Below, one piece after another: positions 1-64,000 of a DNA stretch of 64,000 nt. Each line of letters starts with the position of its first letter. Position 1 is the first letter of the stretch. Origin of the DNA: Methanobrevibacter sp. (GTDB taxonomy: Archaea > Methanobacteriota > Methanobacteria > Methanobacteriales > Methanobacteriaceae); the NCBI RefSeq assembly GCF_015062935.1, contig NZ_SUTM01000005.1, positions 1 to 64,000 of the forward strand. Reading direction: 5' to 3'. A program made the translations under genes and the position numbers. Below the pieces are notes generated by a model. That model was not told the origin of the DNA, searched no databases, and worked only from the letters and a program-made list of their open reading frames with translations.

Positions 1-125
1 AAAAATTAGAAAAGAAAAAAATCTTGCTCCTCAAAAATTTTTTAATCCGAATCACTTAAGTTTTTGAAAGAGCCAATCTAAAATTACATTTATTGAACAA
101 TATTATAATTTATTCGTAAAAACTA

Positions 126-132
126 TTTATAT
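126..132 (+). promoter_or_regulatory. TATA box of the restriction-modification operon
   Basis: TTTATAT lies in an AT-rich intergenic stretch, its centre about 26 bases before the ATG at 156. Archaeal initiation usually falls near that distance, so the transcript is probably leaderless. There is no Shine-Dalgarno sequence before 156. Bases 1-125 otherwise show nothing recognisable. Confidence 0.5.
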
Positions 133-155
133 GTTTAAAAATAATAATGAATATT

Positions 156-1025
156 ATGATATTATGGAATAAACATCAAGAAAAACTATTTTTTTTAAAC
201 TCAAAAAATTTCGCATCGCCAAGACAACTTTTCTATAAAACCGAAGACGGGAGATATCTTGCATACTGGCCTAAAAAATATAGGGGCAGAAAATCAACTC
301 TTCAGGCCAGAAATTCTCTGATAGGCAACTATACTGAAAAATGGGTTGCAGACCTGTTTGAAGAGATAATTGATGATGAAAATCTCCACATTGTCCAGCA
401 GGCAAGAATCCCTTCAGTAGGAATCACCTCAAAATCCCCTGCAGATATTGCCGTTGCAACATCAGATAACAAAATTTTAAAAGCGTCACAGGTAAAACTT
501 ATATGTGAGGTAAAAATGTCATTGGTGTGGAACTGGGAATATGACCCTCGCCAGGATAATATTTGTGAGGTCGGGGATTTCAGAACCCATCAGGGAAAGC
601 CAAGTTTCACACGTTCGGATTCTGTCTTAAAAGCTATAGGCAAATGCATTGACATTAGGGTTTCAAATCTGGAATCAAGTAAAATACCAATAATTGTTGT
701 GGGAAATGCACCGCTGTCAAACGGATTTTCAAAAAAAGCGGATTACTTGAAACATGCCGGGCTGATTCAGGGATTCTGGTCACTAAATCCGTTCCCGCTA
801 AATCATGGAAATACCCGAAAATCCACACCTAAAAAAGGATTTTACAGATTTGACAACACCTCCGAGTTAAAAAGGCATCTGAATCAATTGTTCGACCAGG
901 ACTTGAATTTCTTTTCAGGCATGCAAAGTCCTGAAAGTCTTGGGAAAATGATTGAAATAGCTGATAGACAGGACAGTTATGAAAATAAGGGATTAAAATT
1001 TTTAAATCTCCTAAAGAGGTCTTAA
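156..1025 (+). CDS. Type II-like restriction endonuclease (PD-(D/E)xK)
   Basis: A 289-residue protein, probably the nuclease partner of the DNA methyltransferase that starts one base after its stop. A PD-(D/E)xK-like constellation is visible: PAD at about residues 95-97 and EVK at about 118-120, followed by an aromatic stretch. This is the usual active-site arrangement of many restriction enzymes, in which Asp, Glu and Lys hold the metal. I do not recognise the recognition specificity. An ATG at 147 would add three residues, but the TATA box at 126-132 places the transcript start near 155, so 156 is preferred. A nuclease role is inferred from the motif plus the methyltransferase neighbour. 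Confidence 0.7.
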   Translation: MILWNKHQEKLFFLNSKNFASPRQLFYKTEDGRYLAYWPKKYRGRKSTLQARNSLIGNYTEKWVADLFEEIIDDENLHIVQQARIPSVGITSKSPADIAVATSDNKILKASQVKLICEVKMSLVWNWEYDPRQDNICEVGDFRTHQGKPSFTRSDSVLKAIGKCIDIRVSNLESSKIPIIVVGNAPLSNGFSKKADYLKHAGLIQGFWSLNPFPLNHGNTRKSTPKKGFYRFDNTSELKRHLNQLFDQDLNFFSGMQSPESLGKMIEIADRQDSYENKGLKFLNLLKRS

Positions 1026-1026
1026 T

Positions 1027-1905
1027 GTGGTAAGAAAAACGGAAAGTTCATCATTCGGTTCTGTGTTGAGGGAATCTCACAATTCCAAAAAATTTTACAG
1101 TGCAAAACTATTCGATCAATTCAAAATCCCGAAAAACATAGAGTTCAAGGAAAATAAAATAGAAAATAGTGACTTAAATAAAATTTACTGCAAATCCAGT
1201 GAGGACATGAGTGAAATACCTGATGACAGTGTTCATCTCATGGTTACCTCACCTCCGTATAATGTCGGAAAGGAATATGATGAGGACTTGTCACTGGACG
1301 AGTATCTCAGACTTCTGAGTTCTGTTTTTGGCCAGTGCTATAAGAAACTGGTCACAGGAGGGCGTGCCTGCATTAACATTGCAAACATCGGCAGAAAGCC
1401 ATACATTCCTCTTCATGCAATGCTTATTGAAATAATGCTTGATTTGGGATTTTTGATGAGAGGTGAAATAATCTGGGACAAGTCAGCAAGTGCAGGAGGA
1501 TCATGCGCATGGGGAAGCTGGATGTCAGCATCCAATCCTGTATTAAGGGATTACCATGAATATATTCTGGTTTTTTCCAAGGGTTCATATTCAAAAAACA
1601 AGGCTCAGGAAAAGCGCGATACAATTGCCAAGGATGATTTTATTCAGTGGACAAAAAGCATATGGACATTTCCTGCAGTCAATGCCAAAAAAATAGGCCA
1701 TCCTGCACCATTTCCAATCGAATTGCCGCACCGTTTAATAAATCTTTACAGCTATGAGGGAGATGTTGTTTTAGACCCATTTTGCGGAAGCGGAACAACA
1801 TGCATTGCAGCTTTACAGAATAACAGAAATTATGTCGCTTATGAAATTAATCAGGACTATGTGGATTTGGCTCAAAAAAGAATTGATAATCATAAATTTA
1901 TTTAA
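1027..1905 (+). CDS. Site-specific DNA methyltransferase, beta class (N4-cytosine or N6-adenine)
   Basis: A 292-residue S-adenosylmethionine-dependent DNA methylase that would protect host sites from the upstream nuclease. The catalytic motif TSPPYN is at residues 74-79 and the AdoMet-binding motif DPFCGSGTT is near 250-258. Catalytic-before-cofactor order defines the beta class of amino-methyltransferases. The start is a GTG one base after the nuclease stop, so the two genes are translationally linked. SPPY-type motifs occur in both N4-C and N6-A enzymes, so the modified base cannot be read from sequence. The enzyme looks complete. Confidence 0.88.
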   Translation: MVRKTESSSFGSVLRESHNSKKFYSAKLFDQFKIPKNIEFKENKIENSDLNKIYCKSSEDMSEIPDDSVHLMVTSPPYNVGKEYDEDLSLDEYLRLLSSVFGQCYKKLVTGGRACINIANIGRKPYIPLHAMLIEIMLDLGFLMRGEIIWDKSASAGGSCAWGSWMSASNPVLRDYHEYILVFSKGSYSKNKAQEKRDTIAKDDFIQWTKSIWTFPAVNAKKIGHPAPFPIELPHRLINLYSYEGDVVLDPFCGSGTTCIAALQNNRNYVAYEINQDYVDLAQKRIDNHKFI

Positions 1906-1950
1906 TAATGTTTTCCAAATATAATATTATAAAATAATTGTGGGATTATT

Positions 1951-2619
1951 ATGGATACACCAATAGTGATATTGAATTATAAAACATATTTGGAATCAAG
2001 TGGTATAAAAGCTTTGGAACTTGCGCATGCTCTGGAAAGTGCTGCAAACGAATCAGGAATTACTATGGTTGCAGCTCCTCAGGCAGCAGACATATACAGA
2101 ATCAGTCAAGAAGCTTCACTCCCTGTTTTTGCTCAACATATTGACCCTATTTCACCAGGGGGACATACCGGTTCTAACTTAATCGATACTTTAATAGAAG
2201 CAGGTGTAAGCGGTTCATTAATCAATCATTCAGAACAAAGAATGAAATTGGCAGACATTGATGAAGTCATTAAATTATGTAAGGCTAATGAAATAGAATC
2301 CTGTGTCTGTACCAACAATATTGAAACTTCAAAAGCTGTAGCAGCACTCAATCCTGTTGCAGTAGCTGTTGAACCTCCTGAATTGATAGGTACTGGAATT
2401 CCTGTATCTCAGGCACAGCCTGAAGTTGTTGAAGATACAGTCAATGAGGTCAAAGCTATCAACAAAGACATTAAGGTATTGTGCGGTGCTGGAATCACTA
2501 CTGGTGATGATATGAAAGCCGCAATGGATTTGGGTGCTGATGGAGTATTGCTCGCATCAGGAATTATTAAGGCAGAAAGTCCAAAAGATGCTTTACTTGA
2601 TTTGGTAAGTAAATTATAA
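1951..2619 (+). CDS. tpiA: Triosephosphate isomerase (archaeal type)
   Basis: Interconverts dihydroxyacetone phosphate and glyceraldehyde 3-phosphate in glycolysis and gluconeogenesis. At 222 residues it is the short archaeal form; bacterial and eukaryotic enzymes are about 250. Visible active-site elements are LNYKTYLES near the N-terminus (Asn and catalytic Lys), INHSEQR (catalytic His) and VEPPELIGTG (catalytic Glu and flexible loop). The phosphate-binding GADGVLLASG stretch is near the C-terminus. A TATA-like element around 1917-1925 puts initiation just before the ATG, so the leader is very short. The pgk gene follows 18 bases after the stop and the two probably form an operon. Confidence 0.96.
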   Translation: MDTPIVILNYKTYLESSGIKALELAHALESAANESGITMVAAPQAADIYRISQEASLPVFAQHIDPISPGGHTGSNLIDTLIEAGVSGSLINHSEQRMKLADIDEVIKLCKANEIESCVCTNNIETSKAVAALNPVAVAVEPPELIGTGIPVSQAQPEVVEDTVNEVKAINKDIKVLCGAGITTGDDMKAAMDLGADGVLLASGIIKAESPKDALLDLVSKL

Positions 2620-2637
2620 TGATTATGAGTGAGAGAA

Positions 2638-3852
2638 ATGGCTGAATTTAATACAATTGATGACTTTGATGTAGAAAATAAAACCGTACTTGTAAGAATC
2701 GATGTTAACTCTCCTGTTGACCCTGGTTCTGGAATCATCCTGGATGATACAAGATTGAAATTGCATGCAAAAACAATTAAGGAATTGTCCAATAAAGGAG
2801 CTAAAGTTGTTATTCTTGCTCATCAAAGCCGTCCTGGTAAAAAGGACTTTACAACTTTATTTCAACATGCAGAAGCTTTATCAGACATTTTAAATTTAAG
2901 AGTAAAATATGTAGATTCTCTTTTCTCATCCTTGGCTAAGGATGCTATCCGTAATTTAAAACCACATGAAATATTACTTCTTGAAAATGTACGTTTCTTC
3001 TCTGAAGAATCCCTTTCAAGAACCCCTGAAGAGCAATCTAAAACCTTACTTGTAAGGCATTTATCTCCTTTAATTGATTATTTTGTCAATGATGCATTTG
3101 CTGCGGCACATCGTTCACAGGCATCCCTTATAGGTTTTACAGTCAACACTCCATCTGCCGCAGGACGTGTCATGGAAGAGGAACTCACTGTAATTCAATC
3201 CGCTTTGGATAATGTTGAACATCCTTGCGTATTTTTACTTGGTGGAATGAAACCTGATGACTCAATTGACGTTATGGAAAATGTATTGAGCAACGGAACT
3301 GCAGATTCCATTTTAACAACAGGTATTGTTGGAAACATTGTATTATGGGCTGCAGGTGTAGATATTGGTCAAGTCAACAGGGATTTCATAGCAAGCAGAG
3401 GATATGAAGACATGGTTGAAAAATCCAAGGAATTAATCGAAAGGTTTGGTGACAAGGTTAAATATCCTATCGATGTTGCATGTGAAATTGACGGTAAAAG
3501 AGTGGACATTGATTTTGAAGAAATTCCAAACGAAGCGATTTTCGACATTGGTGTTAAAACCATCAATTATTATGCAAAAGAGATACGTGATGCAAAATAT
3601 ATATTTGCCAACGGTCCGGCAGGTGTGTTTGAAGATCCTAAATTTGCAATGGGAACTGAAGACTTAATCAATGCAATGGCTAAATCAAATGGATTTTCAC
3701 TTATTGGTGGAGGTCATATTGCAGCTGCAACTGCAGGTCTTGGTTTAGAAGACCAGATGAGCCATTTAAGTAGTGGTGGTGGAGCATGTATCAGCATGCT
3801 TGCAGGTAAAGACCTTGCTGCTGTAGAAGCTCTTAAAAATAGTAAAAAATAA
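2638..3852 (+). CDS. pgk: Phosphoglycerate kinase
   Basis: Catalyses phosphate transfer between 1,3-bisphosphoglycerate and ADP, running towards gluconeogenesis in a methanogen. It is 404 residues, normal for the family. The N-terminal substrate domain has VRIDVNSPVD and the KVVILAHQSRPG region. The C-terminal nucleotide domain has the GGGH element that closes over ATP, near residues 358-361. A GTG at 2629 would add three residues, but the GTGAG-rich stretch at about 2629-2633 looks like the ribosome binding site for the ATG at 2638. It lies directly after tpiA. Its 3' end faces thiE convergently, with only a T-rich spacer (3853-3890) between them. Confidence 0.97.
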   Translation: MAEFNTIDDFDVENKTVLVRIDVNSPVDPGSGIILDDTRLKLHAKTIKELSNKGAKVVILAHQSRPGKKDFTTLFQHAEALSDILNLRVKYVDSLFSSLAKDAIRNLKPHEILLLENVRFFSEESLSRTPEEQSKTLLVRHLSPLIDYFVNDAFAAAHRSQASLIGFTVNTPSAAGRVMEEELTVIQSALDNVEHPCVFLLGGMKPDDSIDVMENVLSNGTADSILTTGIVGNIVLWAAGVDIGQVNRDFIASRGYEDMVEKSKELIERFGDKVKYPIDVACEIDGKRVDIDFEEIPNEAIFDIGVKTINYYAKEIRDAKYIFANGPAGVFEDPKFAMGTEDLINAMAKSNGFSLIGGGHIAAATAGLGLEDQMSHLSSGGGACISMLAGKDLAAVEALKNSKK

Positions 3853-3890
3853 TATTTTTTTACTTTAACTTTTTTTTTAAAAAATAAAAT

Positions 3891-4511
3891 TTAGCTATTG
3901 AAAATTTCCAATAGCTCTTCGGATGATTTTTTCGGATTATCGGAGCTCATTATTGCACTTACAACAGATAATCCTGCAATTCCGGTGTTTTTTAGTTCGT
4001 GTGCATTTTCCAGTGAAATTCCACCTATTGCAACAACGGGAATGTCAATTGACTCGACAATTTCTTTCAGGTCATCTTTTGTTATTTTTGGAGCGTCATC
4101 CTTGGTTTGTGTAGGAAATACCGCACCGGTTCCAATGTAGTCTGCTCCGTCTTTTTGGGCTTTTTGAGCTTCATCGATTGTGGCTGCAGAAACTCCCAGT
4201 ATTTTATCTTCTCCGATAAGTCTTCTGGTGACATCACACGGCATGTCTGACTGGCCCACATGAACTCCGTCAGCATCAATGGCCAGTGCAACATCCACTC
4301 TATCATTAATTATTAACGGAACATTGTATTTTGTTGTAATGTCCTTTACTTTTAATGCCAGATTATAGAAATCTAAAGTTTCAGCAGTTTTTTCTCTAAT
4401 TTGAACTACTGTTGTTCCGCCTTTAATTGCTTCTTCAATAGTGTTCAGGAATTTTTCTACATCGTCGCTTTTATCGGTGACGAGGTATAATGATAAGTCT
4501 AGGTTTTTCAT
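3891..4511 (-). CDS. thiE: Thiamine-phosphate synthase
   Basis: Joins hydroxymethylpyrimidine diphosphate to hydroxyethylthiazole phosphate to make thiamine phosphate. It is 206 residues, typical of ThiE TIM barrels. Recognisable segments are VQIREK (pyrimidine-phosphate site), INDRVDVALAIDADGVHVGQSD, GVSAATIDEA, the GTGAVFPTQTK loop, and VVAIGGIS near the C-terminus. Its ATG overlaps the thiM stop as ATGA, so translation is coupled and both thiamine salvage steps are made together. Confidence 0.96.
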   Translation of the reverse strand: MKNLDLSLYLVTDKSDDVEKFLNTIEEAIKGGTTVVQIREKTAETLDFYNLALKVKDITTKYNVPLIINDRVDVALAIDADGVHVGQSDMPCDVTRRLIGEDKILGVSAATIDEAQKAQKDGADYIGTGAVFPTQTKDDAPKITKDDLKEIVESIDIPVVAIGGISLENAHELKNTGIAGLSVVSAIMSSDNPKKSSEELLEIFNS

Positions 4512-5374
4512 AGTATCTTGATATTTGATTCGTTGATTAAGCTTTCTGCGGTTGTTTTGTAAAGATAATCAATTAGGTATGCTCTAAATGAGCCTGTTCC
4601 TTCATCCTTTTCTTCAACTTTTGCTCTTGCTTTTTCACCTGCAAGGTTCATTGCCAATATTGCAACAAGGCTTCCTTCAAGAGGACTTGATCCGCCCACG
4701 CAGCTTCCGACAATGGAGGATAGCATGCATCCGCTTCCTGTAATCAAAGGCATCATGTCGTCTCCGTTGTCAATTGCTATTGTGGTTTCCCCGTCACTTA
4801 AAATGTCTATAGGTCCGCTGGCCAATATTGTTGTATTAAGTTTTTTTGCAAGTTCCTTGATGATATTTCCGTTATCCTGCAGGTTTTCTTCAGTGATGAT
4901 GTCATTGATGTTTACGTCAACGCCTTTTGCGGCATTGTTTTCGTCAATGACTCCTGTTAATTTTGCAATTGCTTTTATTTCACTTATGTTTCCTCGAATT
5001 GCCGCCATTTGGTATTTGTTGATTAAATCCAATGTGGTTCTGTTTCTAAGTTCTGTTACTCCGACTCCAACAGGGTCCAGTGTTATTGGTGTATTTGTTT
5101 TGTTTGCTGTTTTTGCGCTTATGTGCATTGATTTCACTTGGTCTTTGCTTAATTTTCCTATGTTTATGACTAATGCATCTGCTATGGTTACTACTTCCTC
5201 CAGTTCTTCTGCATCTTCTGCCATAAATGGGGATCCTCCGATTGCAAGGACTGCATTTGCACAATCGTTTATTGTCACTGAATTTGTTATGCAGTGTGTC
5301 AATGGGTTTTTTTCTCGGATTTGCGCTAATGTTTCATCAATTTTTTCAAGGATTTCAGATTCATTATTTATCAT
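4508..5374 (-). CDS. thiM: Hydroxyethylthiazole kinase
   Basis: Phosphorylates 4-methyl-5-(hydroxyethyl)thiazole, feeding ThiE for thiamine salvage. It is 288 residues, slightly longer than the usual ~265-270. It shows the family signatures PLTHCITNSVTINDCAN, GGSPFMAED, a PITLDPVGVG segment and the ATP-site GSGCMLSS loop that carries the catalytic Cys. No Shine-Dalgarno sequence precedes the ATG. A TATA-like element about 29 bases upstream suggests a nearly leaderless transcript. I see no thiamine riboswitch in the short upstream region. First gene of a two-gene minus-strand operon with thiE. Confidence 0.96.
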   Translation of the reverse strand: MINNESEILEKIDETLAQIREKNPLTHCITNSVTINDCANAVLAIGGSPFMAEDAEELEEVVTIADALVINIGKLSKDQVKSMHISAKTANKTNTPITLDPVGVGVTELRNRTTLDLINKYQMAAIRGNISEIKAIAKLTGVIDENNAAKGVDVNINDIITEENLQDNGNIIKELAKKLNTTILASGPIDILSDGETTIAIDNGDDMMPLITGSGCMLSSIVGSCVGGSSPLEGSLVAILAMNLAGEKARAKVEEKDEGTGSFRAYLIDYLYKTTAESLINESNIKIL

Positions 5375-5488
5375 GATTATTAATTATAAATTTTTTATTA
5401 TTTATATTTTAATGAAATTTTCATGATTTATAGTAAAGTATTTAAATAACTTTTAATATAGAATATATTGTTATATGATATTAACATC

Positions 5489-5564
<76 letters not shown>

Positions 5565-5680
5565 TTAATTTATATTCCACATTTCAATTTTTTTATACAA
5601 TATTGAAAATTATAGTAACATTTATATACTATGGAATATAGATTATCATTAGTATGTTATCTGCATACTCTTTTGTATGT

Positions 5681-5755
<75 letters not shown>

Positions 5756-5759
5756 TTTT

Positions 5760-5833
<74 letters not shown>

Positions 5834-5947
5834 TTTAGTATTTATTTATTTGAGTCATATATATTTTTCATGAAAAAATATCTTTTTTTCGTAACCTTTA
5901 TATATGATGAAAATTATACTAATTAATAGTGTATTTGTAAGTTGTGT

Positions 5948-6019
5948 GCCTTGGTGGTGTAGGGGCTATCATGTGGGCCTGTCGAGCCCGCGACTCGGGT
6001 TCAAATCCCGGCCAAGGCG
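5948..6019 (+). tRNA. tRNA-Asp (GUC)
   Basis: The acceptor stem GCCTTGG/CCAAGGC pairs fully; anticodon loop CTGTCGA gives GTC. A strong TTTATATA box near 5896-5904 lies at promoter distance. CCA is not encoded. Confidence 0.95.
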
Positions 6020-6039
6020 TTCAGATTTATGAGTCATGT

Positions 6040-6113
<74 letters not shown>

Positions 6114-6155
6114 TTTCTAATTTTATATTTTAACTTTTCTATCGGAGGAAAAAAT

Positions 6156-6389
6156 TTGAAAATTGATATTCAAGACCATAAACTCGTACCTAAACATGAA
6201 ATTATGAGCGAAGAAGAAATTTCTGAAGAATTTAGTGACGTAGATTATGATTTTAGAGACCTTCCTAAAATAAGAGCTAATGATCCTGTTGTAGAAGCTA
6301 TCGGAGCTCAACCAGGTAATGTTTTAAGGATTACTCGTGATAGTCCTACTGCTGGTGAATATATTACTTATAGGATTGTAGAAGGTTAA
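6156..6389 (+). CDS. rpoH: DNA-directed RNA polymerase subunit H (Rpo5)
   Basis: A 77-residue archaeal RNA polymerase subunit H, equivalent to the C-terminal domain of eukaryotic RPB5. It is recognisable from KHEIMSEEE, LPKIRANDPVV and GNVLRITRDSPTAGEYITYR. It starts at TTG, 8 bases after a strong GGAGG at 6144-6148, and no ATG lies in frame at the right place. It heads the classic archaeal order H-B-A'-A''. The following 239 bases before rpoB'' hold a short leader ORF and a terminator-like hairpin, so rpoH and rpoB'' may be separately controlled. Confidence 0.95.
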   Translation: MKIDIQDHKLVPKHEIMSEEEISEEFSDVDYDFRDLPKIRANDPVVEAIGAQPGNVLRITRDSPTAGEYITYRIVEG

Positions 6390-6512
6390 TTTAGTTTTTA
6401 ATATAATTTTAGAGAGAATGGATATATTTTGATTTCTGTATTTTTTGTTTTTTTAGAAATTCATTATATTTGAACTTAGTTTGAGAGGAATTATCTTAAA
6501 TAGGAGATAGTT

Positions 6513-6542
6513 ATGAGTAAATTAAGAATAATGATTAAATGA
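6513..6542 (+). CDS. Possible 9-codon leader peptide ahead of rpoB''
   Basis: ATG through TGA encodes MSKLRIMIK. It is preceded by TAGGAGAT with a good Shine-Dalgarno GGAG at 6503-6506. A hairpin with a U-rich tail follows 8 bases after the stop, before the polymerase genes. The arrangement resembles attenuation leaders, but such tiny ORFs arise by chance and nothing shows that it is translated. Confidence 0.35.
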   Translation: MSKLRIMIK

Positions 6543-6548
6543 ATTAGT

Positions 6549-6600
6549 TGTTAGGTTATATCCTAACGTATCTGTTATTTTTATTTATTTATTATTTTTA
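6549..6600 (+). terminator. Terminator or attenuator-like hairpin before rpoB''
   Basis: GTTAGG (6550-6555) pairs with CCTAAC (6562-6567) around a six-base loop. A long U-rich tract follows to about 6600. It sits between the short leader ORF and the rpoB'' ribosome binding site, so it could end rpoH transcripts or attenuate the downstream operon. Confidence 0.45.
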
Positions 6601-6628
6601 TTGCGTTACGTAATGCTGGAGGATGTCC

Positions 6629-8173
6629 ATGACAGAGAATAACTGGAAATTAGTTGATGCATTTTTTGACAAGTATGACTTGGTTGATCACCATATCAAA
6701 TCATACAACGATTTTGTAAACCATAGGATTCAAAATATTATTGATATTACTGAACCTATCACTTTGGACGACGGTAAATACACTTTAAAAACTGGTAAAG
6801 TACGTATTGAAAAACCATCCAACAAAGAAGCAGACGGGTCCAGTAGTGAAATTGATCCTACTGAAGCAAGACTTAGGAATTTGAATTATTCAGCGGACAT
6901 GTATCTTGAAATGGCATTGAATGAAGAAGGAGAAGACAATCCTTTGGAAGAAGTATATATTGGTGAATTGCCAGTAATGCTTAAATCCGATATCTGCCAT
7001 CTCAATGGACTCAGTGCTGAAGAATTAATTGAAAAACATGAAGACCCTCAAGATTTAGGTGGTTACTTTATTGTAAACGGTTCTGAAAGAGCTGTTGTAA
7101 CAATGGAAGAGATTGCACCGAACAAAATTATTCTTGAACGTTTAGGGGAAGTTGAAGAAAGACATGCTAAGGCTGTTGTTACTTCCATCAAAAGTGGTTT
7201 CAGAGCAAGAATTACTTTAGAATACAAAAAACCACGTAAAAATGGTGTATTTTTAAGAATTTCCTTCCCGTACCTTCCTGGTGAAATTCCACTCGTAATC
7301 TTATTAAGGGCACTTGGTTTATCCACAGATGAAGAAATCATTACAAAAATATCTGATGACAACAACTTCCAGATGATGATTGCGGATGATATCCAAGTAT
7401 CTCTTGAAGCTTTGAAATTGGATCAAAATGAAATGGACGGCATGACTTTAGACGAAAGAAAACAATACCTGCAAGATGCTGCTATCAAATACATAGGAAA
7501 TAGGGTAGCTAAAAACATGCCTAAAGATTATCGTATCAAACGTGCAAAAGATGTCGTAAATCGTTATCTGTTACCTCACATGGGTACTGAAGAAGACAAA
7601 TGTTACGATAAAGCTATTTACTTAGCTGAAATGACTGAAATGTTACTTGAAGTTATTGAACAAAAAAGAGAACCACACGACAAGGACCACTATACCAACA
7701 AAAGACTCAGAGTATCTGGAGATTTAATGGAAGATTTATTCAGAGTTGCTTTCACTAACTTAACCAGAGATATGAGCTATCAGCTTGAAAGAAGTCTTTC
7801 ACGTGGTAAAGAACTCTCAATTAAACAGGCAGTTCGTAGTGATGTTTTAACCGAAAACATTAAGCACGCTATCGCTACCGGTAATTGGGTAGGTGGAAGA
7901 GCTGGTGTAAGTCAGCTGTTGGACAGAACCAGTTACATGGGTACTCTTTCCCACTTAAGACGTGTTGTATCTCCTTTAACAAGAAGTCAACCTCACTTCG
8001 AAGCAAGAGATTTGCACCCAACACAATTCGGTAAAATATGTCCTAACGAAACTCCGGAAGGACCTAATTGTGGTTTGGTTAAAAATTTAGCATTGTTATG
8101 TAATATTTCTGAAGGTTCAGATGAACAAGCTATTATTGATGTTATTGAACAAATGGATGTTGATTTAATTTAA
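6629..8173 (+). CDS. rpoB2: DNA-directed RNA polymerase subunit B'' (N-terminal half of B)
   Basis: A 514-residue N-terminal half of the second-largest RNA polymerase subunit. Most euryarchaeal methanogens split this subunit into B'' and B'. Visible elements are the GGYFIVNGSERAVV stretch, fork and lobe segments, and the C-terminal HPTQFGKICPNETPEGPNCG signature close to the active centre. The protein ends a short way after that signature at the usual split point. An upstream ATG at 6623 touches the GGAGG at 6618-6622, so the ATG at 6629, six bases after it, is chosen. rpoB' starts 9 bases after the stop. Confidence 0.97.
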   Translation: MTENNWKLVDAFFDKYDLVDHHIKSYNDFVNHRIQNIIDITEPITLDDGKYTLKTGKVRIEKPSNKEADGSSSEIDPTEARLRNLNYSADMYLEMALNEEGEDNPLEEVYIGELPVMLKSDICHLNGLSAEELIEKHEDPQDLGGYFIVNGSERAVVTMEEIAPNKIILERLGEVEERHAKAVVTSIKSGFRARITLEYKKPRKNGVFLRISFPYLPGEIPLVILLRALGLSTDEEIITKISDDNNFQMMIADDIQVSLEALKLDQNEMDGMTLDERKQYLQDAAIKYIGNRVAKNMPKDYRIKRAKDVVNRYLLPHMGTEEDKCYDKAIYLAEMTEMLLEVIEQKREPHDKDHYTNKRLRVSGDLMEDLFRVAFTNLTRDMSYQLERSLSRGKELSIKQAVRSDVLTENIKHAIATGNWVGGRAGVSQLLDRTSYMGTLSHLRRVVSPLTRSQPHFEARDLHPTQFGKICPNETPEGPNCGLVKNLALLCNISEGSDEQAIIDVIEQMDVDLI

Positions 8174-8182
8174 GGAGGTGGA

Positions 8183-10525
<2,343 letters not shown>

Positions 10526-10550
10526 TTGAATTTATAAAAGGAGCCAATAC

Positions 10551-13304
10551 ATGACAGATTATTATATTAAAAAAATTGAGCAAATTAACTTTGGTTTAAT
10601 GTCTCCTGAGGATATTCGTAAAATGTCTGTAGTAACTGTAGAATATCCTGATACTTATGGGGATGATGGTTTTCCTATTGAAAAAGGTTTAATGGACCCT
10701 CGTTTAGGTATTATTGACCCTAGTTTAGTATGTAGAACTTGCGGTTTTAAAGGTGGGGATTGTCAAGGTCACTTCGGTAGTATTGAACTTGCAAGACCTG
10801 TTATTCATGTTGGTTTTGGTGACGTTATCCACAAAATCTTACGTTCCACCTGTAATGAGTGTGGCCGTGTTCTTCTAAACGATGAACAAATTGAATACTA
10901 CTCTGAAAAAATCCATGAAGCAATGGACAACAAGGAAAGCATCAACAACATCCTGAAAGAGGTATACAAAGATGCTAAAAGGGAATTAAAAAATATGCCT
11001 GAAGACGAAGATGAGGAAATTGACCTCAAATACTGCTGCCCTCACTGTGGCGCACCTCAGGAAGCTATCATTTTAGATAAACCTGTTACAATTCGTCAAG
11101 GTGATTATAAATTAACTCCTTCCGAAGTAAGGGAAAGACTTGAAAGAATTACTGATGATGATGCATACATCTTAGGAGTAAATGCAGAAGTTGCAAGACC
11201 TGAATGGTTAGTACTTACAGTATTGCCTGTTCCTCCTGTAACAGTAAGACCTTCCATTACTTTGGATACCGGTGAAAGATCAGAAGACGACTTGACTCAC
11301 AAGCTCGTGGATATCCTAAGAATCAATCAGCGTTTACTTGAAAACATGGAAGCAGGAGCTCCACAACTGATTGTTGAAGACTTATGGGAGTTATTACAAT
11401 ATCACGTTACAACTTACTTTGATAATGAAGCATCAGGTGTTCCTCCTGCAAGACACAGGTCAGGAAGACCACTCAAAACCTTAACCCAAAGGTTAAAAGG
11501 AAAAGAAGGAAGGTTCAGATCCAACCTTTCCGGTAAACGTGTAAACTTCTCTGCACGTACAGTTATTTCACCAGATCCTAACATCAGTATCAACGAGGTC
11601 GGTGTACCTGAAATGATTGCAAAAGAAGTTACCGTACCTGTTCACGTAAACGAATGGAACATTGATGAAATCAGAGGATACATTGAAAACGGTCCTGATA
11701 TTCACCCTGGTGCAAACTATGTAATCAACGGCAATAAGAAAAGAAGGGTTACTGAAGATACCAAAGAGTTCATTTTAGAACAGTTAGAACCTGGTTTCAT
11801 TGTCGAAAGACACTTGAAAGACGGGGACATGGTTCTCTTCAACAGACAACCTTCCCTTCACAGAATGAGTATGATGGCTCACGAAGTAAGGGTATTGCCT
11901 TACAAAACTTTCAGATTAAACCTATGTGTATGTCCTCCATACAATGCTGACTTTGACGGGGACGAAATGAACATGCACGTTTTCCAGACTGACGAATCAC
12001 GTGCTGAAGCTAAATCATTAATGCGTGTTCAAGAACACATATTATCTCCTAGGTTCGGTGGACCGATTATCGGTGCTATTCACGACCACATTTCAGGAGC
12101 TTACCTTTTAACCCGTGACGGTGTGGAATTCACTGAAGAAGAAGCTTTACAAATCATCCGTAAATCTCACTTGGCTATTCCACCACTCAAATCAGGTCAA
12201 TGGGTTTTAAAATACGACCCTGAAGCTAGTGAAGAATCATTCATATTCAAGGACAAAGGAGATAAATGGACTGGAAAAGAATTATTCTCACTATTATTAC
12301 CTAATGACTTAAACTTATCATACAGTGCTGAGATTTCAAAATGTCCTGTAGTATATCCTCCTGAAGACGCTACTGTTGTAATCAAAAACGGTATCCTGAC
12401 TCAAGGGGTTATCGACGAATCCGCTTACGGTTCATTTTCAGGTAAAATCTTAGATAAAATCGTTAAGGAATACGGTCCTGGAAGAGCAAAAGAATTCTTA
12501 GACAGATCAACTGACCTTGCAATCTGCGGAATCATGAAAACAGGAATCACCACTTCATTAAACGATGAGGAAATTCCTGAAGAAGCTCAAGACCGTATTA
12601 ACGAGCACTTGAATAAGAAGATGGAAGAAGTAGATATGCTTGTTCAATCTTATGAAGAAGGCTATCTCCAAGCTTTACCTGGTAGAAGTTTAGAAGAAAC
12701 CTTAGAGATGAAAATCATGCAGGTTCTCGGGGAAGCTAGGGATATGTCTGGTAGTATTGCAGAAAATTACCTTACCATGGGTAAACAGTCTCCGGATGAT
12801 TCATACGAACATGTGATGGCTGTTGAAAACCACTCTGTAGTAATGGCACGTACTGGTGCTAGGGCATCCATGTTGAACCTTACTCAGATTACTGCTTGTG
12901 TAGGACAACAGGCAGTTAGGGGTGGACGTATCGAAAGGGGTTACCTTAACAGAACCTTACCTCACTTCAAGAAAGGTGAGTTAGGGGCTAAAGCGAAAGG
13001 ATTTGTTCACTCAAGTTACAAATCCGGTCTTGACCCAATTGAGTTCTTCTTCCACGCAATGGGTGGAAGAGAAGGTCTTGTAGATACAGCTATTCGTACA
13101 GCGCAATCCGGTTACATGCAGAGAAGACTTGTTAACGCACTTCAGGACTTGCAAGTTAAACCATCCGGACTTGTTACCGATAACCAGGGTAATGTTATCC
13201 AAACCATGTTTGGAGAAGATGGGGTAGACCCTGCAAAATCTGACTTTGGTAAACCAGCTGACTTAAACAAGCTTATTGACGAAATAAGAATGGAAGGTAA
13301 GTAG
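10551..13304 (+). CDS. rpoA1: DNA-directed RNA polymerase subunit A'
   Basis: A 917-residue N-terminal part of the largest polymerase subunit. It contains the catalytic [12 protein letters not shown] motif, whose three Asp residues hold the active-site Mg. It also has the N-terminal zinc-binding [16 protein letters not shown], a second Cys cluster (CNECG ... CPHCG), and [16 protein letters not shown]. The bridge-helix and trigger-loop region begins near the C-terminus before the split from A''. A good AGGAG precedes the ATG. It lies 25 bases after rpoB' and 8 before rpoA'' in one operon. Confidence 0.98.
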
Positions 13305-13312
13305 GTGTAACT

Positions 13313-14500
13313 ATGGAAGATGTTATAAACAAAGTAATAGAAACTATTGCTAAATTAAATGAAGAAGAAAATCTTGATATAGCTTTTCCAGATAGTTATA
13401 TCGAAGAATTAGCTGAAAAAACTGTCCAAAAAGAGTTAACTGATGATGAGTTAGCTGAACTCATCCGTAAACTCAAGGCTGCCTATGACCGAGCTCACGT
13501 TGAAGCTGGAGAGGCTGTTGGAACAGTAGCTGCACAATCTGTTGGTGAACCTGGTACTCAGATGACTATGCGTACTTTTCACTATGCAGGGGTAACTGAG
13601 TTAAACGTAACATTAGGTCTTCCAAGGCTTATTGAAATCGTTGACGCAAGAAAAGATATTGCTACTCCAACAATGGATATTTATTTTGATGAAGAAAGAC
13701 GTAATGATGAAGAATTTGTAAGGACTTTAGCTAACCAGATTGGTAAAAGTACTATAAATGATATTCTTTCTGATTTCAATTTAAATTATGCTACTATGGA
13801 AGTAGAAGCAGTTTTAGATGATAAAAAAATTAGAGAAAAAAGACTTGATAAAGAAGAGATTAATGCCATTATTGAAAAGACTTTCAAAAAGGCTACAATT
13901 AACAATAATCATATCATTATACCTTCTTCAAAGAATGACAAATCCGATTCCAAATTTGAAATTCGTGAACTTCGTCTCTTGGCGGACAAGGTTCGTGACT
14001 TGCAGATCAGTGGAATTAAAGGTATAGGTAAAGTTATTATCCGTCGTGATGATGAATGGATTATTCACACAGAAGGATCCAACCTTAAGGAAATTCTTGA
14101 TATGGAAGGTATAGATCATGTGAGAACAACCACCAACAACATTCATGAAATCGGTGAGGTTTTAGGTATTGAAGCGGCTCGTCAGTCAATCATTGATGAA
14201 GCTCAAAAAACACTTTCCGAACAGGGTCTTAGTGTAGATGTAAGACATATCATGTTGGTTGCTGATATCATGACTGCAGAAGGTGTTGTAAAATCCATCG
14301 GAAGACATGGTATTAGTGGTGAAAAATCAAGTGTATTAGCTCGTGCAGCTTTTGAAGAAACTGGTAAACATTTACTTAACGCAAGTATTCGTGGTGAAGT
14401 AGATGATTTAACAGGTATCATCGAAAATATTATTATTGGACAACCAATACCTCTTGGTACCGGTTCTGTCGGTGTCAAAATGGATTATAAAAATGAATAG
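13313..14500 (+). CDS. rpoA2: DNA-directed RNA polymerase subunit A''
   Basis: A 395-residue C-terminal part of the largest subunit, which archaea encode separately from A'. The trigger-loop region is at [21 protein letters not shown] (about residues 72-92). The jaw and a C-terminal segment with [10 protein letters not shown] and [18 protein letters not shown] follow, completing the clamp and active centre. It is normal length, with an internal charged stretch ([14 protein letters not shown]) of variable sequence. It lies 8 bases after rpoA', and the L30e gene follows within 12 bases. Confidence 0.98.
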
Positions 14501-14511
14501 GAGGCTAGATG

Positions 14512-14808
14512 ATGGACGTAGATAGAGGAATCAGAGTAGCTGTCGATACTGGTGATGTAGTATTAGGCTCTGAAAAATCAATTCAATCTTTAAAATTAGG
14601 AAAAGGCCAACTCGTTGTTGTTGCTGCTAACGCTCCTAAAGAAATTCTTGAAGATGTTGAATACTATGCAAATCTTTCCGAAATTCCATCCTTAGTATAT
14701 GATGGAACTAGTGTAGATTTGGGTTCTGTTTGTGGTAAACCTTTTACTGTTGCTACATTAATCGTAAACGATCCAGGAGATTCTACAATATTAGACGATT
14801 TGAGGTAG
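14512..14808 (+). CDS. rpl30e: 50S ribosomal protein L30e
   Basis: A 98-residue L7Ae/L30e-family RNA-binding protein of the large subunit. It is recognised by GIRVAVDTGDVVLGSEKSIQSLKLGKG and the VVVAANAPKEILEDVEYYA segment. It lies between rpoA'' and the NusA-like gene, the standard archaeal order. Two adjacent ATGs occur (14509, 14512); the second is better spaced from AGGAGG at 14499-14504 and gives the family's usual MDVDRG start. Confidence 0.95.
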   Translation: MDVDRGIRVAVDTGDVVLGSEKSIQSLKLGKGQLVVVAANAPKEILEDVEYYANLSEIPSLVYDGTSVDLGSVCGKPFTVATLIVNDPGDSTILDDLR

Positions 14809-14814
14809 ATTTAA

Positions 14815-15246
14815 GTGTCTATTAAATTTAGTGCAAATGAAATTAGATACATAGCTCTTTTCGAAAATATGACTGGAGCAATGGTTAAAGATTGCATTAT
14901 CGATGATGAACATGGAAAAGTTACTTTTGTTGTAAAAAATGGTGACATGGGACTTGCTATTGGTAAAAAAGGAAGTTCAGTTTCTAAAGTTCAAAGAGCA
15001 GTAGATAAAGGCGTTGAGATTATTGAATTAGACGATGATCCAATACAATTTATTAAGAATGTTTTATCACCTGCAAAATTGCAAACTGTTAAGATTAGTC
15101 AAAAACAGTCAGGCGAAAAAATAGCTACTGTCACAGCGGATAATACTAATAAACGTATTGCTATCGGTAAGAATGGAATCAATATTGAAAGGGCTAAATT
15201 ATTAGCAAATAGACAGCATAATATTGATAATATTATTTTAAAATAG
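14815..15246 (+). CDS. nusA: NusA-like KH-domain transcription factor
   Basis: A 143-residue protein made of two KH RNA-binding domains. Each carries a Gly-rich loop: IGKKGSSVSKVQRA (about residues 43-57) and IGKNGINIERAKLLA (about 118-133). It corresponds to the KH region of bacterial NusA without the S1 and N-terminal polymerase-binding domains, which is how archaea encode it. It starts at GTG six bases after L30e and is the last gene of the polymerase operon. Its stop codon lies in a terminator hairpin. Confidence 0.93.
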   Translation: MSIKFSANEIRYIALFENMTGAMVKDCIIDDEHGKVTFVVKNGDMGLAIGKKGSSVSKVQRAVDKGVEIIELDDDPIQFIKNVLSPAKLQTVKISQKQSGEKIATVTADNTNKRIAIGKNGINIERAKLLANRQHNIDNIILK

Positions 15247-15290
15247 CCTTTGCGCTATTTTATTTTAATTTATTTTTTTTAAAAAAACTA
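15240..15290 (+). terminator. Terminator after the polymerase operon
   Basis: AAAATAG (15240-15246, including the nusA stop) pairs with CTATTTT (15255-15261) around an eight-base loop. A long T-rich run follows. Confidence 0.6.
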
Positions 15291-15572
15291 CTTTTTTTAT
15301 TTTTATTATATAAGAAATACATACCTTTATAAAGGTTGAAATATATATTTTATCTTAAGATATCTGTACTTTTTTAATAACATGACTATGTGTGCTTTTT
15401 GTCATTGTTTTGAATTTTATTTCAAGATATCTTCTTTTAGATAAGTTAATTATCTAAATTAATTATTATTACTGATTGTATCTTAGAATTTAGATTGTAC
15501 TATTAGTCTATAGTATAAATCGCAGCGGTGGATTCTCAGATACGCTTAACAAAAAGATTTAGAGGAAAAAAT
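15291..15572 (+). promoter_or_regulatory. Intergenic promoter region of the S12 operon with several short palindromes
   Basis: This AT-rich gap contains CCTTTATAAAGG near 15325, ATCTTAAGAT near 15354 and AGATAA...TTATCT near 15440-15457. A TATA-like stretch near 15510-15517 would place initiation around 15535, leaving a ~35-base leader before the S12 start. I cannot assign a regulator. The strong AGAGGA at 15561-15566 serves the ATG at 15573. Confidence 0.4.
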
Positions 15573-15998
15573 ATGCCAGGACTTTTTGCTGCAAAAAAAC
15601 TTAAAAAAAATAGACAAAATTTTAAGTGGAAAGATGTAGATTACAAAAGAAGAGCTTTAAGATTAGACGTTAAAGCAGATCCTCTCGAAGGAGCTCCTCA
15701 AGCTAGAGGTATTGTAATCGAAAAAGTAGGGATAGAAGCAAAACAACCAAACTCTGCTATCCGTAAATGTGTACGTGTTCAATTAATTAAAAACGGTAAA
15801 CAATTAACTGCTTTCGCACCAGGTGACGGAGCTATCGGATTTATCGATGAACACGATGAAGTTATGATTGAAGGAATCGGTGGACCATCCGGAAGATCCA
15901 TGGGTGATATTCCTGGAGTCCGTTGGAAAGTTTCCAAAGTTAACAACGTAGCTTTATCAGAAATGGTAAGTGGAAAAATAGAAAAACCTGTAAGATAA
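15573..15998 (+). CDS. rps12: 30S ribosomal protein S12
   Basis: A 141-residue uS12 of the decoding centre. It contains [20 protein letters not shown] and the [21 protein letters not shown] segment. Length and the start [12 protein letters not shown] match archaeal S12, and AGAGGA sits seven bases upstream. The reading frame extends back to a GTG at 15528 but this is not conserved. First gene of the S12-S7-EF2 operon, with S7 starting 13 bases after its stop. Confidence 0.98.
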
Positions 15999-16011
15999 GG
16001 TGGTTATATTT

Positions 16012-16572
16012 ATGAGTAAATTATTCGGAAAATGGGATCTCGATGAAGTAAAAGTTGAGGACTTGGGTTTAGTCAAATATATCTGCTTAGATGAAACTTT
16101 AGTTCCACATACTTCTGGTAGACACGTAAAAAGACAATTCGCAAAATCTAAAGTATCAATCATTGAAAGATTAATGAACAAAATCATGAGAACTCATCTC
16201 AACTCAGGTAAGAAAAACATGGCTTACAACATTGTAAAAGATGCTTTAGAAATCATTAATAAAAGGACTAAAAAGAATCCTGTTCAAGTTTTAGTTACTG
16301 CAGTTGAAAACACTGCACCTCGTGAAGAAACAACTCGTATCAAATACGGTGGTATCGGATACCAAGTAGCAGTTGACATTTCTCCACAAAGAAGAGTTGA
16401 CCTTTCATTAGGTTTCTTGACTAGAGGTACTTTACAATCTTCATTCAAAAACAGAAAATCTGTTGCTGAATGTTTAGCTGATGAATTAATTCTTGCTTCT
16501 GAAGAAGATTCAAGAAGTTTCGCTTTACAAAAAGCTGAAGAGAAAGAAAGAGTTGCTAAAGCAGCACACTAA
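16012..16572 (+). CDS. rps7: 30S ribosomal protein S7
   Basis: A 186-residue uS7, the head-organising protein of the small subunit. Recognisable segments are IIERLMNKIMRTHLNSGKKNMAYNIV (shown here only to mark residues ~46-71), PRRRVDLSLGFL-like QRRVDLSLGFLTRGT, and CLADELILASE. The ATG follows AGGTGG at 15998-16003. Standard archaeal place between S12 and EF-2. Confidence 0.97.
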   Translation: MSKLFGKWDLDEVKVEDLGLVKYICLDETLVPHTSGRHVKRQFAKSKVSIIERLMNKIMRTHLNSGKKNMAYNIVKDALEIINKRTKKNPVQVLVTAVENTAPREETTRIKYGGIGYQVAVDISPQRRVDLSLGFLTRGTLQSSFKNRKSVAECLADELILASEEDSRSFALQKAEEKERVAKAAH

Positions 16573-16603
16573 TCATATTATGTTTATATCTTAGGTGGTT
16601 ATT

Positions 16604-18802
16604 TTGAGTAGAAGAGACAAAATGATTGCAAAAATCAAAGAGTTAATGTACGAACCTGAACAAATCAGAAACATTGGTATCTGTGCTCACATCGATCACG
16701 GTAAAACCACTTTATCTGATAACCTCCTCGCAGGTGCAGGAATGATTTCCGAAGAACTTGCTGGAGACCAAAGATTCTTGGATTTCGACGAACAAGAACA
16801 AGCACGTGGTATTACCATTGATGCAGCTAACGTATCTATGGTACACGACTACAAAGACAGTGAGTATTTAATCAACTTAATCGATACTCCTGGTCACGTT
16901 GACTTTGGTGGGGACGTAACTCGTGCAATGAGAGCTGTAGACGGTGCAGTAGTTGTTGTTTGTGCTGTAGAAGGTATCATGCCTCAAACCGAAACCGTAT
17001 TCAGACAAGCTTTAAAAGAAAACGTAAAACCAGTTTTATTCATTAACAAAGTTGACAGATTAATCAACGAGTTAAAATTAGAACCTGAAGAGTTACAAAA
17101 CAGATTCTTAAAAATCTTCATGGAAGCTAACAAATTAATCAAAAACATGGCTCCTGAAGAGAAAAAAGAAGAATGGAAATTAGACTTTACTGATGGTAGT
17201 GTAGCTTTCGGTTCAGCATACCACAACTGGGCTATCAACGTTCCAACTATGCAAGAAACTGGAATCAACTTTAAAGACATCATTGATTATTGTAATGCTG
17301 ATAATGAAAAAGAATTAGCTCAAAAAGTACCTTTATCTGATGTATTATTAGGTATGGTAGTAGAACACTTACCTTCACCTAAAGAAGCTCAAGTATACAG
17401 AGTACCTAACATATGGGACGGAGACATCGAATCTCCTGCTGGCCAATGTATGGTCACCACCGCTCCTGACGGACCTTTAGCTGTAATGGTTACCAACGTA
17501 TCCGTAGACAAACACGCTGGTGAAATCGCAACAGGTAGGGTTTACGGAGGATCCATTGAAAAAGGTACAGAAGTATACCTCGTAGGTTCTCACGGTAAAT
17601 CCAGAGTACAGCAAGTAGGTGTATACTTCGGTCCTGAAAGAGTTAACACTGACAAAGTTCCTGCTGGTAACATTGTATATGTTGCAGGTGCAAAAGGAGC
17701 TATTGCTGGTGAAACCTTATGTTCACCTGAAGACAAAATCAAAGAGTTCGAAGGTTTAGAACACATTTCAGAACCTGTAGTTACCGTAGCTGTAGAAGCT
17801 AAAAATACCAAAGACTTACCAAAATTGATTGAAGTATTAAGACAAACTGGTAAAGAAGACCCTACCGTTAAAATCGATATTAACGAAGAAACCGGTGAAC
17901 ACTTAGTTTCCGGTATGGGTGAGCTTCACTTAGAAGTTATCGGTTACAGAATTAAAGATAAAGGTGTAGACATTACCACATCCGAACCTATTGTTGTATA
18001 CAGAGAAACCGTAAGAAAACTCTCTCCACAAGTTGAAGGTAAATCTCCTAACAAACACAACAGATTCTACATTACTGTTGAACCTATTGAACCAGAACTC
18101 TACGCTGCAATTCAAGAAGGAGACATTAAAGAAGGAAGAGTTAAAGGTAAAGAATCTGCAAACGACTTCATGGAACATGGTTTAGATAAAGAAGAAGCTA
18201 GAAGAGTATGGTCTGTACACAACAGAAGCATATTCCTCAACATGACTCGTGGTATCCAATACTTGGATGAAGTAAAAGAACTTTTACTTGAAGGATTTGA
18301 ATCCGCATTAGAAAACGGTCCTTTAGGAAACGAAATTTCCATGGGATTAAAATTCAAACTCCACGATGCAAAACTTCACGAAGACGCAGTTCACAGAGGT
18401 CCAGCACAAGTATTACCTGCTATCAGAAATGCAATCTTAGGTTCCATGATGCTTGCTGAACCTTCATTACTTGAACCAATGCAAAAAGTAGTTATTGACA
18501 CTCCTAATGATTACATGGGTGCATGTACTCGTGAAATCCAAAACAGAAGAGGTCAAATCGTAAACATGGGTCAAGAAGGAGACATGGCAAGAATCGAATC
18601 CAAAGTTCCTGTAGCTGAAATGTTTGGTTTCGCTGGTGACATCAGATCCGCAGCAGAAGGTAGATGTTTATGGTCTACTGAAATCGCAGGATTTGAACCA
18701 CTTCCACGTGAAATGCAAAACCAAATCGTAAGAGAAATCAGACAAAGGAAAGGCTTATCCGCAGAACCATTCCCTGCAAGCCACTACTTAGGTGATTTAT
18801 AA
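16604..18802 (+). CDS. fusA: Elongation factor 2 (aEF-2)
   Basis: A 732-residue translocation GTPase. It has the P-loop AHIDHGKTT, the DTPGHVDF switch II and the NKVDR base-recognition motif. The domain IV loop [15 protein letters not shown] contains the His that archaea convert to diphthamide. The start is TTG at 16604 ([18 protein letters not shown]), 5 bases after AGGTGG, matching the conserved N-terminus of methanobacterial EF-2; the in-frame GTG at 16595 overlaps the ribosome binding site. It lies 31 bases after S7. Confidence 0.98.
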
Positions 18803-18958
18803 AATTAAAATTTTTTAATTTTTATATTTTTTTATATTTTTATTAAAAATTCACTAAAAAAACATATCTTTTTATATGTTGAAAAATATAATACTTTATT
18901 AAGCTAACATTTAGGCTTATAGATATGTTTGTTAATAATTACAAAAGAGGTTATTATA

Positions 18959-20209
<1,251 letters not shown>

Positions 20210-20275
20210 GTTTGTAAACAATAATTAGAAAGTAATTTTTACTTTCTTTATTTTTTGTTTTTTGGAGGCTAATAA

Positions 20276-20584
20276 ATGAATCAAGCAAGAATTAAACTTA
20301 CTGGAACAGACCCAGAAAAATTAGCATACGTTTGTGATCAACTTAAAAAAATTGCTGAAAGAACTGGTGTCGACTTATCTGGTCCTATTCCATTACCTAC
20401 TAAAAAATTAGTAGTACCTACAAGAAAATCTCCGGATGGAGAAGGTAAAGCTTCTTGGGAAAAATGGGAACTCAGAATTCATAAACGTTTAATCGGTATT
20501 GGAGCTGATGAACGTGCTATGAGACAAGTTATGAAAGTCAACGTTCCTGATAATGTAAGTATCGAAATTGAACTTAAAGGATAA
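20276..20584 (+). CDS. rps10: 30S ribosomal protein S10
   Basis: A 102-residue uS10, complete. [29 protein letters not shown] and [13 protein letters not shown] are typical of archaeal S10. GGAGG lies before the ATG. It follows EF-1alpha by 66 bases, as in most euryarchaea, and the tRNA-Ser gene comes 35 bases later. Confidence 0.97.
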
Positions 20585-20619
20585 ATATTTAGAATCCTTC
20601 TAAATATTCCTTTTCATAT

Positions 20620-20703
20620 GCCGAGATAGTCTAGTCTGGTAAGGCGCAGGACTTGAAATCCTGTGAGGTCATCCTCGCCTGGGTTCAAATCCCAGTCTCG
20701 GCG
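20620..20703 (+). tRNA. tRNA-Ser (UGA)
   Basis: An 84-base class II tRNA with a long variable arm. The acceptor stem GCCGAGA/TCTCGGC pairs, and the anticodon loop CTTGAAA gives TGA. CCA is not encoded. Confidence 0.95.
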
Positions 20704-20726
20704 TTTTACTTTTATATCTACTTTTT

Positions 20727-21509
20727 TTAAAAACTTTTTATTTTTTTGTCCATTTCTGTTAAATCATTGACGATGTCATCTTTTTCTAACAATTCTATTT
20801 CCGGACGCTGTATCATGATGATGGCAATATCCTTTTGATTGGCGGCTTCTATTTTTTCAACGACTCCTCCGATTTCTCCGCTTTCCTTTGTTATCATTAC
20901 ACTTGCATCATACTTTTCGATTAAATCAATGTTTTCTTCAAGTGTTGCGGCACCTGTCATCGGGATGATGTGGCTTGAATCTATTCCAAGCTCGTCGCAT
21001 TTTCTGATTGAGTTTTCGACTTTCAGGATGCGCGGATAGAACCTTTCAACCGGAACATATTTCACGATGTCCGCCATGGTGTTGGCTCCTGCAAAATGCA
21101 GCACATTTCCTTGACTGAATTTGCCGGCTATAAGTTTTCCTGCATCGTCAAATGAATTTACGTAATGGATATGTGATGTGTCAATGTTTTCAAGGTTGGT
21201 GATAGGTCTTTCAAAGCGTATATACGGTATTTTAAGTTCCCTTGCTATGCCGGCACTTGTCTGTGTGATGTGGGCTGCAAATGGATGGGTTGCATCAATG
21301 AGAATGTCAAAGCCCTCATCGGTCAGAATCTTTATAATCTCATCTTTCGGAAGTGGTCGTGCTATGGTATCGTCGCTTCCCCCTTCCATTGCAAGTCTTG
21401 CACCGTATTCTGTGGTGGTTGTAGTCATAATATAGGCATCATAGTTTTCCTTGATGTGCTGTATGATGTTTATGGAATCCTTGGTTCCGCCCAGTAGAAA
21501 TATCTTCAT
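20727..21509 (-). CDS. cobK: Cobalt-precorrin-6A reductase
   Basis: Reduces (cobalt-)precorrin-6A during anaerobic corrin ring synthesis for cobamides, which methanogens need for methyl transfer. It is 260 residues, matching CbiJ/CobK. The N-terminus MKIFLLGGTKDS is a nucleotide-binding loop, IDATHPFAAHITQTS is the family signature, and a GEIGGVVEKI segment lies near the C-terminus. Its start overlaps the stop of the preceding P-type ATPase gene as ATGA. The pairing with an ion pump is odd metabolically and may only reflect shared transcription. Confidence 0.92.
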   Translation of the reverse strand: MKIFLLGGTKDSINIIQHIKENYDAYIMTTTTTEYGARLAMEGGSDDTIARPLPKDEIIKILTDEGFDILIDATHPFAAHITQTSAGIARELKIPYIRFERPITNLENIDTSHIHYVNSFDDAGKLIAGKFSQGNVLHFAGANTMADIVKYVPVERFYPRILKVENSIRKCDELGIDSSHIIPMTGAATLEENIDLIEKYDASVMITKESGEIGGVVEKIEAANQKDIAIIMIQRPEIELLEKDDIVNDLTEMDKKIKSF

Positions 21510-23914
21510 TTTATCACCCTGTTCATTACTTTTTCAGATATGATAATGGTGAAAGCCACTATTACAATGACTGCCCAGTCAATCAGGCCTATTGATGTTG
21601 TTCTGAATATCACCTGAAGTTGCGGGATGTATATGATCAGCAGCTGCAGAGCGAATGAAATCAGTATTGCAATGTAGAGAAACTTGCTTGACTGTTCGGA
21701 ATTTGCCTTTCTGTTATATGCATTGAAAAGCTGGTACATCACAAATAGGGTGAATGCAACTGTCATCGCCTTCTGTTCGGTGGCGACACTCATTTGCCAG
21801 AAGAACACTATTATTGTACCGACGGCCATCACAAGACCTGTAAGAAGTATTTCAAGAAGTGTTTTTCTTGTAAGGATGTCTCCTGTTTCAGGAGGTCTGT
21901 TCATGACGTCTCTTTCAGCTCCTTCAATACCCAATGTCTGTGCAGGAGGTCCATCCATAACTATATTGAGCCACAGTAACTGTACAGGATTGAACGGTAA
22001 TGGTAGTGTCAGCAGTGATGTTCCAACAATTGTAAGTATCGCTCCGACGTTTGTGGATACCTGAAACTTGACGAACCTTTTTATGTTGTCGTAAATCTTA
22101 CGTCCTTCCCTTACCGCCTTCACGATTGTTGAAAAGTCATTGTTTTGAAGAATCATGTCTGCGGATTCCTTGGCAACGTCTGTTCCGTCACCCATTGCAA
22201 CTCCTATTGATGCCTTTTTAAGTGCAGGCGCATCGTTTACTCCGTCCCCGGTCATTGCAACTACATTTCCTTTGTCTTTAAGGGCTTCAACAATCTTCAT
22301 TTTTTGTGTAGGCTTAACTCTTGCATAGACCTGAATTTCATCGGCTATTTTGTGGTATTCTTCAAGGCTCATCCTTTCAAGCTCTTCGCCTGTTATGGCT
22401 CTTCCTGTTGTAAGTATTCCCAGATCCCTTGCGATTGCACATGCAGTCTTTAAATAGTCTCCGGTTATCATCTTAACCTGTATTCCTGCATTTATACAGT
22501 CGCTTACTGCCTGTCTGGCATCTTTTTTAGGAGGATCTATCAGTCCGAGAAGTCCTGTAAAGGTCAGATTCTCTTCAGGGTCATCTTCATCATTGAGCTT
22601 GTATGCAAATCCGATTACTCTCAGTGCATTGTCACTCATTTCATCAATTTTTTTAAGTATGATTTCCTTGCTTTTATCATCAATTATTTTGACATTTCCA
22701 TCATAATCTATATATTTGCATTTGCCTAGAATTATTTCCGGAGCACCTTTTGTCAAGACCAATGTTTTTTCACCGTCCAGTCTATGTATAGTGCTCATCA
22801 TTTTACGATTGCTGTCAAGGGGGATTTCATCAACCCTTTCAAGTGAGATTTCAGAATCTTTGCAGTGCTTTAAAATCGCCCCGTCGGTCTGGTCACCTAT
22901 TACTTCTCCATTGTGAAGTGTTGCATTGTTGCACAGCTTTCCTATTTCCAGTGTTGTCTTTTTGTTGGTATAAAAGCTGTCAACAACAGTCATTCTGTTT
23001 TCTGTAAGTGTTCCGGTCTTATCACTGCAGATGATTGTACATGATCCAAGTGTTTCAACTGATAGGAGTTTTCTTACAAGTGCATCTGATTTTGCCATCT
23101 GTGACATTCCAAGTGCAAGTGTCAGTGTAAGGACTGCAGGAAGACCTTCAGGGATTGCTGCAACAGCCAGTGAAACTGCAGTCATGAAAGTTTCAACAAG
23201 AGGAATTCCCTTTAGAAGTTCCATAAAAAATATTATTATACAAACCGCAATTGCAATAAGTGACAGGGTCTTTCCGAGATTTCCCACCTTTTCCTTTAAA
23301 GGAGTGTCCTCGTCTTCCTCCTGAACGATTTCTGCGATTTTACCGATTTCAGTTTTCATCCCTATGCTTTCGACAACGGCAACTCCGTTACCTGCAAGGA
23401 TATTTGAATCCATATAAACCTTATCGTCAATGTCTTTTCTTATTGCTTCGGACTCTCCGGTAAGTGAAGACTCATCACAGCTCAAATCATTGCATTCAAT
23501 CAGCCTTAAATCTGCAGGTGACTTTACACCTTCCTCTAAAATCACAATGTCGCCAATGGTCAAATCTTCGGAGTTGATTTCCTGGATTGTCCCGTCTCTT
23601 TTCACCACTGCAGTGTTTACCATAAGGTTTTTAAGGCTTTCCATAGCTTTTCTTGAACGGTATTCCTGAATGAATCCCATTATGACATTCAAAAGCACAG
23701 CCAGGACAATAACTCCTGCATCGATAACGTCTCCAATGGCATATGCCGCAACTGCAGCTATCAAAAGAAGGCCAATCAGAATGTCTGCAAACTGGCTTAA
23801 GAATAATATCGCCAAGGGAGTAGGTTTCTTTTCGTCAAGCTTGTTTAAACCATATTTTTTCTGCCTTTCAATGACTTCATTTGCTGTTAATCCGGTTTCT
23901 AGTGAGTAATCCAT
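21506..23914 (-). CDS. P-type ATPase, Ca2+ (P2A, PMR1/SPCA-like)
   Basis: An 802-residue membrane cation pump. It has the actuator motif LTGES, the phosphorylation motif CSDKTGTLT and the hinge MTGDGVNDAPALK. The M4 ion-site motif PEGLP is typical of Ca2+ pumps, and in M6 NIVMDGPPAQTLG resembles the PMR1/SPCA group rather than SERCA. About ten hydrophobic segments are present, and the N-terminal cation-ATPase domain begins at residue 1. Middle gene of a minus-strand set: UPF0146 ends four bases before, cobK overlaps after. Ca2+ or Mn2+ is inferred from family motifs. Confidence 0.9.
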   Translation of the reverse strand: MDYSLETGLTANEVIERQKKYGLNKLDEKKPTPLAILFLSQFADILIGLLLIAAVAAYAIGDVIDAGVIVLAVLLNVIMGFIQEYRSRKAMESLKNLMVNTAVVKRDGTIQEINSEDLTIGDIVILEEGVKSPADLRLIECNDLSCDESSLTGESEAIRKDIDDKVYMDSNILAGNGVAVVESIGMKTEIGKIAEIVQEEDEDTPLKEKVGNLGKTLSLIAIAVCIIIFFMELLKGIPLVETFMTAVSLAVAAIPEGLPAVLTLTLALGMSQMAKSDALVRKLLSVETLGSCTIICSDKTGTLTENRMTVVDSFYTNKKTTLEIGKLCNNATLHNGEVIGDQTDGAILKHCKDSEISLERVDEIPLDSNRKMMSTIHRLDGEKTLVLTKGAPEIILGKCKYIDYDGNVKIIDDKSKEIILKKIDEMSDNALRVIGFAYKLNDEDDPEENLTFTGLLGLIDPPKKDARQAVSDCINAGIQVKMITGDYLKTACAIARDLGILTTGRAITGEELERMSLEEYHKIADEIQVYARVKPTQKMKIVEALKDKGNVVAMTGDGVNDAPALKKASIGVAMGDGTDVAKESADMILQNNDFSTIVKAVREGRKIYDNIKRFVKFQVSTNVGAILTIVGTSLLTLPLPFNPVQLLWLNIVMDGPPAQTLGIEGAERDVMNRPPETGDILTRKTLLEILLTGLVMAVGTIIVFFWQMSVATEQKAMTVAFTLFVMYQLFNAYNRKANSEQSSKFLYIAILISFALQLLIIYIPQLQVIFRTTSIGLIDWAVIVIVAFTIIISEKVMNRVIK

Positions 23915-23918
23915 ATAA

Positions 23919-24308
23919 TCACTTTAAAATGTAAAAACTTGCTTTTTTGTAATTTTTTAATTTCATTTTAACTCTGGGAGTATTTAAATCTTCGTTTGTA
24001 AGCGGCTTGATGATAAGCTGTGAGCCGATTTTTCGGGCAAGACTTACGATGTATGGCTGAAGTTCGCTTGGAGGCCTGATTGAATATATGATGTCAGTGC
24101 CTTCGTAGAGCTCCATATCTGGATCTGTGATGTCGTCCCTGATGACGGATGCATCTGCAGGATTAATATCCGTTTTTATAAGGGTGATGTTTTCCTTTTT
24201 TTCCAGTTCATCTGCAATCATGGAAAACTTGCCCACTCCGATTTCAGCTATTTTCGTTGGCTTTTCACCGATTTCATCTAAAATGTAATCCTTAAAATCT
24301 TGCCACAT
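23919..24308 (-). CDS. UPF0146 family protein (Rossmann-like, unknown function)
   Basis: A 129-residue archaeal protein of the UPF0146 family. KIAEIGVGKFSMIADEL (about residues 18-34) and the following TDINP are like motif I and the acidic loop of class I methyltransferases, but the fold is truncated and no catalytic motif is visible. GAGGT precedes the ATG. First gene of the operon with the P-type ATPase and cobK. Confidence 0.85.
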   Translation of the reverse strand: MWQDFKDYILDEIGEKPTKIAEIGVGKFSMIADELEKKENITLIKTDINPADASVIRDDITDPDMELYEGTDIIYSIRPPSELQPYIVSLARKIGSQLIIKPLTNEDLNTPRVKMKLKNYKKASFYILK

Positions 24309-24379
24309 TTTTTTTACCTCGTTTCTATATTACTCCATACAAACTATTAAATAATTTGTTTTTAATATTTTATGTTAGT

Positions 24380-24835
24380 ATGATAATTCGAAAGTTTGTT
24401 CCCACAGATTTAAAGAGGGTTTTTGAAATAGAAAACATGTCTTTCAACCAGTCCTATGGTATAGACATGTTTCAGCAGCTCTACGATATGGGTGTAGGTT
24501 TTCTGGTGGCTGAAGATGAAGGATATGTCATAGGATACGTCATATTCTGGATTAAATATGAATATCAGGGCCATATCATTTCCATAGCTGTTGATAAAAA
24601 CTACCGCCGCAAGGGTGCTGGAACAAAGCTTTTGGTCAAGGCCATCGCCATCCTGTCACTTCTTAACCTGAACACCATATACCTTGAAGTGAATGAAAAC
24701 AATGTAGGTGCCGTGGAATTTTATAAAAGCTTCAATTTCAAAATAGACAGGACAGTTCCGGGATATTACGAAAACGGTGATGGTGCCATATTGATGTATA
24801 TAAAATTAAATTCCGGTAAAATTACCGCCGATTAG
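24380..24835 (+). CDS. RimI-like N-terminal acetyltransferase
   Basis: A 151-residue GNAT acetyltransferase. The acetyl-CoA-binding motif A is ISIAVDKNYRRKGAGTKLL (about residues 72-90, with the RxxGxG/A pattern). LEVNENNVGAVEFYKSFNF is typical of RimI / archaeal NAT enzymes that acetylate protein N-termini. The chosen ATG has no Shine-Dalgarno sequence and lies about 28 bases after an AT-rich TATA candidate, so the message may be leaderless. Its last 30 bases overlap the convergent zinc-ribbon gene. Confidence 0.88.
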   Translation: MIIRKFVPTDLKRVFEIENMSFNQSYGIDMFQQLYDMGVGFLVAEDEGYVIGYVIFWIKYEYQGHIISIAVDKNYRRKGAGTKLLVKAIAILSLLNLNTIYLEVNENNVGAVEFYKSFNFKIDRTVPGYYENGDGAILMYIKLNSGKITAD

Positions 24836-25351
24836 CTGGGTGTAGTTTGTAAATGCCTCTGTAGGTATGTTTCCTGTTAAAAAGAGTATTGCAATAATAA
24901 CCACATAGAATCCGAATATTGCAAGCTGGATGTGGCCGTGTCTTTTAAGGCTCGGATTTTTCCTGGTTGAAAGATAGATTCCAATGATTACTCCCAGGAT
25001 TCCCCCTAAAATTGAGAAGAGATATCCGAAAAATACCAGAATCTTTTGAAATGTGGTTATCGGTTCATTTCCATCAGTTTCGATTCTGTTTTGTACAGGG
25101 GGCATTACCTGTTCATCTGGACGGTTGATGACGATAGGCTGAACTACATTACCGTTTTCCACATTATTTTTGAAAACCAGTGGTGTTCCGCATTTTACAC
25201 AGAAATCCGCTTCGTTAGGATTTTGAAAACCGCATAAAGGACATGAATTTTTTGAAACTTCAATTTTTGGAAATTCACGACCGCACTTGATACAGAATCC
25301 GTATGCATCGTCACTTGTTGAACCGCACTGAGGGCATCTTCTTAAAACCAT
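24806..25351 (-). CDS. Zinc-ribbon membrane protein
   Basis: A 181-residue protein with two N-terminal zinc ribbons, CPQCGSTSDDAYGFCIKCG (about residues 5-23) and CPLCGFQNPNEADFCVKCG (about 37-55). A ~55-residue linker and two hydrophobic segments follow (about 106-128 and 144-162). The ribbons would be cytoplasmic. Such small double-zinc-ribbon membrane proteins are common in methanogens, and no function is known to me. GTGAT precedes the ATG. Its C-terminal ten codons run antisense to the acetyltransferase 3' end. Confidence 0.82.
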   Translation of the reverse strand: MVLRRCPQCGSTSDDAYGFCIKCGREFPKIEVSKNSCPLCGFQNPNEADFCVKCGTPLVFKNNVENGNVVQPIVINRPDEQVMPPVQNRIETDGNEPITTFQKILVFFGYLFSILGGILGVIIGIYLSTRKNPSLKRHGHIQLAIFGFYVVIIAILFLTGNIPTEAFTNYTQLIGGNFTGI

Positions 25352-25436
25352 ACTATCACTACTAATTAATTAATAGTAATATGTTTATAAACTTTTTTAA
25401 TTAATTTTATTTATATTGTAAATTATATAATATGTA

Positions 25437-26408
25437 ATGATTGAAAAAATAGAAATCACTCAAAGGTTCAATTTCAAGCGCCTAAACAGACATTATGAAT
25501 GTTTCACCATTGATTTTCTAAACGGCAACGCCTACTATAAGATTTCCGAACGTGGAAGCGGCGACAAATTTTTAAGCGAAAATCCGCTATGCGATGATAC
25601 ATGGACACACATTCTGGCTGATCTTCGACGCAAAATGACCAGCAGGATTTACAGGCCGGGCCCTGAAAAGATGGGCAGGCTTATGCATGAATATGAAAGC
25701 CTGGGGCTTTTTGATGATTTTGAAAGCGAGAAGTTCAAATATTTCGAAAAGATTGAACTTGTCTATTCCTGCAATGTGATTGTCTATTCAACAGACGGCT
25801 ACGGGGAGTACAGCTTTAAAAACAACTTTCCCGAAAAATGGGAAGCTTTCGGCGATATTTTAATGGAATGCTTCGGCTTTGACGTGCTCCACCTCAATTA
25901 CCAGGCACAGCTTGCAACACCTCTTTTTCATGAAATCCTTCCCGATGGGGTGTATATAAACGGCGAAAGGCTTTTACTTAAATCAATTGAGTTCGGCCAC
26001 TACAGAACATATCCCTATGACATTCCCCATCCTAGACTGATTGTAAATATGGAAAAAGGTGCTGTCGAGGGATACATTGAAAAGAATCTTACTTTAAATG
26101 ATGAGAAACTTATTTTGGACCTTTTACATGATTATCATGTCTACATGTGGATTTTTGATGACTATCACAGAAAGTCACATGAAAGGGACCCGGATGATCT
26201 TGAAGGCTATGACTGGTACCTTGAAATGGTTTTTGAAGGCGATGTCATATGGCACATCTTCGGATACAATGACTATCCCGATACCTACGTCCATCTTGCC
26301 CGCAGGATTTTGGAAATAACCGGCATGGATTTGTGTGAGGTGGCAACAATATCTGATGGGGATTTGATTTTATTTGAAAAATTCGGTGACGAAATCCTGT
26401 CAAAATAG
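25437..26408 (+). CDS. Unrecognised protein, possibly two related halves
   Basis: A 323-residue soluble protein, acidic and rich in aromatic residues, with no signal peptide or membrane segment. I do not recognise a family. The two halves look related: a segment around residues 110-155 (SCNVIVYSTDGYGEY... then CFGFDVL) and one around 262-308 (EGDVIWHIFGYNDYPDTYVH... then ITGMDL) share a strand-turn-helix pattern. Helical regions rich in Arg, Lys and His precede each. A TATA-like TTTATATT about 27 bases before the ATG and no Shine-Dalgarno sequence suggest a leaderless message. It stands alone between divergent and unrelated genes. Confidence 0.75.
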   Translation: MIEKIEITQRFNFKRLNRHYECFTIDFLNGNAYYKISERGSGDKFLSENPLCDDTWTHILADLRRKMTSRIYRPGPEKMGRLMHEYESLGLFDDFESEKFKYFEKIELVYSCNVIVYSTDGYGEYSFKNNFPEKWEAFGDILMECFGFDVLHLNYQAQLATPLFHEILPDGVYINGERLLLKSIEFGHYRTYPYDIPHPRLIVNMEKGAVEGYIEKNLTLNDEKLILDLLHDYHVYMWIFDDYHRKSHERDPDDLEGYDWYLEMVFEGDVIWHIFGYNDYPDTYVHLARRILEITGMDLCEVATISDGDLILFEKFGDEILSK

Positions 26409-26486
26409 CTATTTTTTCATTAGTTATTTATAGTATTAAAAAGATAATTATTACTATTATATTAACTTAATTTTTATAGGGGTAAC

Positions 26487-27731
26487 ATGGCTGAAGTATC
26501 ATCAAAAGAATTATACGAATTCAAAAAAGTATTAAAAGAATTGGCACAGAAAAAAGGCAGAGGTACAGAGCTTGTTTCCGTTTATATTCCACCTGACAAA
26601 CAGTTAAGTGATGTTGGTAAGCACATGAGAGATGAGCTTGGTCAGAGTGCGAACATCAAGAGTAAACAAACAAAGAAAAATGTACAGTCTGCTATCGAAG
26701 TTATACTGCAACGTATACGCTTATACAAACAGCCTCCTGAACATGGACTTGTGCTGTTTGTCGGAATGATTCCTAAAGGCGGTCCGGGTACAGAAAAGAT
26801 GGAAACCTACGTTTTGGAACCGCCTGAACCAATTACAACATACTGGTACAAATGTAACAACGAGTTCTTCCTGGAACCTCTCGAATACATGATCGAGGAA
26901 AGGGATACCTACGGTGTGGCTGTAATCGACAGAAGGGAAGCTACCATCGCATCAATGAAAGGTAAAAAAATCAATATCCTTACCCACATTACCAGTGGGG
27001 TTCCTGGAAAGCACAAGGCGGGAGGGCAATCCCAGAGAAGGTTTGACCGTGTTATCGAACAGGCTGCTCACGAGTTTTTAAAACGTATCGGAGATCACAT
27101 GAACGATGACTTCTTGCCTCTCAAGGATGATTTGAAAGGAATCATCATTGGAGGGCCTGGTTTTACCAAAAGCGATTTTGCAGAAGGAGATTACCTCAAC
27201 TACGAGCTCAAGCAGAAAATCCTGACCATCGAGGACATATCTTATACCGGAGATTTCGGTATCCGTGAAGTGATTGAAAAGTCAGCTCCTGTACTGAGCG
27301 ACCTTGACGTTATCCATGAAAAGGAAATAGTTCAGAAATTTTTAGGTGAGCTCACCAAAGATAAAGGGCTTGCTTCCTACGGTGAGGATGAGGTCAGAAC
27401 AAATCTTACAATCGGTGCGGTTGACACACTTCTTTTGTCTGAAGACTTAACTGCAATGCGCAAGAAATTCGTATGTCCTAACTGCGGAACCTCCAAGGAG
27501 TTCACAGTCAAGACACAGTCTGAAGCTGACAAAATCGAAGAAAGATGTCCTAACTGTAATGAGCTTTTAAAAGAAGAAGAATCTGCTGATTTGGCGGATT
27601 ACTTTGTTGAAAAGGCTGAAGAAATGAGTACCAATGTTGAGTTCATTTCCACTGAAACTGATGAAGGTATGCAACTGTTCAGGGCTTTCGGTGGAATAGC
27701 TGCAATATTAAGGTATCATGTTGAATACTAG
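26487..27731 (+). CDS. prf1: Peptide chain release factor aRF1
   Basis: A 414-residue archaeal class I release factor for all three stop codons. It shows the stop-recognition motif [11 protein letters not shown] (about residues 54-64) and the catalytic [11 protein letters not shown] loop with GGQ (about 176-186) that enters the peptidyl transferase centre. A C-terminal Zn-binding domain has [10 protein letters not shown] and [14 protein letters not shown] precedes the ATG. A single-gene transcript is likely. Confidence 0.97.
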
Positions 27732-27766
27732 TTTGGAAAAGATTTTTCCAAATTCTCTCTTTTTTT

Positions 27767-27952
27767 TTAAATGTAATAGGGTGTTAAGCCCTCTTCGTGG
27801 CGTATTTTGTTTATTAGCTGGAAAAACAGATGTTTTGTAATTTCCACTTCATTGTTAAGCTCCATATAGAGTGAGTACATTGTCCTGTTTTTTGCCATAT
27901 AGTTGCTTTTCAATGTTTCGTACTGGCTTCGTGTAATCCTTTCGCATGCCAT
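27767..27952 (-). CDS. Small uncharacterised protein (61 aa)
   Basis: A 61-residue mostly helical charged protein, MACERITRSQYETLK to GLTPYYI. GGTGAT precedes the ATG at ordinary spacing, which supports translation. No domain is recognised. Its upstream region on the minus strand includes a GC-rich island and a GGAA-N6-TTCC site, so it could be nitrogen-regulated if the transcript starts there. Convergent to prf1. Confidence 0.5.
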   Translation of the reverse strand: MACERITRSQYETLKSNYMAKNRTMYSLYMELNNEVEITKHLFFQLINKIRHEEGLTPYYI

Positions 27953-28084
27953 AATATCACCATTTTTATTATTTTGTATACCTAATTTTAAATTTCACTA
28001 TACGTTATAGGTTACTTTGTCAATTATTGCATATAAATGAATATGCTTTTTGAAAATCTATATTATTTTGTTTAATTATTATAT

Positions 28085-28190
28085 TGTTATACGGCCTTTT
28101 GTTCGGGTTTTCGGTGTTTAAGTCGGTGTATGTTGTACACTTGATTTTTCTGGACCTTCGGAAATTTTTGGTTGGAAGGTGTTTTCCGAC
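28085..28190. other. GC-rich intergenic island, candidate ncRNA or long leader
   Basis: About 43% G+C over 100 bases (28091-28190) inside flanks that are far more AT-rich. In low-GC archaea such islands often mark structured RNAs. No convincing ORF lies within it: a 62-codon frame on the minus strand has no ribosome binding site. The strand is undetermined. Confidence 0.3.
28174..28187. promoter_or_regulatory. NrpR-type operator upstream of gdhA
   Basis: GGAA-ggtgtt-TTCC matches the GGAA-N6-TTCC operator known for the nitrogen repressor NrpR of methanogens. It is enclosed by a wider TCGGAAA/TTTCCGA pair at 28158-28189. It lies 243 bases before the gdhA start and also faces the divergent 61-residue gene, so the controlled transcript is uncertain. 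Confidence 0.5.
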
Positions 28191-28361
28191 TTTGTATAAA
28201 ATTTTCAATTTTAATTAGACATTTTAAATCAATATATGAAAAGAAATATTTAAATAAACAATAATTTTGTAATTTTGTATAATTTGTTTAAGATAATCAT
28301 TAATTTTAATGAATAATATTACTAATATTTAATTAAAAATTGAAAAATATTTAAATACTAG

Positions 28362-29792
<1,431 letters not shown>

Positions 29793-30115
29793 TAAATTTT
29801 TTGATCTTTATTTAATTTATAACTTATTTTTTAGCATATTTATTTAAAATTAACATTGGTTTAGTAGATTAATTTATTTTAGAGTGTTTTTCTAGGGTTA
29901 TTATTTAGTGTGTTTTTGTGCAAAATCACACTTCCAAAAATTTCATTATTTTTCAATATATATTCTTTATTAGAATAACTTCAAGTTTTATTCTAATATT
30001 AAATACTTATTCTCTTAGTGAATAATTTTTATAATTATTTCACTAGTGAATACTTATTCTCTTAATAAATAACTTTATATGTTATTTAATGATACATAAT
30101 AAGTAAGGTGTAAAT
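29793..30115 (+). promoter_or_regulatory. Repeat-dense upstream region of ATPase cassette 1
   Basis: 29908-29922 holds GTGTGTTTTTGTGCA, found again before the second ATPase gene at 33231-33245. A nine-pair inverted repeat TTAGAATAA/TTATTCTAA follows near 29973-29999. The 16-base AATACTTATTCTCTTA occurs twice, at 30002-30017 and 30049-30064, with TAGTGAA/TTCACTA between. This looks like an operator region for a DNA-binding protein, possibly the winged-helix ATPase itself. Confidence 0.5.
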
Positions 30116-31300
30116 ATGATACCGTGGGGAACTAGAGAAAATCTTCGTGAAGATGAATTTTACAATAGGGTTGCAGAAATAGACAATCTTAAAAGCCTTT
30201 TAAATACAACATCTAATGGGAATGCACCGCAAATTTTGTTAACTGGTCTTAGAGGTGTTGGAAAAACAGTATTTCTTAAAAAAATTAAAAAAGAATTGGA
30301 TGACGATTATTTGGTGGCGTATATCAATTTCTCTAAGGCGGAATGTTATCAAAAAAGAAACATGTCTGTAGTGGGACTACTAGAATTTTTCTTTAAAGAA
30401 TTTCTAATTGAAGCAAAAAATAAGAATTTAAACACTTTGGATAAGAAAATAGAGAAATACTTTAAAGTTAATGATTTTAAAATCAAAGATTTCATTCAAC
30501 TTGATAAGTTTCCAATGCCTATTTTTGACAGTGAAACCAATGTTGAAAAACTAATGGATTTTGTTTTAACATTGCCTGAAAAGGTTCATGAAAAAAATTC
30601 CAATAAAATAAAAGGAGTGTTAATTTTCATAGATGAATTCCAAATTATTAAGGAATTAGATGATTACAAGGAATCATTTTTATGGAAATTAAGAAGTTAT
30701 ATACAAAATCAAAATTATATTTCATATGTTTTTTCCGGATCAATGAGTATGCAAGATGAATTGATTTCTGAAATCGCAAGTCAAAGAGGTGCTTTTGGAG
30801 GCAGAATGCTTACAATTAATATTTCTCCATTTAGTAAGGAAACAGTAAAATCCTATTTAACACAAGAAGCTCCAAATCTAAAATTCAGTGATGATGGATT
30901 TGACAGGTTCTATAAATGCACTTCGGGAATTCCTGCATATGTGAATATTTTTGCAACATTGCTTCCAAAGGATATGGAACTGGATGAAAATTTGGTAAAA
31001 TCTGAATTTGAAGATAAGATTAAGGTTATTAACACTCACCTAATTGTAATGTGGGATAAATTAACACTGCGTGAGCAATACATTATAATTTCTTTAATTG
31101 ATGGACCTTTAAAAAGAAATGAAATTGCAAAGACACTAAATGTTACTACTGGTTCTATTAGTAAACCTTTAGTTAATCTCCAACACCAAGAATTAGTGAT
31201 TTTGGAAAATAATTCGTACCATCTATCTGAACCAATACTTAAAAGATGGTTAGAATTGGAATTTGAGAAAACTGGAACCTATCCATTTAGATTGGATTAA
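30116..31300 (+). CDS. Archaeal AAA+ ATPase with C-terminal winged helix (cassette 1)
   Basis: A 394-residue P-loop ATPase resembling the archaeal ATPase family (AAA_16 / Arch_ATPase, STAND-like). Walker A is GLRGVGKT (about residues 43-50), Walker B is LIFIDEFQII (about 170-179), and a sensor-like YVFSGSM follows. The C-terminus (about 318-370) is a winged helix with REQYIIISLIDG and LNVTTGSISKPLVNLQ. Family members are often multicopy and of unknown role; some are regulators or mobile-element genes. A GTAAGGTGT stretch precedes the ATG. The gene is bracketed by 46-bp direct repeats and shares flanks with the second ATPase gene at 33457. Insertion after gdhA is inferred. Confidence 0.85.
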   Translation: MIPWGTRENLREDEFYNRVAEIDNLKSLLNTTSNGNAPQILLTGLRGVGKTVFLKKIKKELDDDYLVAYINFSKAECYQKRNMSVVGLLEFFFKEFLIEAKNKNLNTLDKKIEKYFKVNDFKIKDFIQLDKFPMPIFDSETNVEKLMDFVLTLPEKVHEKNSNKIKGVLIFIDEFQIIKELDDYKESFLWKLRSYIQNQNYISYVFSGSMSMQDELISEIASQRGAFGGRMLTINISPFSKETVKSYLTQEAPNLKFSDDGFDRFYKCTSGIPAYVNIFATLLPKDMELDENLVKSEFEDKIKVINTHLIVMWDKLTLREQYIIISLIDGPLKRNEIAKTLNVTTGSISKPLVNLQHQELVILENNSYHLSEPILKRWLELEFEKTGTYPFRLD

Positions 31301-31311
31301 TTTTGTTTTAA

Positions 31312-31335
31312 AGTAGGGCGGTATCACCAAATTCC
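31312..31335 (+). repeat. Shared 3' box of ATPase cassette 1
   Basis: AGTAGGGCGGTATCACC is followed by AATTC and GCA. It aligns with the box just after the second ATPase stop (34681 onward) as AGTAGGG-N-GGT-N2-CAC-N2-AATTC-N2-GCA. The rest of the two ATPase genes is not closely similar at the DNA level, which makes the conserved box noteworthy. Confidence 0.6.
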
Positions 31336-31381
31336 CGCACAAGGAATCGTATAGATTTCCTTGTTTATTTTTTCTTTTTTT
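31336..31381 (+). repeat. 46-bp direct repeat, copy B, terminator of ATPase cassette 1
   Basis: A perfect eight-pair hairpin ACAAGGAA/TTCCTTGT (31339-31346 with 31357-31364) plus a T-rich tail. It repeats the gdhA 3' end, including its stop codon, with a single mismatch. Confidence 0.9.
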
Positions 31382-31481
31382 ACTGACTCTTCTTTTATAA
31401 TATTTTTAGCTATTTTTAACAAACTTTTAAATATTACAAAATACTGATTTTTAACTATTATTTGGTACTAAGGAGATTTTT

Positions 31482-31649
31482 ATGATAGTTAAGGATTGGT
31501 GCTCATTCTGCGGAGAATGTGCAGGAGTATGTCCTAGAAATTTGATTCAAGTTAGAGAATAGTCATTAGTCTTTAACGATGACGACTGTAAGGATTGTGA
31601 TACATGCATTAAAGCATGCCCTATTGACGCTTTAGAAAAAGAGGAATGA
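31482..31649 (+). pseudogene. 2[4Fe-4S] ferredoxin with an in-frame TAG stop
   Basis: A 55-codon frame after an AAGGAG ribosome binding site. It encodes two CxxCxxCxxxCP cluster motifs: CSFCGECAGVCP (residues 7-18) and CKDCDTCIKACP (36-47). A TAG at 31560-31562 (codon 27) separates the halves with no frame change. The gene sits four bases before the geranylgeranyl reductase, and such a ferredoxin would be its natural electron donor. Possible explanations are a recent nonsense mutation, stop read-through, or a base-call error. No start codon is available to restart the second half. Pyrrolysine insertion is not supported by anything in this window. Confidence 0.75.
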
Positions 31650-31653
31650 TTAT

Positions 31654-32832
31654 ATGATTGAAACTGATGTAATAGTTGTTGGTTCCGGACCTGCAGGTTC
31701 CAGCGCAGCAAAACACGCTGCATTAGGTGGAGCAAAAGTTATTTTAATGGATAAAAAATCTGAAATAGGTTCACCGAAAAGATGTGCTGAAGATGTGCCT
31801 GTTAAAGGTCTGGAAAAATTAGGAATCGAACTTTCCCCTCTTTGGATTGCCAAAATAATTTGGGGTATAAGAATTCAAACACCGGATGGAACAGACCTCT
31901 GGTTACCAAAAGATCAAACAAATCCTTCCGAAGCAGATTGTGTCCTTGAAAGAAAAGTATTCGATAAACACATGGCTATGGATGCCGCAAGAGCAGGTGC
32001 CGAAATCAGAATTAAAACTTTAGTAACCTGTATTGAAAAAATTGAAAACGGTTTTATTGTTGAAACAGAATCCATGGGTAAAAAACAGGATTTCAAATGT
32101 AAAATATTGGTTGCAGCTGACGGTGTTGAAGGGCATGTCGCAAGATGGGCAGGTCTTAGACCTGCTGCAAAAGCAAAAGAAATGGGGTCCTGTGTACAAT
32201 ACGAAATGTGCAATGTTGAATTTGAAAAACAGGGTTTCATTGAATTTTATTTTGGGTCATGTGCTCCTGGAGGATACGCATGGATTTTCCCTAAAGGGGA
32301 TGACATCGCAAATGTCGGTTTAGGGCTTTTTTCACACAAAGCAGAAAAAACAGCTAAAGAATACCTTGATGATTTTGTCGCCAAGTCTCCATACTTAAAA
32401 AATGCTCAGGCTGTTGAATTAAATGTCGGAGGAGATCCCGCCGGGGGAATGATCGAAAAAATTTATGACGACAATATTATGGTTGTCGGGGATGCAGCAG
32501 GTCAGGTAAACCCATTAACAGGTGAAGGAATTGTTCCGGGCATGATTGGTGGAAAGTGTGCCGGTCAGGTAGCCGCTCAGGCTATTAAAGAGGATTGCTC
32601 TAAAAAATTCTTAAAATTTTATGATAAAATGGTTCGTGAAGAACTTAGCTATGATAATGAAGCATATAAAAAAGTGCAGGAATATGTATATTCCCTGTCT
32701 GATGGAGAATTGGATGAGATTGGTCATGCACTTGAAGGAGAAAGCTTTGATGAGGCTTCATCTGCTGAAGTAGTTAAAAAATTAATTGAAATATCTCCGA
32801 AAGCTTCACGCTATTTGGGAAAATTAGTATAG
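31654..32832 (+). CDS. Digeranylgeranylglycerophospholipid reductase family flavoprotein
   Basis: A 392-residue FAD enzyme that saturates the isoprenoid chains of archaeal membrane lipids. The N-terminal dinucleotide motif is VVGSGPAGSSAAKHAALGG (about residues 8-26). PKRCAEDVPVKGLEKLGIE is the family substrate-site region with its Cys. GDAAGQVNPLTGEGIVPGMIGG (about 277-298) is the second FAD motif. Typical length. It probably takes electrons from the ferredoxin encoded immediately upstream, which here is interrupted by a stop. Confidence 0.92.
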   Translation: MIETDVIVVGSGPAGSSAAKHAALGGAKVILMDKKSEIGSPKRCAEDVPVKGLEKLGIELSPLWIAKIIWGIRIQTPDGTDLWLPKDQTNPSEADCVLERKVFDKHMAMDAARAGAEIRIKTLVTCIEKIENGFIVETESMGKKQDFKCKILVAADGVEGHVARWAGLRPAAKAKEMGSCVQYEMCNVEFEKQGFIEFYFGSCAPGGYAWIFPKGDDIANVGLGLFSHKAEKTAKEYLDDFVAKSPYLKNAQAVELNVGGDPAGGMIEKIYDDNIMVVGDAAGQVNPLTGEGIVPGMIGGKCAGQVAAQAIKEDCSKKFLKFYDKMVREELSYDNEAYKKVQEYVYSLSDGELDEIGHALEGESFDEASSAEVVKKLIEISPKASRYLGKLV

Positions 32833-32837
32833 AGTTT

Positions 32838-33067
32838 TTGAAAACAATACGTGTAGTGAAGAAATTCACATAAAGCTATTTCATTTAGGTTTAAAATCTG
32901 AAATGTATAATGACATTATAGCTAGATTAATCGAGGCGTATGAAAAAATGTATTTTGAAGAATTAAGTGATGAAGAAGCAGATTACTATAATGAAAGAAT
33001 CAGACTTTTTGAAAATGGGGATTATACTGGCACCAGAAAAGTTGATTTAAATGCCATCAGAAAATAA
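32838..33067 (+). pseudogene. Frameshifted antitoxin-like gene
   Basis: A TTG at 32838 opens MKTIRV, then the frame must slip near 32853-32855 to continue as SEEIHIKLFHLGLKSEMYND and onward to TAA at 33067. One missing base would restore a 76-residue protein. The sequence resembles small VapB-like / DUF7557 antitoxins (TTIRVSEE-type N-terminus, ELSDEEADYYNERIRLFENGDY-like C-terminus). No toxin gene follows. The rest of the gap to 33456 holds a U-rich repeat and the upstream box of the second ATPase cassette. Confidence 0.6.
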
Positions 33068-33103
33068 TCCTGAAGTGCAATATGAACTTTTTGAGGATAA
33101 AAA

Positions 33104-33133
33104 TAGATTTCCCGGTTTATTTTTTCTTTTTTT
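33104..33133 (+). repeat. U-rich repeat, copy C (partial)
   Basis: TAGATTTC-CCG-GTTTATTTTTTCTTTTTTT matches the 3' part of copies A and B (29763-29792 and 31352-31381) but lacks their first hairpin arm. It lies 98 bases before the GTGTGTTTTTGTGCA box of the second ATPase cassette, much as copy A lies before cassette 1. Confidence 0.55.
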
Positions 33134-33230
33134 AATTTATTCAGGTTTTATTTAGTATTATAAAATTTTTAGATATTTCTATTTATAAATTATTAATTCT
33201 TCTTTATTTTAAGCTATTTTTGATTATTGG

Positions 33231-33265
33231 GTGTGTTTTTGTGCATTGTTGCACTTCAAAAAATT
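33231..33265 (+). promoter_or_regulatory. Upstream box of ATPase cassette 2
   Basis: GTGTGTTTTTGTGCA, then GTGCA-ttgt-TGCAC hairpin and CACTTC-AAAAATTT. The same order of elements occurs at 29908-29943, in each case 208-226 bases before the ATPase start codon. Confidence 0.5.
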
Positions 33266-33456
33266 TTATAATATTTTTAGATAATAAATAAATTTTATAG
33301 TATAGTTTTATTTATGCTTCTTTTGGAAATCAATAATATTAAAATTTTATAATAATGATTTGTATATAAAGCAGTATATATTAAAAAATTTAATAATGCT
33401 CTATATAGAAAGCATTAAATATTGTATTTGATATAATGTTATATGGGTGTGTTTAA

Positions 33457-34677
33457 ATGATTAAACGGGAGTTGTATTTAAATCAAATTCGAAATCTTTT
33501 TGGAACGGATTTCATTAAGGTTATTGTAGGGCTTCGAAGATGCGGCAAAACTTCTTTACTTAAAAGCATAATTGAAGAGCTTCAAAATCAAGGTATAAAA
33601 AAAGAGAATATTATTTATATCTCATTTGAATTGGTTGAATATAAAAATATTTTCACATCCGAACAGTTAGATGAAACTGTATTAAATCTAACAAGCAACA
33701 TTGAAGGCAAAATATATCTTCTTTTTGATGAAATTCAACAGGTTGAATCCTGGGAAAAATCCATCAATTCTTATAGGGCTTCATTTGATTGTGATATTTA
33801 CATTACCGGATCCAATTCAAAACTATTGTCAAATGAATTGGCTACCCTTCTTGCTGGAAGATATATTAAAATCAGTTTGTATCCATTTTCATTTAAAGAG
33901 GTATTGCAATACCGCAGGGAAATTGATAAAATAAAATTAGATGGGGAATTCATTAAAAAACAATTTAATGAATATCTGTTATTTGGGGGTATGCCTGGTT
34001 TGCTTGCAATAAGAGATGATGATACAAAAATCAATGCTCTTCAAGACATTTATGATTCAATAATTGTTCATGATATTCTCTCAAGATATACTATAAATGA
34101 AATTGATTTATTTAAACGTTTTTCACATTATCTAATGAATTCTACTGGACAAACTTTCTCTAAAACCAGTATTACAAATTATCTAAAAAGTGAAAATAAA
34201 AGAACAACACGTAATACTATCTCAAATTTCACGGATTATCTTAAAGACTCATTATTCTGCAAAATGGTAAGACGTCAGGATATTTTGGGTAAAAAAATAC
34301 TAAAAACTGAAGAAAAATATTATTTGACAGATCAAGGTTTCCACCATGCATTGGTTGACAATAACAATAACTGGTTAGGCAGGATTTTGGAAAATGTTGT
34401 TTTCAACGAATTAGTTAGAAGGGGTTATTCTGTAAAAATTGGAAAGATTCGTAATAAGGAAATAGATTTTGTTTGTGAAAAACATGACAATAAGATATAT
34501 GTTCAAGTAGCATATATTTTATCTTCTTCCGAAACAATTGAAAGAGAATTTTCACCGTTAATGGATGTTCCGGATAAGTATGATGCTTATGTTTTAAGCA
34601 TGGATGAATTTGACATGTCTCGGGATGGAATTAAACATAAAAACATCATTGATTTCTTATTGGATGATGAAATTTAG
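33457..34677 (+). CDS. AAA ATPase with DUF4143 domain (cassette 2)
   Basis: A 406-residue ATPase of the AAA_14/DUF4143 type. Walker A is GLRRCGKT (about residues 25-32), Walker B is YLLFDEIQQV (about 88-97), and ITGSNSKLLSNELATLLAGRY is the family signature. The C-terminal part (about 250-400) is the DUF4143 region with EIDFVCEKHDNKIYVQVAY, a nuclease-fold-like strand pattern. Such genes are multicopy in many archaea and anaerobic bacteria and tend to be mobile or defence-associated; no function is established. The upstream and downstream flanks resemble those of the 30116-31300 ATPase although the proteins belong to different ATPase branches. Confidence 0.87.
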   Translation: MIKRELYLNQIRNLFGTDFIKVIVGLRRCGKTSLLKSIIEELQNQGIKKENIIYISFELVEYKNIFTSEQLDETVLNLTSNIEGKIYLLFDEIQQVESWEKSINSYRASFDCDIYITGSNSKLLSNELATLLAGRYIKISLYPFSFKEVLQYRREIDKIKLDGEFIKKQFNEYLLFGGMPGLLAIRDDDTKINALQDIYDSIIVHDILSRYTINEIDLFKRFSHYLMNSTGQTFSKTSITNYLKSENKRTTRNTISNFTDYLKDSLFCKMVRRQDILGKKILKTEEKYYLTDQGFHHALVDNNNNWLGRILENVVFNELVRRGYSVKIGKIRNKEIDFVCEKHDNKIYVQVAYILSSSETIEREFSPLMDVPDKYDAYVLSMDEFDMSRDGIKHKNIIDFLLDDEI

Positions 34678-34680
34678 AAA

Positions 34681-34755
34681 AGTAGGGAGGTTCCACTTAA
34701 TTCTTGCATAATGTATAGGTCATTGTTTATTTTTTAATCTTATTGTGCAAGAATT
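34681..34755 (+). repeat. 3' box and U-rich repeat copy D, end of ATPase cassette 2
   Basis: AGTAGGGAGG (34681-34690) starts three bases after the stop and aligns with 31312 onward. Copy D at 34706-34735 is a diverged version of the 31338-31375 repeat and keeps a small AATG/CATT hairpin before the T tract. A ten-pair inverted repeat, AATTCTTGCA (34699-34708) and TGCAAGAATT (34746-34755), encloses it. TTGTGCAAGAAT in the second arm also occurs at the left end of the TnpB element (49880). Confidence 0.6.
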
Positions 34756-34884
34756 CTCAGTCTCCTACAATCCGGAAAAGTTCAATAAATTCTTAAAATA
34801 CCCTCAACTCATCAAATCATCATATGATAATAAATAATATGGGATGGTACATAAATTTTATATGTCTCAATGAGTAAAATATAT

Positions 34885-35928
34885 ATGATATTTATGAATG
34901 GTAAATTGATTAAGGTAATTTTTTTATTTTCTGTACTTTTGATTTTAAGCACATCTGCTGTTTTTGCAGAGGATAATTCAACAGATTTGACTTATTCTTC
35001 TGAGAATCATTCCATTTCAGAGGCGGAAAATATCTCAGACGATTTTAATTTTGATATTGGTGAATGGGCATTGGATGAAAACGGAAATGTGGTTCATATC
35101 CCCTCAAATAAAAGTCATGGTGATAATGATTTCAGCGTTGAATTTCATGTAGGTAATGGTACTGACTTGAGAAATAATGCTTCAGGCGCAAATCCGGCTC
35201 AGGATACTTACCCGATTTTAAAGCCTTCAGGATTTGATTCTTGGTGGGAGGAATTTTCTAAAGACCCTAAGGCTTTTATGGATAAATACAATCCGCAGCC
35301 AAAGGCCCCTCCAGCAACATTTGGCGATGATGTTCAAAACGGCACATGTGATGGAAAGAATTCCAAGGAATTCATAGATTTCATCAATTTTGTTAAAAAG
35401 ACCAGAGTAACACCAGATTCAATTATAGGCAAGGATGTTAATGTTTTCTATTCCACCAAAAATGTATATTGGGTTAGGGTTCTCAATCCTGTCGGTGATT
35501 CAGTCGGCAAGGGCATAAAAGTCACATTTATTTTCAACGGCAAGAAAATCATGACTCAAACCAATGAAAACGGTTATGCAAGCTTCAAATTTAAAGCTCA
35601 GTCTGGAAAATATGTCGTAAAGGCGTATGCTGGCAACGTTACCTCCAAGCATAAGGTAACTGTCAAGCCGCTCTTCAAGACAAAGGATGTCTCAAAGAAA
35701 TATAAGAAATCCTCAAAATTCACTGTAAGGCTGGTCAAGCTTAACGGCAAGTCACTTCAAAAGAAAAATATCAAGATAACACTCAAGGGCAAGACCTACA
35801 CTGTAAAGACAAATTCAAAAGGAATTGCAACTTTCAATATTCCGAAAAATCTTAAAGTAGGCAAATATACAATCAAAACCCGCTATAATGGTTGTGTTGT
35901 TAAGAACTGCTTAACAGTCAAAAGATGA
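34885..35928 (+). CDS. Secreted adhesin-like protein with Ig-type C-terminal repeats
   Basis: A 347-residue exported protein. The N-terminal signal peptide has hydrophobic core VIFLFSVLLILSTSAVFA, then a low-complexity acidic region, a WWEEFSKDPKAFMDKY segment, and a C-terminal pair of Ig-like domains ending KYTIKTRYNGCVVKNC. The last domain resembles the Lys-rich modules of the large adhesin-like proteins at 51884-64000. No enzymatic motif is visible. The first ATG is at 34870, but TTTATAT at 34857-34863 places initiation near 34885, so a leaderless start there is preferred. Confidence 0.75.
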   Translation: MIFMNGKLIKVIFLFSVLLILSTSAVFAEDNSTDLTYSSENHSISEAENISDDFNFDIGEWALDENGNVVHIPSNKSHGDNDFSVEFHVGNGTDLRNNASGANPAQDTYPILKPSGFDSWWEEFSKDPKAFMDKYNPQPKAPPATFGDDVQNGTCDGKNSKEFIDFINFVKKTRVTPDSIIGKDVNVFYSTKNVYWVRVLNPVGDSVGKGIKVTFIFNGKKIMTQTNENGYASFKFKAQSGKYVVKAYAGNVTSKHKVTVKPLFKTKDVSKKYKKSSKFTVRLVKLNGKSLQKKNIKITLKGKTYTVKTNSKGIATFNIPKNLKVGKYTIKTRYNGCVVKNCLTVKR

Positions 35929-35956
35929 TTTTATATATTTTTAGTTTTTTCATTAG

Positions 35957-35992
35957 GCGCTTCACCTCTTTGGTGAAGTGATTTTATTTTTT
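35957..35992 (+). terminator. Intrinsic terminator after the secreted protein gene
   Basis: CTTCACC (35960-35966) pairs with GGTGAAG (35972-35978) around a five-base loop, followed by a T-rich run. Confidence 0.75.
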
Positions 35993-36130
35993 ATTACTTG
36001 TTTTTAATTAATTCGGCGTTAGTCATCGCTAATTTATGTAACATTTTTTTACTTTCTTTAATGTAAAAAATACCTGCCGTTAGTCTCTGATGCATGCTTT
36101 AGTTTACATTTTTCGATTATTTTCAAAACA

Positions 36131-36138
36131 TTTATATA
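36131..36138 (+). promoter_or_regulatory. TATA box of glnA
   Basis: TTTATATA, with initiation expected about 24-27 bases downstream, near 36160, at the left edge of the operator palindrome. The rest of the gap from 35993 to 36130 holds only two GTTAGTC-containing stretches of unknown meaning. Confidence 0.6.
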
Positions 36139-36157
36139 TTCTTAATGATATATTATT

Positions 36158-36183
36158 AGTCGGAAGGAAGTTTCCTTCCGACT
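36158..36183. promoter_or_regulatory. Double NrpR-type operator at the glnA transcription start
   Basis: A 26-base palindrome with 12-base perfect arms (AGTCGGAAGGAA / TTCCTTCCGACT). It contains two overlapping copies of GGAA-N6-TTCC, at 36162-36175 and 36166-36179. GGAA-N6-TTCC is the established NrpR operator of methanogens. Binding here would cover the predicted start of transcription. Confidence 0.75.
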
Positions 36184-36217
36184 GTGTATTTAATTAAATT
36201 CATTTAGTCAAAATGGT

Positions 36218-36251
36218 TTGCCACTTTCCATATTATTCAACAAGTGGGCAA
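36218..36251 (+). other. Hairpin in the glnA 5' leader
   Basis: TTGCCACTT (36218-36226) pairs with AAGTG-G-GCAA (36242-36251) with one bulged G. It lies between the predicted transcription start and the glnA ATG, in a leader of about 110 bases that is long for this genome. Confidence 0.35.
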
Positions 36252-36273
36252 TGCAGTGAAATGATGTGAAAAA

Positions 36274-37611
36274 ATGTCAGCAAAAGATAAAAAATTAGAC
36301 CAGATTATAAAGACAATCGATGCAAACGATATAAAATTTTTGAAATTGCAGTTTTCAGATATTCATGGATTGCCAAAAAGCATGGCAGTACCTCTTAAAA
36401 AGGCGGATGATGTTGAAGACATAGTAAATGACGGATTATTGTTTGACGGATCCTCAGTAGCAGGTCTGGCTTCAATCAATGACAGTGACCTTCTTGCAAA
36501 ACCTGATATCAACACATTCTCAACAATTCCATGGAGACCTGAATCAAAAGGTACCAGTCGATTCATATGTGATATTTTCACAACCGAAGGAAAACCATAT
36601 GACGGAGACCCAAGGGGAGTTCTCAAAAAATCCCTGCAATTGGCAGAAAAAAGAGGATACCAATTCAATATGGGTCCCGAACCGGAATTCTTTATCATAA
36701 CCGAAGATGAAAACGGAAATTACATACCTGCCGATGAGGCGGAGTACTTTGACGTGGAACCATTGGACCAGGGTACAGATATCAGAAGGGAAATCGTACT
36801 GGGTCTTGAAAAACTTGACTTTGATGTTGAAGTAAGCCACCACGAAGTTGCAGCAGGCCAGCATGAAGTTGACTTCAAATATGCAGACGCTTTAAAAACA
36901 GCAGATGCAGTAATAACATTCAAGGAAGCTGTCAAAGCACTGGTAAATAATTTGGGCTTCAAGGCAACATTCATGCCAAAACCGTTTTTAGGAATCAACG
37001 GTAGCGGAATGCACTGTAACCAAAGTCTTTTCAAGGACGGGGAAAACATTTTCTATGACCCTGACACCGAAACCCAGATTTCTCAAGAGGCACTGTACTT
37101 CATAGGAGGACTGCTGAAACATGCTCCTGCATTATCATCAATACTCTCTCCAACAGTAAACTCATACAAACGTCTCGTACCGGGCTATGAAGCACCATGC
37201 TACATCGCTTACGGTTTCAAAAACAGATCAACTCTGTTAAGGATTCCTGCATCCCGTGGATTAGGTACAAGAATCGAATGCAGGTCCGCTGACCCTTCAT
37301 GTAATCCATATCTTGCATTTGCAGTACTGCTTGAAGCAGGTCTGGACGGTATGGACAACAAGATTGATCCTGGTGAACCTACCGAAGAAAACCTCTTTGC
37401 ATTTTCAGAAGATGAAATTGCTGAGAAAGGAATTTCCAGTTTGCCTACAAGCTTATGGGAAGCATACCATGCACTTGAGGAAAATGACGTTATCAAAAAC
37501 GCTCTTGGTGAAAAAGTATTCAATCAGTTCTACAACATCAAAAGGGCTGAGTGGGACGCTTACAGAATACAGGTATTCGACTATGAACGTGATGAATACC
37601 TGAATGTCTAA
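36274..37611 (+). CDS. glnA: Glutamine synthetase, type I
   Basis: Makes glutamine from glutamate, ammonium and ATP. It is 445 residues, the short GSI form of archaea and Gram-positives. Segments include [21 protein letters not shown], the metal-binding [25 protein letters not shown], the ATP-site [11 protein letters not shown], and the [14 protein letters not shown] loop. The transcript start lies on a double NrpR-type operator, which implies repression when nitrogen is plentiful. A hairpin follows at 37625-37666, and the split glutamate synthase genes follow, completing the GS-GOGAT route. Confidence 0.97.
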
Positions 37612-37624
37612 CCATTTAACTTGA

Positions 37625-37666
37625 ATTGGTTGCCTGCCCCCTGAATGTTTTTAGGGGGCGGCCAAT
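37625..37666 (+). terminator. GC-rich hairpin after glnA
   Basis: GCCCCCT (37635-37641) pairs with AGGGGGC (37653-37659), flanked by ATTGG/CCAAT. It has only a weak T run, so it could act as a processing or stability element as well as a terminator. Confidence 0.55.
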
Positions 37667-37724
37667 CAATAAATTTTGGGAGGTTTAATATTACGGGTAA
37701 CATTTTGGAATTTTGTTGTTTTGG

Positions 37725-37799
37725 GGCATATAAGTTTAAGAGTAGTTATTTAAGGCATATGTAAAATTCGGAGTTCATGATTATTATTTTAAGGCATAT
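37725..37799 (+). promoter_or_regulatory. Three GGCATAT repeats upstream of the glutamate synthase genes
   Basis: GGCATAT occurs at 37725, 37754 and 37793. The last two lie in longer matches of TTTAAGGCATAT-(T)-GTAAA. They sit 77-150 bases before the first glutamate synthase gene in an otherwise AT-rich gap. No GGAA-N6-TTCC site is present here, so a different regulator or a promoter role is possible. Confidence 0.35.
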
Positions 37800-37875
37800 T
37801 GTAAATTAAAACTTATTTATCGGAATTTTAAATTTGCTATTGTATTCGCCGATTATTTTAAATGGAGGTTTAAAA

Positions 37876-38793
37876 ATGTGCGGAATAGCAGGTGTAATAT
37901 ACAAGGACAAAAAAACTCACCCTGTAGGAAGCGCTTTGACATCCATGCTGGAATCTCTGCAGCATAGGGGTCCAGATTCAGCAGGATATGCAATCTATGG
38001 GGGTTTGAATTTTTCTGAAAATTATTATCAGTTAAACATTCAAGTAAACAGAAGAAAAGGAACATTGGACAATTTAAAATCATTACTGACCCAGTTCAGT
38101 CAGATATACGAAGAACAGCTAATCGAATCAGTAGGCGATTCAGACGTATACAAATGTAAAATAGCACTGGAGGAATATTCTCTTTTAAAACCGTGCATAC
38201 GTGAAATAGACGAACTGGAAAACGTAAGGGTAATCAACGGATCACATTCATTTGAAATGATAAAGGACATCGGAAAGGTAAAAGACATAGCAGAGCGGTT
38301 TGACGTTCCAAGCAGGATGGGAACCCATGGGATCGGACATACCCGATTTGCAACCGAAAGCGGAGTGGACAGGTATCATGCACACCCATATCAAAGCTAC
38401 ATCATACCTGACATTACTGTGGTGCATAACGGACAGATTACCAACTACTGGAAAATCAGGGACCCTCTGGAGAGGAAAGGACACACTTTCGAATCATTCA
38501 ACGATACTGAATGCATAGTTCACTACATGGCAGATAAGCTCAATCAGGGCTACAAACTGGAAGAGGCTTTGGAGGAAGCAGTCACTGATTTGGACGGTCC
38601 GTTTTCAATACTTGTGGGAACACCTAACGGTATTGGAATTGCAAAGGACAAGCTTGGACTGAGGCCGGGAGTCATGGCTGAAACAGATGAGATATTCGCC
38701 ATAGCATCAGAGGAAATGGCATTGCATGACGTCATTGATTCAGACCAGATAGAACAGATCGCTCCCGGTGAAACAAGGGCTTACACAATTTAG
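37876..38793 (+). CDS. Glutamate synthase, glutamine amidotransferase subunit
   Basis: A 305-residue stand-alone class II glutaminase domain of glutamate synthase, releasing ammonia from glutamine. It begins MCGIAGVIY, where Cys2 becomes the catalytic N-terminal nucleophile. SLQHRGPDSAGY, GIGHTRFATES, HAHPYQSY, VVHNGQITNY and FNDTECIVHYM are typical. GGAGG precedes the ATG at 37876; upstream in-frame codons are not used. In archaea the GltB domains are commonly split into separate genes, and here the next three genes carry the rest. Confidence 0.93.
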   Translation: MCGIAGVIYKDKKTHPVGSALTSMLESLQHRGPDSAGYAIYGGLNFSENYYQLNIQVNRRKGTLDNLKSLLTQFSQIYEEQLIESVGDSDVYKCKIALEEYSLLKPCIREIDELENVRVINGSHSFEMIKDIGKVKDIAERFDVPSRMGTHGIGHTRFATESGVDRYHAHPYQSYIIPDITVVHNGQITNYWKIRDPLERKGHTFESFNDTECIVHYMADKLNQGYKLEEALEEAVTDLDGPFSILVGTPNGIGIAKDKLGLRPGVMAETDEIFAIASEEMALHDVIDSDQIEQIAPGETRAYTI

Positions 38794-38807
38794 CGGGAGT
38801 GTTTTCA

Positions 38808-39461
38808 ATGAAAGAATATGTTATTGACGCAAAGGATATGGATACAAAGGAACTGAACCGTACCATAAAGGAACGCGCTCCTCTTTATGATAAGCTCGTT
38901 ATTGAAAACCCGGAATCCAAACACAACATCTGCGCAGGTCTGAGCGAAGACATTGACATTCAGATAAACGGCTCTGCAGGTTATTTTGTCGGAACAATGG
39001 TCAACGGGGCAAAAATACACATCACAGGAAATGCCGGATGGTTTGCCGGAGACAACATGACAAAAGGTGAGCTGATTATCGAAGGAACTGCAGGTGACGG
39101 TGCAGGACAGGGAATATACGGCGGAACCGTAATTGTCAAAGGAAGCACAGGTTCAAGAACCGGAGAAATCATGAAAGGCGGAACAGTAATAATCGGCGGA
39201 AACAGCGGATATATGACCGGACTTCTTATGATGGGAGGAAAACTCATAATTCTTGGTGACGTGACCGATGATGTGGGCGAATCAATCATGAGAGGAACCA
39301 TATATGTTCTCGGCAATGTCAAAAGCCTGGGAAAGAATGCCTTAATGGAAAAAACCAGTCTCAAAGATCAAAATGAGCTTAAAGAAATCCTGACCAGATA
39401 CGGTTTCGATTTGACAGACATTGAATATACAAACTTTAAAAAAATTGTTAATATACAATAG
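38808..39461 (+). CDS. Glutamate synthase, GXGXG-domain subunit
   Basis: A 217-residue right-handed beta-helix subunit equal to the C-terminal GXGXG domain of bacterial GltB. Repeats with Gly-x-Gly character run from about residue 45 to 170 (GSAGYFVGTMVNGAKI, GNAGWFAGDNM, GTAGDGAGQGIYGG, GSTGSRTGEIMKGG). The domain links the glutaminase and synthase sites structurally. GGGAG precedes the ATG at 38808. It lies 14 bases after the amidotransferase gene. Confidence 0.92.
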   Translation: MKEYVIDAKDMDTKELNRTIKERAPLYDKLVIENPESKHNICAGLSEDIDIQINGSAGYFVGTMVNGAKIHITGNAGWFAGDNMTKGELIIEGTAGDGAGQGIYGGTVIVKGSTGSRTGEIMKGGTVIIGGNSGYMTGLLMMGGKLIILGDVTDDVGESIMRGTIYVLGNVKSLGKNALMEKTSLKDQNELKEILTRYGFDLTDIEYTNFKKIVNIQ

Positions 39462-39472
39462 GAGCTAAGAAA

Positions 39473-40546
39473 ATGAGCAAACATAAAATAGCAATGGTTG
39501 GAACACCATGTGAAATTATGGCAGCGTCCAAACTGCAATATTACACTGACAGCCCTATTGATGTTAAACTGGGCTTGCTCTGTATGGAGAACTTTTCATA
39601 CAAATACTTCGTAAATCTCCTTAAGGAATATGACTTGAAAATGGATGACATTGAAAAATTTCAGATAGAAAAAGGATTCGTATTCCTGTATTTGAAAACC
39701 AGGGAAACTGTAAAGATACCGATATCAGTTGCCAAACGTATAATCCGAAAAAACTGCAGCATATGTGTTGAGCTGACCTCTGAAACATCAGACATTTCAA
39801 TAGGTTCCATAGGTTCCGAGGACGGCTGGTCAACAGTGATAATCAGAACCAGAAAAGGTGAGGAAATAATCAACGGGGCAATTGAGAGAGAATTCATCAA
39901 AGCCAAGGACATAACAGAACCGCAATTCAATCTTCTCATGAAACTTGCAGGAAATAAAATTTCCAAAAATCTTGAAAACATCGAGAGAAGGGAATTTCTG
40001 GCCCGCCCCGTATTGTATCAGAGGGAAAAGTCAGACGATTCAATAAACAGGGACATCCTGGAGTCCAGCTTCTTAGATTTGAAATCCAATGTCATTGACG
40101 TTGGGGCCTGTGTGCTTTGCGGAGCATGCGAATACGCATGTCCTGATGATTTGATAACAATTGACGACACAAAACCGATAATGAAAGGAAAATGTCCTGA
40201 AAATTGCCATTTATGCTTCAGGGTCTGTCCAAGAACATTCATTCATCATGATTTGCGCAATGACAATTCAAAGCCAATCGGCGAGTTCATAAATGTGCTG
40301 TCAGTCAAATCCCTTAAACATACTCAGGGTCAGGACGGATCTATTGTCACCACACTGATTGATTATCTCCTGTCAAACAAGATTGTAACCGAAGCGCTCA
40401 TTGTCGACAAGAAGGACCATCTTGCATGGAAACCATATGCGAAGATAACAAGCGCCATAGATGAGGTTGTTAAAGCGGGCGGAACAAAATATTCAGTCTG
40501 TCCAGTATTCAAGCCATTGAAAAATATTGAAGAGGAGGTAAATTAA
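39473..40546 (+). CDS. Circularly permuted FrhB/FdhB-type F420-binding iron-sulfur protein
   Basis: A 357-residue subunit made of the parts of coenzyme F420 hydrogenase/dehydrogenase beta proteins in unusual order. Residues 5-140 match the FrhB C-terminal domain (KIAMVGTPCEIM, GLLCMENFSY, IGSIGSEDGWSTVIIRT). Residues 210-255 are a two-cluster ferredoxin (CVLCGACEYACP, CHLCFRVCP). Residues 285-350 match the FrhB N-terminal domain (GQDGSIVTTLIDYLL, AGGTKYSVCPV). In ordinary FrhB the last part comes first. Lying between glutamate synthase subunits, it probably feeds electrons from F420H2 to the synthase. The role is inferred from domains and position. Confidence 0.82.
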   Translation: MSKHKIAMVGTPCEIMAASKLQYYTDSPIDVKLGLLCMENFSYKYFVNLLKEYDLKMDDIEKFQIEKGFVFLYLKTRETVKIPISVAKRIIRKNCSICVELTSETSDISIGSIGSEDGWSTVIIRTRKGEEIINGAIEREFIKAKDITEPQFNLLMKLAGNKISKNLENIERREFLARPVLYQREKSDDSINRDILESSFLDLKSNVIDVGACVLCGACEYACPDDLITIDDTKPIMKGKCPENCHLCFRVCPRTFIHHDLRNDNSKPIGEFINVLSVKSLKHTQGQDGSIVTTLIDYLLSNKIVTEALIVDKKDHLAWKPYAKITSAIDEVVKAGGTKYSVCPVFKPLKNIEEEVN

Positions 40547-42028
40547 ATGTCATTTACTGTTGAGCGTAAAATTGAAATTTGCAAACAGAATAACAATAGG
40601 CCCGGCTGCTGCTGGTATTTATGTGACAATCCCAATCAGTCCGCATGTAAAAACTGTTATAGCTGTTATTCAAACTGTCCTCATGACGTTTATGAAGTAA
40701 TCAATGACGAACCTCTTCCGATACGTCAGGAAAATTGTGTGGGATGCAAAATATGTGAAGAGATGTGTCCGACACATGCGATATATGTAAGACCTCTTGC
40801 AGATGAAGGAAGAGGTGTGTGGTCAAATTCAACAATGGTTGAAATCAAACGTAAAAGCCAGACCGGTTCATATAAGGTGAGAGGTTGCGGTCTGACCCGT
40901 AAAATCCCGACATTCGATGACTTAAGCATATTGCCGGCTCAGGTGTCAAGACCTCCAATCGATTCATACAGGGAACCCTGCAAGACTTCAGTTGTTCTCG
41001 GTGACAGGTTTGCCGAAAATCCGATTGAAATCGACACTCCAATAATGATTGGTGCAATGTCATTCGGTGCACTGAGCAAGGAGGCAAAGATGGCACTTGC
41101 TATCGGAAGCAGTAAAGTGGGATCAATTGCCAACACCGGTGAAGGAGGAATGCTTCCGGAAGAAAGACATTTCGCCGATAAGCTGATAGCCCAGTATGCA
41201 TCAGGCCGATTCGGAGTATCTGCAAGCTATCTAAACAATGCTGAAGCTGTTGAAATCAAAATAGGTCAGGGTGCAAAATCAGGTATGGGAGGACATTTGC
41301 TAGCCCATAAGGTAACAGCAGAAGTGGCAAGGGTTAGAAACATTCCGGAAGGAACCTCTGCGTTAAGTCCTGCAAGGCACATGGACATAGTCGGGCCTGA
41401 AGATTTGGGAATGAAAATCGACCAGTTGAGGGAAATTACAGACTGGAAAGTGCCTATTATCGTTAAATTTGCAGCGGGAAGAGTCGAGCAGGATGTTAAA
41501 ATCGCAGCAAAAGCCGGTGCGGACATTATTGTAGTTGACGGTATGCAGGGAGGAACCGGTGCAGGACCTGAAGTGGTTACCGAGCACGCAGGTATTCCGA
41601 CAATCGAAGCTATCGTAAAGGCCGATGACGCTTTAAAGGACATTAACTTAAGAAGTGAAGTCAGTCTTGTGGCCGCCGGAGGTATAAGGTCAGGTGCTGA
41701 TGTTGCAAAGGCAATCGCACTGGGCGCAGATGCAGTATATATTGCAACTTCTGCGTTGATTTCCATAGGATGCAAGGTCTGTCAAAGCTGTTCTGAGGGA
41801 ATATGTCCGAAAGGAATTGCAACACAGGACAGGATGCTTAGAAGAAGACTTGACCCTATAAGAAAAGGCCAGCAGGTTGCAAATTACATTGAAGCAATGA
41901 CTCAGGAAGTAACTTCCCTGACTCAGCAGGCAGGAAACACTGACATTGAAAACCTTGAACGTCAGGACCTTGTGGCATTGACTGTAGAGGCTTCACAGTT
42001 AACAGGCGTGCCTATGGTGAGAGGTTAA
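40547..42028 (+). CDS. Glutamate synthase, FMN/iron-sulfur synthase subunit
   Basis: A 493-residue catalytic subunit that makes glutamate from 2-oxoglutarate and ammonia. The N-terminus carries a ferredoxin-like pair of clusters (CKNCYSCYSNCP, CVGCKICEEMCP). The TIM barrel follows with MIGAMSFGALSKEAK, NTGEGGM, and IIVVDGMQGGTGAGPE. CKVCQSCSEGICPKGIATQD gives the 3Fe-4S-type Cys motif of GltB. It starts immediately after the stop of the F420-type gene, with GAGGAGG upstream. The bacterial NADPH subunit GltD is absent from the cluster. Confidence 0.93.
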   Translation: MSFTVERKIEICKQNNNRPGCCWYLCDNPNQSACKNCYSCYSNCPHDVYEVINDEPLPIRQENCVGCKICEEMCPTHAIYVRPLADEGRGVWSNSTMVEIKRKSQTGSYKVRGCGLTRKIPTFDDLSILPAQVSRPPIDSYREPCKTSVVLGDRFAENPIEIDTPIMIGAMSFGALSKEAKMALAIGSSKVGSIANTGEGGMLPEERHFADKLIAQYASGRFGVSASYLNNAEAVEIKIGQGAKSGMGGHLLAHKVTAEVARVRNIPEGTSALSPARHMDIVGPEDLGMKIDQLREITDWKVPIIVKFAAGRVEQDVKIAAKAGADIIVVDGMQGGTGAGPEVVTEHAGIPTIEAIVKADDALKDINLRSEVSLVAAGGIRSGADVAKAIALGADAVYIATSALISIGCKVCQSCSEGICPKGIATQDRMLRRRLDPIRKGQQVANYIEAMTQEVTSLTQQAGNTDIENLERQDLVALTVEASQLTGVPMVRG

Positions 42029-42063
42029 TATTTGAAATTAATTAATTATTAGGAGATATTGTT

Positions 42064-44709
42064 ATGGCAGCATTCGACAGAATCAAATCAGGAATTCCGG
42101 GACTTGACAAGGCTCTGGACAACATTCGTTTAGGTGACAACGTAGTATGGAATGTCACCAATCTCAATGAATTTTCCTACTTTGCCGATCCTTACATAAG
42201 ACAGGCAAAAGAAGACAAGAGAAACTTGATATATATGCGCTTTGCTAATCACCCTCCATTGATAGAGATGAGCGATGAAGACTTTGATTTGCTTGCAGCA
42301 GAACAGGAAAATCCTGAAAGCGAATTTTGTATGATTGAACGTGACGGAATCAAGATATATCAGGTCAATCCATATAATCAGTTTGAAACCTTTACTCTGG
42401 AGGTTCACAGGATTATAGAAAAGGAAGGCTATGATGCGTTTTATGTATTTGACTGTTTAAGCGACCTTCAGGCGGTATGGTCAACCGATTTGATGATGGG
42501 CAATTTCTTCAAGGTGACATGCCCATTTCTCTTCCAGCTTGATACCGTTGCATTTTTCCCAATAATCAGGGGAAGACATTCCTATGATGCCATAGCAAAA
42601 ATCCGTGAAACCACACAGCTGTTTTTGAATGTATATTCAAATTCCGCTGATGAAGTCTATGTTTCCCCGCTGAAGGTCTGGAACAGATACTCCCAGACAA
42701 TGTTTCTGGGCCATAAGTTCAACCCTCAGACAGGTTCCGTCAAGGTTCTCCAGGACGGACATGAGGTAAGCAGATATTACAAGACTGTTAATGACACGGA
42801 TAAATATCAGAACGGACAGATTTTGGACAGCTGGGAGCGATACATGCTCCAGGTCAGAATGAAACATGATGAAGGGGAAAACGTAGATGAAGAGTGTGAC
42901 AAGATATGCGAGCTCATGATGACCAAGGATGAGAAGATGCTTTCCAAAATCAAGGAATATTTCGCCTTTGAGGATTACACCACAATTTACGACCGCCGTG
43001 TAGGAAGCGGACTGGTCGGGGGTAAATCCTGCGGAATGCTGCTTGCAAGAAAAATTATTGAAAAAAACTGCCCTGAACTGTACAATAACGTTTTCGAACC
43101 TGACGATTCATTCTACATTGGTTCGGATCTGTTTTATACATATATTGTTTCAAATGACCTTTGGGATTTAAGGGTAAAGCAGAGAACCGAAGAGGGATAT
43201 TATGAATACGGCAAAAAGCTGGAGGAAGGCCTTAAAAACGGTGTATTTTCAGAGGAAATCAAAAAAGAATTCATACATATTCTGGATTATTTTGGACAAA
43301 ACCCTATCATTGTCCGTTCAAGCAGTTTTCTTGAGGACGGATACGGTAATGCGTTTGCAGGCAAATACGAATCAGTGTTCTGTGTAAACAGGGGTTCTCT
43401 GGAAGAGCGTTTAGCCGCCTTTGAGGATGCTGTAAAGGTGGTCTATGCAAGTACAATGAACATTTCCGCATTGGAATACAGGAAACTGAATGGCCTGGAT
43501 GATGCAGATGAGCAGATGGCACTTCTGGTTCAGAGGGTTTCAGGTTCATATTGCGGCAATTACCTGTTCCCAACCGCTGCAGGTGTCGGATTTTCATACA
43601 GTCCATATTCTCCTCTTCCGGATATGGACAACAGCAAGGGAATGCTGAGACTTGTGATGGGTCTTGGAACAAAGGCTGTGGACAGAACCAAAAAGGATTA
43701 TCCGAGAATTGTCAATCTTGACAAGCCTGAACTGACAATGATGAAGGACATGAAGGAAAAGCACAGGTATTCCCAGCATTATCTTGATGTCATCGATTTG
43801 GAAAACAGGAGTCTGCATGACATCCGCATTGATGACGGGCTGGACGTCCTTCCGAGATATGCAAAAAAGGTTCTCATAGAACATGACCGTGAAGCCGAAA
43901 GCATGTTTCGTGAACGTGGACAGCGCCGTGAAATAGTCTTTGTCAACTGTGAAGGACTTGTTAAAAATCAGCAGTTCATTGAAGTGATGAAGGAAATATT
44001 GAATACTCTGCAAACAGCTTATGACTATCCTGTTGACATAGAATACACAATTAATGTCGGCGAGGACAATTCATTCAACATAAACCTGCTTCAGTGCCGC
44101 CCTCTTCAGGTTTCAACAAACAATGAAGCTATTGAAATGCCTGAAGATAAGAATGTATTCTTCCACATCAGGGATTCCTCCATGGGAATGTCTAGAAAGA
44201 ATACCGTTGATGTAATATGCTATGTTGACCCTCACAGGTATTACGAATATCCTTACGCTCAAAAAAGTTCAATATCACGTGTAATAAATAATGTGAATGC
44301 TTATTGTAGGGATAATGACAAGACTGCCGTTCTGATAGTTCCCGGAAGGATAGGTACGTCCTCTCCTGAATTGGGAATTCCTGTTGTATTTGCAGATATC
44401 AGTCATTTTTCCGCAATTCTGGAAGAATCATACAGTGAAGTCGGCTATATGCCTGAGTTGTCTTTCGGAAGCCATATGTTCCAGGATCTGGTTGAAGCGG
44501 AAATATACTACGGAGCATTATTTGAAAACGAGAAAAAAATAGAATTCAACAGGCAGATGGTACATGATTATCCTAATATATTAAACAAAATCAATCCAGA
44601 GTTGGATGATGAAGTGTATGATATGGTTCAGGTGATAGATTTCAACGGAGGCTGTGCCGAATTCTATCATGACATGAACAGGGACGAAACAATGTGTATT
44701 TTCAAGTGA
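42064..44709 (+). CDS. PEP-synthase-like ATP-grasp protein with a degenerate KaiC/RecA-like N-terminus
   Basis: An 881-residue protein of unknown function. The start RIKSGIPGLDKALDNIRLGD has the layout of KaiC-like RecA domains, but the Walker A loop is missing (GDNVVWNVTNLNE stands where GxxGxGKT should be), so this part probably does not hydrolyse ATP. From about residue 310 it matches the ATP-grasp domain of pyruvate phosphate dikinase / PEP synthase (GLVGGKSCGMLLARK, IIVRSSSFLEDGYGNAFAGKYESVF, and NINLLQCRPLQ). The phosphohistidine and PEP-binding domains are not visible, so it is not a complete PEP synthase. It follows the glutamate synthase genes by 35 bases and is likely co-transcribed. 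Confidence 0.8.
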   Translation: MAAFDRIKSGIPGLDKALDNIRLGDNVVWNVTNLNEFSYFADPYIRQAKEDKRNLIYMRFANHPPLIEMSDEDFDLLAAEQENPESEFCMIERDGIKIYQVNPYNQFETFTLEVHRIIEKEGYDAFYVFDCLSDLQAVWSTDLMMGNFFKVTCPFLFQLDTVAFFPIIRGRHSYDAIAKIRETTQLFLNVYSNSADEVYVSPLKVWNRYSQTMFLGHKFNPQTGSVKVLQDGHEVSRYYKTVNDTDKYQNGQILDSWERYMLQVRMKHDEGENVDEECDKICELMMTKDEKMLSKIKEYFAFEDYTTIYDRRVGSGLVGGKSCGMLLARKIIEKNCPELYNNVFEPDDSFYIGSDLFYTYIVSNDLWDLRVKQRTEEGYYEYGKKLEEGLKNGVFSEEIKKEFIHILDYFGQNPIIVRSSSFLEDGYGNAFAGKYESVFCVNRGSLEERLAAFEDAVKVVYASTMNISALEYRKLNGLDDADEQMALLVQRVSGSYCGNYLFPTAAGVGFSYSPYSPLPDMDNSKGMLRLVMGLGTKAVDRTKKDYPRIVNLDKPELTMMKDMKEKHRYSQHYLDVIDLENRSLHDIRIDDGLDVLPRYAKKVLIEHDREAESMFRERGQRREIVFVNCEGLVKNQQFIEVMKEILNTLQTAYDYPVDIEYTINVGEDNSFNINLLQCRPLQVSTNNEAIEMPEDKNVFFHIRDSSMGMSRKNTVDVICYVDPHRYYEYPYAQKSSISRVINNVNAYCRDNDKTAVLIVPGRIGTSSPELGIPVVFADISHFSAILEESYSEVGYMPELSFGSHMFQDLVEAEIYYGALFENEKKIEFNRQMVHDYPNILNKINPELDDEVYDMVQVIDFNGGCAEFYHDMNRDETMCIFK

Positions 44710-44945
44710 TTGGAAATATTTAGGATGGGTTGGGTGGGATATATGCCCTTTTATTTGTAATATTTCTTTTTAAAAAAAGATTTTTCAAATAAAAGCTAGT
44801 ATGACAAAATTCCGATGTGACTGATGGCCCTATTGTGTTTTTGAGTTTATTTTCGCGATAGGGTTGTTATTCACATTTTTATAAAATATTTACAGTGAGG
44901 TTTTTAACAAGTTTTATGAATGTGCTATTTTTAAAAAAAACAAGT

Positions 44946-44969
44946 AATATTCCCCGTAAAGGGAATATT
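44946..44969 (-). terminator. Terminator of the membrane-anchored Ig-like gene
   Basis: AATATTCCC and GGGAATATT form a nine-pair stem with a six-base loop. On the minus strand it is followed by a T-rich run. The gap 44710-44945 shows only a CCCTAT/ATAGGG pair near 44830-44865 that I cannot interpret. Confidence 0.7.
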
Positions 44970-44974
44970 TTATA

Positions 44975-45616
44975 TTATATCTGATTTCCGTCTTCATCGA
45001 ATTCAGGCAGTGTCTCTCTACCGTTTTCATCATAAGCCGGCAGGTCACCACTACTACTTGAACTGCTTTGACTGCTTGAAGATTGTGAAGATGAGGACGG
45101 GGTATATGACGGAGTATAGGAATATGAGGACTGTGAATAACTTGAAGTATCTGCACTGTCCTGTGTATTCTGAGCGTCATCAAGGGTTTGCTGGATGATT
45201 GTACTGTTTTCCAGCTGCTCGTCAACAATGTCTCCTTCACCAACTGTCAGTTTCTGTGAAATGCTGCTTTCGGTATAGTTCGCATCTCCGTCAAATGTAA
45301 CGTTGATGTTGTAATCTCCAGAGCTTACGTTAGTCAGTTTCACGATGGCCACTCCTGTGGAATGTGTTTCAACATCCTTGGAGTAGACTACGTTTTTATT
45401 CTTTGTAATCTTGACATGTACTGTTTTTCCGCTGACTGCACCATTTGCATCGTCTTTCAATTTAATATAAACAGTACCGTTTTCACCAACAGCCTTCTTG
45501 TTCAATATTTCCAAACTTGTTGTTTTGGTGTCGCTGTGTGGCATAAACATAATGGCGGCTACAATAATTGCAATAACGACAATTATTCCCACAATTACTA
45601 ATTCTTTTTTATCCAT
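44975..45616 (-). CDS. Membrane-anchored Ig-like protein with a Ser-rich tail
   Basis: A 213-residue protein. One N-terminal hydrophobic segment (LVIVGIIVVIAIIVAAIMF) lacks an obvious signal cleavage site and probably anchors it. A single Ig-like domain (about residues 35-125, ending YNINVTFDGDANYTES) follows. The tail is a Ser/Tyr/Gln-rich low-complexity stretch (SSYSQSSYSYTPSYTPSSSS) ending in an acidic segment. It is probably outside the membrane, possibly embedded in the pseudomurein wall. The start may also be the ATG at 45628; the internal one at 45616 has AGGGA upstream. A terminator hairpin directly follows. Confidence 0.75.
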   Translation of the reverse strand: MDKKELVIVGIIVVIAIIVAAIMFMPHSDTKTTSLEILNKKAVGENGTVYIKLKDDANGAVSGKTVHVKITKNKNVVYSKDVETHSTGVAIVKLTNVSSGDYNINVTFDGDANYTESSISQKLTVGEGDIVDEQLENSTIIQQTLDDAQNTQDSADTSSYSQSSYSYTPSYTPSSSSQSSSSQSSSSSSGDLPAYDENGRETLPEFDEDGNQI

Positions 45617-45723
45617 GCTATCCCTCATAATATGTTCTTTTGTTAATGCTATTTAATGTTTTGTCTTGAATTGTATGGATATTCGGTCTTTTTCAAGTTG
45701 TTTTTAGTTTGAAAAAAGCATGT

Positions 45724-46200
45724 TTAATCTTTGATGAATTTCTCTATTGCATTTTTGGAAAAATGGAAAACAAGCCAGTCCTTCTGCTCGGCTCCTATGG
45801 ACTTGTAAAATTCGATGCTTGGTTTGTTCCAGTCAAGGCATGTCCATTCCAGTCGTCCGTAGCCTTCTTCAATCATAATTCTTCCAAGTTCCTTTAAGAA
45901 TGCCTTGCCGTATCCTCTGCCTCTGTATTCAGGTTCTATGAGGAGGTCTTCAAGGTGCATGTTCGCATTTCCCATATATGTTGAAAAGCCCAGATAATAA
46001 AGGGCAAAGCCTATGGTTTTTCCGTCAAGCTCTCCGAATATTACATGTGAGAGTTTTTCATCAAAAACCCACTTTTCAATGTCTGATTCTGTTGCAACAA
46101 CTTCATCCAGTCTTTTTTCATAGTCTGCGAGCTTTCTGATATATTCCAAAATCAGCCTGCAGTCTTTCCTTTCGGCTTTTCTAAAAGTTATTTCGGCCAT
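45724..46200 (-). CDS. GNAT acetyltransferase (diamine/spermidine N-acetyltransferase-like)
   Basis: A 158-residue GNAT enzyme resembling the SAT1/SAT2 group. The N-terminus ITFRKAERKDCRLILEYIRKLADYE is like those enzymes. LEDLLIEPEYRGRGYGKAFLKEL is the acetyl-CoA motif A (RxxGxG). WTCLDWNKPSIEFYKSIGA is the C-terminal SAT-like signature. The substrate could be a polyamine or a related amine; this is inferred from family resemblance only. It stands alone, divergent from the thioredoxin-like gene. Confidence 0.85.
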   Translation of the reverse strand: MAEITFRKAERKDCRLILEYIRKLADYEKRLDEVVATESDIEKWVFDEKLSHVIFGELDGKTIGFALYYLGFSTYMGNANMHLEDLLIEPEYRGRGYGKAFLKELGRIMIEEGYGRLEWTCLDWNKPSIEFYKSIGAEQKDWLVFHFSKNAIEKFIKD

Positions 46201-46279
46201 ACATTACCTTTTGGATGTATGGATTAATAAATTTTTCATGCATAAAAGTTTATAAGTCTTGATTTTGATAATTTTTAAC

Positions 46280-46705
46280 ATGAAAAAATATATTTTGGTC
46301 GGACTTTGTGTAGCTATCCTTTTAACACTGACACTTTCCGTCAGTGCGGTGGACTTTGACGATTCCGTCATCAAGGGCCTGAATGTAACTGAGGACATTG
46401 ACGGTGCTTTAAGTGAGGCCCAGTCCCAGAACAAGACTGTTGCTCTGATTTTTGATCAGGACAGCTGTGTTTACTGTGACATGCTTAAAAAGGATGTTTT
46501 AAGCAATCAGGAAATTCAAAAGATTTTCAATGAGAACTACGTCGTCGTTCTTGTAGACATCAATAAACATCCTGATGTTGCAGCCAAATACGAGGTTTTC
46601 GGAACACCTATGGTCCAGTTCCTAAGTCCTGACGGCAAATCCCTTGACAAAATTGAAGGGTATGTCTCAAGCGATGAATTTTTAACAACTTTAAAGGGGA
46701 TTTAA
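46280..46705 (+). CDS. Secreted thioredoxin-like protein
   Basis: A 141-residue exported thioredoxin-fold protein. The signal peptide is MKKYILVGLCVAILLTLTLSVSA. A VALIFDQDSCVYCDMLKKDV segment carries the CxxC active site (about residues 63-66). The cis-Pro loop is VFGTPMVQFL. It is of the thioredoxin_7/SoxW-like kind. TTTATAA lies about 27 bases before the ATG with no Shine-Dalgarno sequence, so a leaderless message is likely. The ccdA gene starts at the next base after its stop, giving an electron donor for it across the membrane. Confidence 0.85.
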   Translation: MKKYILVGLCVAILLTLTLSVSAVDFDDSVIKGLNVTEDIDGALSEAQSQNKTVALIFDQDSCVYCDMLKKDVLSNQEIQKIFNENYVVVLVDINKHPDVAAKYEVFGTPMVQFLSPDGKSLDKIEGYVSSDEFLTTLKGI

Positions 46706-47323
46706 ATGGAAATCCTTCCTTTAATTTCTTTTTTTACCGGTGTCATTTCCATTCTCTCGCCGTGCATTCTGCCGATCATTCCGATTTTTGTGGCCTTCAG
46801 TTTAAACACAAAGACAAAAACCGAAATACTCTCATTTACCGTTGGTCTTTTAAGCATTTTTGTTGCAATTATATTTCTTACAGGGTTTTTCACATCCCTT
46901 GTCTATTCATACATGTTCTATGTCCGGATAATATCTGCGGCTGTTCTTCTGGTTATGGGGATTTTGATGTTTTTAGGCCGTTCTGTAAGCTTCAAATCCG
47001 TTTCTGCCAGAGGCGGTGAGGGCATTGTGGGTTCATTTGTTTTAGGTTTTTTCACATCACTCTCATGGGCTCCATGCTACAGCGGATATCTGATTTCCCT
47101 GATTGCAATGCTTGTAAGGTCAACCGGTTGGTATGCGGCATTCAACATATTCCTTTATGCTTTAGGATTTGCACTGACACTTTTTGTTTTAAGTCTTGTT
47201 ATTTCAAAAATAAACATTGAAAGGCTGGTTTCGAAAACCCGTCACATTCCTAAAATCTTCGGGGCTTTGATAATCATCGGAGCGAGTTATCTGTTGTTCG
47301 AATCGATTAAGGTTCTAATTTAG
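46706..47323 (+). CDS. ccdA: CcdA-type thiol-disulfide transmembrane protein
   Basis: A 205-residue integral membrane protein with six hydrophobic segments, of the CcdA/DsbD family that passes reducing equivalents from cytoplasmic thioredoxin to outside partners. The two conserved membrane Cys are in GVISILSPCILPIIP (residue ~21) and TSLSWAPCYSGYL (residue ~127). It follows the secreted thioredoxin-like gene without a gap. The pair probably keeps extracytoplasmic Cys residues reduced. Confidence 0.9.
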   Translation: MEILPLISFFTGVISILSPCILPIIPIFVAFSLNTKTKTEILSFTVGLLSIFVAIIFLTGFFTSLVYSYMFYVRIISAAVLLVMGILMFLGRSVSFKSVSARGGEGIVGSFVLGFFTSLSWAPCYSGYLISLIAMLVRSTGWYAAFNIFLYALGFALTLFVLSLVISKINIERLVSKTRHIPKIFGALIIIGASYLLFESIKVLI

Positions 47324-47426
47324 GCCATTATTTTTTGAATCCCTGCATTTTGTGCAGGGTAAAAAGTTGAATTTTTTTCAGAAATGTTAATTAGTAAGTA
47401 TGCATATATCTATTATTGGTGTTTAG

Positions 47427-47825
47427 ATGAGTAATTTTGATTCACTGGAAAGTGCAAGAGAATTTTTTTACAAGGACAAGTTTGCGGTAAATACAGGAAT
47501 AATTCTGGATGAGATTACAGAAGATGAAGCAATCTGTTCCCTTGAGTTGACAGATGAGCACAGAAACGCTTATGGCGGCGTAATGGGTGGAGTAATATTT
47601 ACTTTGGGCGATTTTGCTTTTGCGGTATTGTCCAACCAGATTCATCAGCTGACTGTTGCCCAACAGGTTGATATTCATTATCTTTCAGCTCCAAAAGGTG
47701 ACAAGTTAACTGCGAAAGCAACATGTAGAAAAAGCGGAAGAACTTCATCAATCATTAATGTTGATATTTCAGATGATACTGGCCGTGACGTTGCTCAATT
47801 TATAGGAACTGGATTTAAATTATGA
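47427..47825 (+). CDS. PaaI-family hotdog thioesterase
   Basis: A 132-residue single-hotdog protein. HRNAYGGVMGGVIFTLGDFAFAV has the family's active-site region (HGG-like with Asp), and VDIHYLSAPKGDKLTAKA follows. It is likely to hydrolyse an acyl-CoA thioester; the substrate is unknown. Single gene with its own ribosome binding site (GGTG). Confidence 0.87.
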   Translation: MSNFDSLESAREFFYKDKFAVNTGIILDEITEDEAICSLELTDEHRNAYGGVMGGVIFTLGDFAFAVLSNQIHQLTVAQQVDIHYLSAPKGDKLTAKATCRKSGRTSSIINVDISDDTGRDVAQFIGTGFKL

Positions 47826-47972
47826 TTGAATTTTTGCGATGTTAATTTCATTGCAACAATTTAATTTATATGTCATGAACTAGTTATATTATAATGACTG
47901 ATTAACAAGTCGTGAAAAATCTTGTTCGGAGTTGCACTGCCGCAGCTTCGAATTTTTTTATACGCAATTGAT

Positions 47973-47989
47973 TGTTGCAAATCGCAACA
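47973..47989. promoter_or_regulatory. Inverted repeat near the cupin gene transcription start
   Basis: TGTTGC-aaatc-GCAACA, with six-base arms. A TATA-like TTTTTTATAC near 47954-47963 places initiation about here. A similar GTTGC/GCAAC vocabulary appears at 47835-47862 (TTGCGATGTT ... GCAACAA). An operator or a leader hairpin is possible. Confidence 0.4.
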
Positions 47990-48004
47990 TTTGGAGGAAT
48001 TTAC

Positions 48005-48424
48005 ATGTCTGACTTTGACAGCGAAAATATATTTGGAAAAGGCGAATTCAATGAAATGTTCGACGAATACTTCTCAGGCAAATCCTACCTGAATCCTCTT
48101 GTGGATCCCCAAGACAACCTCATGTTTATCGCAAATGTGACATTCGAACCTGGATGTCGAAACAACTGGCACATCCATCACGCAGAATCCGGCGGAGGAC
48201 AGGTTCTTGTATGTGTTGCAGGTGAAGGATGGTATCAGGAAGAGGGATGTGAAGCTGTAAGCCTAAAACCTGGAAGCGTCATTGAAATAAAACCTGGTGT
48301 TAAACACTGGCACGGCGCAAAAGCAGATTCCTGGTTCAGCCACATTGCACTTGAAATTCCTGGTGAAAACCCGTCAAGCGAATGGCTCGAACCTGTCAGT
48401 GACGAACACTACAGCAAATTATAA
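48005..48424 (+). CDS. Cupin-domain protein
   Basis: A 139-residue single-domain cupin. Metal-binding residues are visible in NNWHIHHAESGGGQVLVCVAGEGWYQEEG (His, His, Glu) and the second motif IKPGVKHWHGAKADSWFSHI. It resembles the carboxymuconolactone-decarboxylase-associated / quercetinase-like small cupins found in anaerobes; no substrate can be assigned. GGAGG lies seven bases before the ATG. The leader contains an inverted repeat that could be an operator. Confidence 0.86.
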   Translation: MSDFDSENIFGKGEFNEMFDEYFSGKSYLNPLVDPQDNLMFIANVTFEPGCRNNWHIHHAESGGGQVLVCVAGEGWYQEEGCEAVSLKPGSVIEIKPGVKHWHGAKADSWFSHIALEIPGENPSSEWLEPVSDEHYSKL

Positions 48425-48599
48425 CTTCTTTTTTTCTTATTTTATTTTACATTAACGATTGATAATTTTATAATTGTATCTGATATTGTATTATTTAATC
48501 AAATGAAAATGTTGAAATATTAATTCTCATTTTAAGTCTTAATGTTTTCTTCAGGCATATCTACATATCAGTACATTTTTTTTAAAAAAGTGTGAAAAA

Positions 48600-49820
48600 T
48601 TATTCGAGAATTTCATCAATAAGCTTTTTGGCCCTTTCACCGTCGCTCCAGTCAACAATCACAACAATGGCGGTCTGTGATGAATTGATTTCAATAATTG
48701 GAATATTATTTTTCCTGAGCTGTTCGGTTATTGAAGCTATGATTCCAGGCTTTTCAATAACGTCAAGACTGACGATTGTAATCATGGCGGTGTCTTTTCC
48801 CAGTGAAAGGGAATCGAAAACATCACTTTCAAGAACAAAATCGTGCAGTGCCTTATAAGCCTTTTGAGCTTCCTCTTTTTCAATAAATATTGTGATTGAA
48901 TTGTCACCTACTGAAACCTTGTAGATGTTCAGGTCATTTTCTGCCATATAATTTGTCAGATCGGATAGGATTCCTGTTTTGGAAAGCAGTGAATCTCCCA
49001 CAATGGCAATAATTGAAAGGGGATCCTTGTACATTGAAACTGTCTTCAATGTTGAATCGTCAAAAGGGCCTATGATTTCTGTTCCGCTTGCGGTCAAATC
49101 AACATGTGAACAGTTGATGATTTTAGCCTTCATATCCTTGGTTTTGAATTTCAGAGCATGAGGGTGAATCAGCCTGACTCCCTGTGTAGAAAGGTTTCTC
49201 AGCTCCTCAACGGAAATCTCCTCAACGAGCTTTGCCTTTTCAATCTGGTTAGGGTCACTTGACATGACTCCGTCAACGTCACTTACAATAATGGTTTCAT
49301 CAACATTCAGGGTGTTAGCAATGAGAAATGCGGTAATGTCACTTCCTCCACGTCCGATGGTTGTAACCTCTCCGTGAGGTCCCTTTCCTAAAAATCCGCA
49401 GACAACAGGTATTATTCCCTGATTAAGCAATATTTTAAGTGTGTTGATTTTTGCCTGGCTTTGAACAAGGTCAATTTTAGCCTCTAAAAAATTAGTGTTG
49501 GTGATCACCGGCCACAGGTCATTGTATGGGTCGATGACTTCGGCTTTAACGCCGTAAACTTCAATGGCTGCTTTCAGTAGTCTTGCACTGGTCCTCTCAC
49601 CCATGGCCATAATCTCCGCCTTCTGGGCATCTGTCAGAAAGTGTCCGACAGCTTCATTTGAAAGGTTAATTAACTCATCTGTGGTATTGCTTGTAGCTGA
49701 AGCAATAACAACTATCTGATTTCCTTTCTCATGTTCTTTTATAACAGATTGGGCTGCCATTTTTATTTTGGCCCCATCTGCCAGTGCATTTCCGTCAAAC
49801 TTCGCTACTAATAAAACCAT
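48600..49820 (-). CDS. lysC: Aspartate kinase
   Basis: A 406-residue enzyme that phosphorylates aspartate for lysine, threonine and methionine synthesis. The N-terminus VLLVAKFDGNALADG is the kinase KFGG-like motif, here with FDGNAL in place of FGGTS. GRGGSDITAFLIA and SDVDGVMSSDP are strongly conserved. The C-terminus has two ACT domains (about residues 250-400), implying feedback control by an amino acid. The ATG at 49820 follows GGTGA. The KFDGNA variant motif is unusual and worth noting but the rest of the active site is intact. Confidence 0.93.
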   Translation of the reverse strand: MVLLVAKFDGNALADGAKIKMAAQSVIKEHEKGNQIVVIASATSNTTDELINLSNEAVGHFLTDAQKAEIMAMGERTSARLLKAAIEVYGVKAEVIDPYNDLWPVITNTNFLEAKIDLVQSQAKINTLKILLNQGIIPVVCGFLGKGPHGEVTTIGRGGSDITAFLIANTLNVDETIIVSDVDGVMSSDPNQIEKAKLVEEISVEELRNLSTQGVRLIHPHALKFKTKDMKAKIINCSHVDLTASGTEIIGPFDDSTLKTVSMYKDPLSIIAIVGDSLLSKTGILSDLTNYMAENDLNIYKVSVGDNSITIFIEKEEAQKAYKALHDFVLESDVFDSLSLGKDTAMITIVSLDVIEKPGIIASITEQLRKNNIPIIEINSSQTAIVVIVDWSDGERAKKLIDEILE

Positions 49821-49879
49821 TAAATTCACCTATTACAGTACTATTTGTAATTGGATTTTAATAAAAGTTTTTATCTTAA

Positions 49880-49929
49880 TTGTGCAAGAATACCACGACC
49901 TCCTTTTAGGTCGTGGATGAATTGCACAA
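49880..49929. mobile_element. IS605-family left-end hairpin
   Basis: CCACGACCT (49893-49901) pairs with AGGTCGTGG (49908-49916) around six bases. A second outer pair TTGTGCAA / TTGCACAA (49880-49887 and 49922-49929) encloses it. This is the kind of subterminal hairpin that TnpA of IS200/IS605 elements recognises. No TnpA gene is present, so movement would need one supplied in trans. Confidence 0.75.
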
Positions 49930-50049
49930 AAACAGGGTATGGATATTATTAGTTTTCAAATGCTCTCTCACTATTTGTTTATATTATGGTTATTTAATAT
50001 TATTATTGTGTGTTTTTATAATTTGTAAAAAATTTTAAAAAACCCGTTT

Positions 50050-51207
50050 TTGGATGTGATTCATGTGTTTTCTGAATATAATACTGTTAATAAAGGTATT
50101 GTGGTTAAATTGTATCCTGATGAAAGTATGAGGGATAAAATTAATCAGAATATTGGTAATGCCAGGTTTACTTGGAATAAATTATTACAGGAATATCAGG
50201 AAACATTTGAATTGTTTAAAAAACAAGGATACACAAAGTTACAATGCAACATAAAAACATTCAATACAATGTTGAATATGCTGAAAACACAATATTCATT
50301 CTTGTATGAAAGTGAGTCAAGCAGTTTGCAGCAGGTTTTCCGTGACCTATTACAGGCATTTAAAAGATTCTTCAACAATACATCCAGTTATCCTAGATTC
50401 AAATCCAAAAAGAATCCAAAACATAGCTTCAGAATACAAAACAACAATAATATCAAAATACAGGACAATATAATTGTTTTACCAAAATTGGGACAAGTAC
50501 ATTACAGAACCAGCAACCATTATAAAAAACTACTAAAAGAATCTAAAATCAACAATGTAACAATTAAAAAGGAGCACGGTCACTTTTATGCAGTTTTCAA
50601 CATCGAAACAAATGTAGAGACAATGGATTATACTTATAATATTGTGGGAATTGATCTTGGTATGAGAACATTAGCAACCCTCAGCAACGGACTAAAGATA
50701 GCCAATTTAGACACACGCCATGAGGAGAAAATGATTAAAAAATACCAAAAAATCCTATCACGAAAAAAATACAACAGCAACCGCTACAACAAAACACTAA
50801 AAACACTAGGAAAATGGATAAAAAGAAAAAACAACCGCATAAAAGACGCATACCACAAATTAAGCCACTACCTAGTCAAAAAATACGACCTAATCTGTAT
50901 GGAAACACTAGACATACGCGAAATGTTCGAACAAACCGATTATAGCAAAAAACTACAAAATATCAGCTGGTACAAACTATTGGAAATGATCAAATACAAA
51001 TGCCAATGGTACAATAAAATATTCATCCAAATAAGCCAATGGCACCCATCCAGCAAAAACTGTAACGTATGCGGATACTACAACAAAGATCTAGGCGACG
51101 AAAAAAAATGGACATGCCCACACTGCAAAACACAACACGACAGAGACATAAACGCAGCAAAAAACATCAAACAAGAAGGATTCAGACTTCTTAAAGAAAA
51201 AAAATAA
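50050..51207 (+). CDS. tnpB: IS605-family TnpB RNA-guided nuclease
   Basis: A 385-residue TnpB. All three RuvC catalytic residues are present: Asp202 in GIDLGMRT, Glu285 in CMETLDI and Asp366 in HDRDINAAKNI. The zinc-finger pair CNVCG...CPHC lies between the last two. The N-terminus (KGIVVKLYPDESM) has the usual helix-turn-helix and OB start. The protein looks complete, so the nuclease may be active. It starts with TTG (GTGs at 50056 and 50065 are alternatives), with no clear ribosome binding site. There is no tnpA beside it, as in many archaeal IS605/IS1341 elements. Confidence 0.93.
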   Translation: MDVIHVFSEYNTVNKGIVVKLYPDESMRDKINQNIGNARFTWNKLLQEYQETFELFKKQGYTKLQCNIKTFNTMLNMLKTQYSFLYESESSSLQQVFRDLLQAFKRFFNNTSSYPRFKSKKNPKHSFRIQNNNNIKIQDNIIVLPKLGQVHYRTSNHYKKLLKESKINNVTIKKEHGHFYAVFNIETNVETMDYTYNIVGIDLGMRTLATLSNGLKIANLDTRHEEKMIKKYQKILSRKKYNSNRYNKTLKTLGKWIKRKNNRIKDAYHKLSHYLVKKYDLICMETLDIREMFEQTDYSKKLQNISWYKLLEMIKYKCQWYNKIFIQISQWHPSSKNCNVCGYYNKDLGDEKKWTCPHCKTQHDRDINAAKNIKQEGFRLLKEKK

Positions 51208-51310
51208 AATGAACCTCAGGGACTGGGGGGATAGCACGGTAATACTACTTTCGTGGGAAAGTACCAGCCCGTGAAGTAAGAATCCTCGACCTCTTCCAAG
51301 GTCGAGGTAG
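51190..51310 (+). ncRNA. Likely TnpB omegaRNA with right-end hairpin
   Basis: The stretch after tnpB contains GGGGGGATAGCACGG, TACTTTCGTGGGAAAGTACCA-like pairing (AAGTA/TACTT style), and AGCCCGTGAAG. It ends with the right-end hairpin CCTCGACCT (51284-51292) / AGGTCGAGG (51299-51307). Similar sequence ends known IS605 elements, and in TnpB systems this part is transcribed as the guide RNA scaffold, with the guide taken from flanking DNA. Confidence 0.65.
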
Positions 51311-51316
51311 TTCAAA

Positions 51317-51511
51317 ATGAAAATTATAAAATTCAAATCAACAAGAATATCTGATGTATGCGATTTGATATGGATGTCTAAATTCAGAACTGGCAGCTCA
51401 ATTGAGGATATCATTGTGGAATTGGTTGGTATTTTCAATAATATTAATGTTGGGAGAAATTGCCGGGAATTCTTCGCAAATGCATTACGATGTGGGCTGG
51501 AAAATTCATAG
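51317..51511 (+). CDS. Small protein next to the TnpB element (64 aa)
   Basis: A 64-residue frame, MKIIKFKSTRISDVCDLIWM to RCGLENS, that begins ten bases after the right-end hairpin. GAGG inside that hairpin (51304-51307) is the only candidate ribosome binding site. I recognise no domain. It could be a gene whose upstream part was displaced by the insertion, or a fortuitous frame. Confidence 0.35.
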   Translation: MKIIKFKSTRISDVCDLIWMSKFRTGSSIEDIIVELVGIFNNINVGRNCREFFANALRCGLENS

Positions 51512-51551
51512 AAGACGAAAATAAAATTAAATAGTAATAAGGGGTTTAAAC

Positions 51552-51869
51552 ATGTCTGCAATGGAAACAGATGAATTAGTAAGTCAAGTAATGAAAACCG
51601 TACGTATTGAAGGAGAATTATACAGAGCTTATGAAAAAGGTTTTGATCAGGGCCTAAAAAAAGGTAGGAAGATTAGTCGTGAATTGGGTAAGGAAATAGG
51701 TTTTGAGGAAGGTAAAGTAATGGGTCTCGAAGAAGGTTCCAGAGATACCGAGTTCAAGTTCATTTCCAAACTTCTTGAAAAATTCACTCCTGAGGAAATC
51801 GCTGCTGACTATGACGTTTCCATTCAGAGAGTATATGAAATTCAGGAAAAAATAAAAAAAGAAAAATAA
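51552..51869 (+). CDS. Uncharacterised Gly/Glu/Lys-rich helical protein (105 aa)
   Basis: A 105-residue charged protein. The centre (about residues 25-60) has regularly spaced GxxxGxxxG-like repeats (GFDQGLKKGRKISRELGKE...), which would form a long amphipathic helix. A C-terminal helix-turn-helix-like segment reads EEIAADYDVSIQRVYEIQEK. The latter resembles the C-terminal helices of PD-(D/E)XK transposase-like (Rpn) proteins, but no nuclease domain is present. The start follows a modest GGGG. A bidirectional terminator overlaps its stop. Confidence 0.6.
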   Translation: MSAMETDELVSQVMKTVRIEGELYRAYEKGFDQGLKKGRKISRELGKEIGFEEGKVMGLEEGSRDTEFKFISKLLEKFTPEEIAADYDVSIQRVYEIQEKIKKEK

Positions 51870-51889
51870 GTGAATTCAATCACTTATTT
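51864..51889. terminator. Bidirectional terminator between convergent genes
   Basis: AAATAAGTGA (51864-51873) and TCACTTATTT (51880-51889) form a perfect ten-pair stem with a six-base loop. The arms include the stop codons of both facing genes, and T runs follow on both strands. Confidence 0.8.
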
Positions 51890-54800
51890 TTTTACTTTAA
51901 CTGTTTTTTTGACAGTGTCTTTAAGGTATGTTGCCTGGTAGGTAACTTTTTTACCTACTTTGAGCTTTTTAAGGACACTTGATTTTATTGTAACCTTTGC
52001 AACACCTTTTTTGCTGGTTTTTGCAGTATATTTCTTGCCGTTGAACTTGAAAGTTATCTTTTTGGATTTAAGATATTTTCCGTTGACTTTGGCAAGTGTT
52101 GCAGTTAAAACCAGTTTTTTGCCTGATTTTTTAACGGTTGCACTTTTAAGTGTTACCACGTGTTTTACGGTGAGCTTTTTGGTTGCTGAAACTCCAAGGG
52201 CGGTTGCCATGACATTGTATGTTTTTGGAATTTGTGTTACCTTAAAACTGGCAATACCTTTTTCATTGGTTGTTGTTGTTTTTACTGTTTTTCCGTTTAC
52301 CTTAAATACAACTGCAACTCCGTTTGCAAGTTTGCCGTCGGTTCCGTATACTGTCACTGAATAGTATTTTCCTGCGGAATACTGAACTGTTGAGGCTTTG
52401 GCAATTATTTTGGCATCAACAATAACTGTTGTGTTTGTTGTTTTAACCATTGGGGAGTATTTGTCATCTCCTGAATATGAAATGGTAACGTCATAGTTTC
52501 CTGCAGGCAGATTATCTGCAGTAACTGATGCTTTTCCGTTAATGACTTCTGCAGTGTATGTATTGTTTGCGATTGTCACTGTCAGTGTACCTGTTGCATC
52601 TTCAGGCAGGTTGATTGAGTAAGTCGGTGTTTTGGAACTTGTAGCATTCTTTACAGGAATGATGTCTTCACTTACGTCCTTTTCGGCTTCCCTCACTTTG
52701 AACGCCACACTCTGTGTGCCTGCTGAAACCTTGTCGTTTCCTTCATATTTTGCAGTTATTGTGTGCTCACCTGCTTTCAGGTTATGAACAGTTACGCTTG
52801 CGGCACCGTCCCTGATTTCAGCAGTGTAGTTGGCATTTCCTATTTCAACGGCAATGTTTCCGGTGGCATCCTTGTTTATTGTGAATGTTACTGTTGCGGT
52901 TTCTCCTTCATTGATGTCTCTGGCATTGACAGTAAGGTTTGCTGCGACTTTTTGTACGGTCTTTTCACCGAGTTTAACAGATCTTTTGCTGATTGATGTG
53001 TATTTGTCGTTTCCTGTGTATGAAAATGTCACGTTGTCATCTGAGTTCAAATCAGCTCCTGTGATTGTTGCTTTTCCGTTTTTCAGTGTTGCCTGATAGA
53101 ATTTATCGTTAGCTTTTACGATAACATCTCCTGTTGCATCTTCATTCAGCTCCACAATCATGTTGTCATCGGATTTGGAAATTAGAATGTCGCTTTCAGG
53201 TTTTGTAACGGTTATTATGTATATTTCATCATATGATGCTGCGGAGTATGATCCGTAGAGTTCATCGCCTGTGTATTCTGCAGCGCAATAGTAATTTCCG
53301 ATAGGAAGGCCGGATAGGGATATTTTACCCACTCCATTTTTAACGCTTGTATTCATGTTAAATACATTTAAATTACCGTTGGCATCACTTGGAAGGGTTA
53401 TGGTGAAGTATTCATCACTTCCAACAGTCATTGTTTGTGGAAATGTGAATATCGGACTTGCATATAAACTTAATGCATTCAATTTCACATTGTATTTGCC
53501 GTCATCATATTTGATGTAATAGAATGTGTGGGCTAATTGGAATTTTTCCAGTGTGACTGTTGCTTTTCCGTTGCTCAGCTGATATTCTCCGTCAGTGATT
53601 TCATAGTCTTCATCGCTTGTTTCGTTATATATTGTGTGGTAAATGTATAGTTTGCCCTTTGCATCGTCCGGAAGTTCAACTGTAAATGATACTGAATTTC
53701 CAATGTTTACAAATTCGTATAGCATTTTAAGTGTTCCGTTGAGCAAAGGCATTATTTCGACCCGTTCATAAATTCCATTGAAATAGTCGTATTCCTCATT
53801 TTCGATATCGCTGATTTCGGCATTTATGCTGTGCTCTCCAAATCCGAGGTTATTAATTACGGCTGAAGCCTTTCCGTTGATGATGTTCACTGTTTTAAGT
53901 TCAACTCTCTCATTGCCGTTTTCATCATAAATGTAGAGTTTTGCGTTGAGGTCCTGAGGAGCGTTCACGGTGAATGTGATTTCCTCGCCATATGCCATAT
54001 ATTCCCTAATGTTGGTTGAAATGACCTCTCTGTTATTTTCGTCAGGATTTACAAAAAAGGTTCCCATATTCTCGCTCAGTTCAGGATATTTGTCGCCGTC
54101 ATATTTTACCTGAACTTCATATTCTCCGAGACTTAAGTTGGAAACTGTCAATTCGGCTTTTCCGTTGGTGAGCGGAACTTTGTAGTCCTTATCGACAGTA
54201 ACAATCAGGTTTCCGGTTACTTCAAGAGGCACTTCAAATGTAAATGTTATGCTGTCGCTGGCATACATGTAGTTCGCTTCCTGATAATAGTAATGGCCAT
54301 ATTGTGCTTTGACAGGGGATTTTTCGGACTTTTCAACATTTGAATTCTTATATATTATTTCCACTTCATGAGGTCCGTAAGTCATATTTTCTGCAAATAT
54401 GTTGATGTTTTCATCTACAATGCCCATGTCAACAATTTCGCCATCAACGATTAAAGTATAATATCCGTTTTCATAGATTGTCTCTATTCGTCCAAATTCA
54501 TTGGAACTGGTGTAATTTTCATAAGTTCCAATATCTGTTATTTCATCTATGTGGATAATTACATCAACAACGTCGAATGTGGTGGTTGCAGATGTTGGCT
54601 TGAAATAGTCATTACCAGTATAATCTATTTTAAGTGTGTGCTGGCCGAAATCAAGTGAAGATCCGTTCAATGATTCATGCATATCTGCGAGTTGGGTTTC
54701 GAAAAGTTTTCCGTCAATGAATATTTTTAAATTGCCTGAAATTTCATCCGGAAGGCCATATATTTCATAATAGAAATATTCCTCTCCTTTAAGGATGTCT

Positions 54801-56185
54801 GATACTGTTACGTTCATTTTGAGTTCCGGTCTGATGTCTGAAACTTTTGTAGTAATCCAGTCATAATAGGTGTAGTCATCGCTTTCAAAGCTTAAGTCAA
54901 TGCCCAGATTTTTAAAGACTCCCCAATCTGATTCTGCACTTTCAAGATTGAAAATTTCAATGCTTCCTTTTCCGTTTTTTACACTTACGCTTTTCTCTTC
55001 TCCGCCAATGTTTAATGTCAATGTTCCTTCATATGCGCTTGGCAGTGTGATTGTAAGGTAGTTTTTGTCCTTTGAATATATGTAGGATGCAAGGTCTACA
55101 TTTGGATGTACATTAATGTATGGGCTGTAGTTATATTCATCCTCAAATTCTCCCATGGTGACTGTGTAGTCGCTTCCGGTGTAGTTTGCATAAATTGCAT
55201 GGTTTCCCAAATCCAGACCGGAAATATCAACGCTTGCAAAGCCGTCCTTTACAGGAGAGCTTCCAATCAGTTCATATGATTCGATTGTGTTGTCCTCGTT
55301 ATTTATAGTTACTTCATAAACGTTGAGGCTGCCTTTGGCATCACTTGGCAGAGTCAGATATGCGTTGGTTTTTCCATCGAAATCAATTGATGTGCCATTG
55401 AGCATTATCTTAGGGTACATGTCAATGTCAATTTCTTTTGAATCGGTGGGATAGTCGCTTCCTGTGTAGGTGAATATCAATTCGTTTTCACCTATTTTCA
55501 ATGCGGTGTATGGTATTAGGAGGGAATAGCCTAACTCATCATTGTTTTTTTCTATTTCATCTTTGGTTATTGTGTATTTTTTTCCGTTGATTGTGTAGGA
55601 AACGTCTCCTTCAGCCGCATGTAATCTTATGTAAATTGGCAGATTCTCTCCGTATGTTAGTGATTCTTCAATTTCATCAGCGGGTAATGCTTTAAAGCCC
55701 CAGTTCACAACAACGTCGTAAGTTTCATTAAATCCTTCGAATTTATCGTCGTCATGGTATGAAACTTTAACTGTGTATGTTTTGTAGGTCAAATCAAGTC
55801 CCAGGTCATCTGCAGTCAGGCTGGCATACGGTTTTTTGTCTATATTGGCGGAATATGCTTTTTCACTGTCCACGTAAACATCAAGAATTCCGCCGTTTCC
55901 ATGTTCCCAGAAGTCCCAGGATATGAATTCGTCATATTTATGTTCCTTGATGTTGTATTCCTCCGGAACCTGGATGCTATAGTCCAGATAGCTGTCGTCT
56001 TCATAGTTATCGTCATCTTCGCCGTCTGATATGATATCGTCTGCAAAGATATTGTCATCTTCGAGAGGTAGTGCAATGGAGTCCTGTGTTTCATTAAAGT
56101 TCAGGTCATCCGCCGCACTAACTGCACTTATTGTCAGTATTGCAAGCAACATCAGCGTTGCCGCCAGTATTTTTCTATACTTCAT
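51884..56185 (-). CDS. Large secreted adhesin-like protein with Ig-type repeats
   Basis: A 1433-residue surface protein. The signal peptide MKYRKILAATLMLLAILTISAVSA is followed by an acidic stretch. About a dozen Ig-like repeats of 80-100 residues follow, each with a conserved core like YSGDDKYSPM or YTGNDYFKPT. The C-terminal module (about the last 145 residues) is Lys-rich and nearly the same in the neighbouring adhesin genes, ending KDTVKKTVKVKK. It is probably bound to the pseudomurein wall by this basic tail. Function in attachment is inferred from the class. The frame is open further up to 56359, but the signal peptide and GTGAT fix the start at 56185. Confidence 0.88.
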   Translation of the reverse strand: MKYRKILAATLMLLAILTISAVSAADDLNFNETQDSIALPLEDDNIFADDIISDGEDDDNYEDDSYLDYSIQVPEEYNIKEHKYDEFISWDFWEHGNGGILDVYVDSEKAYSANIDKKPYASLTADDLGLDLTYKTYTVKVSYHDDDKFEGFNETYDVVVNWGFKALPADEIEESLTYGENLPIYIRLHAAEGDVSYTINGKKYTITKDEIEKNNDELGYSLLIPYTALKIGENELIFTYTGSDYPTDSKEIDIDMYPKIMLNGTSIDFDGKTNAYLTLPSDAKGSLNVYEVTINNEDNTIESYELIGSSPVKDGFASVDISGLDLGNHAIYANYTGSDYTVTMGEFEDEYNYSPYINVHPNVDLASYIYSKDKNYLTITLPSAYEGTLTLNIGGEEKSVSVKNGKGSIEIFNLESAESDWGVFKNLGIDLSFESDDYTYYDWITTKVSDIRPELKMNVTVSDILKGEEYFYYEIYGLPDEISGNLKIFIDGKLFETQLADMHESLNGSSLDFGQHTLKIDYTGNDYFKPTSATTTFDVVDVIIHIDEITDIGTYENYTSSNEFGRIETIYENGYYTLIVDGEIVDMGIVDENINIFAENMTYGPHEVEIIYKNSNVEKSEKSPVKAQYGHYYYQEANYMYASDSITFTFEVPLEVTGNLIVTVDKDYKVPLTNGKAELTVSNLSLGEYEVQVKYDGDKYPELSENMGTFFVNPDENNREVISTNIREYMAYGEEITFTVNAPQDLNAKLYIYDENGNERVELKTVNIINGKASAVINNLGFGEHSINAEISDIENEEYDYFNGIYERVEIMPLLNGTLKMLYEFVNIGNSVSFTVELPDDAKGKLYIYHTIYNETSDEDYEITDGEYQLSNGKATVTLEKFQLAHTFYYIKYDDGKYNVKLNALSLYASPIFTFPQTMTVGSDEYFTITLPSDANGNLNVFNMNTSVKNGVGKISLSGLPIGNYYCAAEYTGDELYGSYSAASYDEIYIITVTKPESDILISKSDDNMIVELNEDATGDVIVKANDKFYQATLKNGKATITGADLNSDDNVTFSYTGNDKYTSISKRSVKLGEKTVQKVAANLTVNARDINEGETATVTFTINKDATGNIAVEIGNANYTAEIRDGAASVTVHNLKAGEHTITAKYEGNDKVSAGTQSVAFKVREAEKDVSEDIIPVKNATSSKTPTYSINLPEDATGTLTVTIANNTYTAEVINGKASVTADNLPAGNYDVTISYSGDDKYSPMVKTTNTTVIVDAKIIAKASTVQYSAGKYYSVTVYGTDGKLANGVAVVFKVNGKTVKTTTTNEKGIASFKVTQIPKTYNVMATALGVSATKKLTVKHVVTLKSATVKKSGKKLVLTATLAKVNGKYLKSKKITFKFNGKKYTAKTSKKGVAKVTIKSSVLKKLKVGKKVTYQATYLKDTVKKTVKVKK

Positions 56186-56341
56186 AATATCACATATATT
56201 AATCGAAATAATATTCAAATTGAATACAAGTTGAATATAATTAATATTTATTTTAAATGAAGTATATATAGATTTGTAAAATTTCTGAACTTTAATTAGC
56301 CTTTTAAAAAAAATTAGAATATTAATTAAAAAAATAATAAA

Positions 56342-56366
56342 AAAGTGAAAGTTATTCACTTATTTT
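56342..56366 (-). terminator. Terminator overlapping an adhesin stop codon
   Basis: AAGTGAA (56343-56349) and TTCACTT (56355-56361) pair, with a T-rich run beyond on the minus strand. The stop codon of the 56360-57730 gene is inside the stem. Confidence 0.7.
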
Positions 56367-57730
56367 AAAACTTTTGCAGTTTTTTTGACAGTATCTTTAA
56401 GATATGTTGCCTTGTATGTTATCTTATTTCCTGCTTTCAGCTTTTTGAGCACTGACTTTTTAACAGTAACCTTTGCAATTCCCTTGGAGTTGGTTTTTGC
56501 CTTGTAGGTCTTGCCGCTGAACTTGAAAGTTATAGTCTTTCCTTTAATGGCCTTTGCGTTTTTAAGTGTTGCAGTCAAAACCAGTTTTTTGGCGGACTTT
56601 TTGACTTTAATGGTCTTTAAAGTTACGAGATGTTTGACTGTCAGCGCTGTTTTTGCCCAGCATAGATTTCCATCCCAAAGGTTGATTGTGTATTTTCCGG
56701 GAGTCAATGTCGGGATCTTGTATTTTACAGCACCGTTAACGCTTTTCACTGTTTTTGAAGAGGACTTTAATGTGATTTTAAGCTGACTGACTGCAATAAC
56801 CTTGAATGTTGCAGTCTTTGAGTCCTTGTAATACATTGAAATTGATTTTGGAGCAATAATGCTTGGAACTTCCGGAATATCTGCGGTAATGTTAACAGTT
56901 TTTTCAGGATGTTTGGAATCTCCCGGATATCTTGCTGTAATGTTGTGGCTGCCCGGTTGGAGGATGATTCCGTCAGGGGTGTATGTGTATCTGGTTCCGT
57001 CAACATACACTTCAAGAGCCTTTGTTGTATCTGATGGAATTGTAGCTATCAAGACATTGTCATAAATCTCCAAATCAAGGATATATGTAACCTCAACGGT
57101 CTTTTTTACTGCAATGCCGTTGTATTCGACTTCAATACTGTGGTGTCCGTATGATAAATCATCAATAGGATAGAGGAACCTGCTTTGGCCTGTAATTGTC
57201 TGTGAATGGTATTCCTTGCCGTCAGCGTAAATTGTGAATTTTCCCTGGCGGTTGTCCGGTGCAAAAAATGCCTCCACGTTCCTTTCTGAATATATTGCCT
57301 TTGTAACCACGTCCGGAATGTTTATGATTGCAGGAGTTGCCTCAAATTCAACGGTTTTTGTATATGGACTGTAATGGCTGTTTCCTGTAAATTCCAAAGC
57401 CAAAGTGTAGTTTTTGGGTGTGAAACTGTAGGTGTAATATCCTTCAAAATGCCTGAATTCGGTATTTCTCTCAACATCCTTTCCGTGGTAGTCAACGGAC
57501 TGGTTGTCAATGTATAATCTGAACTCGTCAATTTCACATTCCTCCGGAACATTGTATATGTAAACGTCATATCGCTCCTCATTTGTCAGTACCTTTCCGT
57601 AGGTATCCCCATATGAAATGTCAATATCTTCAATGGGATTTGTCATATTTTCATCAGCATTTTCAGCATTGACAGCTGAAATTGAGATGAAAGCTATTAA
57701 AATAAGTGAAAATAATATTATTTTTTTCAT
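56360..57730 (-). CDS. Secreted adhesin-like protein (456 aa)
   Basis: A 456-residue exported protein. The signal peptide is MKKIILFSLILIAFISISAVNA. Three to four Ig-like repeats follow (YSPYTKTVEF, YNGIAVKKTVEV, YPGDSKHPEKTVNI). The C-terminus is the family's Lys-rich module, ending KATYLKDTVKKTAKVLK. It is a short member of the adhesin-like array. GAGGC lies upstream of the ATG. The terminator covers its stop codon. Confidence 0.88.
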   Translation of the reverse strand: MKKIILFSLILIAFISISAVNAENADENMTNPIEDIDISYGDTYGKVLTNEERYDVYIYNVPEECEIDEFRLYIDNQSVDYHGKDVERNTEFRHFEGYYTYSFTPKNYTLALEFTGNSHYSPYTKTVEFEATPAIINIPDVVTKAIYSERNVEAFFAPDNRQGKFTIYADGKEYHSQTITGQSRFLYPIDDLSYGHHSIEVEYNGIAVKKTVEVTYILDLEIYDNVLIATIPSDTTKALEVYVDGTRYTYTPDGIILQPGSHNITARYPGDSKHPEKTVNITADIPEVPSIIAPKSISMYYKDSKTATFKVIAVSQLKITLKSSSKTVKSVNGAVKYKIPTLTPGKYTINLWDGNLCWAKTALTVKHLVTLKTIKVKKSAKKLVLTATLKNAKAIKGKTITFKFSGKTYKAKTNSKGIAKVTVKKSVLKKLKAGNKITYKATYLKDTVKKTAKVLK

Positions 57731-57778
57731 TTTATGCCTCTATAATATATTTTGAGGTTGAATTTTAAAAAAGTAAAG

Positions 57779-57798
57779 ATAAGGAATTTAATCCTTAT
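57779..57798 (-). terminator. Hairpin over the stop codon of the membrane protein gene
   Basis: ATAAGGA (57779-57785) pairs with TCCTTAT (57792-57798). Its stop codon lies within the stem-loop, as with the adhesin genes. Confidence 0.5.
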
Positions 57799-59278
57799 TC
57801 TGTTTTTCCATTTCGATTTCTTTTAGAATTTCATCAATCAAATCTGAATCATATTCCTCTTCACTGTGAGTTTCTGTCTGCGGGATGCTTTGAGAGGAAT
57901 CCTGCGGTGTTTCATCCAGAAGTGATTCGATTTCATCATAGGAAATGCTGTCCGCCTGCGGTGCAACTCTTTCAAAGTGATCTTCGCTTACATCATATGT
58001 ATGTTCATATGCAGGCTGGCTTTGATATGTCCTGTTTGAAGGCTCTTTTGCCTTATCCGCATTCATTGTAATCGGCAGGGATTTAAGACTGCCCCTGAAG
58101 TATATGCTTATGAATATTATAACAAGCAGATAGAATACCAGCAGATTCGGATAAAGGAACCTGTTTTCATTTTGAGAGCATGTTAAAAAGACACCTATGA
58201 TGTTTATCAGGTTCGGCACATAGACAAGATACATGTCCTTTGATTTTGTAATCAGCTGGAATGCTACTAGAAGTATAATTGCAAGATACATGTACAGTGC
58301 CGGACTGTAGAATAAAGTGTCAGTAAGCGTATGGTCCTTGAAATACACTGCAAATGAATTTACGAGGTTGTAGTTTGCCTCTCCCAGATTTGCTGAGGTG
58401 AGCTTTTCATATCCTGCAGTCGGAGTAATGTTGTTTTTTGTGTAGAATAAATTCTGAGCCTCCTTAAGCTGAGCTCCGTCTTTGGTTATGTAGTAAGCCT
58501 GTCCGTTCCAGTCATCGCCTCTAAGAACGCTCCATACCATTGGCGCTCCACCCTGATTATTTATGTGAGCATCCTCAACGTTATATGCCATGCTCAATGA
58601 TCCGATAATCAGTATTAAAACGATTGTAATAGCTGGAAGCATGAGAAATGTCCTGTCGGTATTTCCGTTTTTCATGTAAATGTAGACCAGAACCGCAACA
58701 AGGGTAATTATTGCGATAGGCAATCCGATAAGACTTAACTGGGATGTTACGGCAATTGTAATGGCCATTATTATTGCCAGTTTCATGCTTATCTGCCCGT
58801 TTCTGTCAATAAGCACCTTGATTAAAAAGCTTAGGAAAAGCAGGCCGTAGCTGAAAAGGATTTCCTTCCACAATGTGATTGAGTAAACTGCATTAATTGG
58901 AATCAAACAAATGATTAATGTAACTATAAACTGAGCAACGAACTTATTGCTGCTTTTGCTTGCATCATCACGATGATACTTACAGATTACTGTCCAGATT
59001 GTTGAAAATACCAGAATCTGTAAGGCTGCAACGCTCAATGGTGTGCCGAAAATGTTCAGCAGTATCATTTCAATGAATGAATGGAAAAATGGGAATCTGT
59101 TTGTAAACTCTCCCCCTGCAATCTGATGCAGCTGATTGAATGATTCTGTAGTCAGGATTCCCGGATTGTAAATGAAAAGATACAGTCCGAATATAAGGAT
59201 AGGGACTATAAAAATCATCAAATCCCGATAGTTAATCCTTTTCTCGTTTGATTTAATCTCCAAATTTTGCAAGTTCAT
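57788..59278 (-). CDS. Polytopic membrane protein, DUF6020-like (possible glycosyltransferase)
   Basis: A 496-residue protein with about eleven membrane segments. The N-terminal PGILTTESFNQLHQIAGGEFTNRFPFFHS and the early lumenal loop are like DUF6020 / GT-C family proteins, which are suspected polyprenol-linked glycosyltransferases. The last ~95 residues are hydrophilic and acidic and probably cytoplasmic. A TATA-like TTTATATATA about 30 bases before the ATG suggests a short or absent leader. It sits inside the adhesin array, so it could modify surface proteins; this is inferred from location. Confidence 0.65.
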   Translation of the reverse strand: MNLQNLEIKSNEKRINYRDLMIFIVPILIFGLYLFIYNPGILTTESFNQLHQIAGGEFTNRFPFFHSFIEMILLNIFGTPLSVAALQILVFSTIWTVICKYHRDDASKSSNKFVAQFIVTLIICLIPINAVYSITLWKEILFSYGLLFLSFLIKVLIDRNGQISMKLAIIMAITIAVTSQLSLIGLPIAIITLVAVLVYIYMKNGNTDRTFLMLPAITIVLILIIGSLSMAYNVEDAHINNQGGAPMVWSVLRGDDWNGQAYYITKDGAQLKEAQNLFYTKNNITPTAGYEKLTSANLGEANYNLVNSFAVYFKDHTLTDTLFYSPALYMYLAIILLVAFQLITKSKDMYLVYVPNLINIIGVFLTCSQNENRFLYPNLLVFYLLVIIFISIYFRGSLKSLPITMNADKAKEPSNRTYQSQPAYEHTYDVSEDHFERVAPQADSISYDEIESLLDETPQDSSQSIPQTETHSEEEYDSDLIDEILKEIEMEKQNKD

Positions 59279-59334
59279 GAGTAATACTTTGTTACTTGCG
59301 AATATATATAAATTATTATATTAAAAAAAGAAGA

Positions 59335-59357
59335 AAATAAGGATAAAATCCTTATTT
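59335..59357 (-). terminator. Terminator overlapping the 59352 adhesin stop codon
   Basis: AAATAAGGAT (59335-59344) and ATCCTTATTT (59348-59357) form a ten-pair stem with a three-base loop. On the minus strand it is followed by a T-rich run. Confidence 0.75.
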
Positions 59358-62300
59358 TTTAACTTTAACTGTTTTTTTAACGGTATCCTTAATGTAGGTT
59401 GCCTGGTAGGTTATTTTTTTGCCTACTTTGAGCTTTTTGAGGATATTTGATTTTATTGTTACTTTTGCAACACCTTTGCTGTTGGTTTTAGCGGTGTATT
59501 TCTTACCATTGAACTTAAAAGTAATTTTTTTGTTTTTAAGGTATTTTTTGTTGACTTTGCTCAATGTTGCAGTCAATATCAACTTTTTAGCTGATTTTTT
59601 AACAGCAGCTGATTTTAAAGTCACAATATGTTTTACTGTCATGGTTTTTGTAACGGATTTGCCTAAAGCTGTTGCTTGAACTTTATATTTACCAGGAACC
59701 TGTGTTACCTTAAATTTAACAGCACCATTAACTGTTTTTATTCTTTTGAATAATTTTCCGTTGACTTTGATTATCACTTCAACATCTGTAGCCGGTTCTC
59801 CGTCAGTTCCATAGACTTTAATTGTGTAATATGAACCTGCTGAATAAATCACATTAACATTGGATGCAACGACTTTAGGGTCAACTGCAGGAGTAACATT
59901 GCCGGATTCATTTCCAGGACCCCCATCGGACGGAGTAACATTACCTGATTCATTACCAGATGGAGTTTTTACCTCATTTACCTTAAATGAAACTGATTTT
60001 TGAGATTCAGTGAAATACTCGCTTCCAGCATAATAAACCACAGCATCATATGATCCTGCAGCCAGACCTGAAACAGACTGACTACCAGCACCATTCTGGA
60101 TTGAAACAGTATAATTGGAACTGCCAACTCTCAACAAAACATTTCCATTTATTGTATTATTCAATGCGATTTTAACAACTGCAGCCTCACCCACGTCAAT
60201 ATCATCCACACTAACAGCGAGTCCGGGATCAATCGCAACAACATTCACCTTAAATGAAGCAGACTTTTGAGATTCAGTGAAATACTCGCTTCCAGCATAA
60301 TAAACCACAGCATCATAAGTTCCAGCACCTAAACCTGAAACAGTCTGGCTTCCAACACCATTCTGGATTGAAACAGTATAATTGGAACTGCCAACTCTCA
60401 ACAAAACATTTCCATTTATTGTATTATTCAATGTGATTTTAACAACAGCGGCCTCACCCACGTCAATATCATCCACACTAACAGTAAGTCCTGGATCAAC
60501 TGGAATTATTTTTGAACCGACAATTTCAAAGTAGTCATAAAATCCAGCAGCTATCCACCAGCTTGTTGAATAGAAATAGAACTGCCCATATTTATCGCTT
60601 GAAACTTCAAAATGGTCTAACGCCCAATATCCTACAGGAATATCTGAAGCTTTAAAAACAGCAGTACCTGTATAAGGAACAGTCATATTCCTGACATCAT
60701 CACCATAAACATCATAAAATGTTATTGAAACATTTCCGGATGTATCTTCAGGCATTACAACAGTGAATACAGCTTCATCGCCGCCTGCAATACTTGCCAA
60801 AGTCACATTTTCAGGCCATACTACAAATGTCTCATAGTCCTCGATTTCATAGTCATCGCCGACATATAGGATTTTAATATCATGTCTTCCAAGCACATCA
60901 TATTTGAGAGGCATTGTTGCCACTCCATTTTGAATAGCTACACGTTCCAAAATCACTTCTTCTTCGTCTTCATTAGCAGTATAAACCTGAATATGTCCTT
61001 TGGCATCTTTTGGAACTCTAATCTGATATGTAAAGTCTTCTCCTATAATAATATGTTCATTGTTTTCCGGTCCGATTATTTCATGGTTTTGTAAAGATAA
61101 ACTGAAATCATAATCCTCGATATTATAGTCTTCACCTTCATATCTGGCAACGAAACTGCCGTCAGATGTTATTTCATCTGAAAATTCCCCAAGAGCAATT
61201 TGAGCTTTTCCACCGATAAAACCGGAAGTTGCAACCTGTTTATAGATATAATCATCGATATCACTATCCCAATCCTCCAGATAAACGGTCAAATTACCTT
61301 CAGCATCTTCAGGAAGATATAATGTAAGATATAAATCATCCACATCACCGATGAAAACATTACGATACTCATCGAAGTTATGAATTATCGCATAATATAC
61401 TGTTGTATTGAATTCGACTGTTTCTCCAGGGTATTTCTCATCACCGCTGTATATTACAGTTGCTGTGTAATTGCCGACAGGAATTCCGGTAATATTAAAT
61501 ACTGCTTCGCCGTCTTGAACAGTTTCTGTGAATTCTTTTCCATTGATTATTACTTTTACCTCACCTGCAGCATCATCCGGTAAAGATACGGATGCTTCAC
61601 CGTCACCGTAAACGAGATCATTAAACTCAAGATAATACCAGTATTTTGCTGTGACATTGACTGTTTTAGCTGACGGGTCATAATTTCCATTCTCATAGAC
61701 AATAGTCACTGTGTGATTTCCATAGCTTAATGTAGCTAAATTGAAATAAGCCCTGCCATCTTCAATTTTTTTGCTTTCGATTTCGTCACCGTCAACAATG
61801 AGTTTTGCCGCACCTGTTGCATCACTAGGGAGAATGACTAAAGCAGTTTTTGAACTCATTCCGAAGTTGGTGTTTAAAGGAACTTCAACAGGAATGCTAA
61901 TATCAATATATGTGACATTGAAGGAATCATAAGCGGTTGAAGGGGCAAAATAACCGTCACCGGAGTATTCAAATCTCACATCATGTTTTCCCAATGTTAA
62001 ATTGTCTGTTTCAATATATGCATGATCATCATTGAATACGCCATAAAAAACATCATCAACATATGCAGTTATGTTTCCTCCGGCATCAAACATAACATCA
62101 ATGTTGAAACATGCATAATATTCCTGACTGCCTTTTACAAGTACCTGATAATCATATTCATCAATTTCCAATTTGGTTTCAGGAGACATGTCAGTTATTT
62201 TAACATCAAAATAATTAGAATAATAATAACCGTCTTCACCTTCAAATTCAAGATAAAACTCACTATCACTGATTTTTGAAGCGTTTATGGTAAATGTGGC

Positions 62301-63518
62301 TTTTCCGTTAACGACACTGTATGATTTTTCACCGTCGCCTGCTTCAACATACAATGTACCATTGTATGAATCAGGCATGATTAACTCACAGTCGTATACT
62401 TCCTTATTCCACATTTTGTCCGGTAAAACCACTTTCGGACCGACACGTACAGTAATATATTGATCATATTCATCATCAATGATTATTTCATAATCATCGC
62501 CGGTGTAGTTTGCATAAATATAGTTATTGCCAAAACTCAAATCATCCAGAGACGCATTGACAAGACCGTTTTCAACTTTAACTGTTTTAATCAATGTAAA
62601 TACTGAACTATAATCAGAGATATCATCATCCCATTCAAAATCAATTTTATATATGTTTAAATCACCTTTTGCATCACTTGGCAATTTCAATGTAAGATAT
62701 GTAACTTCACCATATGCTATTTCATATTTGGAAAGCTTAACCAGTCCTTTAACAGTTATAGGGTAGTTTATTGTTTTAACAGGATAGTTATCAGAGACAT
62801 AGGTGAAAGTGATGTCATTTTTGCCCATTTTTAAATCATCACTGCTGAGAACAATTGAATAGGAATCTTCAGCATCAACTGTGTATTTTTTGCCGTTAAC
62901 CACATATTCAACAGTGCCGGTTGATGTAGGGACAGTTACATAAAATTCAGTATCACTTCCGTATTCAAAAGTATCCTCCCTCGCATAGACATTAAAGTTA
63001 TATGTAAAATCAACATAAGCGGATTTTATAAATCCTTCATAATTTTCATCACCGGAATAAATAAAGTCCACCTTATAAGTACCGTAATCGAATTTATCAA
63101 CGTTTAAATCATACAAATAGATATCATTAGAGCCGGGAATGGCATTATATACTTCACTTCCATTGATAGTGACTGAAACAGACCCTTCCACATCATCATA
63201 AAACTCATAGCTGATAAGCCTGCTTTCATCATCATGGACATCAATACTATCAGAAAATATTACTTCATAGTCATCTTCATAGAATTCAGTTTCACCAACA
63301 GCTGCAGATTTAACATCGCTTTGCAATACCGCTTCGCTGCCGGCATCATCTTCGTACAATTCATCTATTGCACTAACATCACTTAAAAGGGAAAGTTCCT
63401 CCCCTAAATCGGATGAAACAACTGTTTCGTTGTTGTCATTCAAATCTGCAGCGCTAACAGCAGACATTGATATTAATGCAATGAGAAAAAAAAGTAAAAT
63501 AAATATATTTTTATTCAT
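59352..63518 (-). CDS. Large secreted adhesin-like protein with tandem Ig repeats
   Basis: A 1388-residue surface protein. The signal peptide is MNKNIFILLFFLIALISMSAVSA. Many Ig-like repeats follow, such as YTGDDYEIII and YSGDEKYPGETVEF. Two nearly identical 89-residue units (SVDDIDVGEAAVVKI to ESQKS) then occur, followed by a linker with twice-repeated NESGNVTP. The C-terminus is the basic Lys-rich module shared with the other adhesins. AAGGTGA lies before the ATG. A TATA-like stretch lies at 63572-63597. Confidence 0.88.
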   Translation of the reverse strand: MNKNIFILLFFLIALISMSAVSAADLNDNNETVVSSDLGEELSLLSDVSAIDELYEDDAGSEAVLQSDVKSAAVGETEFYEDDYEVIFSDSIDVHDDESRLISYEFYDDVEGSVSVTINGSEVYNAIPGSNDIYLYDLNVDKFDYGTYKVDFIYSGDENYEGFIKSAYVDFTYNFNVYAREDTFEYGSDTEFYVTVPTSTGTVEYVVNGKKYTVDAEDSYSIVLSSDDLKMGKNDITFTYVSDNYPVKTINYPITVKGLVKLSKYEIAYGEVTYLTLKLPSDAKGDLNIYKIDFEWDDDISDYSSVFTLIKTVKVENGLVNASLDDLSFGNNYIYANYTGDDYEIIIDDEYDQYITVRVGPKVVLPDKMWNKEVYDCELIMPDSYNGTLYVEAGDGEKSYSVVNGKATFTINASKISDSEFYLEFEGEDGYYYSNYFDVKITDMSPETKLEIDEYDYQVLVKGSQEYYACFNIDVMFDAGGNITAYVDDVFYGVFNDDHAYIETDNLTLGKHDVRFEYSGDGYFAPSTAYDSFNVTYIDISIPVEVPLNTNFGMSSKTALVILPSDATGAAKLIVDGDEIESKKIEDGRAYFNLATLSYGNHTVTIVYENGNYDPSAKTVNVTAKYWYYLEFNDLVYGDGEASVSLPDDAAGEVKVIINGKEFTETVQDGEAVFNITGIPVGNYTATVIYSGDEKYPGETVEFNTTVYYAIIHNFDEYRNVFIGDVDDLYLTLYLPEDAEGNLTVYLEDWDSDIDDYIYKQVATSGFIGGKAQIALGEFSDEITSDGSFVARYEGEDYNIEDYDFSLSLQNHEIIGPENNEHIIIGEDFTYQIRVPKDAKGHIQVYTANEDEEEVILERVAIQNGVATMPLKYDVLGRHDIKILYVGDDYEIEDYETFVVWPENVTLASIAGGDEAVFTVVMPEDTSGNVSITFYDVYGDDVRNMTVPYTGTAVFKASDIPVGYWALDHFEVSSDKYGQFYFYSTSWWIAAGFYDYFEIVGSKIIPVDPGLTVSVDDIDVGEAAVVKITLNNTINGNVLLRVGSSNYTVSIQNGVGSQTVSGLGAGTYDAVVYYAGSEYFTESQKSASFKVNVVAIDPGLAVSVDDIDVGEAAVVKIALNNTINGNVLLRVGSSNYTVSIQNGAGSQSVSGLAAGSYDAVVYYAGSEYFTESQKSVSFKVNEVKTPSGNESGNVTPSDGGPGNESGNVTPAVDPKVVASNVNVIYSAGSYYTIKVYGTDGEPATDVEVIIKVNGKLFKRIKTVNGAVKFKVTQVPGKYKVQATALGKSVTKTMTVKHIVTLKSAAVKKSAKKLILTATLSKVNKKYLKNKKITFKFNGKKYTAKTNSKGVAKVTIKSNILKKLKVGKKITYQATYIKDTVKKTVKVKK
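59981..60507 (-). repeat. Two tandem 267-bp repeats in the adhesin gene
   Basis: The unit at about 59981-60240 repeats at about 60248-60507 with an exact offset of 267 bases (89 codons) and few differences. It is a recent in-frame duplication that recombination could expand or delete. Confidence 0.8.
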
Positions 63519-63949
63519 TTTTTCACCTTAATATCAATTTTTTTAAAAAATTAATACATAAAACTAGTTTATTCAAAATTATATATATAATATTACCTAA
63601 AATGCACTAAATAATTTACATTTTACATATGACTATAGCTCATTATGATGCCCTCGCATGACGTCATATATTTCTTCACGTAATCTTTTACAAGTGGGAT
63701 GTCATCAAAAATCCTGGAAATAATTTAATCAAAGTATTTATAATTTTATAAAAAACTGAATTTTAATTAGTGTTTTTTTTTTTAAAAATAGGATATTTTA
63801 AATAATTCATATAAAAAACTGAATATTTTTTATAAATGTAACATTATTTTTATGTTTTTTGATGATCTGTCCATGAAAAACAGATTATGTAATCTTTTTT
63901 TGTCTGGTTTTTGGTTTAAAAAAATAAGTGGGATAAGGATTTTTACTCC
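63519..63949. other. Intergenic region upstream of the large adhesin
   Basis: This 431-base AT-rich stretch contains the promoter of the 63518 gene (TATA-like run 63572-63597) and one perfect palindrome ATGACGTCAT at 63658-63667. A terminator hairpin with arms GATAAGGA/TCCTTATC lies at 63932-63954. No gene is supported between. Confidence 0.4.
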
Positions 63950-63954
63950 TTATC
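63932..63954 (-). terminator. Terminator over the stop codon of the last (partial) adhesin gene
   Basis: GATAAGGA (63932-63939) pairs with TCCTTATC (63947-63954) around a seven-base loop. The stop codon at 63950-63952 falls in the stem. Confidence 0.65.
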
Positions 63955-64000
63955 TTTGAACTTTTACTGTTTTTTGGACAGTGTCTTTGAGATATGTTGC
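63950..64000 (-). CDS. C-terminal end of another adhesin-like protein (partial)
   Basis: The last 16 residues and stop of a minus-strand gene that continues beyond the window: ATYLKDTVQKTVKVQR. It matches the conserved end of the adhesin C-terminal module at 51884 and 59352 (KDTVKKTVKVKK), so the array continues to the right. Confidence 0.85.
   Translation of the reverse strand, partial: ATYLKDTVQKTVKVQR

Follow-up and report, generated by a model that had tools for sequence, protein, structure and literature searches.

Rifampin phosphotransferase, the prodigiosin ligases PigC/RedH, and alpha-glucan water dikinase all keep a His domain of the pyruvate phosphate dikinase (PPDK) kind. As for the pathway with which the present locus is associated, to our knowledge ammonium assimilation in archaea and Bacteroidota is under controls for which PII and the classical uridylyl- and adenylyltransferases account only in part. 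In Bacteroides, a trans-acting gene needed for glutamate dehydrogenase (GDH) activity is indicated by the title of a 1996 paper (Baggio and Morrison, 1996, in the reference list of PMC4539542), and a passage of the citing article reports inhibition of the NAD(P)H-dependent GDH when organic nitrogen is high (PMC4539542). Here, we describe a Methanobrevibacter gene, found in a 64,000-nucleotide stretch of DNA (the window), that encodes a PPDK-like ATP-grasp protein, together with the family to which it belongs. Our literature search found no paper on this family, which combines an ATP-grasp domain with an invariant C-terminal His (His804).

Gene and domain composition

The reading frame of the 881-residue protein opens with ATG and begins 35 bases after the glutamate synthase (GOGAT) genes, as the earlier note had stated; gltB2, stop codon included, runs to 42028 (Table 1). 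Judged by comparison with its relatives, the frame is a real gene, since copies with 94-83% identity occur in about 55 species and selection is strongly purifying (dN of about 0.03 and dS of about 0.9 against the nearest relative). In a few relatives, the assembled sequence carries a frame broken by stop codons or frame breaks (L023 of genome G051, L054, and contig C40 of G031). The FrhB-like subunit of the operon suggests an F420-dependent glutamate synthase, and other Methanobacteriaceae have GOGAT without FrhB (L103, L104). The glutamate dehydrogenase gene located 12 kb upstream of the ATP-grasp gene is 62% identical to an Asgard gdh that adjoins the family; gdh also occurs within about 6-12 kb of the ATP-grasp gene in G058, G023, G084, G045, and G038. 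The window further encodes a TnpB/OrfB-like transposon protein (50050-51207) and large adhesin-like repeat proteins (34870-35928 on the plus strand, 51884-56359 on the minus strand).

Table 1. Features of the ATP-grasp gene and its surroundings, in window coordinates
Feature	Position	Strand	Basis
Glutamate dehydrogenase, of the kind adjoining the family in other phyla	28398..29765	+	PF00208 E=1.9e-92
glnA, glutamine synthetase	36274..37611	+	ORF; synteny kept in relatives; resembles glutamine synthetases that Pfam confirmed at Asgard loci
gltB1, glutamine amidotransferase subunit; start placed at MCGIAG	37876..38793	+	Pfam GATase_6 E=1.7e-16
gltB3, GXGXG subunit	38799..39461	+	Pfam GXGXG E=9e-33
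FrhB-like F420-binding subunit, GOGAT operon	39473..40546	+	Pfam FrhB_FdhB_C E=4.5e-43
gltB2, glutamate synthase domain with ferredoxin motifs	40547..42028	+	Pfam Glu_synthase E=3e-131
Ribosome-binding site AGGAGAT of the 881-aa ORF	42051..42057	+	Sequence
PPDK-like ATP-grasp protein, 881 aa	42064..44709	+	ORF; Pfam PPDK_N E=4.8e-46; single copy in genome
Probable KaiC/RecA-like domain without Walker A, residues ~1-235	42064..42768	+	hhalign; fold search of low-confidence model; homology to Asgard N-termini
PPDK_N ATP-grasp domain, residues 317-693	43012..44142	+	Pfam E=4.8e-46
Conserved C-terminal domain, residues 694-881, no Pfam family	44143..44706	+	Alignment A4, 19 invariant columns; 110-sequence alignment
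Codon of invariant His804 in SxGxHxF	44473..44475	+	100% conserved in 110 proteins

The PPDK-type ATP-grasp domain recognized in the earlier note was confirmed by Pfam (Table 1). Lys321, Arg418, Glu424, Asp425, Glu660, Gln677, and Arg679 are invariant among the members compared, which come from archaea and Bacteroidota; by position, we take these to be equivalent to the PPDK residues that bind nucleotide and carry out catalysis, and the ATP chemistry of the domain is thus probably intact. The protein ends 188 residues past this domain. Neither the PEP-utilizers (His) domain PF00391 nor the PEP/pyruvate barrel was detected in it by Pfam, even at E=1, and the phosphohistidine motif GG.T.HA is absent from its sequence. 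Among the NCBIfam PEP synthase models, none came near its cut-off (at best 54 bits against 883; 47 bits against 739.75 for TIGR01418); the best-scoring named models, those of PigC/RedH and PEP synthases, were all far below theirs. Identification of the protein as the PEP synthase of the cell was rejected, since a complete PEP synthase is encoded on another contig of the same genome. The database naming of the family can be corrected: its members are not PEP synthases, and the designation 'PEP/pyruvate-binding' is misleading because it derives solely from the ATP-grasp model.

These findings bear directly on one of the functions put forward in the earlier note, namely a PEP or pyruvate sensor that couples carbon to nitrogen status. 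Such a role would suit a PPDK-type ATP-grasp protein encoded in an operon with GOGAT; however, the barrel that binds PEP or pyruvate is absent throughout the protein, and the PPDK ATP-grasp domain itself binds nucleotide, not PEP. PEP or pyruvate sensing is thus unsupported, and we consider it highly improbable.

The region that follows the ATP-grasp domain occupies the position of the swivelling His domain of PPDK. Pfam gave no match above noise to residues 694-881; nevertheless, Gly708, Gly761, Arg762, Gly771, Pro773, Glu787, Ser800, Gly802, His804, Phe806, and Tyr816 are 100% conserved in 110 aligned proteins, and the family motifs PGRxG, LGxPV, and SxGxHxF are all present in the window protein. 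On the strength of this alignment, the region is a previously undescribed domain with an invariant His. The earlier note was therefore correct that the canonical phosphohistidine and PEP domains are missing, but it overlooked the conserved domain standing in their place. Descent from a degenerate swivel domain was also considered. One alignment placed ELGIP over ELGIP, but profile comparison matched only LGIP, over 7-9 residues, and for this reason no such homology is claimed.

At the other end of the protein, the earlier note had described a RecA/KaiC-like fold devoid of Walker A. The P-loop is indeed absent, both from the window protein and from all of the KaiC-kind relatives examined, Asgard included, whereas the fold can only be called probable. 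The N-terminus is homologous to the Asgard N-termini (E=1e-53 to 1e-70) and bears SGIPGLDKALDNIRLGDNVVWNVTN where KaiC-like proteins of related archaea bear IGISGLDDTIGGFPMGRSVLITGEPGCGKT. With hhalign, residues 4-58 aligned in register with KaiC 1-55 (P=3.3e-4, probability 38%), as against P values of 0.06 or worse for non-KaiC profiles. Pfam yielded no match in the N-terminus and no response-regulator receiver domain in the window protein. Searches of PDB profiles with the N- and C-terminal alignments returned noise, in which the KaiC-like ATPase UPF0273/PH0284 appeared, in register, at E=0.21. A full-length structure model, built from 30 close sequences, was unusable (pLDDT 43). The model of residues 1-242 is of low confidence (pLDDT 51), but a PDB fold search with it retrieved KaiC CI, KaiC, and RecA/RAD51 folds (RAD51 paralogues) among the first matches, the best KaiC match having E=2e-3 and a probability of 0.97. 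The N-terminus is thus probably a KaiC-like domain that lacks the P-loop (a 'dead KaiC'), a reading for which the statistics are weak.

With so many canonical elements missing, the protein might be envisaged as an ATP/ADP-responsive scaffold or pseudoenzyme that binds adenine nucleotide and ligands and controls GDH or GOGAT allosterically by contact, without phosphoryl transfer. Loss of the P-loop in all KaiC-kind members, together with the absence of the canonical phosphohistidine and PEP domains, is in keeping with this explanation; complete retention of the catalytic Lys, Arg, Glu, Gln, and Arg in bacteria and archaea, along with an invariant His, instead suggests chemistry. We regard the scaffold as unlikely.

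Spread and architectures of the family

Within the Methanobacteriaceae, the family is present in 84 of 139 genomes, distributed over 6 of the 17 genera. A profile of the C-terminal domain also detected it in 70 of 227 genomes of a second archaeal phylum, which is very probably Promethearchaeota (Asgard) because Ras-like GTPases occur in all 24 of the genomes sampled (up to 45 each) as against 1 of 14 controls. Another archaeal phylum contributed 5 of 115 genomes, and members in Bacteroidota, gut bacteria among them, were recovered by tblastn; no relatives of the protein were found on viral contigs. Certain records filed under other headings, namely PLSDB entries NZ_OY725790 and OY726056 and the 'Bacteriophage sp.' entries MT835667 and MT835811 (L063, L064, L107, L108), look like pieces of Bacteroidota chromosomes: they carry ruvC, rapZ, gdhA, and SusD-like genes and look unlike plasmids or phages.

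A tree of the core (ATP-grasp plus C-terminal domain) contains three deep groups that match three architectures. The first has the KaiC-like front; the second, found in Bacteroidota and Asgard, has two receivers in front; and the third has no front domain. All 50 receiver-type proteins retain the Asp/Glu-Asp, phospho-Asp, Ser, and Lys of the second receiver, which is therefore presumably phosphorylatable. The front-less form has a PAS-like gene directly upstream at all three loci examined, the PAS match being weak in one. On one contig of the other archaeal phylum, two copies of the front-less form lie close together (L214, G178).

Association with genes of ammonium assimilation

In the clade that includes the window protein, gltB2 lies immediately upstream of the family gene in 53 genomes. 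This arrangement is not a general rule. In G063, which belongs to the same clade, the gene sits directly behind glnA, with GOGAT elsewhere. In another genus, the gene follows GOGAT in G116 and glnA in G124, both of which fall outside the window clade in the protein tree. In a methanogen clade whose proteins are 67-71% identical, most genomes have the gene away from GOGAT; its neighbours there, named by eye from sequence, are pyrE, a MoaB-like gene, xseAB, thermosome, and a cobalamin gene, and offer no functional clue. An association with GOGAT alone was consequently rejected as a rule for the family; such exclusive linkage characterizes a single methanogen clade (53 genomes), together with one independent case in another genus. 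The linkage that the earlier note had expected of homologues thus holds in the 53-genome clade and G116 but not in most genomes of the 67-71% clade, which by the note's own standard counts in part against its GOGAT proposal.

Indeed, the link to nitrogen assimilation that the note proposed proved to be broader than GOGAT: all three architectures adjoin glutamate-making genes (gdh, glnA, or GOGAT), and do so in four lineages. Full-length Asgard genes lie directly beside gdh in 36 of 65 cases (8 of 14 of the KaiC kind and 28 of 51 of the receiver kind), in four orientations: divergent (about 125-380 bp apart), convergent (about 20-55 bp), and tandem on either side. For another three KaiC-kind genes of Asgard, glnA or GOGAT is found within a distance of 2-3 genes; in about 45% of the Asgard copies, no gene of this type is directly adjacent. 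Pfam confirmed GDH, glutamine synthetase, and glutamate synthase at representative loci. In Parabacteroides and Phocaeicola, the family gene is divergent from gdhA and a second gdh lies a few kb off; no such gdh arrangement was found in Prevotella or on one faecal contig. A genome of the other archaeal phylum has the gene order Glu_synthase-GXGXG-FrhB-PAS-core (G177; L213 1-4646). By chance, adjacency to genes of the gdh/glnA/GOGAT type would be expected in less than about 1% of cases, on our estimate of about 10 such genes among about 3,500.

Gene content shows a related pattern. Among Asgard genomes, gdh is present in 64 of 70 with the core versus 48 of 157 without it (Fisher p=1e-18, relatedness ignored), and among nearly complete Methanobacteriaceae genomes in 45 of 47 versus 23 of 31 (Fisher p=0.012, relatedness likewise ignored). 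Conversely, gdh or GOGAT occurs without the family in G066 and in 48 Asgard genomes. In G066, the same glnA-GOGAT cluster, with a gltB2 that is 94% identical, lacks the PPDK-like gene at that place, where not even a remnant of it is found (L093).

Co-transfer of a gene block between lineages could bring the same genes together in the absence of any common function. The gdh genes are alike across phyla (55-62%), and the distribution of the family among Methanobacteriaceae is scattered (6 of 17 genera), as such an account would have it. A transferred block, however, fits poorly with four orientations relative to gdh, different partners (gdh, glnA, GOGAT), three unlike front ends, and at least 13 gains or losses of the link to these neighbours across the core tree. 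Co-transfer without a shared function is thus very unlikely.

The neighbourhoods also bear on whether the protein might be a metabolic enzyme rather than a regulator, such as a ligase or phosphotransferase akin to PigC or rifampin phosphotransferase that uses or feeds the glutamate, glutamine, or 2-oxoglutarate pathway. Intact ATP-grasp residues would be expected of such an enzyme, the invariant His, Arg, and Glu of the C-terminal domain could form a substrate site, and PigC/RedH and PEP synthases head the named NCBIfam models, albeit far below cut-off. Against this, a receiver or a dead KaiC at the front is what one expects of signalling proteins and not of biosynthetic ones, and the neighbourhoods surveyed contained no conserved companion enzyme beyond gdh, glnA, and GOGAT. 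A metabolic role is thus conceivable, and we hold it to be rather unlikely.

Proposed function and comparison with known systems

We infer, with a probability of roughly one half, that the members of the family regulate ammonium assimilation in a sensor-controlled, ATP-dependent way (or act in it as modifying enzymes), with GDH as the commonest partner. The invariant ATP-grasp residues, the fully conserved C-terminal residues, the second receiver kept intact in 50 of 50 proteins, and the recurrent adjacency to gdh, glnA, or GOGAT argue for a regulator; the unrelated neighbours in most genomes of the 67-71% clade, the Asgard copies without adjacency (about 45%), and the occurrence of gdh or GOGAT without the family argue against it. 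Because the partner differs between lineages, a single direct target for the whole family is unsupported.

In the mechanism that we envisage, the front end would read nitrogen or energy status or would dock on a partner. The dead KaiC-like domain of the window protein may dock in this way or bind a ligand, while the receiver front end of the Bacteroidota and Asgard members would make the ATP-grasp the output of a phosphorelay. At the expense of ATP, the ATP-grasp domain would then modify or activate a glutamate-forming enzyme (GDH most frequently, and GS-GOGAT in the window operon), probably acting through His804 or through a ligand that the C-terminal domain holds. The action itself may be a transfer of the phosphoryl group through His804, a modification of another kind, or an activation by contact that ATP drives; that the window protein phosphorylates another substrate, as the earlier note had suggested, is possible.

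A bolder and decidedly tentative version holds that a sensor-gated, PPDK-like ATP-grasp charges His804 and passes the phosphoryl group to GDH or GS-GOGAT, or otherwise activates them, and that the family would be an undescribed class of nitrogen regulator of archaea (including Asgard) and Bacteroidota, identical with the trans-acting GDH factor of B. thetaiotaomicron from 1996. A segment of about 3 kb is reportedly needed in trans in E. coli, and the Bacteroidota family genes measure 2.96 kb. At the two Bacteroidota loci with this linkage, the gene diverges from one gdh while the second lies a few kb away, an arrangement that does not correspond in a simple way to the 'downstream' of the 1996 report, and the identification is a lead only. 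Nevertheless, the family makes the old observation that Bacteroides GDH activity needs a second gene directly testable. It offers a concrete candidate controller of ammonium assimilation in which an engine that uses ATP is combined with exchangeable sensors and a partner pathway that is conserved; if this reading is true, it would represent a new way of controlling nitrogen assimilation.

Comparison with described systems places these features in context. With PEP synthase and PPDK (PF01326, PF00391, and the PEP-utilizing barrel), the window protein has in common an ATP-grasp domain in which Lys, Arg, Glu, Gln, and Arg are conserved, but it has neither the canonical swivelling His domain nor the barrel, and its N- and C-terminal domains differ. 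The ATP-grasp is likewise common to rifampin phosphotransferase, the PigC/RedH prodigiosin ligases, and alpha-glucan water dikinase, although the window protein scores far below the family cut-offs of these other PPDK_N enzymes where models exist. Relative to the KaiC/RadA-like RecA ATPases (PF06745), the N-terminal signature (S/T)GIPxLDxxLxGxxPGDNVV is in register with the KaiC sequence GIxGLDxxLxGGxPxG, and the fold search with the low-confidence N-terminal model retrieves KaiC first; unlike in those ATPases, Walker A is absent from every member examined, and the N-terminus has no Pfam match. Also comparable are the Bacteroidota 'PEP/pyruvate-binding domain-containing proteins' of about 985 residues (e.g., WP_041525632.1), encoded beside gdhA, which have the same ATP-grasp and C-terminal domains with the invariant His; their N-terminus consists of a pair of receiver-like domains, of which the second has kept its phosphorylation site intact, whereas that of the window protein is probably KaiC-like. 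The novelty lies in a new combination around a known ATP-grasp, namely an undescribed C-terminal domain together with a recurrent partner pathway.
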